This document shows, one piece after another, positions 1 to 32,916 of a stretch of 32,916 nt of DNA. How positions within the stretch are numbered: position 1 is the first letter of the stretch; each line of letters starts with the position of its first letter. The DNA is from Owenweeksia sp. (GTDB lineage: Bacteria > Bacteroidota > Bacteroidia > Flavobacteriales > Schleiferiaceae): the NCBI GenBank assembly GCA_028277105.1, contig JANQHO010000080.1, positions 1 to 32,916 on the forward strand, written 5' to 3'. Position numbers and translations under genes: made by a program. Under the pieces are notes generated by a model, which was given only the letters and a program-made list of their open reading frames with translations, ran no database searches and was not told the origin of the DNA.

Positions 1-17
1 GCAGGCTCAGTTGAGAT

Positions 18-536
18 ATGTCTGAGTTGAGATTAAGACCACGCTACTATTTCAAGGCCGAAGAGAGTATGGCTCAGCTTCAGGCTAAAATAAAATTTGC
101 CCTGGCGGAAGCCAACCCTCTTCATCTCAAATACCGGTCGACCAAAAACCATATTACCGTATTTTTTCCTCCAAAAGAAAAACACTTCTGGAGCCCGGAG
201 CTCGACATAAACTTTGAGAAGAAGGGCAAAAATGAGACTTTCATAAGAATTCTAATAAGCCCGTCACCTTCCATTTGGACTTTTTTTATGTTTATCTACA
301 CTGTAGGAGGCTTGCTGATCTCAGCTGGCTTTGCCGTAGGGTTCTCGCAATATGCCCTAAAAAAAAGTACCTGGGCGCTGTTCTTTATACCGGCTGGAGC
401 AGCTATTATCGCCCTGACTTATCTGGCAGGCCAATTCGGCAAATACAAAGCAGAAAAACAGTTAAGGGAACTTAAAGACTTTTTTGATGCTGCTTTACCC
501 GGTGTGAGTTCGCATACTATTCAGGATCGAGTATAG
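18..536 (+). CDS. Small two-helix membrane protein, unknown function
   Basis: 172-residue protein I do not recognise. The N-terminal half (about residues 1-88) is soluble and rich in basic and aromatic residues; two hydrophobic segments follow (about 90-112 and 118-138), joined by a short loop, and the tail is a charged helix (KYKAEKQLRELKDFFD). This fits a cytoplasmic domain anchored by a helical hairpin. An in-frame TGA at 12-14 rules out a start upstream of the ATG at 18. Its 3' end overlaps the stop of the convergent lysozyme gene by 20 bp (517-536), so no terminator fits between them. The reading frame is open throughout and has ordinary Bacteroidota codon use. Real gene likely; function unknown. 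Confidence 0.75.
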   Translation: MSELRLRPRYYFKAEESMAQLQAKIKFALAEANPLHLKYRSTKNHITVFFPPKEKHFWSPELDINFEKKGKNETFIRILISPSPSIWTFFMFIYTVGGLLISAGFAVGFSQYALKKSTWALFFIPAGAAIIALTYLAGQFGKYKAEKQLRELKDFFDAALPGVSSHTIQDRV

Positions 537-1302
537 AGGAAAAATCCAATTTGTCGGAGTTATAAATATCGTGATCTACATTACCCATAGCTCCTTCTAT
601 CTTACCGCGTTCTGTGCGCTGCCATATCAGCCAGCCCTCTTTTTCCCAGGTTTGTGGCACTTGGGGCTCTTTTACTTCATACTGTGCCAGCCAAAGGTAA
701 TAGTTGGCAAATTCAGGGCTGTTCAGGTATTCATTGCCAAAAGGTGTGTTGGTATAAATAATGGGCTTGATTTCCAGTTTTTCTTCTACGATCTTCAGCC
801 ATTGCAATACTCCTTTTTGGAATTCAGCTTTACTGGAAACAGGCTTTGGCATACCACCTTGTTCCAGGTCCAGTACAGGAGGCATATCCCCCTTGTCTAC
901 TGCCTCAACTGTCTTTATAAATAAATTGGCCTGTTTGGCTGCATCATCACTGGCCATGTAAAAATGGTAGGCCCCCCGGTGTAAGCCAGCCTGGTTTATA
1001 TCACTCCAGTTTCTTTTAAAATCGGGATCGGTATAGGTCTCTCCCTGGGTAGCCTTGGCATAAGCAAAAATTATCTTAGCTTTTTTAACCTCCTCCCAGT
1101 TTACATCTCCTTGAAAGTGAGAAACATCTATCCCCAGTATTGGCTTGGAATATTTAGTTTCTGACGGTACTTCTTTTGGACTTTCAGCTTGTGGTTTTTT
1201 TACAGTAGTTTTTTCATTTTCCTGGTTCTGGTGATTATTGTTACTGTTCTGGCACTGAGAAAACAAGAGGCCAATTATAGTAAATAGAAATACTTTTTTC
1301 AT
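517..1302 (-). CDS. GH25-family lysozyme (muramidase) lipoprotein
   Basis: 261 residues. The N-terminus is a lipoprotein signal (hydrophobic residues 4-14, Cys17 after FSQ), then an Asn/Gln/Glu-rich linker to about residue 52. The rest is a complete glycoside hydrolase family 25 domain: GIDVSHFQG (Asp59), the strand FAYAKATQG, RGAYHFY, PPVLDLE with the acidic pair Asp145/Glu147, WLIWQ, and the closing GNVDHDIYN. GH25 enzymes cleave the beta-1,4 MurNAc-GlcNAc bond of peptidoglycan. All expected acidic residues are present, so it should be active. There is no acidic run right after Cys17, so a periplasm-facing lipoprotein is more likely than a surface one. It overlaps the upstream gene by 4 bp (TCAT on the plus strand at 1299-1302, ATGA in the mRNA), which implies translational coupling. 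A role in wall remodelling or attack on other bacteria cannot be told apart here. Confidence 0.93.
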   Translation of the reverse strand: MKKVFLFTIIGLLFSQCQNSNNNHQNQENEKTTVKKPQAESPKEVPSETKYSKPILGIDVSHFQGDVNWEEVKKAKIIFAYAKATQGETYTDPDFKRNWSDINQAGLHRGAYHFYMASDDAAKQANLFIKTVEAVDKGDMPPVLDLEQGGMPKPVSSKAEFQKGVLQWLKIVEEKLEIKPIIYTNTPFGNEYLNSPEFANYYLWLAQYEVKEPQVPQTWEKEGWLIWQRTERGKIEGAMGNVDHDIYNSDKLDFSSILDPE

Positions 1303-2144
1303 AATTGTTTTGATTCTTGATTAGATTGGTTTTTCCGGTAAATGAAATATCTTTTAAATAAAGTACTTAGCACAAAGAAATAGGCCAGGGGCATCAGCGC
1401 AAAAAGCAAAGTAACGTTTACCAGCATTTGTACTCCCATACCAATCAGTTTATCAGTAGAGAACTTTACAACGTCCATAAATTCAGCTCCCAGTTTTTGC
1501 ACTTCATCTTTTACATCATCGGCCAACTTTATAACCTCATCTTCAACTTTATCGCCAAAAGTCAATCTTCCGTGGTGCTTGCTTTTTTGCTGAGCCTCCA
1601 ATTGTTGCAGATAAGACTGTTGTTTTTTCTTTTGGGCATCTATCTTATCCTGAGTTTGTTGCAGTTCCTGTTTCAGACTGTTCCCCGTTTCTACCTGCGA
1701 AGCATGACTTACATAATGTATGATATTGATGTATAGGCTGAGACCGGGAGTAATGAATAAAGCAATGACCAACCAACGGTAACAAGTAGTAGAGATGGAC
1801 TTTATAAAAGTTCCTGCAAACAAAAGCACCAGGGCAATCTTTACGATCAGTAAACGGCTGACATCCAGTAAAGCAATTTGCAAAAGAGTCAACCCATTAG
1901 AGACAGTTAAGTAATGGATGACTTTGTTATAGCCGTAAAAAATTTCTTCCGGAGAATCCTTTAAAAAGGGGATATCGGCAATAAGCGGGGTAGCTAAAGA
2001 TTTAATTTCAAGTAACAAAAGCTGGCTTGACAGCATATCGGCAGAGATAGTTGAAACAAATTCATAAGCTGAATGATAGGCAATATCGAGAAACGACAGA
2101 ATGATAAGTAGGCCCGGGAGAACCCACTTCAGGATAATTTTCAT
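1299..2144 (-). CDS. Four-helix membrane protein with central coiled coil, unknown function
   Basis: 281 residues, no family recognised. Hydrophobic segments lie at about 7-24, 85-113, 123-146 and 236-262. Between the third and fourth is a Gln/Lys-rich stretch (about 150-190, TQDKIDAQKKKQQSYLQQLE) with heptad-like spacing, predicted to be a coiled coil, followed by an amphipathic helix rich in Asp, Glu and Lys (KVEDEVIKLADDVKDEVQKL). It is the first gene of a two-gene minus-strand unit; its stop overlaps the start of the GH25 lysozyme by 4 bp. The tight coupling suggests a shared job at the envelope, for example an inner-membrane partner for a wall hydrolase, but that is inference only. The ATG at 2144 is the first in frame and starts directly with a membrane helix. 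Confidence 0.8.
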   Translation of the reverse strand: MKIILKWVLPGLLIILSFLDIAYHSAYEFVSTISADMLSSQLLLLEIKSLATPLIADIPFLKDSPEEIFYGYNKVIHYLTVSNGLTLLQIALLDVSRLLIVKIALVLLFAGTFIKSISTTCYRWLVIALFITPGLSLYINIIHYVSHASQVETGNSLKQELQQTQDKIDAQKKKQQSYLQQLEAQQKSKHHGRLTFGDKVEDEVIKLADDVKDEVQKLGAEFMDVVKFSTDKLIGMGVQMLVNVTLLFALMPLAYFFVLSTLFKRYFIYRKNQSNQESKQL

Positions 2145-2338
2145 GATTTCAAAAAGGTTTGGCTAAAGCTAATTTATAGAAATAAGTTTAAGGAAAAAGA
2201 AATTGAAACAAGAATCATCACTATGGTTATATTAAAATACTATGAAACAAATATTTAGCTTTTTTGTATTAGAAAATCAGGGGATAATACGGGGTCAAAA
2301 AGCGTATTTCCGTTAGCACTCTGTACACCATAAGAAGC

Positions 2339-2346
2339 TAAATTTG
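2339..2346 (+). promoter_or_regulatory. Candidate Bacteroidota -7 box (TAAATTTG)
   Basis: TAAATTTG fits the Bacteroidota -7 consensus TAnnTTTG and lies 86 bp before the ATG of the beta-propeller gene, in an otherwise gene-free 288-bp stretch. I see no convincing TTG-type -33 element at the right distance, so this is a weak call. Confidence 0.3.
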
Positions 2347-2432
2347 AATATAATACGATGTTAAGTTGTATTAACAAGGTGTAAGGCGAAAAACCTTAAA
2401 AGAGTAGCCACAATTATTTACAACCATTAACC

Positions 2433-3317
2433 ATGAGTGAATTAACAAACTGGTCATCTCCCAGAGAACTGACCGATCGCGCAACGCGCAACAAACCTGC
2501 CTTGGCTACCAACGGCAATGTTATTTGTATGGCCTGGCGTGGCCTGGGTCAAGACAATATTTGGGTCTCCATTTCTACTGACAACGGTTACACCTGGACT
2601 CCTCAGCAAGAGTTGTCAGATCGAGCTACCCGCAATGCTCCCGCCTTATGTGTCATTAACGGAAGATTCATTATGGCCTGGAGAGGTCTTGGCCAGGATA
2701 ATATCTGGACTTCTTACTCCAGTGATGGCCTGAACTGGTCTCCCCAGGTAGAATTACGAGATCGTGCCACTACCCAAAATCCCGCTATGGCCGGTGCTGA
2801 TGGTATTGGTGCTGTTATGGCCTGGCGTGGCCTGGATCAGGCTAATATCTGGGTTTCAAGGTCTGAAGACGGAATTAACTGGAGCCCTCAGCAGGAACTG
2901 TCAGACCGCGCTACTCAAAGTGGCCCTGCTATAGCTGGTACGGTGCAGAACGGTGGGCTGTATGGTATGTTCTGGCGCGGCCTGGATCAAGATAATCCCT
3001 GGGTTTCAACTTCTAAAGATGGCTTGCGTTGGACTCCCCAGTCTGAAATTACTACTAGTGCCACCAATTCCAGCCCTTCTTTAACCCATTCTGATTCGCT
3101 AGGGGTCTTTTATGCCGGCTGGCATGGACTTGATGCTCCCAATAACCCCAATATCTTTGTTTCCTGGTCTGAAGATGGAGAAAGTTACGCTCCACAGGTT
3201 GATACCGGCATGCAATCTACTAACGGGCCCTCGTTGACCCCAGCCGGTGGCGGTCTTCTAATGGCTTTCCAGGGAGCAGATAAAAACAACATTTTTGTAG
3301 CCAATCTCAATAGCTAA
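2433..3317 (+). CDS. Six-repeat Asp-box-like beta-propeller protein, no signal peptide
   Basis: 294 residues made almost entirely of six tandem units of about 47-52 residues. Each runs roughly W[ST]PQ-EL-DRAT, a Pro-Ala strand, MAWRGLGQDNIWVS, then S-x-DG-x-x-W. The last element is a degenerate sialidase/BNR Asp box; the first copy (STDNGYTW, about residues 47-54) matches the full S-x-D-x-G-x-T-W form. Repeats 1-4 are very similar, 5 and 6 are diverged, and the last lacks its outer strand, so the N-terminal segment probably closes a six-bladed propeller. The catalytic residues of sialidases are not evident; a sugar-binding lectin-like role is the best guess. It lacks a signal peptide and a T9SS tail, so it is cytoplasmic or leaves by a non-classical route. 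It is monocistronic, followed by a strong terminator at 3343. Confidence 0.85.
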   Translation: MSELTNWSSPRELTDRATRNKPALATNGNVICMAWRGLGQDNIWVSISTDNGYTWTPQQELSDRATRNAPALCVINGRFIMAWRGLGQDNIWTSYSSDGLNWSPQVELRDRATTQNPAMAGADGIGAVMAWRGLDQANIWVSRSEDGINWSPQQELSDRATQSGPAIAGTVQNGGLYGMFWRGLDQDNPWVSTSKDGLRWTPQSEITTSATNSSPSLTHSDSLGVFYAGWHGLDAPNNPNIFVSWSEDGESYAPQVDTGMQSTNGPSLTPAGGGLLMAFQGADKNNIFVANLNS

Positions 3318-3342
3318 AATAAATTGAGAATATCATTTGATT

Positions 3343-3363
3343 AAGGGGGCTAAGCCCCCTTTT
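3343..3363 (+). terminator. Rho-independent terminator of the propeller gene
   Basis: Perfect 8-bp stem AAGGGGGC / GCCCCCTT with a 3-nt TAA loop, running into TTTT, 26 bp after the stop codon. Strong, GC-rich stem in an AT-rich setting. Confidence 0.85.
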
Positions 3364-3709
3364 CATTTAAAGTATTTCTACGTTTTGCAGAGCAATATGT
3401 AATGGAAAACAACAACTTAAAACCAAAAAATATTATATCAACTTTTATACCTTTAAGAATAACTTCCCCATTTCCTGTTTATGTTCAGATCGCACTATAT
3501 TGGGTAACGGTATCAATAACTTACAAACGAAACTTTACATCAGAACATTAGTTTGTAGTATGTGTTCCAACGAATAACCGACACTGTGGGAAGTACTTCG
3601 TAAATACTTCAAGCTTTTTTAACATACAACATCTACTTACAGAATAACTCTATCTTCTAACACTAATCAATATCTTAGCTTAGATTACTAATACCTGATC
3701 TGACTAACC
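3364..3709. other. Gene-free stretch upstream of the sensor kinase
   Basis: About 345 bp with no plausible gene. Two symmetric elements can be seen: a 7-bp inverted repeat TACAAAC (3522-3528) / GTTTGTA (3551-3557), and a perfect 10-bp palindrome GAAGTACTTC (3590-3599). Either could be an operator for the kinase-regulator operon that starts at 3710. No clear TAnnTTTG promoter box was found. Confidence 0.4.
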
Positions 3710-6619
3710 TTGATGAGAGCTATTCAATATGCTTCTGTATCATTATTAATATTCCTGTGTATAAAAGGGCATTCCCAGACTTATAACTTCAGGAACTATA
3801 CTATTGAAGAAGGCCTGGCCTCTAATGAAACCTACTACTCACTACAGGGAAAAGACGGATATCTCTATATCTCTACCGATCGGGGTTTACAAAGGTTTGA
3901 CGGCAGACGATTCCAAACTATTCCGTTTGCCGATCATAAACTAAGTGGTACTACGGTATTCAGCATTCATGAAGATCCCAGGGGTGTTATATGGATATCT
4001 TCCTACAGAAAAGGCCTCTTCTATTTGTATAAAGACACATTAAGATCTTATCCACACAATGATAAATTATTACAGCTGGCAGGCCACTCATTTATAGATC
4101 AATTTTTTGTTGAGCAAAATGGTGATATATACTTCTCCATTACTAACCTGGCGAACATCATCTTTCGTTTTAGAAACAATGGCATATTAGACTCTTTGGT
4201 GATCCCCGGTAACCTGATGAATCCTGAAATAGGTAATAGTAAACAAATATACTTTAAGGGAAAGCATGTTTTCGCCAAAAGAAATTCTTTTAAATCTACT
4301 TTTAAAGAGACCGTGGGGTCATTGCAAACCTTTCCTGTGAAGATAAAAGATGATATAAAATATCAACTTTTTTACCCCAGAGGCGGACCAGCTACGCTTC
4401 ATGGAGACAGTATATTGGTTGGGGTAAACAAAACCTTGGTTCTATACTCCAAACAAGGAGAGTATATTAATGAGTATATTTTTGACGATCAGGTATTATC
4501 CATTACTGTTGATAGCGATAATCAAATATTGGTAGCGACATTCAATGGGTTTTACTTCATCAAGAAAGATAATAAGCCCGAATATTATTTGCCTGGGTAT
4601 GCCATTAGCGGCATTACTCAAGACAGGGAAGGCGGATACTGGATCACTTCTACCAACAAAGGGCTTCTTTACCTGGCATCTTTCGATATTCACGTTTTGG
4701 CTTCTGGTCAGCGTTCATCTTGCGTAGAGGTTTATAAAAACCATTTGGTTATTTTGGACTACGCTCCTTCGCTCAAATCCTACCATTACAACAGTTCCCA
4801 ATTTATTCATGATACTGCCTTGTCCATACCTTATATATACAAAGATGTTTTTATAAATGATGAAATTTTAGGTATACCTTTTCAAACCTTTTCCCTCAAA
4901 AATTTCAAGCTAACCGGGAAACTGGACTCTTTTCCCAAATTCAGAAAACATGCAAGCTTGAACGATACTGCTATATTAATTGCTTGTAAATCAGGTGCCT
5001 ATTCTGTATCCTTAAATAATTTAAAACAAGTACATCCACTTATAGATAGCAGCTACTTCTGCCATGCTATATTTGCTAACAGTAATTACATATACATTGG
5101 AACAGATAATGGTTTGATTCAATTCTTTCGAAAAACAAAGAAGTACAAAAAAGTTTTTCCGGATATTTTATATCAGTTAGTAACTGACATAAAAGCGCTC
5201 AATAGCACTACCTTAATAGTCAGCACTAAAACCAATGGCGTATTACTTCTGCATGATTCCTCTTATACTCATCTAACTCCCGATAATAGCCAATTACTCA
5301 GTCTGAGTTGTACCAGCATTATGGTAGAAAACAACCAAACCTTTTGGATAGGTACTGACGCTGGTATTTGTAGAATAGAGCAGAATAAAACTGGCTTCCA
5401 AAGTTTTAATGTAGATGTATGGGATGGCCTACTTTCACAAAAGGTAAATGATCTGGCTATAATTGATAAACTTCTGATTGTAAGCACCGATGCAGGTGTC
5501 TGTTACCTTAATACTGAGGCTGTGCCTTCAGATAGCAGTTCCATACTTCTTAAACCAAGCATTCCTCACAAAAGTATAGATCAACAAAATGGTGATACTA
5601 TCCGGTTAAAATCGGGGATACGCAACCTGACGTTAAGTTTAAACACTATTACCTTTAAGCACCTTCAACATCTGAAATTCAGCTATAAAGTAAACGGTGC
5701 AGAAAGCATGTATACCAACAGCAATGTTTTATACCTGAATAATTTAAGCCCCGGCCTTAACACAGTTACTGTTAATGTTGCTAACTCTAACGGACAGTGG
5801 AATAAAAAACCTTCGGAGCTATCTATCCTGGTGCCTGCCTATTTTTATGAAAAAACCTTATTTCAAATATTGGCATTGATCTTAATTATAGCATTAATTA
5901 TGGGCCTTACTTATGCTTACCTTGCTTATACCTACCGCAAAAAAATGCAGAAATGGAGATTCTCTACCTTACAACTGAGGGAATTGAACCTTCAGTTAAA
6001 TCCGCATTTCATTTTTAATGCTATCAATAACATTCAACACCTTGCAGGAAGCGATAAAGCTGGGGATATGAGCTCATTTGTACAAAGCTTTTCTAAACTT
6101 ACCCGCAAAGTTTTGGACAACTCTAAGTTTAAGGTAATTACCCTGGCTGAAGAAATCGAGAATATAAAGGAATATGTAAAGCTGGAAAAGCTACGCTTTA
6201 AGGGTCAATCTTTTGAATTCAGCTTAGAAATATCACCTGAAATTGATCTTAAAAAAGAATTGGTACCCCCTATGATTCTCCAGCCATGTGTGGAGAATGC
6301 CATCTGGCACGGCTTATTACCCAAAGAAAATAACCGCCTTTTATCTTTAACAGTAGAGGCCATTGCTGATGGTTTCAAAATTATTGTTGAGGATAACGGT
6401 ATTGGGCTTAACTCCTCTGAAAAAAGGAAATCGCACTCAAATAATAAGACTTCCGTTGGTATTAGCAACACCAGGTTAAGACTAAAGCTATATGATGAAA
6501 TGGAACTGGGAAGGTCGGAATTTGAAGTAATGGAAACTTATAAGCATGATGGTAAACCGTCAGGAGTAAAAGCCTGGTTTATCTTTTTACCTAATTCAAA
6601 AACACAGGTAGTTGCATGA
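3710..6619 (+). CDS. Two-component propeller sensor histidine kinase (Reg_prop / Y_Y_Y / LytS-type)
   Basis: 969 residues. A signal peptide (to about residue 22, ...KGHSQ) leads into a large periplasmic sensor of two-component-regulator-propeller repeats (about 25-620; NYTIEEGLASN start, repeated GLxxF/IWIxT motifs), then a Y_Y_Y immunoglobulin-like domain (about 640-705; FSYKVNG, LSPGLNTVTV) and one membrane helix at about 718-740. The cytoplasmic part is a His_kinase (PF06580, LytS/YpdA class) domain: LQLNPHFIFNAIN with phospho-accepting His766, followed by the ATPase domain with N box QPCVENAIWHG (Asn863), G1 box EDNGIGL (Asp895) and a VGISNTRLRL G2 segment. All catalytic motifs are intact. 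It senses a periplasmic ligand and phosphorylates the LytTR regulator whose ATG overlaps its stop (ATGA, 6616-6619). The ligand cannot be told from sequence; relatives often sense glycans. Confidence 0.95.
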   Translation: MMRAIQYASVSLLIFLCIKGHSQTYNFRNYTIEEGLASNETYYSLQGKDGYLYISTDRGLQRFDGRRFQTIPFADHKLSGTTVFSIHEDPRGVIWISSYRKGLFYLYKDTLRSYPHNDKLLQLAGHSFIDQFFVEQNGDIYFSITNLANIIFRFRNNGILDSLVIPGNLMNPEIGNSKQIYFKGKHVFAKRNSFKSTFKETVGSLQTFPVKIKDDIKYQLFYPRGGPATLHGDSILVGVNKTLVLYSKQGEYINEYIFDDQVLSITVDSDNQILVATFNGFYFIKKDNKPEYYLPGYAISGITQDREGGYWITSTNKGLLYLASFDIHVLASGQRSSCVEVYKNHLVILDYAPSLKSYHYNSSQFIHDTALSIPYIYKDVFINDEILGIPFQTFSLKNFKLTGKLDSFPKFRKHASLNDTAILIACKSGAYSVSLNNLKQVHPLIDSSYFCHAIFANSNYIYIGTDNGLIQFFRKTKKYKKVFPDILYQLVTDIKALNSTTLIVSTKTNGVLLLHDSSYTHLTPDNSQLLSLSCTSIMVENNQTFWIGTDAGICRIEQNKTGFQSFNVDVWDGLLSQKVNDLAIIDKLLIVSTDAGVCYLNTEAVPSDSSSILLKPSIPHKSIDQQNGDTIRLKSGIRNLTLSLNTITFKHLQHLKFSYKVNGAESMYTNSNVLYLNNLSPGLNTVTVNVANSNGQWNKKPSELSILVPAYFYEKTLFQILALILIIALIMGLTYAYLAYTYRKKMQKWRFSTLQLRELNLQLNPHFIFNAINNIQHLAGSDKAGDMSSFVQSFSKLTRKVLDNSKFKVITLAEEIENIKEYVKLEKLRFKGQSFEFSLEISPEIDLKKELVPPMILQPCVENAIWHGLLPKENNRLLSLTVEAIADGFKIIVEDNGIGLNSSEKRKSHSNNKTSVGISNTRLRLKLYDEMELGRSEFEVMETYKHDGKPSGVKAWFIFLPNSKTQVVA

Positions 6620-7341
6620 TCTATAAAACCGTACTGATAGATGACGAACCCAATAGCCTGGAGCAGCTCAAAGATAAGCTAAGACCTTATTCTGATAAGT
6701 TGCAAATTGTGGGAACAGCCAACTCAGCAGTTCGAGGTTTAGCTATAATCCGGGATTTTGACCCGGATGTGGTCTTTCTGGATATATCCATGCCCGGAGG
6801 AACCGGTTTTGAAATGCTGGATCAACTTGACGATAAAAACTTTGAGGTTATCTTTATTTCTGCCCATCAAAAACATGCGATTAATGCCTTTGATTATGAA
6901 CCTGTAAATTATCTACTAAAACCAATTGACCCCAAGAAGCTTGACAAGGTCATACAAAGATTGATCTCAAAAGATCAGGATCAGCCCGGCATATTACATG
7001 CCAAGGCAGATAAACTATCGATCTCTACCAATAAAGGGCACCGAATTATTTCCGTAAACCATATTATCAGATGTGAAGCTGATGGCGGCTACACTTTTAT
7101 TCACCTTGAAGACGGGAGTAAGATATTAAGCTCTCAAAACATAAAGATTTTTGAAAATCAACTTAGCCTGCACGCCTTTGCCAGGATACATAAAAAGCAT
7201 CTTATAAATCTCAAAAAAGTAAAATACTTTACAAAAGGTAAAGGAGGGCATGTAACGCTTACTGACGGTAGTGAAGTTAGTATTTCTTTCCGTCAAAAAA
7301 CCAACTTCATACAGAAGTTACAATACTACATGTCTATCTGA
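6616..7341 (+). CDS. LytTR-family response regulator
   Basis: 241 residues. Receiver domain (1-120): acidic pocket Asp9/Asp10, phospho-acceptor Asp56 in VVFLDISMPG, Ser82 in FISAH, and Lys102 in YLLKPID. LytTR DNA-binding domain (about 135-238): starts ISTNKGHRIISVNHIIRCEA, with the typical FARIHKKHLINLKKVKYF and GSEVSISFRQK segments. It is the cognate partner of the overlapping kinase, so it should bind DNA as a phosphorylated dimer at paired GTT-centred repeats. Such sites are expected near its targets, possibly in the 158-bp gap before the two secreted proteins downstream. Domain order and length are standard for the family (about 240 residues) and no key residue is missing. Confidence 0.95.
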   Translation: MIYKTVLIDDEPNSLEQLKDKLRPYSDKLQIVGTANSAVRGLAIIRDFDPDVVFLDISMPGGTGFEMLDQLDDKNFEVIFISAHQKHAINAFDYEPVNYLLKPIDPKKLDKVIQRLISKDQDQPGILHAKADKLSISTNKGHRIISVNHIIRCEADGGYTFIHLEDGSKILSSQNIKIFENQLSLHAFARIHKKHLINLKKVKYFTKGKGGHVTLTDGSEVSISFRQKTNFIQKLQYYMSI

Positions 7342-7499
7342 GCTCTTAGTTTTTTTTAACGACTTACCGTTACGTTCTTAATCAATCTGGTTGCACTTCT
7401 CAAATAGATAGGCACGCTTCTCTTTTCTCCATTGTTTTATCAACAGAGCTATGATTATTTAGGAGGGTTAATTCAATAATAATCATAAGTCATAAACAC

Positions 7500-10400
7500 A
7501 TGAAAGCCCTATTTCTTAAAATCTTAATGCTGTTAGTAAGCATCACCCTCATACAGCAAACAGCAATTGCCCAGTTTATTGATAGCAAATTCTTGACACA
7601 AGAAAACATCTCTAATTTTTCAATAGATCAAACATCAGATGGTTATATAACCGTAGGCACTATTGCAAATCCTAACGGTGGTCACGATATCAAAGTCATA
7701 AATTTTGATCCAACAGGGACGCCTATGTGGAGCAAGGTAATTGATGGTGGACGTGTTGACCGGGCCGCTCATGTACAAGCTTTAACCAACAGCTTTATAA
7801 TTACTGGCTTTTCAAGAGAAGCAGGAGGCAAAAACAATCTCATTTTTATACAGCTGGATTTAAACGGCAACATCGCCTTAAATAAAAGATATTTTGATAA
7901 TAACCGTAGAGACTGGAGTTTAACTGGTCAATATGTATTGGAACTGGATAATAACCAGGGCTATCTCTTAACTGGTTATTCCATTAAAGAAGGCTTTTTG
8001 TTAGGTTCTAATAAATCAGCCTTTGTAATGAGGATTGACGATAATGCTAATGTGGTTTGGGCCAAATATTATGATTCTCCCAATGATGGTGATTCTGATT
8101 TTGACATGGCCAATTTTGCCCTGAAATTAAACGATGGCTTCTTTATAACCGGGTCAGCTAATGTTTATAAACCAGGAGGAGCCTCTAACCAGGGAGTTTT
8201 ATCTATGAAAATAGATGATCACGGTAGTATTGATTGGAATAATAATTTTGCCATTGACGATGGTGAGGTTTGGGAAGAAAATCTGGATGTAGGAACATCA
8301 GCACTGCTGGATGATGCCCAAATTGTTTTGTCATCTAACTCCACATTAAGCCACAGTTTTCATCTCACTAAAATTGATCCTAATAATGGCTCCATTGTGG
8401 GAAATCACTACAATTTTGTTCCTACGGATGAGATAAACACTGCTTCATTTTCTATCGGTAAAAACAGTAGTGGAAACTACATAGTAGGTGGAATGATAGC
8501 CGAATCCGGTACATCATATGATTGCTTTGACAATATCACTGAATGGAGTTCTGTTAGCTTTGTATGCGACATCGACAGTGATCTGGATATTCTCCACTCG
8601 GCTAAAAAGTTTCTCATGTATAATGAGAACTTTAACGATGGAGAAGGTAGTGTTTATCACAGTCTCTTTGGAGGACCATCAGGTTTAGACAACCCTGTTA
8701 TCGCCACACCGGAAATGATATTTGTTGATGATAACTCTGACGATGTGGCTATACTGGCATACAGTGAAGACCGATTGCTGGGGGCTGGTCATTACGATCT
8801 TCAGTATATTGAAACCACAGCCCCTGATTTTGACTGGTGCCGAACCCGCTCTATTGAGTTCACCCCTCAAATAGTCAATGCCATTTATGACCAAAATGTA
8901 CAGGATAATGATGTAAATGACATTATTGAAGATGATGGCTTTACTATTGCTGATGATAATGATCTTTTTACCAATTGCCAAACTGCGACCAACTTCCCTT
9001 TCATAGATGAAACTATTGTGGGAGAAAACAATGTTTTTGCTATTTCGGGCCGTTGCCTCCATTACTCAAAAGACAATACTTATGTAATGGCCAAGAGAAA
9101 TTCTGATGCAGAATGCGCCTCCGGAGATCCCGGTTTACCCTACATCAAAAAATATGATGCCAACGGAGGTCTGGCTTGGCAAAAAGCCACCACCACTACT
9201 GCCCAGCCCATGAATGCCGGTACAGGTATAGAAGTAGATAATTCCGGTAATGTATATTTATCCGGAGGTTTAAATCCCGGAAACATCCAATGGCCCGAAG
9301 CTCCTTCTATAACTGCTCCCGTGCCTGCTCCTCCTCATAGCTCCAGAACAGCTTATCTTTTAAAATATGATGCCAATGGTACTTATCAATGGCAATCTGT
9401 TGGTTTCCCCGACCCAAGCATCAGTGGGGCACAGTATAACATTCAGGATTATGAAATTGGCCCGGACGGTTACCTTTATGTTGTTGGCGTTACTTCCGGA
9501 GCAGTGAGCTTTCAAAACGCTATTGGAATTGGAACCCCTCATTCTAACGACCCTTACATGCCAACCGGTGTTACTTACATGCAAACCAGTAATGGAGGCG
9601 GATTAGACCACAGGGGGTTTATTGCCAAGTACAATCCCGCTAATGGCCGGTTAGTATTTTTCTGGTCGGATGTATCTAATTCTACCGGATTAATGGATGG
9701 ATTTATCGCCAGTAGGATCAGTATACACTCTACTTCTGGAAATTTATATGTGTCAGGAAACCGCCAGAGTAAATTTCAGATCCTGGAATTTACTGATGTA
9801 GGAGTATTTGTAAGCAAAGTAGAAACCATTTCCGGGTATGGTACCATAGCTACCTCTGATCTACTTGGAGATAATCTATATATAGCCGGTACGAGCAGCG
9901 GATCCATCAATTTTAACACAGGTATCAGTCACACTTCCTCAAGCCCCTTCGAGTTTGTAGCTAAAATTGACTATAGCCTATTAACACCAGCCTTTGTAAA
10001 ATCTACCAGTATAGCAACTTCTCCCGGAGATAATGCCCGTATATCTGATATTTTGGCAATACCTGGCACAGAGGAGATCTTTGTATTGGGCAACACAAAG
10101 GCTAACATAACACAATATAATAATGCAGCCATATCTTATACCAAACCAACTGGCGCAGGTTCTGCCATCTTCCTGTCTAAATACGATAAAGATCTGGATA
10201 ATACTATATACACAACTAATGGCTGGCCCGCGCACTACACGGGTCCTACAACAAATACTCTAGCTGGAAGCCTTGATCTTGATGAGGAAAATTGTGGAGT
10301 GGTTTACTCTGGTAGCTACAGCACAGGTACTATCGATCTTGGATATGGTATACACGGCATTCCTACCAGCACTACCTGTGCTACGGCTGCTGACTTTTTT

Positions 10401-10709
10401 GTAGCCAGGGCTTTGCCTGTAGATGGTGCTGCTTATAAGACTTCACCCAATACTGGTGGTGATGAAGAACAGAGTGTTAATAGTGAATTGAGTATTTATC
10501 CTAATCCCGCTGGCTCAGAGTTTACAATATCCGGCTTATCAGCTACTGATGAAGTAGTATTAATTAACTCTTTTGGGCAAGCGGTAGATAATTATAGAGC
10601 GGTAAATAGAACCCTAACAATCAAAAGACATGGTCTGTCAAGTGGAGTTTACTTTCTAAAAATAACAGGACAAAGAGAAAATAAAACAATTAAACTAATC
10701 CTAAAATAA
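7500..10709 (+). CDS. Large T9SS-secreted protein with SBBP/propeller-like repeats
   Basis: 1069 residues. The signal peptide MKALFLKILMLLVSITLIQQ...AIAQ ends at about residue 25. The N-terminal half (about 26-500) repeats the pattern DGYxxVGT..G..D.KVINFDPTG..MWSK, i.e. strands ending in G, then a D-x-x-G-x-x-x-W turn, as in beta-propeller repeats. The second half (about 520-970) continues with SBBP-like motifs (KYDANGGLAWQK, VDNSGNVYLSGG, YLLKYDANGTYQWQ). The C-terminus (about 998-1069) is a T9SS type A sorting domain, LSIYPNPAG... ending SGVYFLKITG...IKLILK. It should be exported by Sec, moved to the surface by T9SS, and be anchored or released there. It lies 158 bp after the response regulator and 8 bp before the next secreted protein. 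No enzymatic motif seen; adhesion or surface display is likely. Confidence 0.88.
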   Translation: MKALFLKILMLLVSITLIQQTAIAQFIDSKFLTQENISNFSIDQTSDGYITVGTIANPNGGHDIKVINFDPTGTPMWSKVIDGGRVDRAAHVQALTNSFIITGFSREAGGKNNLIFIQLDLNGNIALNKRYFDNNRRDWSLTGQYVLELDNNQGYLLTGYSIKEGFLLGSNKSAFVMRIDDNANVVWAKYYDSPNDGDSDFDMANFALKLNDGFFITGSANVYKPGGASNQGVLSMKIDDHGSIDWNNNFAIDDGEVWEENLDVGTSALLDDAQIVLSSNSTLSHSFHLTKIDPNNGSIVGNHYNFVPTDEINTASFSIGKNSSGNYIVGGMIAESGTSYDCFDNITEWSSVSFVCDIDSDLDILHSAKKFLMYNENFNDGEGSVYHSLFGGPSGLDNPVIATPEMIFVDDNSDDVAILAYSEDRLLGAGHYDLQYIETTAPDFDWCRTRSIEFTPQIVNAIYDQNVQDNDVNDIIEDDGFTIADDNDLFTNCQTATNFPFIDETIVGENNVFAISGRCLHYSKDNTYVMAKRNSDAECASGDPGLPYIKKYDANGGLAWQKATTTTAQPMNAGTGIEVDNSGNVYLSGGLNPGNIQWPEAPSITAPVPAPPHSSRTAYLLKYDANGTYQWQSVGFPDPSISGAQYNIQDYEIGPDGYLYVVGVTSGAVSFQNAIGIGTPHSNDPYMPTGVTYMQTSNGGGLDHRGFIAKYNPANGRLVFFWSDVSNSTGLMDGFIASRISIHSTSGNLYVSGNRQSKFQILEFTDVGVFVSKVETISGYGTIATSDLLGDNLYIAGTSSGSINFNTGISHTSSSPFEFVAKIDYSLLTPAFVKSTSIATSPGDNARISDILAIPGTEEIFVLGNTKANITQYNNAAISYTKPTGAGSAIFLSKYDKDLDNTIYTTNGWPAHYTGPTTNTLAGSLDLDEENCGVVYSGSYSTGTIDLGYGIHGIPTSTTCATAADFFVARALPVDGAAYKTSPNTGGDEEQSVNSELSIYPNPAGSEFTISGLSATDEVVLINSFGQAVDNYRAVNRTLTIKRHGLSSGVYFLKITGQRENKTIKLILK

Positions 10710-10717
10710 CCATAATC

Positions 10718-12400
10718 ATGAAGTACATATTATCAGTAATCGTCCTTTGTATTGGCCTGAATAATTTAAATGCCCAATGGTGTGAGCTTTATCCACCAAA
10801 CCATTCACCAATAAAAGTTGCACCGGGAGAGGTAGCTTATCAAGAGCTAACGTTTGAAGTAATACAACCGAAATCATTTACCTTAAAAGAATTAGATTTT
10901 GGCAGTGATATCAGTTATGTGAACGTAGGAGTAATTGTTAACGGAAATTACCAATGGTTTAACAGTTCTAACTCTATTACTTTAAACCCTGGTAACTACA
11001 AAATGGCTGTAGTTACCGGGATTCGATCCGATATAACCTGTCCTTATGACGGAAGGGTCAAAATAAGTTTGGGCACTACTGATTCACAATATATCACAGC
11101 TTGCCAGGTAAATTTTAGTTATTGGGCCGATCCGCAAACCTGTGGTTGGGTTGATAATCGTGTCAATACTGATATTGCCACACCCTCCGGTGGCCCAACT
11201 TCCTATGACAGGCCTGTTAATAAAATGTACTATTCTAACAATAGATGGTACTATATGGCTGACTACGGAAGTATATTAGTGGGTAAAATCTATTACACTG
11301 GTACGGGTTCAAACTCCTGGGATAAAGGATGGCTAGATGCTTCAATGCCTGGTCTTGAAGACTTTTATATAGGAGCAAATGATTTTTGGGGCCTAACAGA
11401 TGAACCTTCAGGAAATATATACCGGACTTATTGGAATGGACAACAGTGGACAACTATAAAGGCTCATCCAACAGCTCACTCCAGAGACTCCAGGCACACC
11501 ACAGTTATTCCCAAGGGAAATCAACTCTTTTTTATTTCTGATGACAATCGAATCCATGTTCTTCAAGGCAATAATTTTCAGGATGAAATTATATTTAACA
11601 ACTCTCTTATACCACTGGCTCGCAATAATTCACCTATAGCTGAATTAAACGGTGATATCTATTATATTGGTCAGGATGATCATATTTATTATCTAACCTG
11701 GTACGCTCCCTGGGGTTCTTGGGCTGCTTTTAGAGCTAATAACTACGCAGCCAAGGCAGGCGCACAAACTGAAATAATTGCTAGAGATGGTTACGTTTTT
11801 TATTGTGATGTTAATAGGAGAATTCGCGTTATTAGTGGCACTGCTGCTTCAAATCAAGGCTTACTAAATGCTGCTGCTCCCTTTGTAAATTTTAGTGGGC
11901 ATTTTACTTATGCCGATGGCAAAATTGTTTACTACTCTGATTCTGATGCTATATGGATGTTGGTGAAAAATGGTTCAAATTGGAATTATTCAAAACTTCA
12001 CCCTTGTATTGAAATGTCTTCCAGGTTCAGTTCAGCTGTAATTGATTTTAGGCCTGGTACCCCCATTTCTTACATAAACAATAAGGATCATAGTTTACAT
12101 TATTTTTCATGGGTTAACTGCAAAAAATCCCCTTCGTTTGAAAATGATATTGAGTCACTTAGCCAACCTAGTAATCAACTGGAAATTTATCCCAACCCTG
12201 CCCAAACCAGAGTAACCGTTTCAGGAGTAGAAACAGGCGATGAAGTCGTTTTAATGAATGCCATGGGCCAAGTGGTAAGAACTATTTCAGCTCAGACTGA
12301 ACAATTGAATATTGAAAGAAACGATCTGGCTTCCGGTGTGTACTTTTTAAAAATATCCGGATCTAAAGGCAATCGATTTATTCGTTTTGTATTCCATTGA
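10718..12400 (+). CDS. T9SS-secreted beta-propeller-like protein
   Basis: 560 residues. The signal peptide (MKYILSVIVLCIGLNNLNAQ) is followed by an N-terminal Cys-containing beta domain (about 21-140), then a region of repeated aromatic strands (about 160-455: RWYYMADYGSILVGKIYYTG, NQLFFISDDNRIHVLQG, GDIYYIGQDDHIYYLTW, GYVFYCDVNRRIRVISG, GKIVYYSDSDAIWML). The spacing of about 50 residues suggests a propeller of the kind found in tectonin-like or actin-propeller folds. The T9SS type A domain (about 488-560) starts LEIYPNPAQ and ends SGVYFLKISG. This sorting domain closely resembles that of the preceding gene (SGV...GDEVVLMNAMGQVV against SGL...TDEVVLINSFGQAV). Co-transcription is very likely (8-bp gap). 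No catalytic motif seen; carbohydrate or surface binding is a guess. Confidence 0.86.
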   Translation: MKYILSVIVLCIGLNNLNAQWCELYPPNHSPIKVAPGEVAYQELTFEVIQPKSFTLKELDFGSDISYVNVGVIVNGNYQWFNSSNSITLNPGNYKMAVVTGIRSDITCPYDGRVKISLGTTDSQYITACQVNFSYWADPQTCGWVDNRVNTDIATPSGGPTSYDRPVNKMYYSNNRWYYMADYGSILVGKIYYTGTGSNSWDKGWLDASMPGLEDFYIGANDFWGLTDEPSGNIYRTYWNGQQWTTIKAHPTAHSRDSRHTTVIPKGNQLFFISDDNRIHVLQGNNFQDEIIFNNSLIPLARNNSPIAELNGDIYYIGQDDHIYYLTWYAPWGSWAAFRANNYAAKAGAQTEIIARDGYVFYCDVNRRIRVISGTAASNQGLLNAAAPFVNFSGHFTYADGKIVYYSDSDAIWMLVKNGSNWNYSKLHPCIEMSSRFSSAVIDFRPGTPISYINNKDHSLHYFSWVNCKKSPSFENDIESLSQPSNQLEIYPNPAQTRVTVSGVETGDEVVLMNAMGQVVRTISAQTEQLNIERNDLASGVYFLKISGSKGNRFIRFVFH

Positions 12401-12666
12401 CTAAGCCCTTCCCTTGATTCCGTCAGCAAAAATGCTGATGTTAATGATTGTGCTAGTTGTCAGAACCGCTCTATGAGATTGAATATGCATGAGGTCGATC
12501 TTATAACATTGTCTTATGTTATTCTCTTGAGCAAAAAGAACAACTCTTTTACTTAAAAATGATCAATAGAGTGGCTTAACCGTTTAAAACAATTTTATTT
12601 GCAACTCCAATTCAGGGCTTAACAAGGTTTATGTCCTGCAGTGGCGATATTTAGGAGTGACCTTAC

Positions 12667-12689
12667 AAAAAACTTAGACTAAGTTTTTT
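12667..12689. terminator. AT-rich hairpin, possible bidirectional terminator
   Basis: 9-bp stem AAAAAACTT / AAGTTTTTT around an AGACT loop. It is symmetric, so it gives a U-run in either direction, but the stem is weak. Confidence 0.4.
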
Positions 12690-12713
12690 CGATTGATTTT
12701 CTCAGAGTGAAGT

Positions 12714-12738
12714 CTCACGCTTTAGCGTGGGGATTTTT
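12714..12738 (+). terminator. Rho-independent terminator
   Basis: 7-bp stem CTCACGC / GCGTGGG (one T-G wobble) with a TTTA loop, followed by GATTTTT. It lies 313 bp after the end of the T9SS gene, rather far, so it may end an unannotated transcript or a long 3' UTR. Confidence 0.55.
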
Positions 12739-12842
12739 AATTGTAAACTTTTAGGAGGAACTTTAGCTATTGGGAATTCCATTTAACAGAATACCATTAT
12801 TAGGGATAATAATTTATTTTTAGGCGGCCTTAACCTACTGTA

Positions 12843-14342
12843 ATGCGTATTCTGGCAATTGCCTTGTTTTTTCCTTCTATTGTGTTGTTGCTCTCTATTG
12901 TAGTGTCAGACATCAGAAAATACCGCAAAGGAGAAAGAGCAAAAACCTATTACCCCTACGAGTTTGCGGTATTACTATTTGGTATCCCAGCTTTATTAAT
13001 AATGGGGTTTATCCTGTCAGGCTTTGACCTTAAGCTTGCAGGTTCAGAGCCGATGGTGCTCTTAATATTTTCGGTGTTGCTGGCTTTTCTTATATCCCTT
13101 TTCTGGTATGTTTATCTCAGCTGGCTCGATCTATACGAAAGGGAAAAGAAGATCTATATCATTATCACTTTTATTTTGGGTTGTGGGGCTACTTTTCTGG
13201 TCTTTCCTATCTCAGGCCTTATCAATAGCTGGGGTTTTGTTCTCAATGGCAATCCCAACAATGATTTCCTTTACAGTTTCATCGGAATAGGCCTGGTCGA
13301 GGAATTTGTAAAGCTGCTGCCGTTTCTCATTATGCTGCTTTTTTCCAAACAGGTAGATGAACCCTATGATTACGTTTTATATGCTTCAGTAAGTGCCCTG
13401 GGCTTTGCTTTTATAGAAAACACCATGTATTTGTATGAAACCAGGCTTACTGCTGTTTTTGCCCGTGCCCTGTATGCCAGTGTAGCCCATATGTTTTTTT
13501 CGTCCATTGTTGCTTACGGGCTTATCCGTATAAAAACGGTTAAAGGCAGGTTTAATGTATTTCACTTGGCAGGCTTGCTTTTACTGTCCGCACTGGCACA
13601 TGGTTTTTACGATTTTTGGCTTATTAGCAGTATCAGGATAGATCTGTTTACTGCTTTGTTTTTCGTGGCCTCAATTCATACATGGGGAATCATGAAAAAT
13701 AACCTCGTTAATATGTCTAATTTTTACAACCCCCGTCTTAAGTTAAATTCCCATTTTTTTCTTTACCGCCTCATAGGCCTGATGTTGATTGTGTGGTTAG
13801 TAGGTATAGTAGGTTATAACTTATTAAGTGGGGCAGAAGCAGCCAGGTCATTAATATCTAATCTCTCTCTGTATTATACCTTTATACTGATCTATATAAC
13901 GGTTTCCTTCAGCAGCTTCAGGGTTATACCCGGTTTTATTGAGAGCATCTGGCTTCCGGTTGACCGTTTTATGCACCAGGGATCTACCATCATAATGCCT
14001 AAAGTTTTTAATCATGTCGATACCTACGGAAAAAGGTTTGAAGTAAAAGGCAAATTATTGATTGCCAAAGGAACTGATCGCAAGTGGGGCGACCTGCTCA
14101 GGGGCCGTAAGTTTCACTTCAGTAAGAGGGCAGCTATAGAAGGGGATAGTAACTGGTATATGTTTGGCTTTGGCGACCGGCAATTACTGTTGAAGCCAGT
14201 GAGCAATGAACGCAGATCAGCTTACAAGCATAAATTGCATATTATAATCGTAAAGGAAGAGTTTGAAGCCGACAAACAGGTGTTTTATGCCAATGAAGTT
14301 GAAAAACTGGCTTTGGCTTATGGCCAACTCACCGATGTTTAA
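12843..14342 (+). CDS. PrsW-family intramembrane metalloprotease
   Basis: 499 residues, with about nine or ten membrane helices in the first 365 residues. The PrsW/CPBP-like signature is complete: GLVEEFVKLLPF gives the E-E-x-x-K motif (Glu153, Glu154, Lys157); YDYVLYASVSALGFAFIENT matches the second conserved helix with its Glu-Asn; His216 lies in ARALYASVAHMFFSS and His253 in LSALAHGFYDFW. These residues are thought to form the active site inside the membrane. PrsW in Bacillus cleaves anti-sigma factor RsiW; the substrate here is unknown. Compared with PrsW (about 220 residues) this protein has extra N-terminal helices and a soluble C-terminal domain of about 120 residues (from MHQGSTIIMPKVFNHV) that I do not recognise. 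It lies 70 bp upstream of the MFS gene on the same strand. Confidence 0.85.
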   Translation: MRILAIALFFPSIVLLLSIVVSDIRKYRKGERAKTYYPYEFAVLLFGIPALLIMGFILSGFDLKLAGSEPMVLLIFSVLLAFLISLFWYVYLSWLDLYEREKKIYIIITFILGCGATFLVFPISGLINSWGFVLNGNPNNDFLYSFIGIGLVEEFVKLLPFLIMLLFSKQVDEPYDYVLYASVSALGFAFIENTMYLYETRLTAVFARALYASVAHMFFSSIVAYGLIRIKTVKGRFNVFHLAGLLLLSALAHGFYDFWLISSIRIDLFTALFFVASIHTWGIMKNNLVNMSNFYNPRLKLNSHFFLYRLIGLMLIVWLVGIVGYNLLSGAEAARSLISNLSLYYTFILIYITVSFSSFRVIPGFIESIWLPVDRFMHQGSTIIMPKVFNHVDTYGKRFEVKGKLLIAKGTDRKWGDLLRGRKFHFSKRAAIEGDSNWYMFGFGDRQLLLKPVSNERRSAYKHKLHIIIVKEEFEADKQVFYANEVEKLALAYGQLTDV

Positions 14343-14412
14343 AAGAGTAGCAGAAAATACGCTCAGGCTAAAGTTAACCACCGTAATTTCGCGGCTTTGA
14401 ATTTCCTTAGCT

Positions 14413-15669
14413 ATGGCCAAAAACTACAAAGCATCTCTTGGGTTTATCTTCGTTACCGTACTGATTGATATGATCGGTATAGGGATTATCATTCCCGTAT
14501 TGCCTTCCCTGATAGAAAGCCTGATTGATGGCGGTTTAAGTGATGCTTCCCGCTATGGCGGCTGGTTGATGTTTTCCTATGCCTTTATGCAGTTCTTATT
14601 TGCGCCTTTGCTCGGCTCGCTCAGTGATAAATACGGGCGTAGACCTATTCTTTTGATGTCGCTTTTCGGGTTGGGAGTGGATTTTATCTTTCACGCCTAT
14701 GCACCCACCATCGGTCTGTTATTTGTGGGCCGGCTACTAGCGGGTATGACCGGGGCCAGTTATACTGTGGCCTCGGCTTATATTGCTGATATTAGCACCC
14801 CGGATAAAAAGGCTCAGAACTTTGGTCTTATAGGTGCTGCTTTTGGCCTGGGCTTCATTATCGGGCCATCCATCGGTGGGATAGCCAGCGAATGGGGCAT
14901 CAGGGCTCCTTTTTTTGTAGCAGCCGGTTTGAGCTTTCTCAATTTTTTGTACGGCCTCTTCATCTTACCGGAATCCCACAAAAAAGAAAACCGCAGGAAT
15001 ATAGAACTCAAAAGAGCCAATCCCTTTGGTTCCCTGTTACACCTCAGAAAGCACCCCTTTATTGCCGGTTTTATCATTTCCTTTTTTCTCATTTACATAG
15101 CGGGACAATCCGTACAATCAACCTGGTCTTTTTTCACGATGTACCGCTTTAACTGGGACGAAAAAATGGTGGGTTATTCCCTTACCCTGGTCGGTATAAT
15201 AGTAGCGGCTGTACAAGCTGGACTGGTTAGGATTATTGTCAATAAAATAGGGGAGAAGCGCACTGTTTTACTGGGCATGAGCTTTTGGGTTACCGGACTG
15301 ATCCTCTTTGCCTTGGCTACGGAAAGCTGGATGATGTTTGCCTTCATTTTGCCTTATTGTTTGGGCGGTATAGCAGGGCCAACCCTGCAAGGGATCATTT
15401 CCAATCAGGTAGCCGATTCCGAACAAGGAGAATTACAGGGAGCTTTAACCAGTATTATGAGCATTACGAATATTCTGGGGCCCTTGTTAATGACTTCTAT
15501 TTTTTACGCCTTTACCCAGGATAATGCTCCCTTTGAGTTTCCGGGAGCAGCCTTTATGGCCGGGGCAATCGTTATGCTGGTCAGTTTATTGACCGTTATC
15601 AGACCTCTTAATAAAATAAGAGACAGTGCTGATGAAGCTGAATTAAAACGTCCGGCTGAAGTAAAGTGA
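14413..15669 (+). CDS. TetA-like (TCR/Tet family) MFS drug:H+ antiporter
   Basis: 418 residues with twelve predicted membrane helices. It follows TetA-type exporters along its whole length: Asp19 in helix 1 (VLIDMIGIGIIIPVLP), motif A GSLSDKYGRRP (68-78), motif B GRLLAGMTGA, AYIADISTP, antiporter motif C GFIIGPSIGG, then APFFVAAGLSFLNFLYGLFILPESHK after helix 6. In the second half are NKIGEKRTVLLGM and the Q-rich NQVADSEQGELQGAL loop. Such proteins exchange protons for tetracycline-metal complexes or other amphiphilic compounds. Chromosomal Bacteroidota homologues are common and not proven to give tetracycline resistance; no resistance island or mobile gene lies nearby. The last 27 bp overlap the end of the convergent barrel gene. 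Confidence 0.93.
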   Translation: MAKNYKASLGFIFVTVLIDMIGIGIIIPVLPSLIESLIDGGLSDASRYGGWLMFSYAFMQFLFAPLLGSLSDKYGRRPILLMSLFGLGVDFIFHAYAPTIGLLFVGRLLAGMTGASYTVASAYIADISTPDKKAQNFGLIGAAFGLGFIIGPSIGGIASEWGIRAPFFVAAGLSFLNFLYGLFILPESHKKENRRNIELKRANPFGSLLHLRKHPFIAGFIISFFLIYIAGQSVQSTWSFFTMYRFNWDEKMVGYSLTLVGIIVAAVQAGLVRIIVNKIGEKRTVLLGMSFWVTGLILFALATESWMMFAFILPYCLGGIAGPTLQGIISNQVADSEQGELQGALTSIMSITNILGPLLMTSIFYAFTQDNAPFEFPGAAFMAGAIVMLVSLLTVIRPLNKIRDSADEAELKRPAEVK

Positions 15670-16449
15670 GAGCATGTATATTGAACCGCTATCCTCTACA
15701 ATGTCATTGACGCTGATATTACTTTGGATAAAGGTTCCTCTAATGGCAAAACCGTATTGGGAAGGTAACTGGTAGCCGATACCTGTTGAGGCAAAAAAAC
15801 CGCTTCCCACGGTTATGGGATTATTACCCTGCTGGGCTTGAATATTGGTAAAAGTTGGCAGGTTAAAAGTACTACCGGCAATCTGAACTTTATTTTCCAA
15901 TACTTCAATAAAGTTGAAGTCCACCCCCGCTTCAACAGGAATATAAAAGCTGCTCTCGTTTAAATAAAGGCGTTTACCACCTCCCAAAGCCAGGTGAGAA
16001 CGCCTCTCTCGCCCATTGATATTAGCTCTTTCCAGATAAGGATCTGGAGTGTTATTTTGATTGACTCGCTGTACCCTTAAGGTAAATATGCCTGCGGCCG
16101 TTAAAGTAACATTGCGGAAGTAGAGTGATACATTCCAGTTTTGTCCGAAACGGTAAGCCATTTCCAGTTCAAAAGCGGCTACATTGTTGTAGGCCATATC
16201 CTGGGCATATTCTTCCAGTTCAAAATCATAACCGCCCAAAGCATCCCGTATACGGGGCTCGTCAAAACCTTGTAACAGTAACAGCAAACGGTTGTTGTCC
16301 TGCCCGTTATAGTAAGCTGCTGTAGCATCATCTGGCAGATAATAACCCACCCCAATGCCCAGAGTCCACTTCGAAGTATCCACAGAAGATTGTGCCGAGG
16401 CAACTGAAGCAAAGAGAAATAATACATACAGGCAAAAGAATTGCCTCAT
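15643..16449 (-). CDS. Outer-membrane beta-barrel protein
   Basis: 268 residues. The signal peptide (MRQFFCLYVLFLFASVASAQ) is followed by alternating beta-strand sequence with aromatic girdle residues (KWTLGIGVGYYLP, AFELEMAYRFGQNWNVSLYFR, GVDFNFIEV, GIGYQLPSQYGFAIRGTFIQ), ending in IYMLSLYFSRTF with the terminal Phe used for BAM recognition. This fits a small 8- to 10-stranded barrel of the OmpW/porin-family sort; substrate unknown. It starts 3 bp after the stop of the lipase gene, so the two form an operon. Its stop lies inside the last codons of the convergent MFS gene (27-bp overlap). Confidence 0.82.
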   Translation of the reverse strand: MRQFFCLYVLFLFASVASAQSSVDTSKWTLGIGVGYYLPDDATAAYYNGQDNNRLLLLLQGFDEPRIRDALGGYDFELEEYAQDMAYNNVAAFELEMAYRFGQNWNVSLYFRNVTLTAAGIFTLRVQRVNQNNTPDPYLERANINGRERRSHLALGGGKRLYLNESSFYIPVEAGVDFNFIEVLENKVQIAGSTFNLPTFTNIQAQQGNNPITVGSGFFASTGIGYQLPSQYGFAIRGTFIQSNISVNDIVEDSGSIYMLSLYFSRTF

Positions 16450-16452
16450 AAT

Positions 16453-17889
16453 CTACTTAATCAGGAGTTTTTGTTTATACACGGTTTTCTGAGAGATAAC
16501 CTGAACAATGTACAGGCCCAAAGGTAACTTTTCCAGGCTAATATTTTCATGCGGTTTAATCTGCTTCCTCATCACTTCAGCGCCATTCACCTGGTAGAAG
16601 ACTAGCTGTGCTTCTTCTTCTATACCTTCAATGTATAAGAATTCATGGGCGGGGTTAGGATAAAGGTAAACAGCTTGCGCCCTTTGCTCTTCTATACCGA
16701 TGAAAATACAACTCCGTTCTTTCCTTTTAAAAAACTCGTGAGCTGCTGCTAATGCAGGAATAAGACAAGCTGTATGGTTCAGATTGCCGGCAAAAACAGC
16801 CTTTACCGAATCAGCACCATTGGCCAGCATAGCAGCCTCGGCATCCAGGGCGTTGAAATAACTTACCTGCTCATCCTGAATACAATAATACATTTCCAGG
16901 GGAGCTTCAGGCTTCCAGTCAAAGTTATCGTTGGCTAGCAAAGCCTGCCATATCGGGTGTTTCTTTTGAATGGAATCAGCTTTAAAATTGGCAAGTACCG
17001 AATCCTCTATGAAGTCGGTGATAAGAGGTGTGAGCTGTGCATTTACAGAGTCCATAGGATAAGTACCGTTAAAATAAGGAGGTATGATCTGTTCATAGGG
17101 AGTTTTCAGAATATCAGAGTAGTTATTGAAGATATTGCCGTAAACGGTATTCAGGCCAAACAACAGATAACACAAATAGCCCGGATTAGAATAGGGGAGG
17201 CCTGATAACATAACGTCTTTCATGGCACCACTCAGATTATACGGCCCCGAAGCCGGTCCGGCCGCTATAATATTGAACTCATTCGTAAGACTGCTGTCCT
17301 CAATATATTTGAAGGTTGCCATGGCCGCATGCCCACCCTGGGAATAACCGGTAAGTAATACTTGTCCGCTCAGGTAAACAGATAGAGAATCCCTTACATA
17401 CTCCCTGGCCGCCCGCATCATATCAATGGAAGCGGTGGCCTCCGTTTCAGCGTGTAGATAGGGGTGTAAACCAGGGTTGTCTCCCAGGCCCAGATAATCC
17501 GGGCAAGCCACTATTCTTCCGGTACTGGCAAAAGATTGTCCTACTATCGCTTCAAAATTATCCCTGGAAGGCACATTTTCCTTCTCCAGCACCGTTCCGT
17601 GAGCATACAGCAGCAGTGATAAAGAATCGCAGGCTACAGACTTGGGTACCATTAAGGCCCCGCTGGCTACGGTGGGATTGCCGTTAACGTCCACAGTGTT
17701 ATACGTAAGCTTATAAGTATCAACATCGTAAATCAAATCTGAAGTTAATGAGGGAGGGGCACCCGAAAAGATTAAAGAAAAAGCGAGAGTGCTGGCCTGT
17801 GAGGTAGATATTTTACTTGACGAGACGAGTACCTGCCCTTTCAGTAATACACTGGAAGCCAGGCAGCAGAGTAGCAGTCTTAATTTCAT
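16453..17889 (-). CDS. T9SS-secreted alpha/beta hydrolase (secretory lipase/esterase-like)
   Basis: 478 residues from the ATG at 17889. The frame stays open upstream to 17982, but only the 17889 start gives a clean signal peptide (MKLRLLLCCLASSVLLKGQ), and a TATCTTTG promoter box lies inside the longer version. The alpha/beta hydrolase core shows SLLLYAHGTV (oxyanion side), CPDYLGLGDNPG, nucleophile Ser183 in the GYSQGG elbow, candidate acid Asp339 in YYCIQDEQVSYFNA, and His372 in GNLNHTACL. The pattern resembles the secretory lipase (LIP) family. The T9SS type A domain begins at about residue 407 (VYLYPNPAHE) and ends IVQVISQ...KQKLLIK. The enzyme should act on ester substrates at or outside the cell surface. 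It is the first gene of a two-gene operon with an outer-membrane barrel; whether the barrel takes up the products is unknown. Confidence 0.9.
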   Translation of the reverse strand: MKLRLLLCCLASSVLLKGQVLVSSSKISTSQASTLAFSLIFSGAPPSLTSDLIYDVDTYKLTYNTVDVNGNPTVASGALMVPKSVACDSLSLLLYAHGTVLEKENVPSRDNFEAIVGQSFASTGRIVACPDYLGLGDNPGLHPYLHAETEATASIDMMRAAREYVRDSLSVYLSGQVLLTGYSQGGHAAMATFKYIEDSSLTNEFNIIAAGPASGPYNLSGAMKDVMLSGLPYSNPGYLCYLLFGLNTVYGNIFNNYSDILKTPYEQIIPPYFNGTYPMDSVNAQLTPLITDFIEDSVLANFKADSIQKKHPIWQALLANDNFDWKPEAPLEMYYCIQDEQVSYFNALDAEAAMLANGADSVKAVFAGNLNHTACLIPALAAAHEFFKRKERSCIFIGIEEQRAQAVYLYPNPAHEFLYIEGIEEEAQLVFYQVNGAEVMRKQIKPHENISLEKLPLGLYIVQVISQKTVYKQKLLIK

Positions 17890-17903
17890 GATCTTATTTT
17901 GAT

Positions 17904-17931
17904 CAAAGATAGGAATACTCTTTACTCCAAA
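17904..17931 (-). promoter_or_regulatory. Bacteroidota-type promoter of the lipase-barrel operon
   Basis: On the minus strand a perfect -7 box TATCTTTG (plus-strand 17904-17911) is preceded at 16 bp by TTTG (17928-17931), a fitting -33 element. The box ends 15 nt before the ATG at 17889 and so argues for that start. Confidence 0.6.
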
Positions 17932-18079
17932 AGAAGACAAAATATACCCCAATCGGTACTTATCAAAAAGTACAGCAATCAACTTTTAGTACAGTTTTTT
18001 TATTTAAAAGATCGGTCAATTAGAATGAGATGCAGATCGGGTCAGTTATGACCTATTACATTCATCCCAACGGCTGACT

Positions 18080-18098
18080 AGAGGCTAAATAGGCCTCT
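18080..18098 (-). terminator. Weak hairpin after the mono-haem lipoprotein gene
   Basis: 6-bp stem AGAGGC / GCCTCT with a 7-nt loop, 26 bp beyond the minus-strand stop at 18124. No U-run follows, so this is at most a weak terminator or a 3'-end stabiliser. Confidence 0.3.
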
Positions 18099-18123
18099 CT
18101 TCATTATAGATTAATGGCTCTCT

Positions 18124-19600
18124 CTATTGCCCGGCTATAGCCCGGTCTGGAATGATCCATTGAAAATCACTTAAAAGGTAATTCTCCAGGCAGGGAGATT
18201 GAGGAGTGAGCTTAGCCAACAGATCCTGGCAATTGGGGTTTTGATAACTGGCAGAATCTATACCGCTGCCACTGGGCCAGCCTGCCCGGCTGTGGCAGTT
18301 GTTGCAGTTGGTAGCCACAGGGTGGATAACCAGCTCAATATAAGGGTTCATGGCTACAGGCTGCTTACCGGTAGCGGGATCAACAATGCCATAAGCCGTT
18401 GTCATTTTGTAATGATCCCAGGGGCCCTGCGCCTGAGGCAGGCTCGGACGGTCGGTGGAATAAATACCCTGGTCAGGAGTATCAGACCACCACACACTTT
18501 GTAAAGCCCAGGTGGGGATCTCTTTGGTATTGATGTGCATGGCGATGGTGATAAGATAATCTCCCACGCCAAAAGGCTTATTATAGGCCCAATAGCTGGA
18601 AGCGTTCAGGATAGCCTTATCGGCATCCGTAAAGGAATCCCAATCTTGCTGACTTACTTTGTGATAATAGAAATCATTAATATCGTATACCGTTGCACTG
18701 GGAGCCGTAACGGGGTCTTTAGGAGTACCGTTGGCATTCAAAACACCGTATAGATAAGTTACTTCTGCCCTTTGTCCGGCTTTTTGCCCGGTGGGGTCTA
18801 CCGCTACTATAGTATTCCATTCTTCATAGCCGGCATAGCCGCGGTAAGTGGGGGGGAAGTTATTGTTCCAAACAGGCAGGGCAGACAGCTGACCCTGTAA
18901 GACAGGCCAATACATATGTTTAGTTACTATGTATTCCTGGGGAGCACTCAATTCATGTACCTTATTATGGTAAAGTGTATTGAGTTTGTCCTGGGTGTAA
19001 ACTTTGGAATCTCTGATCCAGTCAAATCCCTGTTGGCTCAATGATTCTGTAGGGATCATAATATCCCCGTTAAAGAGAAAATTAGGACCGATCTGGATAT
19101 TGGTTTTAGTAGCTACCGAGGGATAGTCATTAATAACTGGCTGGGGAACATAGTAAATCGGCAAGGGCACCGTATCAATTATTGTAGAAGTATCATTAGC
19201 GAGAGAATTACTCAGCGAAATATTATTGACATTGGTTCTGATCAAAGAAATACTGCTGGAGTTACTGGCTCCCAATTTCCCTGAACTCCCGGAAGGTTGA
19301 AAAGCCCCATAGGTATTGGGCCAGGTATACCAAACAGGGCCGTTAGCACTGGTGGCGGGTTGCATAATACCGGCCCATAATTTCCAGCCGTGCTCTCTTA
19401 TATAGGAAATACTGGCGTTTTGAACAGCCTGCATAAGAGCATTAGTATCCTGCAGGTAGCCGTAGCCATTAGGTTATAGGCTCATAGCTTACTGAAGCAG
19501 TTGTATCCTTATCAGTACCGTTACCTGAGTCTTTACCCTTGGGATTATTACAGGCCCAGGTAAGGCTCATAAAAAGAACAAAAATGTGGATAGGCTTCAT
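18124..19600 (-). pseudogene. Mono-haem cytochrome-like lipoprotein, frameshifted near its start
   Basis: The intact frame covers 18124-19434 (436 residues). Upstream, an ATG at 19600 opens a lipoprotein signal (MKPIHIFVLFMSLTWAC, Cys17) that reads in another frame to a TAA at 19469-19471. The downstream frame continues backwards through PNGYGYLQDTNALM to the same spot. Dropping one base near 19474 joins them as a 491-residue lipoprotein. The protein carries one haem-c motif, CNNCH (432-436 in the joined numbering), plus two more cysteines near the C-terminus. The conserved-looking central part (YEEWNTIVAVDP, SSYWAYNKPFGVGDYLITIAMH, WWSDTPDQGIY) is of a type I know only as uncharacterised cytochrome-like proteins. 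Either a sequencing indel or a real lesion; the otherwise clean frame favours an indel or a very recent mutation. Confidence 0.7.
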
Positions 19601-19718
19601 GGTTTGGTTTTTAGTTGAGATTGGTAATGCAATTTACTCATATTAATGGGGGATATTAAGCGTATTAAGGTTGGCTTCAATACAGTATTTATACGTATGC
19701 ATTTCTGTGATATAATAG

Positions 19719-19750
19719 AAATACCGGTAAGTATCGGATTATCGGTATTT
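19719..19750. repeat. 8-bp inverted repeat in a divergent intergenic region
   Basis: AAATACCG (19719-19726) and CGGTATTT (19743-19750) form a perfect inverted repeat with a 16-nt spacer. It lies between the divergent mono-haem lipoprotein gene and the CBS-like membrane protein gene, 42 bp before the latter's ATG. A shared operator or a 5'-UTR hairpin is possible. Confidence 0.35.
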
Positions 19751-19791
19751 AGAATATATTTATCGATGAACAAACCAATTAATCTTATACC

Positions 19792-20543
19792 ATGGAAAAC
19801 AACAATAATTACGATTTCAAAAAACAACAATCAAAGAACAGATTTCGACTGTCACTTTTGATTCTAGGCTGTTCCATTGCTGGTTTAGTGGTAGTGTCCT
19901 GGGCAATGCTTTGTTGTGATAAAGACAATGCCAATACTGTTTTTACAGCGTAGTAGGCCTGGTAGGCAGCTGGGTAGGAGCGGTGATAGCTTTCTATTAC
20001 TCTAAGGACAATTTTGAAGCGGCTACGGAAAGCACTCAAAAATTAGTGGATAAAATAACCACTTCTGAAGAAAAACTGAAAAATACCCCTGCCTATATAG
20101 CTATGATTAAAAAGGCGGATATGAATTACTGGGCAATAGCCGATAATCAAGAAAAAACTACAAACCTGGAACAGTTGCTGGCAAAATTTAAAATGCATAA
20201 CCGTTTACCAGTATTAGATGCTAAAAGCTTAGCCCCAAAATATATTATGCATAAAAGCATGATCCATCAATTTATTACAGAGCAGAATACGGGTGTAGAT
20301 AATCTCAAGAAAGCTTCCGAAATAATGTTTAGTGAAATTATTAAGAGTGAAACTTATAAAAAGATATTTGAAGGTTTTGTTACCGTAAAACCCGATGATA
20401 CTCTTGCCCTGGCCAAAGAAGAAATGGAGAGAGTTAAAGATGTAAATTGTGCTGACATTTTTGTAACTGCCGATGGTAAAAAAGATAGTGCAGTATTGGG
20501 CTGGATTACCAATGTTAATATTGCAGAGAAATCACGCGTTTGA
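19792..20543 (+). pseudogene. Two-helix membrane protein with CBS-like repeats, frameshifted in a T-run
   Basis: The ATG at 19792 starts MENNNNYDFKKQQ and a first membrane helix (LSLLILGCSIAGLVVVSWAM), then meets TAG TAG at 19951. In the next frame the text continues as YSVVGLVGSWVGAVIAFYYS, an obvious second membrane helix, and runs on to 20543. The switch falls in the T-run at 19940-19944: a sixth T would read NTVFYSVVGLVG without interruption and give 250 residues. The soluble part has two CBS-like units (about 115-150, LLAKFKMHNRLPVLDAKSL; and about 200-245, FVTVKPDDTLALAKEEME ... VLGWITNVNI). CBS pairs bind adenine nucleotides; the match is by pattern only. Homopolymer indels are typical of sequencing error, so the gene may be intact. 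Without the fix, a GTG at 19983 would give a 186-residue fragment. Confidence 0.65.
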
Positions 20544-20571
20544 TTTTTAGATTAGAATATGTCACTTCAAT

Positions 20572-20599
20572 AAAAAACCGCCCCATAACGGGGCGGTTT
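20572..20599. terminator. Strong terminator between convergent genes
   Basis: 10-bp stem AAACCGCCCC / GGGGCGGTTT (20575-20584 / 20590-20599) with an ATAAC loop. Read on the minus strand the stem is followed by further T residues (20572-20577 complement), 29 bp after the stop of the PKD-repeat gene. On the plus strand it lies 31 bp after the CBS-like gene and probably serves both. Confidence 0.85.
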
Positions 20600-20627
20600 C
20601 CTCTTTAAAAAGACACTATGAACTGAA

Positions 20628-23210
20628 TTACTCTTTGAATACTATCTTCTGGTATTCGTTGTTTTCTCCTGCCTTTATGGAAACATAATAAACACCCTGG
20701 GCTACTCCGGCTTTAGCGGCATTCCAGCTAACAGAGTGCTGGCCGCTTTCCAACTTGGAATTAATGAGGGTGCTGATCAGTTTACCGGTACCATCGTGTA
20801 TACTTACTTCTACCTTACCGGTAGTAATAGTAGTAAACTCTATGGTGAGTTCTCCCGAAGTGGGGTTAGGATAAATGTTGAACCCAAAAGAGTTGGGATC
20901 CTCAACCTGGGAATTAAAGGCTGCTTTACCTTTTACCACTGTGGGCTCAAGTTCCGAACAAGGAGCGGGCTTACATTCGGTTACTATGATAGAGTCACAG
21001 ACAGTTTCTGAGCAGATCCTGCCACTGTCGTCATTATACAATACCGTTACACATACACAATACACGCCATTGTGGGCATAAGTGTGGTTAGGAGAGGGGT
21101 TGCCCATATCGGTGTTACCGTCACCAAAATCCCACAGAAAATCGAATATGTCACACTCGGATTCAACTACCAGGTCAAACTGGATGTCGCAACCGGATAA
21201 TTGATAATTAAAGAACATGGTATCAATAGGACATTCACAAGGTGGGCATTGATCGGGCACCTCTATTTCATAACATATGGTTTCCTCACAACATCTCCCT
21301 GTTTCAGGATCGAGAACGGTTACGGTAAGGCATACTTCGTAAACACCCGGATTGTCGTAATAGTGGAAGGGATCAGGTACGGAAGCATAAGTACTGTCGC
21401 CAAAATCCCATTTGTAACCAATGATTTCGCAATCAGAGTTAGAATTATTAATGAATTGTACTTCGCCACAATCGCCAATTTCAAAGAAAAAGTCGGGCTC
21501 TATTGTACAAGGGCAAGGTTCACAATCCTCTACCGGTACTTCCTGGCAAATCTCATAGCTACAGGTATCAATTCCGTTGGTTCCCGTAATGGTCATACAA
21601 ACTACATAAACACCAGGCCCGGCATAAGTGTGCATGGGATTTTGAAGGTTTGAACCATTGCCGTCACCAAAATCCCAACTCCAACTTAAGATAGTGAGAC
21701 AAGTATCGTAGATACTCTTGTCAATGAAATTCACTTTGCACTTATCTACAATGAAGTCAAAATTGGGCTCAATAACACATTCGCATTCAGGGCATTCAAC
21801 CGTGATCTCCCTGCAGAATATATTCTCACAGGTATCGCCATCGGCTACGGCATAAGTCGTTAAACAGGCAAAATAAGTACCGCTGGTTGCATAAGTGTGG
21901 GTAGGGTTAGGTGAAGTAGAACCATTGCCATCGCCAAAATCCCATTCCCAGCCAATAATAGATCCACAAGGATCACCTAAGGAGCTTTGTTCGAAGAAAT
22001 CAACTGTACAAAGGTTGGGCCTGAAGTTAAAGTCAGATATTACATTACAGGTACAGGTATCGCATTTTATCTGTACGGGGTAACAAATAGAATCTTCGCA
22101 ACAGCCAATACTATCCCTGTATCCTATTATTTTAAGGCATACATCATAGGTGCCTTCAGCATTGTAGTTATGGGTTACATTGCTACCAAAACCTATATTG
22201 CCATCGCCAAAATCCCAGTAATAACCGAGTATATCCGTACAGAAAGAACTGGTAGATGTACTGCTGAAATTTACTTCTGTACACGTATCAGCTTCTGCAA
22301 AATTGAAATCGGGATTGAGTTCACACTGGCAAGGGCAATCTATCGTTACGGTTACTTCCCTGGTAACAGGTCCGCAATTAGCGGGGTCAAATATCTCAAC
22401 TGTGTAAGTAGTGGTAGTAACAGGCGAAGCAACCGGATTGGGACAGTTGGTACAACTCAAACCGGTAGAAGGTGACCATTGATAGGAAGTTCCCCCGGTA
22501 GCTGTCAGTTGAACGCTATTAGGTGGGCATATGGTAGCATTAGGGGAAACAGTGTAATCAGCCGGGTTAATTTCCTGTATCACCACATTATCAATACGAC
22601 CTGTAGCTTGCGGAGGCGTTCCTCCGGGACCAGCACTCATAAAGGGATAAAACCATATCTCCGTAAAGTTGGCCGAGGGAGAATAGGTTACGGATACATT
22701 CGTTAAAGACGTATACGGTGGCAATAGATCCTGAAAGATCTGTTCGGAGGTAGTAGGAGTAGGGAGAGGGGTTCCCACGATAGTTCCTGTATACGGATTC
22801 AAACCGGTGGCAGCCTGAACATTAAAGGTAGCGCCATTGGTCTTACCGTTAGTTATCAGATCAAAACATATCAAGTACTCCCTTCCGGCCCGGAAGTCGA
22901 AGCAGTTGAAAACACCTTCACCTATGCTGCTGTATGACCACATCCACATGCTGCGGGGTGGGGTAGCGGCAGTACTGGGGGTACCGTTGGAAACAAACCA
23001 GCCGGGCATATCCACGTTAATACCGGCATTTCCCGGACTTATGGCCCCGGGTGGTAACTCAAAATTACCGTTGACCAGAACAGAGGGTGGTGAAACACAA
23101 GTTTGACTGTAAGAGATCTGAAATGAAAAGAGTAGAGAAAAAAGTAAAAGAAAATTTTTAAAGTAAGGAAGAAATTTTATGTTATCCCTACATCGAAATA
23201 ATTGTTTCAT
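20628..23210 (-). CDS. Cysteine-rich PKD-repeat T9SS surface protein
   Basis: 860 residues. The signal peptide has a long charged start (cleavage near residue 36, SYSQ). Domain 1 (about 37-230) is a beta-sandwich, probably ligand-binding (VNGNFELPPG ... GRIDNVVIQE, like DUF642/carbohydrate-binding modules). An Ig-like unit follows (about 232-300: YQWSPSTGLSCTNCPNPVAS). Then come five PKD domains (about 300-755), each with WDFGDG(N/S), a P-x-H-x-Y turn and G-x-Y-x-V/A-C-L/V/M-T. They are unusual in having about eight cysteines each and short Cys-rich linkers (CPCQC, CDTCTC, CPECEC, CEPCPC, CPPCEC). The C-terminus (about 778-860) is a T9SS type A sorting domain starting FNIYPNPTSG. A rigid, disulfide-braced surface stalk with an N-terminal binding head is the likely architecture. 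It is monocistronic, with a terminator 28 bp downstream. Confidence 0.9.
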   Translation of the reverse strand: MKQLFRCRDNIKFLPYFKNFLLLFSLLFSFQISYSQTCVSPPSVLVNGNFELPPGAISPGNAGINVDMPGWFVSNGTPSTAATPPRSMWMWSYSSIGEGVFNCFDFRAGREYLICFDLITNGKTNGATFNVQAATGLNPYTGTIVGTPLPTPTTSEQIFQDLLPPYTSLTNVSVTYSPSANFTEIWFYPFMSAGPGGTPPQATGRIDNVVIQEINPADYTVSPNATICPPNSVQLTATGGTSYQWSPSTGLSCTNCPNPVASPVTTTTYTVEIFDPANCGPVTREVTVTIDCPCQCELNPDFNFAEADTCTEVNFSSTSTSSFCTDILGYYWDFGDGNIGFGSNVTHNYNAEGTYDVCLKIIGYRDSIGCCEDSICYPVQIKCDTCTCNVISDFNFRPNLCTVDFFEQSSLGDPCGSIIGWEWDFGDGNGSTSPNPTHTYATSGTYFACLTTYAVADGDTCENIFCREITVECPECECVIEPNFDFIVDKCKVNFIDKSIYDTCLTILSWSWDFGDGNGSNLQNPMHTYAGPGVYVVCMTITGTNGIDTCSYEICQEVPVEDCEPCPCTIEPDFFFEIGDCGEVQFINNSNSDCEIIGYKWDFGDSTYASVPDPFHYYDNPGVYEVCLTVTVLDPETGRCCEETICYEIEVPDQCPPCECPIDTMFFNYQLSGCDIQFDLVVESECDIFDFLWDFGDGNTDMGNPSPNHTYAHNGVYCVCVTVLYNDDSGRICSETVCDSIIVTECKPAPCSELEPTVVKGKAAFNSQVEDPNSFGFNIYPNPTSGELTIEFTTITTGKVEVSIHDGTGKLISTLINSKLESGQHSVSWNAAKAGVAQGVYYVSIKAGENNEYQKIVFKE

Positions 23211-23715
23211 GATAAAGTTAATTTTAGTTAAAATAATTAATTAAAAACTATCATTAACTAGCTGAAACTGTGGTTAAGGCGGTTTAGCAAAAAGTCAGGC
23301 TTGCTAGTAATAAAAATAGTTGATCTGAGCATGTTACATAGGCATTTGATTTTGATGACACGTAAAAATAGGATAAATAATGTAATATAAAAATGACATA
23401 TAAAAACAATTATTTATTAGTGTTAATAAAATGATTTATTTTCAATGATTTATGTTAATATAATATAAAACAAATTTTTTGAATTTAAAATAAAGTCTAA
23501 ACATTAACTTTTTGAACAACTTTAATTTCAGTAACCAGAGTTAAACACAGGGGTAAATACATGGGGTTCTGTAGTGACTTAGGCTGGCCTGGCAGTGCAT
23601 CCACTTCTATGGCTCACTGAAAAAGTGCAGAAACTCACTTAAACGCTACATTATTTTGAACAGTTCCAAATAAAGAGTATTTTAGTAGGCAACAATCAAT
23701 ATTAGAAACAACACG
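23211..23715. other. 505-bp AT-rich divergent intergenic region
   Basis: It separates the PKD-repeat gene (minus) from the MbnP-MbnH operon (plus) and must hold both promoters. It is very AT-rich around 23360-23520. I see a direct repeat AATGATTTAT at 23430-23439 and 23444-23453 (14-bp period), a short inverted repeat GAAC-A-GTTC (23658-23666) 50 bp before the MbnP start, and a 19-codon open frame at 23561-23620 with AGGGG upstream. No convincing TAnnTTTG box stands out; TAACTTTT just before 23510 misses by one base. Confidence 0.4.
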
Positions 23716-24489
23716 ATGCAGATATTCAAATCCCTATTGTTCCTCTCAGCAGCTTCGTTGGTACTGGCTTCATGTAATAAGGACGACAACGATAATAATA
23801 ATGATGATAACAACGATCTGAAAGCTTCAGTAAAAATAGAGCTGTCCCATAACTTTGAAGGTGAAAGCTTTGAACTCGATAAATATTACACTCTTGGTAA
23901 TGGATCAAAAGTTAAGTTTACCACCGCCCAGTTTTATTTGAGCAATGTAGCTTTTATGGATGATGCAGATAATCGTACAAAGCTTGAGCCTCAATTTACT
24001 TTTGTAGAAAGTACTACTTCCGAGATTGATCTGGGAGAGGTTGATGCCGGGCATATGCATATGCTGATGTTGAATTTAGGAGTAGATGAAAAAACCAATA
24101 CTACTGTTCTGCCCACAGATTTTGAAGATTTGAACGCTCCTCTCGCTCCGAAAACCAATAGTATGCACTGGAGCTGGAATTCAGGCTACATATTTTACAA
24201 GTTTGAGGGGGACGTTGACACAGACGGTGACGGTACGGACGATGACAGTTTTAAATATCACATTGGATTGAATGATAACCTGATCACAAAAAGCAAAATG
24301 GCCCATACTGATCTGGAAGCAGGCAAGTCTACCGACATAATGGTAAAAGTTGATTACGCAAAAATATTCAGCGGTCTCGATCTTTCTACCGAGTTGATCA
24401 CCATGACGATGAACAACCCCGAACTGGCGACCAAGATCAAAACTAATTTTGAAGCAGCCGTTGAGATTGAAACACACGATCACAACTAA
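23716..24489 (+). CDS. MbnP-like copper-binding lipoprotein (copy 1)
   Basis: 257 residues. The lipoprotein signal ends LVLASC (Cys20) and is followed at once by NKDDNDNNNDDNND, an acidic run like the Bacteroidota surface-lipoprotein export signal. The MbnP family domain (about 36-250) shows FTTAQFYLSNVAF, the early HMHML (113-117) and the hallmark MHWSWNSGYIFYKFEG (150-165), holding the Trp pair. In methanotroph MbnP a Trp is oxidised to kynurenine by the partner MbnH, creating a copper site. After the hallmark is DTDGDGTDDD (168-177), like a calcium-binding loop. The last residues are ETHDHN, a possible extra metal ligand. The MbnH-like peroxidase starts 18 bp downstream. The family call is strong; copper binding here is inferred. 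Confidence 0.88.
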   Translation: MQIFKSLLFLSAASLVLASCNKDDNDNNNDDNNDLKASVKIELSHNFEGESFELDKYYTLGNGSKVKFTTAQFYLSNVAFMDDADNRTKLEPQFTFVESTTSEIDLGEVDAGHMHMLMLNLGVDEKTNTTVLPTDFEDLNAPLAPKTNSMHWSWNSGYIFYKFEGDVDTDGDGTDDDSFKYHIGLNDNLITKSKMAHTDLEAGKSTDIMVKVDYAKIFSGLDLSTELITMTMNNPELATKIKTNFEAAVEIETHDHN

Positions 24490-24507
24490 GAAGGTGGTAT
24501 AAATAAA

Positions 24508-25536
24508 TTGAAAAAGAATATTACAAACCCGGTATTGGTGATAGGCCTTACCGGGTTTCTTTTTACAGCTGTATTTTCCTGCCGTCAGGTAGGAAAACCA
24601 GCAGCAACAGAAATAAAAACAGACCTGCCGGATTACTTTCCTTCTTTACCTATCCCTGGAGATAATCCCCTGACAAGCGGTAAAATTGCCCTGGGCAAAA
24701 AGCTTTTTTTCGATCCCGTCCTGAGCCGCCACCGCGATCTTTCCTGTGCTTCCTGTCATCTTCCCCATCTTGCCTTTACCGATGGTCAGGTAAAAAGCAT
24801 AAATGTAGGTGGTGTGCCTACCTTGCGAAATTCACCTTCTTTATTTAATGTAGCCTATCATCCCTACTATTTTATGGATGGGGGAAATCCTACCCTGGAA
24901 AGCCAGTTGATCTCTCCGATAGAAAACCCCCTGGAGATGGACCTGCCCTTTCCGGAGGCTATAGCCAGGGTGGCAGCCGATCCGGAATACATTCGTCTTT
25001 TTAAAGAAGTATTTGAGGCCAAGGTTTCTGCCTACACCCTTTCGCGAGCTATAGCGGCTTACGAGCGCAGTTTGTTGAGTTATAGCAGTTCTTTTGATCG
25101 TTTTTATTACCAGGGTGATGATGAGGCTATATCAGCTGATGCCAAAGCGGGATATAAGCTCTTCAGCAGTGAGAAGCTGGCTTGTAACTCCTGCCACAAA
25201 GGGGTACTTTTTACCGATTTTAAATTCAGGCATAACGGTTTAAAGGAAGATTACAGTAAAGACCCCGGCCGGGGGCGTATCACTCTGAAAAAGGAAGACG
25301 AAGGTAAATTTAAAACCCCCTCTTTGCGCAACGTGGCCCTTACGGCTCCTTTTATGCACGATGGCAGTCTGAAAAACCTGGAGGAAGTCATACGGCATTA
25401 CGCAGCAGGAGGTAAGCAACACTTTAATAAAGACAGCCTGATCATGGGCTTTGAAATCACAGAAAAAGAGCAAAGGCAATTGATAGCGTTTTTAAACAGC
25501 CTTACGGATACTAATTCCTATAAACTTCATCAGTAA
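24508..25536 (+). CDS. MbnH/MauG-type dihaem cytochrome c peroxidase lipoprotein (copy 1)
   Basis: 342 residues from a TTG start. No ATG or GTG lies between the in-frame stop at 24487-24489 and the signal sequence, and AAGGTGG sits 11 bp upstream. The lipoprotein signal has Cys25 (TAVFSC) with no acidic export signal after it. It is a bacterial CcP/MauG superfamily enzyme with two haem-c sites, CASCH (80-84) and CNSCH (226-230). Typical landmarks: ALGKKLFFDPVLS, PTLRNSPSLFNVAYHP, DGGNPTLESQLISPIENPLEM, KFKTPSLRNVALTAPFMHDGS. The residue between the haems, usually Trp in an FWDG motif, is Met123 (FMDGG). Coupled to MbnP (18-bp gap), it is the predicted tryptophan-oxidising maturase rather than a plain peroxide scavenger. 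The latter remains possible. Confidence 0.9.
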   Translation: MKKNITNPVLVIGLTGFLFTAVFSCRQVGKPAATEIKTDLPDYFPSLPIPGDNPLTSGKIALGKKLFFDPVLSRHRDLSCASCHLPHLAFTDGQVKSINVGGVPTLRNSPSLFNVAYHPYYFMDGGNPTLESQLISPIENPLEMDLPFPEAIARVAADPEYIRLFKEVFEAKVSAYTLSRAIAAYERSLLSYSSSFDRFYYQGDDEAISADAKAGYKLFSSEKLACNSCHKGVLFTDFKFRHNGLKEDYSKDPGRGRITLKKEDEGKFKTPSLRNVALTAPFMHDGSLKNLEEVIRHYAAGGKQHFNKDSLIMGFEITEKEQRQLIAFLNSLTDTNSYKLHQ

Positions 25537-25569
25537 TAAATGTGAAGATTTGTATAAATACTTCCAGGC

Positions 25570-26796
25570 ATGAAAAGGATTGTTCTACTGTTTCTCGGAG
25601 CAACATTCTATAGTTTACAGGGCCAAAACCTGCAATGGGTTGCCGAAGCCAATCCTATCAGCCTTCAAACCAATGGCGTGGGCTATTCCGCAGATGGAAG
25701 CAAAGTAGTAAGCGGCACCAACTGCCATCCCGCTAATGTGAGGTTGTTTGATACCGGTTCTGGGACCTTGCTCTGGGATTATGAGGTACCCTCTTCTTTG
25801 TTTTGTGTGATGGGGGTAGGGATAAGTTCCAACGGGAAATACCTGGCTGCCATTGAGGAGTTTGGCAATTTGCTCATTTTTGATTATTCCACCAATCCTC
25901 CGGATTCGATCACTGCCATAAATATAGGCTCACCCTATGCTTTTTCCCTGGCTTTTTCTCCCGACTCTAAAAAGCTCATAGTTGGTGGTTCAGGCGGTAA
26001 AATGATCATTTGTGATGTAGTTAATGGTAAGGTACTCAATACTATTAATGCCCACGCCAGCTGGGTTACCACAGTGGCTTATGATCCCAATGGAGATTTT
26101 ATAGTTACCGGTGGAAACGACAGCCGGATAAACATATGGGATACTACACGTACTCTCTTGCATACTTTAACGGGCCACATTGCCTATATTACAAAAGTGG
26201 TGATAAGTGCCGATGGTAAAAAGATCTACAGCTCCTCTAAGGATAAGACTATAAAGAAATGGGACGTTGAAAGTGGTAGTCTCGAGACTTCCCGGGTAGT
26301 TTCGCCTGATGAGGTCAATGCCCTGGACGTTTCTGCCAACCAGCATTACATCGTTACGACTTCCAACGACAATTTAATAAGCCTCTTTAACAGTGCCGAT
26401 CTTTCACCGATAAACAGTTTCCCTAACGATACAGCCGGTGCGGGTATTAGCATTGCTTGTTCTCCTGTAAGCAACCAGATAGTAGTGGGAACTTTGTTGG
26501 GGAGAGTCGTAGCTTATTCACTGACCCCTCTTGTTTCTGTCAGTGAGCCGTTCAATCAAAAAACGAAGATTTTCCCCAATCCTTTTGTCACATCGCTCCG
26601 GTTAGAAGGCCTGGATGATAAAGCCAGTAAGCTTAAAATATTTGATTGGACAGGAAGGGAAGTACATAGCTTTGAAATATCAGAATCAGCAATGGGCCTC
26701 GATCTCAGGCATTTGAGTGCGGGAACTTATCTTATGACACTTTACGATGAAAAAGAAAGACCTCTTCAAAGCCAGAAGATCATTAAAGCTGAATAA
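25570..26796 (+). CDS. T9SS-secreted WD40-repeat protein
   Basis: 408 residues. The signal peptide (MKRIVLLFLGATFYSLQGQ) is followed by about seven WD40-like units (about 20-325). The clearest are LAFSPDSKKLIVGGSGGKMIICDVVNG, VAYDPNGDFIVTGGNDSRINIWDTT and VVISADGKKIYSSSKDKTIKKWDVESG (shown in part; motif G-H...DG...S..D..I..WD). The T9SS type A domain begins at about residue 336 (TKIFPNPFVT) and ends GTYLMTLYD...SQKIIKAE. Extracellular WD40 proteins are typical of Bacteroidota, acting as rigid binding platforms. It follows the MbnH-like gene by 33 bp and is probably in the same transcript, so a surface partner for the copper system is conceivable. No catalytic motif. Confidence 0.87.
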   Translation: MKRIVLLFLGATFYSLQGQNLQWVAEANPISLQTNGVGYSADGSKVVSGTNCHPANVRLFDTGSGTLLWDYEVPSSLFCVMGVGISSNGKYLAAIEEFGNLLIFDYSTNPPDSITAINIGSPYAFSLAFSPDSKKLIVGGSGGKMIICDVVNGKVLNTINAHASWVTTVAYDPNGDFIVTGGNDSRINIWDTTRTLLHTLTGHIAYITKVVISADGKKIYSSSKDKTIKKWDVESGSLETSRVVSPDEVNALDVSANQHYIVTTSNDNLISLFNSADLSPINSFPNDTAGAGISIACSPVSNQIVVGTLLGRVVAYSLTPLVSVSEPFNQKTKIFPNPFVTSLRLEGLDDKASKLKIFDWTGREVHSFEISESAMGLDLRHLSAGTYLMTLYDEKERPLQSQKIIKAE

Positions 26797-26810
26797 AGAA
26801 GATTCAGCAG

Positions 26811-26820
26811 TATATTTGCA
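26811..26820 (+). promoter_or_regulatory. Bacteroidota -7 box before the small Cys-motif gene
   Basis: TATATTTGCA is a perfect TAnnTTTG box with the frequent CA extension. It ends 8 nt before the ATG at 26829, so the transcript would have a very short leader. No clear -33 TTG is seen. It implies that the small gene can be expressed separately from the upstream operon. Confidence 0.5.
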
Positions 26821-26828
26821 GGGATAGG

Positions 26829-27218
26829 ATGTTAATAAGAAAGATAATACCGGTCTTTTTATGTGCTGTACTGATTTTTCCTTTGGGAATGAAAGTAAGT
26901 ATTACAGCTAACTTCCTTATTAACCAGGATTTTATAGCGGCTAATCTATGTGAAAACCGCGATAAACCAGAGCTGCATTGCAACGGTAAGTGTGTGTTAA
27001 TGCAAAAGCTGAACCTAAGCGAAGATAAGAGCCGGGAACCCGTTCGCATACCGGAGATGTTGCGTTTTGAAATATCCAGTTTTCTATATTCTGATTATCA
27101 GTTTAATCTGTCTTTGATCTCAGGGGAGAGTTTTACATCTGTTTTGCCATATTCGGATCGCTTTGTAAAAAGAATTTATCCTCACGACATTTTTCACCCT
27201 CCCCGTTTAGTCGTTTGA
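26829..27218 (+). CDS. Small membrane-anchored protein with C-x9-C-x3-C motif, unknown function
   Basis: 129 residues. One N-terminal membrane helix (about 5-20, possibly an uncleaved signal) is followed by LCENRDKPELHCNGKCVLMQKL, with Cys41, His50, Cys51 and Cys55. The tail (about 75-129) is aromatic, with DRFVKRIYPHDIFHPPRLV. From memory this Cys-motif type recurs in Bacteroidota next to metal-related TonB loci but has no assigned function. The Cys/His cluster could bind Cu(I) or Fe, or act as a thiol redox centre. It lies between two MbnP-MbnH pairs, 32 bp after the WD40 gene and 108 bp before the second MbnP, and has its own promoter box. A role in metal sensing or delivery is inference. 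Confidence 0.78.
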   Translation: MLIRKIIPVFLCAVLIFPLGMKVSITANFLINQDFIAANLCENRDKPELHCNGKCVLMQKLNLSEDKSREPVRIPEMLRFEISSFLYSDYQFNLSLISGESFTSVLPYSDRFVKRIYPHDIFHPPRLVV

Positions 27219-27236
27219 ATTATCAATTCATTTTTT
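27216..27236 (+). terminator. Weak terminator overlapping the small gene's stop codon
   Basis: 6-bp AT-rich stem TGAATT / AATTCA with an ATC loop and a following T6 run. The stem includes the TGA stop codon. Low stability; partial termination at best. Confidence 0.35.
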
Positions 27237-27326
27237 AGTAGCTCAAACAGAGCGCAAGATCCTGTAAAGGATTATTGTGGCTTTACGCCATACTCAAACA
27301 TTAAAAACAATATTAAAATTACCGTA

Positions 27327-28214
27327 ATGAAAAAGCTTAAAAATATTGGTTGGGCTTTATTTGCCTTTACCACCCTAACCCTTATGTCATGTAGTAAAGA
27401 CGATGACAATGATTCCAATAACGACAATAATAAAAAGAGGGGAACCCTGGCCGTGCGTTTTGATAACGTGGTAGGTTCAGAAGACATGCAATTGGATTCA
27501 GCCGGCCATAATCACTATCACTATACCAATTCCAATGGTCAAACTTTTGGTTTGTCCCTTTTCGGTTATTATGTAAGTAAAATAAGGCTTACCGGGCCTG
27601 ATGGTGCAGTGTTTGAGGACGAAATGAATGTCAGTCCCAATCCCGATGAAGTTAAGGGCTACTACCAGGTACTGGAAAGTGAAACCTCATCACAGATCAT
27701 AAGTTTGCAGAACATTCCTACCGGGACGTACGACAATATCTCTTTTATTATCGGTGTTGAAGAAGACGGAGTACAGGAAGGAGCAGCCGGTGGTGTACTG
27801 GATCCGGCTAATGGGGCCTGGTTCTGGAATTGGAATGCCGGTTACATCGGCATAGCCATGGAGGGTAATGCCCCCGACTCACCCCAGGAATTTGTTGATT
27901 GGGGTGGAGGTTTTGTTACTCACGCCAATACATTTGCCATTCACGTAGGTGGCTGGAAAGATCTTCCGGCTGACTCTAACGGAGTACAGAATTTTGTGAA
28001 TAATATCCGGACCATTGATCTCGATTTTACTTCACCTCTAAAGGTAGAGGAGGGTTTGAATCCCAGATTACACCTTAAGGTAGATGCCCTGGAATGGATG
28101 AAGGCCTCCAATCTGGATTTTGCCACAACGTATTCCGTGCATTCTCCCGGTGCAGGTAAAGCGTTTGCCGACCAGATGAACAGAATATTCAGTGTAGACC
28201 ATGTTCATCAATAG
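27327..28214 (+). CDS. MbnP-like copper-binding lipoprotein (copy 2, divergent)
   Basis: 295 residues. Lipoprotein signal TLMSC (Cys22) followed by SKDDDNDSNNDNN, again like the surface export signal. The domain begins RGTLAVRFDNVVG and includes an unusual HNHYHY patch (His61, His63, His65). FGLSLFGYYVSKIRLTG matches the FxTxxxYLSNIxL strand of the family. The hallmark is NGAWFWNWNAGYIGIAMEG, with three Trp (165, 167, 169) in place of the HWSW of copy 1. The last residues are VDHVHQ. It is about 40 residues longer than copy 1 and only weakly similar outside the hallmark. Its 3' end overlaps the second MbnH-like gene by 14 bp, so the two are translated together. It is probably a metal-binding surface lipoprotein; a metal other than copper cannot be ruled out. 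Confidence 0.85.
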   Translation: MKKLKNIGWALFAFTTLTLMSCSKDDDNDSNNDNNKKRGTLAVRFDNVVGSEDMQLDSAGHNHYHYTNSNGQTFGLSLFGYYVSKIRLTGPDGAVFEDEMNVSPNPDEVKGYYQVLESETSSQIISLQNIPTGTYDNISFIIGVEEDGVQEGAAGGVLDPANGAWFWNWNAGYIGIAMEGNAPDSPQEFVDWGGGFVTHANTFAIHVGGWKDLPADSNGVQNFVNNIRTIDLDFTSPLKVEEGLNPRLHLKVDALEWMKASNLDFATTYSVHSPGAGKAFADQMNRIFSVDHVHQ

Positions 28215-29283
28215 GATAAATAGAGGACAGCTTATTACAGGCCTGGCATTGAGCTGGGCCTGTATCTTTGCTTTTATCTCTTGCCAAAAGAATGAAGCAG
28301 GCACGGAAATTCCACAGGATAAGACCTACACATTTCAGAGACCGGATAATTTTCCTCCTCCTACTTACACTTTTGAAAATAACCCTGTAACAGAAGAGGG
28401 TTTTAAGTTAGGGCGCAAGCTGTTTCACGATCCCATTCTTTCGAGAGACGGTTCGGTTTCCTGTAATAATTGCCATATACAGGCCGTTGCTTTTGCCGAT
28501 GCCCAACAGCATCCCTTAAGTATTGGAGTAGACAATCGCATAGGAAAACGCAATGCACCACCTCTAACTAACCTGGCTTTTATGAAAGAATTTTTCTGGG
28601 ATGGGGGAGTGACCCATCTGGATTTCACTTCTGTAAACGCAATTGAAGCCGATTTTGAACTGGATGAGAGCCTGGCCAATGTGGTCAGGAAACTAAACGG
28701 AAAGCCGGAATATCCACCTCTGTTCAAAGAAGCTTTTGGAATAGATTCCATTACCTCACCTTATCTATTACAAGCCTTGTCGCAATTTATGGTTTTGATG
28801 GTGTCATCTAATTCAAAATACGACAAATATGTAAGGGGAGAAGCAGGAGGGCAGCTCACAGCCAGAGAACTGGAAGGACGGCAGATATTTCAGTTGAAGT
28901 GTGGCAGTTGTCACTCGGGAGAATTGTTTTCTGATTTTAGCTATCGCAACAATGGTATTAATTCCGACTTCACCAACGATCTGGGAAGGGCCTTGATAAC
29001 GGAACAGGAAAGTGATAATGGTAAGTTCCGGGTACCCAGCCTGCGCAATGTGGCGCGAACCAGTCCTTATATGCACAATGCAAAATTCTGGACCCTTAAA
29101 GAAGTACTGGACCATTATGACAACGGGGTAAAAGATTCACCGACTCTTGATCCATTACTCAAGAATAATAGCAAACCGGGCATAGAACTGACCGAAGAGG
29201 AAAAGGAAAAGATCATTGATTTTCTGCAAACACTTAGTGATTTTGAGTTTATAGCAGACAGTCGTTTCTTTCAGCAAGATTAA
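28201..29283 (+). CDS. MbnH/MauG-type dihaem cytochrome c peroxidase lipoprotein (copy 2)
   Basis: 360 residues. The N-terminal helix ends AFISC (Cys28), followed by QKNEAG, not a full acidic export signal. Haem motifs are CNNCH (88-92) and CGSCH (234-238). Landmarks: FKLGRKLFHDPILS, KRNAPPLTNLAF, FFWDGGVTHLDFTSVNAIE, KFRVPSLRNVARTSPYMHNA. Unlike copy 1 it keeps the inter-haem Trp (Trp133 in FFWDGG), but the loop after it (THLDFTSVNAIEADFEL) departs from the usual LExQxxxPIxNPxEM. The ATG at 28201 lies inside the MbnP copy 2 gene (14-bp overlap), a strong sign that the two products work together. It is likely the maturase of that MbnP. A hairpin follows directly after the stop. Confidence 0.9.
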   Translation: MFINRINRGQLITGLALSWACIFAFISCQKNEAGTEIPQDKTYTFQRPDNFPPPTYTFENNPVTEEGFKLGRKLFHDPILSRDGSVSCNNCHIQAVAFADAQQHPLSIGVDNRIGKRNAPPLTNLAFMKEFFWDGGVTHLDFTSVNAIEADFELDESLANVVRKLNGKPEYPPLFKEAFGIDSITSPYLLQALSQFMVLMVSSNSKYDKYVRGEAGGQLTARELEGRQIFQLKCGSCHSGELFSDFSYRNNGINSDFTNDLGRALITEQESDNGKFRVPSLRNVARTSPYMHNAKFWTLKEVLDHYDNGVKDSPTLDPLLKNNSKPGIELTEEEKEKIIDFLQTLSDFEFIADSRFFQQD

Positions 29284-29287
29284 TAGC

Positions 29288-29312
29288 AAACAGGCTGGTT
29301 TGCAGCCTGTTT
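29288..29312 (+). terminator. Hairpin terminator after the second MbnP-MbnH pair
   Basis: Perfect 10-bp stem AAACAGGCTG / CAGCCTGTTT with a GTTTG loop, 4 bp after the stop codon. The U-run is short (TTT within the stem), but the position fits the end of the operon. Confidence 0.65.
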
Positions 29313-29344
29313 ATGTACCTTTCAAATTTTCTCCAAAAGTTCAC

Positions 29345-29426
29345 ATTAATCTAAATTAGAACACAATATTTTTTTAAGTTTCTGATTATCATGTTATTTG
29401 CGATTTAATTTAAAATTAATCTAAAT
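29345..29426 (+). promoter_or_regulatory. Repeated ATTAATCTAAAT elements upstream of the haem-uptake genes
   Basis: The 12-mer ATTAATCTAAAT occurs at 29345-29356 and 29415-29426 in the 218-bp gap before the DUF6607 gene. The first copy is part of an inverted repeat TCTAA-A-TTAGA (29350-29360). The shortened ATTAATCT recurs at 30473-30480 just before the HmuY-like gene, but that 8-mer also occurs elsewhere in the window. The paired sites look like operators, possibly for an iron-responsive DtxR- or Fur-like regulator. The regulator is not identified. Confidence 0.4.
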
Positions 29427-29501
29427 AAACTTGGTTTTAATTTCATCCGGACTTAATTTTGCCCCGTCAAAATATTTTTAACGAGTCTTAATTAAAATTA
29501 A

Positions 29502-30467
29502 GTGAAAAAGATTCTTCTATTCAGTTTTACCCTCATCATCTCTAGCCTTTTTGCCCAAACTGGTCAGAAAAAAGAGGAGGGCTTCATTAAAGAAATGTGT
29601 GGTTGCTACAAAGTAGACTTTGAATACGCAGAAACCTTTTCTCCTGTTAAAGATTACGAATTTCACGATCGTTATTCCGCTCACGGTTTAGAGTGGATCT
29701 TTGTTGATGAGGAAGCTGATGGAAAAATTGTTATACAACACCTGTTGGTGATCAACGATTCTATCATTATAAAACACTGGCGCCAGGATTGGTTGTATGA
29801 AAATACCGACTTGTTAACATATCAACGAAATCTCGAATGGCAGAAAGATCAATTAAGCTCAACTGACGTTTCCGGTACCTGGACCCAAAAAGTTTATCAG
29901 GTAGATGATAGTCCTCGTTATCAGGGTTACGCCACCTGGGTAAATGTTGATGGTAAAAAATACTGGGAATCACAGGTGTATGCCCCGCTCCCACGCAGGG
30001 AATTCACCAAGCGCTCCGATTACAACGTTATGTTGCGCAATAATAAGCACAAGATCACCAATTTCGGTCATGTACATGAATTAGATAATGCCAAAGTGGT
30101 CCGTACTGAAGGAAAAGACAGTATCCTGGCATGGGAAAAGGGCATGAATACTTATACTAAGGTAGATGACAATAAATGCCAGCCTGCAATTAATTGGTGG
30201 AAGACCAACCGCCAGTATTGGGTAGATGTTCGTGCCACCTGGGAAGAGATTATTGCTTCCAACGATTACATCAATCTCAAGATCAAGGTAGATAACAAAA
30301 AGCTTTGGGAACATTTGTTTGCTCTCGGCAAAGAATATGCTCAGAAAGAAATATATAATTCTAAAAAGGCTAAAAAAGAGATCAAAGAAGCTATAGAGCC
30401 TTATCTTTCTCATAAACCTTCGCCCTGGACTACTGCTTCGGTAGGGAAGAAGCCTGAAGAATATTAA
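29502..30467 (+). CDS. DUF6607 family secreted protein of a haem-uptake locus
   Basis: 321 residues from a GTG start; no ATG fits the signal peptide MKKILLFSFTLIISSLFAQ, and stops occur upstream. The sequence matches what I know as DUF6607: EMCGCYKVDFEYAETFSP, YEFHDRYSAHGLEWIFVDEE, IIIKHWRQDWLYENTDLLTY, GTWTQKVYQVDDSPRYQGYA, APLPRREFTKRSDYNVMLR. The last third (about 240-321) is helical and highly charged. The CGC pair at about 30-32 is at the N-terminus of the mature chain. Members commonly lie next to HmuY and TonB receptors, as here: the HmuY-like gene starts 29 bp downstream. Probably periplasmic or outer-membrane associated; the biochemical role is unknown. Confidence 0.85.
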   Translation: MKKILLFSFTLIISSLFAQTGQKKEEGFIKEMCGCYKVDFEYAETFSPVKDYEFHDRYSAHGLEWIFVDEEADGKIVIQHLLVINDSIIIKHWRQDWLYENTDLLTYQRNLEWQKDQLSSTDVSGTWTQKVYQVDDSPRYQGYATWVNVDGKKYWESQVYAPLPRREFTKRSDYNVMLRNNKHKITNFGHVHELDNAKVVRTEGKDSILAWEKGMNTYTKVDDNKCQPAINWWKTNRQYWVDVRATWEEIIASNDYINLKIKVDNKKLWEHLFALGKEYAQKEIYNSKKAKKEIKEAIEPYLSHKPSPWTTASVGKKPEEY

Positions 30468-30496
30468 TTATAATTAATCTGTAAATCAATACCCTT

Positions 30497-31747
30497 ATGA
30501 ATAGAATAATTACTACCCTGATTTTAGCCAGCTTTGTAACTATAGCCAAAGCACAGTTTTTTGATACCACCGGCATAGCCAACTGGCCTTTACTGACCAA
30601 CTCCTACGATACCTGGATGCGCGGTGCTTTTGATTCCAATCGTGACCCAAACAACCAATCTGATTATGGTTGGGGGTTTTATGATATACAGACCCACTTT
30701 ATTATGGGTGATAGTATTTATATCATCAAAACACAAGCCGGAAATTATAAGGCAATATCCGTTGATCAGTTGGCCTCTGGGGTTTATACTGTTTCTTACA
30801 GTGATCTGGATGGCAGCAATTATGTGACCAAAACCCTGGATCGTTCACCCTACGGCAGCAAGAACTTTTTCTACTATTCCATTGATCAGGATGTAGTTAA
30901 AGATTTCGAGCCGGCTACCGCTGGTTGGGATATAGTATTCACAAAATACTTGACCTTCATTCCTTTTTTTGGAGGCTACTATCCCGTAAGCGGAGCTCTC
31001 ACTAACAGAGGAGTAGAGGTTTCACAGGTTGAGTTCAATCCCGGAGGTTCTTATTCCGTAAATGACACGGTGAACTTTCCTATGAGCGATAACATCTCTA
31101 CTATTGGCTACGACTGGAAAGATGCCGGACCGGTTGGTATTGTTATTTACGATACTCTGGTTTATTACGTAAAAGACCAGAACGGTAACGTCAATGAATT
31201 GAAATTCACTGATTATAGTGGTTCTGCTACCGGAAAAATGGTATTCGAGGTAAATGGCCAGCCTGATTCTATAGTACTGGATTCGGGAAATGTTAGCCAG
31301 GTTTATTATTCTCTCCAGGCCGGTACAGAAATAATTAAAAATCAAGATAATGCCTGGGATGTTGCCCTTTTAGCCCAGGCTAGCTTCAGCGCTATTCCCG
31401 TTAGAATCAATGATGCGAACGGAGTGGAGCTTTACGTATATCCCAATGCCGATATAACTCAATGGAACAGTATAGGAATAGAAGAAAATACCGTAGATGT
31501 AGTATCCATTTACCCGAATCCGGCTAGTGATTTTATCAATATTGCTCTAAGGGCAGATATGAGAAATAATGTAACTGCTTCTCTCATCAACCAAAGCGGG
31601 CAAATTGTAAAAACAGAAGAAATATCCTTTGATTTAGGACTATCCGAAGCTTCCATGAGCCTTGATAATGTTGTACCGGGAGTTTATCTCTTGCAGCTTA
31701 GCAATTCAGAAATTAATGCTATCAGCAGAATAATTGTTACTCCCTGA
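30497..31747 (+). CDS. HmuY-like haem-binding protein with T9SS sorting domain
   Basis: 416 residues. The signal peptide is MNRIITTLILASFVTIAKAQ, of type I rather than a lipoprotein signal. The HmuY-family domain (about 85-320) is recognised by KNFFYYSIDQDVV, GWDIVFTKYLTF, VSGALTNRGVEVSQVEF, then VYYSLQAGTEIIKNQDNAWDVALL. HmuY proteins capture haem outside the cell and pass it to a TonB receptor. In Porphyromonas HmuY is a lipoprotein of about 216 residues; here the chain is twice as long and ends in a T9SS type A domain (about 336-416, VSIYPNPASDFINI ... VPGVYLLQLSN). It should thus be secreted or anchored by T9SS. Haem ligands cannot be assigned with confidence. It sits between DUF6607 and a TonB receptor, as expected for haem uptake. 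Confidence 0.82.
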   Translation: MNRIITTLILASFVTIAKAQFFDTTGIANWPLLTNSYDTWMRGAFDSNRDPNNQSDYGWGFYDIQTHFIMGDSIYIIKTQAGNYKAISVDQLASGVYTVSYSDLDGSNYVTKTLDRSPYGSKNFFYYSIDQDVVKDFEPATAGWDIVFTKYLTFIPFFGGYYPVSGALTNRGVEVSQVEFNPGGSYSVNDTVNFPMSDNISTIGYDWKDAGPVGIVIYDTLVYYVKDQNGNVNELKFTDYSGSATGKMVFEVNGQPDSIVLDSGNVSQVYYSLQAGTEIIKNQDNAWDVALLAQASFSAIPVRINDANGVELYVYPNADITQWNSIGIEENTVDVVSIYPNPASDFINIALRADMRNNVTASLINQSGQIVKTEEISFDLGLSEASMSLDNVVPGVYLLQLSNSEINAISRIIVTP

Positions 31748-31797
31748 AAATTTTTCAATTGATTATAGAGATATATTGATTGGGATTTAAGTCAGTT

Positions 31798-31830
31798 ACA
31801 AGCAGGATGAATTAATCCTGCTTGTGTTTT
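31798..31830 (+). terminator. Strong rho-independent terminator after the HmuY-like gene
   Basis: 11-bp perfect stem ACAAGCAGGAT / ATCCTGCTTGT with a GAATTA loop, then GTTTTT. It ends only 9 bp before the receptor ATG at 31839, so it may act as an attenuator that lowers receptor expression relative to the HmuY-like protein. Confidence 0.85.
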
Positions 31831-31838
31831 TATTATCT

Positions 31839-32916
31839 ATGAAACAGTGTGCCTTCATATTAATACTTTCTTTACCTCTCTTAGGCATTGCCCAGAAAAC
31901 GATCAGGGTAGAAGTAAAAGATCAGCATACCGATCTACCAATAGCTGGAGCCCACCTCAGTATGTTTAGTGGTAATGACACACTTAAAGGAACCACCAGT
32001 CCTACCGGGAAAGCAGTTTTTAAAAACATTGAAAAAGGAAAGATACTCGTAACCCACATTTCTTATTTACCCGTTACCGTAGCGGTTAGGCCTTCCTCAT
32101 CCAAAACAACCATTTATATGACGCCCAGCCGGGAAAATTTGGATGAGGTAGTGGTAACCGGACAAGCCAGGCCTATATTGGCCAGTAAGGCTATCAGGCA
32201 GATCAGGGTTATTGACCAGGCGCGTATAGAGCAACAAGCTGCTGTCAATTTACGGGACTTGCTCACTAATGATCTGAACTTTCAGGTAAGTGAAGATGCT
32301 ATACTGGGCTCCCAGATCAGCCTACAGGGGTTGAGTAGCGCAAAAGTCAAGGTATTGATAGACGGAGTACCGGTAATCGGTCGTCTGGATGGCAATATTG
32401 ATCTCAGCCAGATCAACCTGAACGACATTGAAAGGGTAGAGATCGTGGAAGGCCCTATGTCGGTACAATACGGAACCGATGCCGTGGCGGGTACTATAAA
32501 TCTGATCTCCAAACGCAAAGCCACTTCCAAGCCAGAAGTAGGCTTAAATTCTTATTACGAAAGTGTGGGACGCTATAATTTTGACGGTACGATCGATTTC
32601 CCATTGGGTGAATTCAAAAGCCATATTTCCCTGGGCCGTAACTTTTTTGGTGGTTTTAACCCCTCGGAAGAAAGCCGTTCCATGCTATGGAACCCCAAGC
32701 TGCAATATTTCTCATCCTTTAGCCTGCAAAGGCGTTTCAATAAACTGATGCTGCGTTACCGCGGAGATTTTTTCGATGAAGAGATCCGCAACTTGGGGCC
32801 GGTTGAACGGATAACGGAAGAGCAGGGCGATAGCAATATATCCCAGGCCGTAGCACGTGATGATTATTATTACACCAGACGGTTTAATAACGCTCTTTAT
32901 GGGGATTTTTATCCTA
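31839..32916 (+). CDS. TonB-dependent outer-membrane receptor (HmuR-like), partial
   Basis: Runs off the right edge after 359 codons with no stop. The signal peptide MKQCAFILILSLPLLGIAQ is followed by a carboxypeptidase-regulatory-like domain (about 22-90: VEVKDQHTDLPIAGAHLSMF ... GKAVFKNIEKG). The Ton-box-like DEVVVTG is at 102-108. The plug domain (about 115-230) carries VNLRDLLTNDLNF, ISLQGLSSAKVKVLIDGVPV, INLNDIERVEIVEGPMSVQYG and GTINLISKR. The first barrel strands follow. Full receptors of this kind are about 700-800 residues. The context (DUF6607 and HmuY-like genes directly upstream) points to haem uptake; the nearby MbnP-MbnH pairs make a copper-chelate substrate an alternative. The start at 31839 is set by the signal peptide and lies just behind the terminator. 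Confidence 0.93.
   Translation, partial: MKQCAFILILSLPLLGIAQKTIRVEVKDQHTDLPIAGAHLSMFSGNDTLKGTTSPTGKAVFKNIEKGKILVTHISYLPVTVAVRPSSSKTTIYMTPSRENLDEVVVTGQARPILASKAIRQIRVIDQARIEQQAAVNLRDLLTNDLNFQVSEDAILGSQISLQGLSSAKVKVLIDGVPVIGRLDGNIDLSQINLNDIERVEIVEGPMSVQYGTDAVAGTINLISKRKATSKPEVGLNSYYESVGRYNFDGTIDFPLGEFKSHISLGRNFFGGFNPSEESRSMLWNPKLQYFSSFSLQRRFNKLMLRYRGDFFDEEIRNLGPVERITEEQGDSNISQAVARDDYYYTRRFNNALYGDFYP

Follow-up and report, generated by a model that had tools for sequence, protein, structure and literature searches.

The closest described counterparts of the genes considered here are MbnP and MbnH of Methylosinus trichosporium OB3b (7L6G, 6E1C; the 'metallo-mystery pair', GenProp0940). A comparable arrangement is found in the MopE/SACCP and CorA/CorB systems of methanotrophs, in which a copper protein at the surface, containing a kynurenine site, is accompanied by an adjoining di-haem enzyme (PMC3912023), and multiple MbnP-MbnH pairs per genome, outside methanobactin operons, have already been published (PMC3621798). 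Also relevant are CruR and CutF, the nascent copper sensors of Proteobacteria (PMC9426467; PMC9973294). CutF-like proteins form 29 clusters, and Bacteroidota account for 40% (normalised) of their list; MbnP is unmentioned in the main text of that work (PMC9973294).

The window (the whole 32,916-nucleotide stretch of Owenweeksia sp. DNA that was analysed) contains two MbnP-MbnH pairs, the second of which is preceded by a small ORF (Table 1). Gene order and coupling and the MbnP fold are those of the M. trichosporium OB3b system, the M-x-W-x-W motif and a later His are common to its MbnP and MbnP1, and its MbnH is, as here, a di-haem enzyme with Tyr at the ligand position. In contrast to M. trichosporium OB3b, methanobactin genes are missing, the proteins are lipoproteins, MbnP2 is without the Met of the motif and MbnH1 without the inter-haem Trp. 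Also absent is the four-Cys motif seen in the MbnP family of methanotrophs, the lipobox Cys being the sole Cys of MbnP1 and MbnP2, and scores stay under the NCBIfam equivalog cut-offs: 48.3 and 21.8 bits with the four-Cys MbnP model TIGR04052 (curated cut-off 140), 277 bits for MbnH1 and 201.5 bits for MbnH2 with the MbnH model TIGR04039 (cut-off 362.85), which is nevertheless the best NCBIfam model for both enzymes. We consider it rather probable that the locus serves copper proteins, that its two MbnP-MbnH pairs are independent of each other with a candidate nascent-chain copper sensor preceding the second, and that it works as proposed below.

Table 1. Features of the locus (positions in the window).
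Feature	Position	Strand	Remarks
MbnP1, lipoprotein, WSW motif	23716..24489	+	PF20243 120.5 bits; 7L6G fold match Z 16.8
MbnP1 W152-S-W154	24169..24177	+	aligns with MAWNW of M. trichosporium MbnP 7L6G; Met150 two residues before
MbnH1, di-haem MauG/CcP-superfamily lipoprotein, TTG start	24508..25536	+	PF03150 177.8 bits
WD40 propeller with T9SS sorting tail	25570..26796	+	between the pairs
TATATTTG	26811..26818	+	match to TAnnTTTG (-7 promoter element of Bacteroidetes), shortly before leader ORF
CNG leader-like ORF, 129 aa	26829..27218	+	hydrophobic N-terminus, C41-x9-C51-x-G-x-C55, Pro124-Pro125 four residues before end
CxGxC (C-N-G-K-C), putative copper-sensing motif of leader	26979..26993	+	
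Pro124-Pro125 codons, putative ribosome-arrest motif (F-H-P-P-R-L-V-V-stop)	27198..27203	+	
Leader-MbnP2 gap, 108 nt	27219..27326	+	
MbnP2, lipoprotein, WNW motif	27327..28214	+	PF20243 140.3 bits; 7L6G fold match Z 16.6
MbnP2 W165-F-W167-N-W169	27819..27833	+	W165 at conserved-Met position
MbnH2, di-haem MauG/CcP-superfamily lipoprotein	28201..29283	+	PF03150 159.7 bits; 14-bp overlap with MbnP2

Organization of the Locus

The two MbnP-like lipoproteins recognized in the preliminary description are encoded by ORFs that are open throughout and contain the motifs reported for them, HWSWNSGY (residues 151-158 of MbnP1) and WFWNWNAGY, and the ORF coordinates confirm the tight MbnP-MbnH coupling described there, with a gap of 18 bp in pair 1 and an overlap in pair 2. 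A lipobox Cys is present in all four proteins. The pairing is not a matter of chance: in relatives, a di-haem gene lies directly downstream on the same strand of 128 of the 141 MbnP genes that encode a WxW motif. MbnP is present in 50 of 60 relatives and the same two-pair layout occurs again in Saprospiraceae and Runella; the arrangement is of a known, common kind, neither unique nor unexpected. PF05114 (MbnB/TglH-type) is absent from the whole genome, and thus the earlier statement that no methanobactin genes are nearby is valid genome-wide for that marker.

The pairs are separated by a WD40/T9SS gene and a conserved small ORF. The former has no counterpart next to MbnP-MbnH pairs in the gene maps of relatives that were read and is probably incidental. 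The preliminary description was silent on this gene, overlooked the leader-like ORF, and did not mention three additional MbnP-like genes located on another contig of the same genome.

MbnP and MbnH Proteins

Both MbnPs exceed the Pfam PF20243 (MbnP) cut-off of 27 bits. AlphaFold models of both proteins match the crystal MbnP 7L6G, with an rmsd of 3.2 over 204 residues for MbnP1 (next best match Z 5.8) and of 3.6 over 220 residues for MbnP2 (next best Z 5.1). The MbnP family profile retrieves 7L6G by sequence as well (E 1.6e-5), with M-x-W-x-W and the later His aligned, and W152/W154 of MbnP1 and W167/W169 of MbnP2 align with its WNW. We take the first Trp of each WxW, W152 and W167, to be the expected kynurenine site. 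The W152 position is Trp in 148 of 158 relatives, and the Met150 position is Met in 127 of 158. The Cu(I) ligands of MbnP would be this conserved Met, which precedes the first Trp by two residues, and the conserved His; MbnP1 has both. In MbnP2, His206 is present, Trp165 takes the place of the Met, and the GYIF segment is altered to GYIG; because the conserved Met is lost, the copper site of MbnP2 may be different from the usual one. The Bacteroidetes lipoprotein surface-export signal C-X-K-(D/E)2 (PMC5080379) is matched by C20-N-K-D-D of MbnP1 and C22-S-K-D-D-D of MbnP2, and is lacking in MbnH1.

Both MbnHs are above the CCP_MauG (PF03150) cut-off of 25.6 bits and have two CxxCH motifs each. 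The peroxidase Met ligand is replaced by Tyr298 in MbnH1 (codon 25399-25401) and by Tyr306 in MbnH2 (codon 29116-29118), in a column where the CcP structures 3o5c and 4aal have Met. The Met that serves in bacterial CcpA as the sixth ligand of the electron-transfer haem is missing from both enzymes. At the inter-haem Trp position MbnH1 has Met123 and MbnH2 keeps the Trp; among enzymes linked to MbnP, the residue in this column is W, A, M, L, R or K. On these sequence features, an MbnH-like nature of both enzymes is supported. A tree rooted on two CcPs, built without MauG itself, does not separate MbnH from the other di-haem enzymes of the genome, and therefore tree topology by itself does not prove that the enzymes function as MbnH. 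The two pairs differ from each other in the Met of M-x-W-x-W and in the inter-haem residue, and these are the sequence hints of the difference in specificity or affinity proposed in the preliminary description.

Pairs 1 and 2 belong to separate deep lineages. The AU test rejects their placement as sisters (p 1e-8 for MbnP and 5e-81 for MbnH), in line with the earlier view that they are not a recent tandem duplication. MbnP1 groups with proteins of L069, L080 and L094. MbnP2, which is on a long branch, has its nearest relative (39%) in L221 (Cytophagales), where Leu occupies the conserved-Met position, and the MbnH of L221 is the nearest relative of MbnH2 (55%). The first tree placed MbnP2 beside pairs of the host's own family; with denser sampling it joins the Cytophagales pair, so that acquisition of pair 2 by transfer is a possibility to which the tree lends weak support. 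The leader of pair 2 is closest (50%) to leaders of the host family.

The Leader-Like ORF

The small ORF, which we call CNG, has the leader architecture of CruR and CutF: a small ORF with a Cys motif and a stop-proximal Pro-Pro at fixed spacing, standing first in a copper operon. It resembles CruR of Bordetella pertussis (DUF2946), a small exported ORF that also has a Cys copper motif, a near-stop Pro-Pro and fixed spacing, is followed by a long gap, and heads TonB/PepSY_TM and also MbnPH-like operons (PMC9426467). The differences are that CNG has CxGxC and a third Cys whereas CruR has CxxC, that the distance from the Cys motif to Pro-Pro is 67 residues compared to 45, and that the Pro-Pro context is mostly [RHPKQ]PP rather than RAPP. 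Homology of CNG to DUF2946 (PF11162) was rejected, as the DUF2946 model has no hit at the CNG genes of this genome or of 60 relatives even at E 1, and a DUF2946 ORF from L238, a Bacteroidia genome, does not score significantly with the CNG model. The ORF belongs to no Pfam or NCBIfam family, and no convincing Pfam family was found for 26 members.

In our survey, which covered Bacteroidia genomes, the CNG family occurs in 34 of the 60 sampled. CNG ORFs head MbnP-MbnH operons across Bacteroidota and, elsewhere, TonB, TonB+PepSY_TM, YtkA+TonB+NosZ and YHS+SCO1 operons. The only invariant residues among 26 CNG relatives are C, C, G, C, P and P. All 98 distinct homologues have both CxGxC and the terminal PP, separated by 66.7 +/- 2.3 residues, and such a PP ending is found in 3.7% of control ORFs; a model of the N-terminal part only, which is blind to the C-terminus, recovers the same pattern in 111 of 112 cases. 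There is little conservation between CxGxC and PP, and no position within the 30 residues before PP is more than 35% conserved. The Pro-Pro is mostly preceded by F/L-[RHPKQ] and does not form RAPP or RGPP, for which arrest has been shown to occur most readily (PMC12992588). TAnnTTTG occurs in the 100 nt preceding 42/98 CNG ORFs compared to 8/154 MbnP, 13/153 MbnH and 0/65 CDC genes, and the median gap is 96 nt between CNG and MbnP versus 0 between MbnP and MbnH.

Three hairpins (z -3.0) are predicted in the leader-MbnP2 gap. When 34 gaps following CNG leaders were compared to 120 other intergenic gaps, the medians were -1.47 and -1.38 (p 0.2); the post-leader gaps are no more structured than background, and a general stem-loop mechanism is thus unsupported. 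In front of pair 1 there is no small ORF with a Cys motif and a terminal Pro-Pro. Eleven other MbnP operons have unrelated PP-ending small ORFs (control genes, 1.9%). One type of these, HYC_CC_PP (NCBIfam NF047658), resembles CNG in being a small ORF, rich in Cys and with Pro-Pro close to its C-terminus, that heads another MbnP-enzyme lineage; its cysteine pattern differs from that of CNG and its model does not match the ORF of the window. By this comparative evidence, the CNG ORF looks like a copper-sensing, ribosome-stalling leader common to copper operons across the phylum, and suggests that pair 2 is controlled in response to copper.

Proposed Mechanism and Alternatives

According to the mechanism that we propose, each MbnH would be anchored in the periplasm and oxidise the first WxW Trp of its partner MbnP, giving kynurenine; the mature MbnP, which bears the surface-export signal, would be displayed on the outer surface and bind copper. 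The expression of pair 2 would be governed by the 129-residue ORF that precedes it: during synthesis and export, the CxGxC of the leader would emerge in the periplasm when the ribosome arrives at the terminal Pro-Pro, and copper bound to the leader cysteines would alter the stall and thereby the transcription or translation of MbnP2-MbnH2. The broader proposition is that CNG is a family, as yet without a name, of nascent-chain copper sensors across Bacteroidota; by means of a CxGxC placed some 67 residues before a Pro-Pro close to the stop, they would control the expression of kynurenine-copper proteins, of TonB receptors of the copper type and of nitrous-oxide reductase, and separate families such as HYC_CC_PP would be convergent with them. 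This proposition seems to us evenly balanced between true and false.

The small ORF may instead encode an ordinary membrane-anchored periplasmic chaperone that passes Cu(I) to MbnP, with a Pro-Pro that is structural and causes no ribosome arrest. Three near-invariant cysteines behind a hydrophobic N-terminus suit such a protein, which would be expected in the same copper-protein operons. Against this reading stand the fixed distance of ~67 +/- 2 residues between the Cys motif and a PP that is always terminal, although none of the 30 preceding residues is more than 35% conserved, the ORF's own promoter motif and the long gap behind it, and the fact that unrelated PP-ending small ORFs substitute for it; we regard it as appreciably less probable than a leader. 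A change of function in pair 2 is likewise conceivable but rather unlikely: MbnP2, having lost the usual Cu(I) site, might bind another metal, bind copper otherwise (through the new Met178 or Trp165) or play another role. The replacement by Trp165 of a Met that most relatives keep, the GYIG segment, the long branch and the Leu of L221 would fit this, but Trp167, Trp169 and His206 are retained, as are the Tyr and the inter-haem Trp of MbnH2, and 21 other WxW proteins, most of them adjoining an enzyme gene, also lack that Met.

Two further explanations find much less room. It is improbable that MbnH1 and MbnH2 are ordinary periplasmic peroxidases whose linkage to MbnP does not signify Trp oxidation. 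Their CcP-superfamily membership, the lack of the inter-haem Trp in MbnH1 and the scores of both under the MbnH equivalog cut-off would fit this, but the sixth-ligand position, which is Met in two solved CcPs, is occupied by Tyr, MbnH is the best NCBIfam model, and the coupling to WxW MbnPs is strict. That one pair was recently duplicated in tandem and then changed fast, as the adjacent position, same order and same strand of the pairs might suggest, is hardly credible given the rejected sister placement of both MbnP and MbnH and the closer kin of each pair in other genomes.

Conclusions

If our reading is true, copper control in Bacteroidota, including that of nitrous-oxide reductase, would operate via a translation-based sensor without a named family, for which the CNG leader, a 129-residue ORF with six invariant residues, would offer a direct test bed. 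Kynurenine-type copper proteins would also be present at the cell surface in a major environmental phylum, and two natural variants, in which the conserved Met is present or absent and likewise the inter-haem Trp, would allow the need for the MbnP Met and the MbnH inter-haem Trp to be tested.

Two MbnP-MbnH pairs of separate lineages

The preliminary description read this cluster as two kynurenine-type metalloprotein systems, each an MbnP-MbnH pair, and the four genes do read as proposed at their positions (table below). MbnP1 and MbnP2 pass the Pfam MbnP cut-off and MbnH1 and MbnH2 that of CCP_MauG, so the family call is sound in this broad sense, but not at the narrower level: the closest NCBIfam models are MbnP_like_WxW for both MbnPs and MbnH for both enzymes, but none of the four scores reaches its curated cut-off, and MbnP1 and MbnP2 lack the four cysteines typical of the narrower NCBIfam MbnP family. 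The window genes are therefore MbnP and MbnH as Pfam defines them, outside the narrow methanotroph-type equivalogs. Multiple pairs outside methanobactin operons were reported earlier (PMC3621798), MbnP is found in 50 of 60 relatives with up to five per genome, and the window pairs are new members of an already known, common kind.

In trees, MbnP1 and MbnH1 cluster with loci L069, L080, L094 and L095; the partners of MbnP2 and MbnH2 are a Cytophagales pair (L221; 39% identity for MbnP, 55% for MbnH) and its kin. Joining of the two pairs is rejected (p-AU 1e-8 and 5e-81), in agreement with the earlier view that they are no recent tandem duplication. The layout MbnP-MbnH followed by small ORF-MbnP-MbnH also occurs in a Saprospiraceae MAG (L182) and a Runella sp. 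(L232); the Cytophagales MAG of L221 has a two-pair cluster as well. Neither L182 nor L232 reproduces the combination seen in the window, as L182 has a highly divergent first pair and L232 has its two pairs within a single lineage. One locus, L163 (CATLPG010000011.1), is labelled Saccharospirillaceae yet groups with Bacteroidia genomes and is probably mislabelled.

Features of the window and of related loci
Feature	Position	Remark
MbnP1	23716-24489	257 aa
MbnH1	24508-25536	342 aa
WD40 propeller with T9SS tail	25570-26796	between the pairs, 33 bp downstream of MbnH1
-7-element match TATATTTG	26811-26818	upstream of leader ORF
Leader ORF	26829-27218	129 aa, heads pair 2
MbnP2	27327-28214	295 aa
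MbnH2	28201-29283	360 aa
DUF6607, HmuY-like protein with T9SS tail, TonB receptor start	29502-32915	receptor gene cut by contig end
Three tandem MbnP-like genes	L043:7517-10039	contig C55, same genome
CDxCGC family	L133:5149-6021	
CDxCGC family	L048:4616-5542	
CDxCGC family	L198:11828-12736	
ORF at leader position	L221:4569-4946	CxGxC lost, terminal FRPP retained
Small His/Cys-bearing ORF, RGPP near end	L215:6809-7228	Rhodothermales, upstream of MbnP
Leader copy and operon	L144:87-6035	

Copper site, di-haem enzymes and maturation

The Bacteroidota MbnP profile picks up the crystallized MbnP of Methylosinus trichosporium (7L6G) by sequence, its GMAWNW aligning with the WxW region of the window proteins and the later His aligning too. 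AlphaFold models of the two MbnPs (pLDDT 84.7 and 89.0) match 7L6G with Z of 16.8 for MbnP1 and 16.6 for MbnP2, and no other structure exceeded Z 5.8 for either protein; a Foldseek search likewise supports the MbnP fold. Of 158 relatives, 148 retain the first Trp and 143 the second; a later His is present in 148, and 127 carry Met two positions before the first Trp. In the published MbnP site, the kynurenine derived from the first WxW Trp is reportedly joined by a His, a Met and a solvent, and the conserved Met and His would be these ligands. MbnP1 has the complete set of conserved site residues. In MbnP2, Trp165 occupies the Met position, where its closest relative, L221, has Leu.

Both enzymes carry two CxxCH motifs, and Tyr298 of MbnH1 and Tyr306 of MbnH2 fall in the column that holds Met in two solved peroxidases. 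The Trp between the haems is present in MbnH2 and replaced by Met123 in MbnH1; because this column is variable among MbnP-linked enzymes (W, A, M, L, R or K), Trp loss is common in the set and is no defect of MbnH1.

After the lipobox, MbnP1 starts C-N-K-D-D and MbnP2 C-S-K-D-D-D. Both match the surface-export signal C-X-K-(D/E)2 (PMC5080379), and neither MbnH does; across pairs, acidic residues in this region number 2.6 in MbnP vs 1.8 in MbnH (p 2e-5). The presence of the signal in the MbnPs and its absence from the MbnHs fit a scheme in which a periplasmic MbnH would mature an MbnP predicted to end on the cell surface, as was proposed for CorA/CorB (PMC3912023).

Neighbouring genes and related arrangements

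No counterpart of the WD40 gene was seen in relatives, and the genes downstream of pair 2 are probably a haem-uptake operon beside the di-haem genes. The tandem MbnP-like genes of contig C55 lack an adjoining di-haem gene and have W-x-W in one, W-x-M in another and the motif lost in the third; in tandem arrays of other genomes the enzyme gene comes next. In ten loci (L078, L079, L081, L088, L090, L092, L098, L100, L101, L102) a single MbnP of about 320 aa precedes two dissimilar di-haem genes; one of the enzymes has Trp at the inter-haem position and the other mostly Arg or Lys. Some of these loci are headed by HYC_CC_PP. A fourth gene family, found together with either the leader ORF or MbnP-MbnH, comprises barrel-like proteins of about 300 aa whose signal peptide is followed by CDxCGC. 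It includes the members in the table and others; it matches no Pfam family and has no member in the window. Contig C84 of the window's genome combines a leader, a CDxCGC-family gene and a DUF4625 lipoprotein.

A candidate leader ORF

The order small ORF, MbnP, MbnH was found in 21 of 55 relatives' loci. Only C41, C51, G53, C55, P124 and P125 are invariant in 26 relatives. All 98 distinct leader homologues have CxGxC and a Pro-Pro 1-13 residues from the end (at most 7 in 97), the two being separated by 66.7 +/- 2.3 residues; a Pro-Pro that close to the end occurs in 3.7% of control ORFs. Because the full model included the Pro-Pro columns, it was remade from the N-terminal part alone, and 111 of 112 new matches had Pro-Pro within the last 17 residues (background 8%), the remaining one having it slightly further from the C-terminal end. 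No position in the 30 residues ahead of Pro-Pro is more than 35% conserved. Should the ribosome tunnel hold about 30 nascent residues and the translocon roughly as many, the distance of about 67 residues would leave CxGxC just beyond the translocon as the ribosome reaches Pro-Pro. The ORF ahead of the L221 pair that is closest to pair 2 is possibly a degenerate or re-purposed leader.

TAnnTTTG, the Bacteroidetes -7 promoter element, lies within 100 nt upstream of 42 of 98 leader ORFs, vs 8 of 154 MbnP, 13 of 153 MbnH and 0 of 65 fourth-family genes; the median gap is 96 nt from leader ORF to MbnP vs 0 from MbnP to MbnH. Some leader copies without MbnP head TonB receptors. One heads TonB and PepSY_TM (L150), the gene order of the Bordetella cruR operon; others a YtkA-like lipoprotein, TonB receptor and nitrous-oxide reductase (L144 and, by eye, L149 and L152); a further one heads YHS and SCO1 (L066). 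Where MbnP operon heads lack the leader, 11 of 64 have another Pro-Pro-ending small ORF (1.9% of control genes), several of these being NCBIfam HYC_CC_PP members. No leader was found ahead of pair 1 in the window, although relatives of this pair do have one. Apart from the Rhodothermales ORF in the table, a small His/Cys-bearing DUF2946 ORF with RGPP near its end lies upstream of a TonB-receptor-like ORF in L238 (Bacteroidia).

The small exported ORF CruR of Bordetella combines a CxxC with a terminal RAPP, the two lying a fixed distance apart; CxxC-bound copper relieves the arrest, which leads to Rho-dependent termination. Homologues of CruR stand first in copper operons, MbnPH-like genes among them (PMC9426467). 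CutF of Rhodobacter regulates with the opposite sign, and 40% (normalised) of CutF-like proteins are from Bacteroidota; the filters used to collect them also admit the window ORF (PMC9973294). DUF2946, the CruR family, gave no match to the window's leader family. The window ORF is a CutF/CruR-like candidate leader by architecture, not by family. This candidate leader and the putatively altered site of MbnP2 are more interesting content of the cluster than the pairs themselves.
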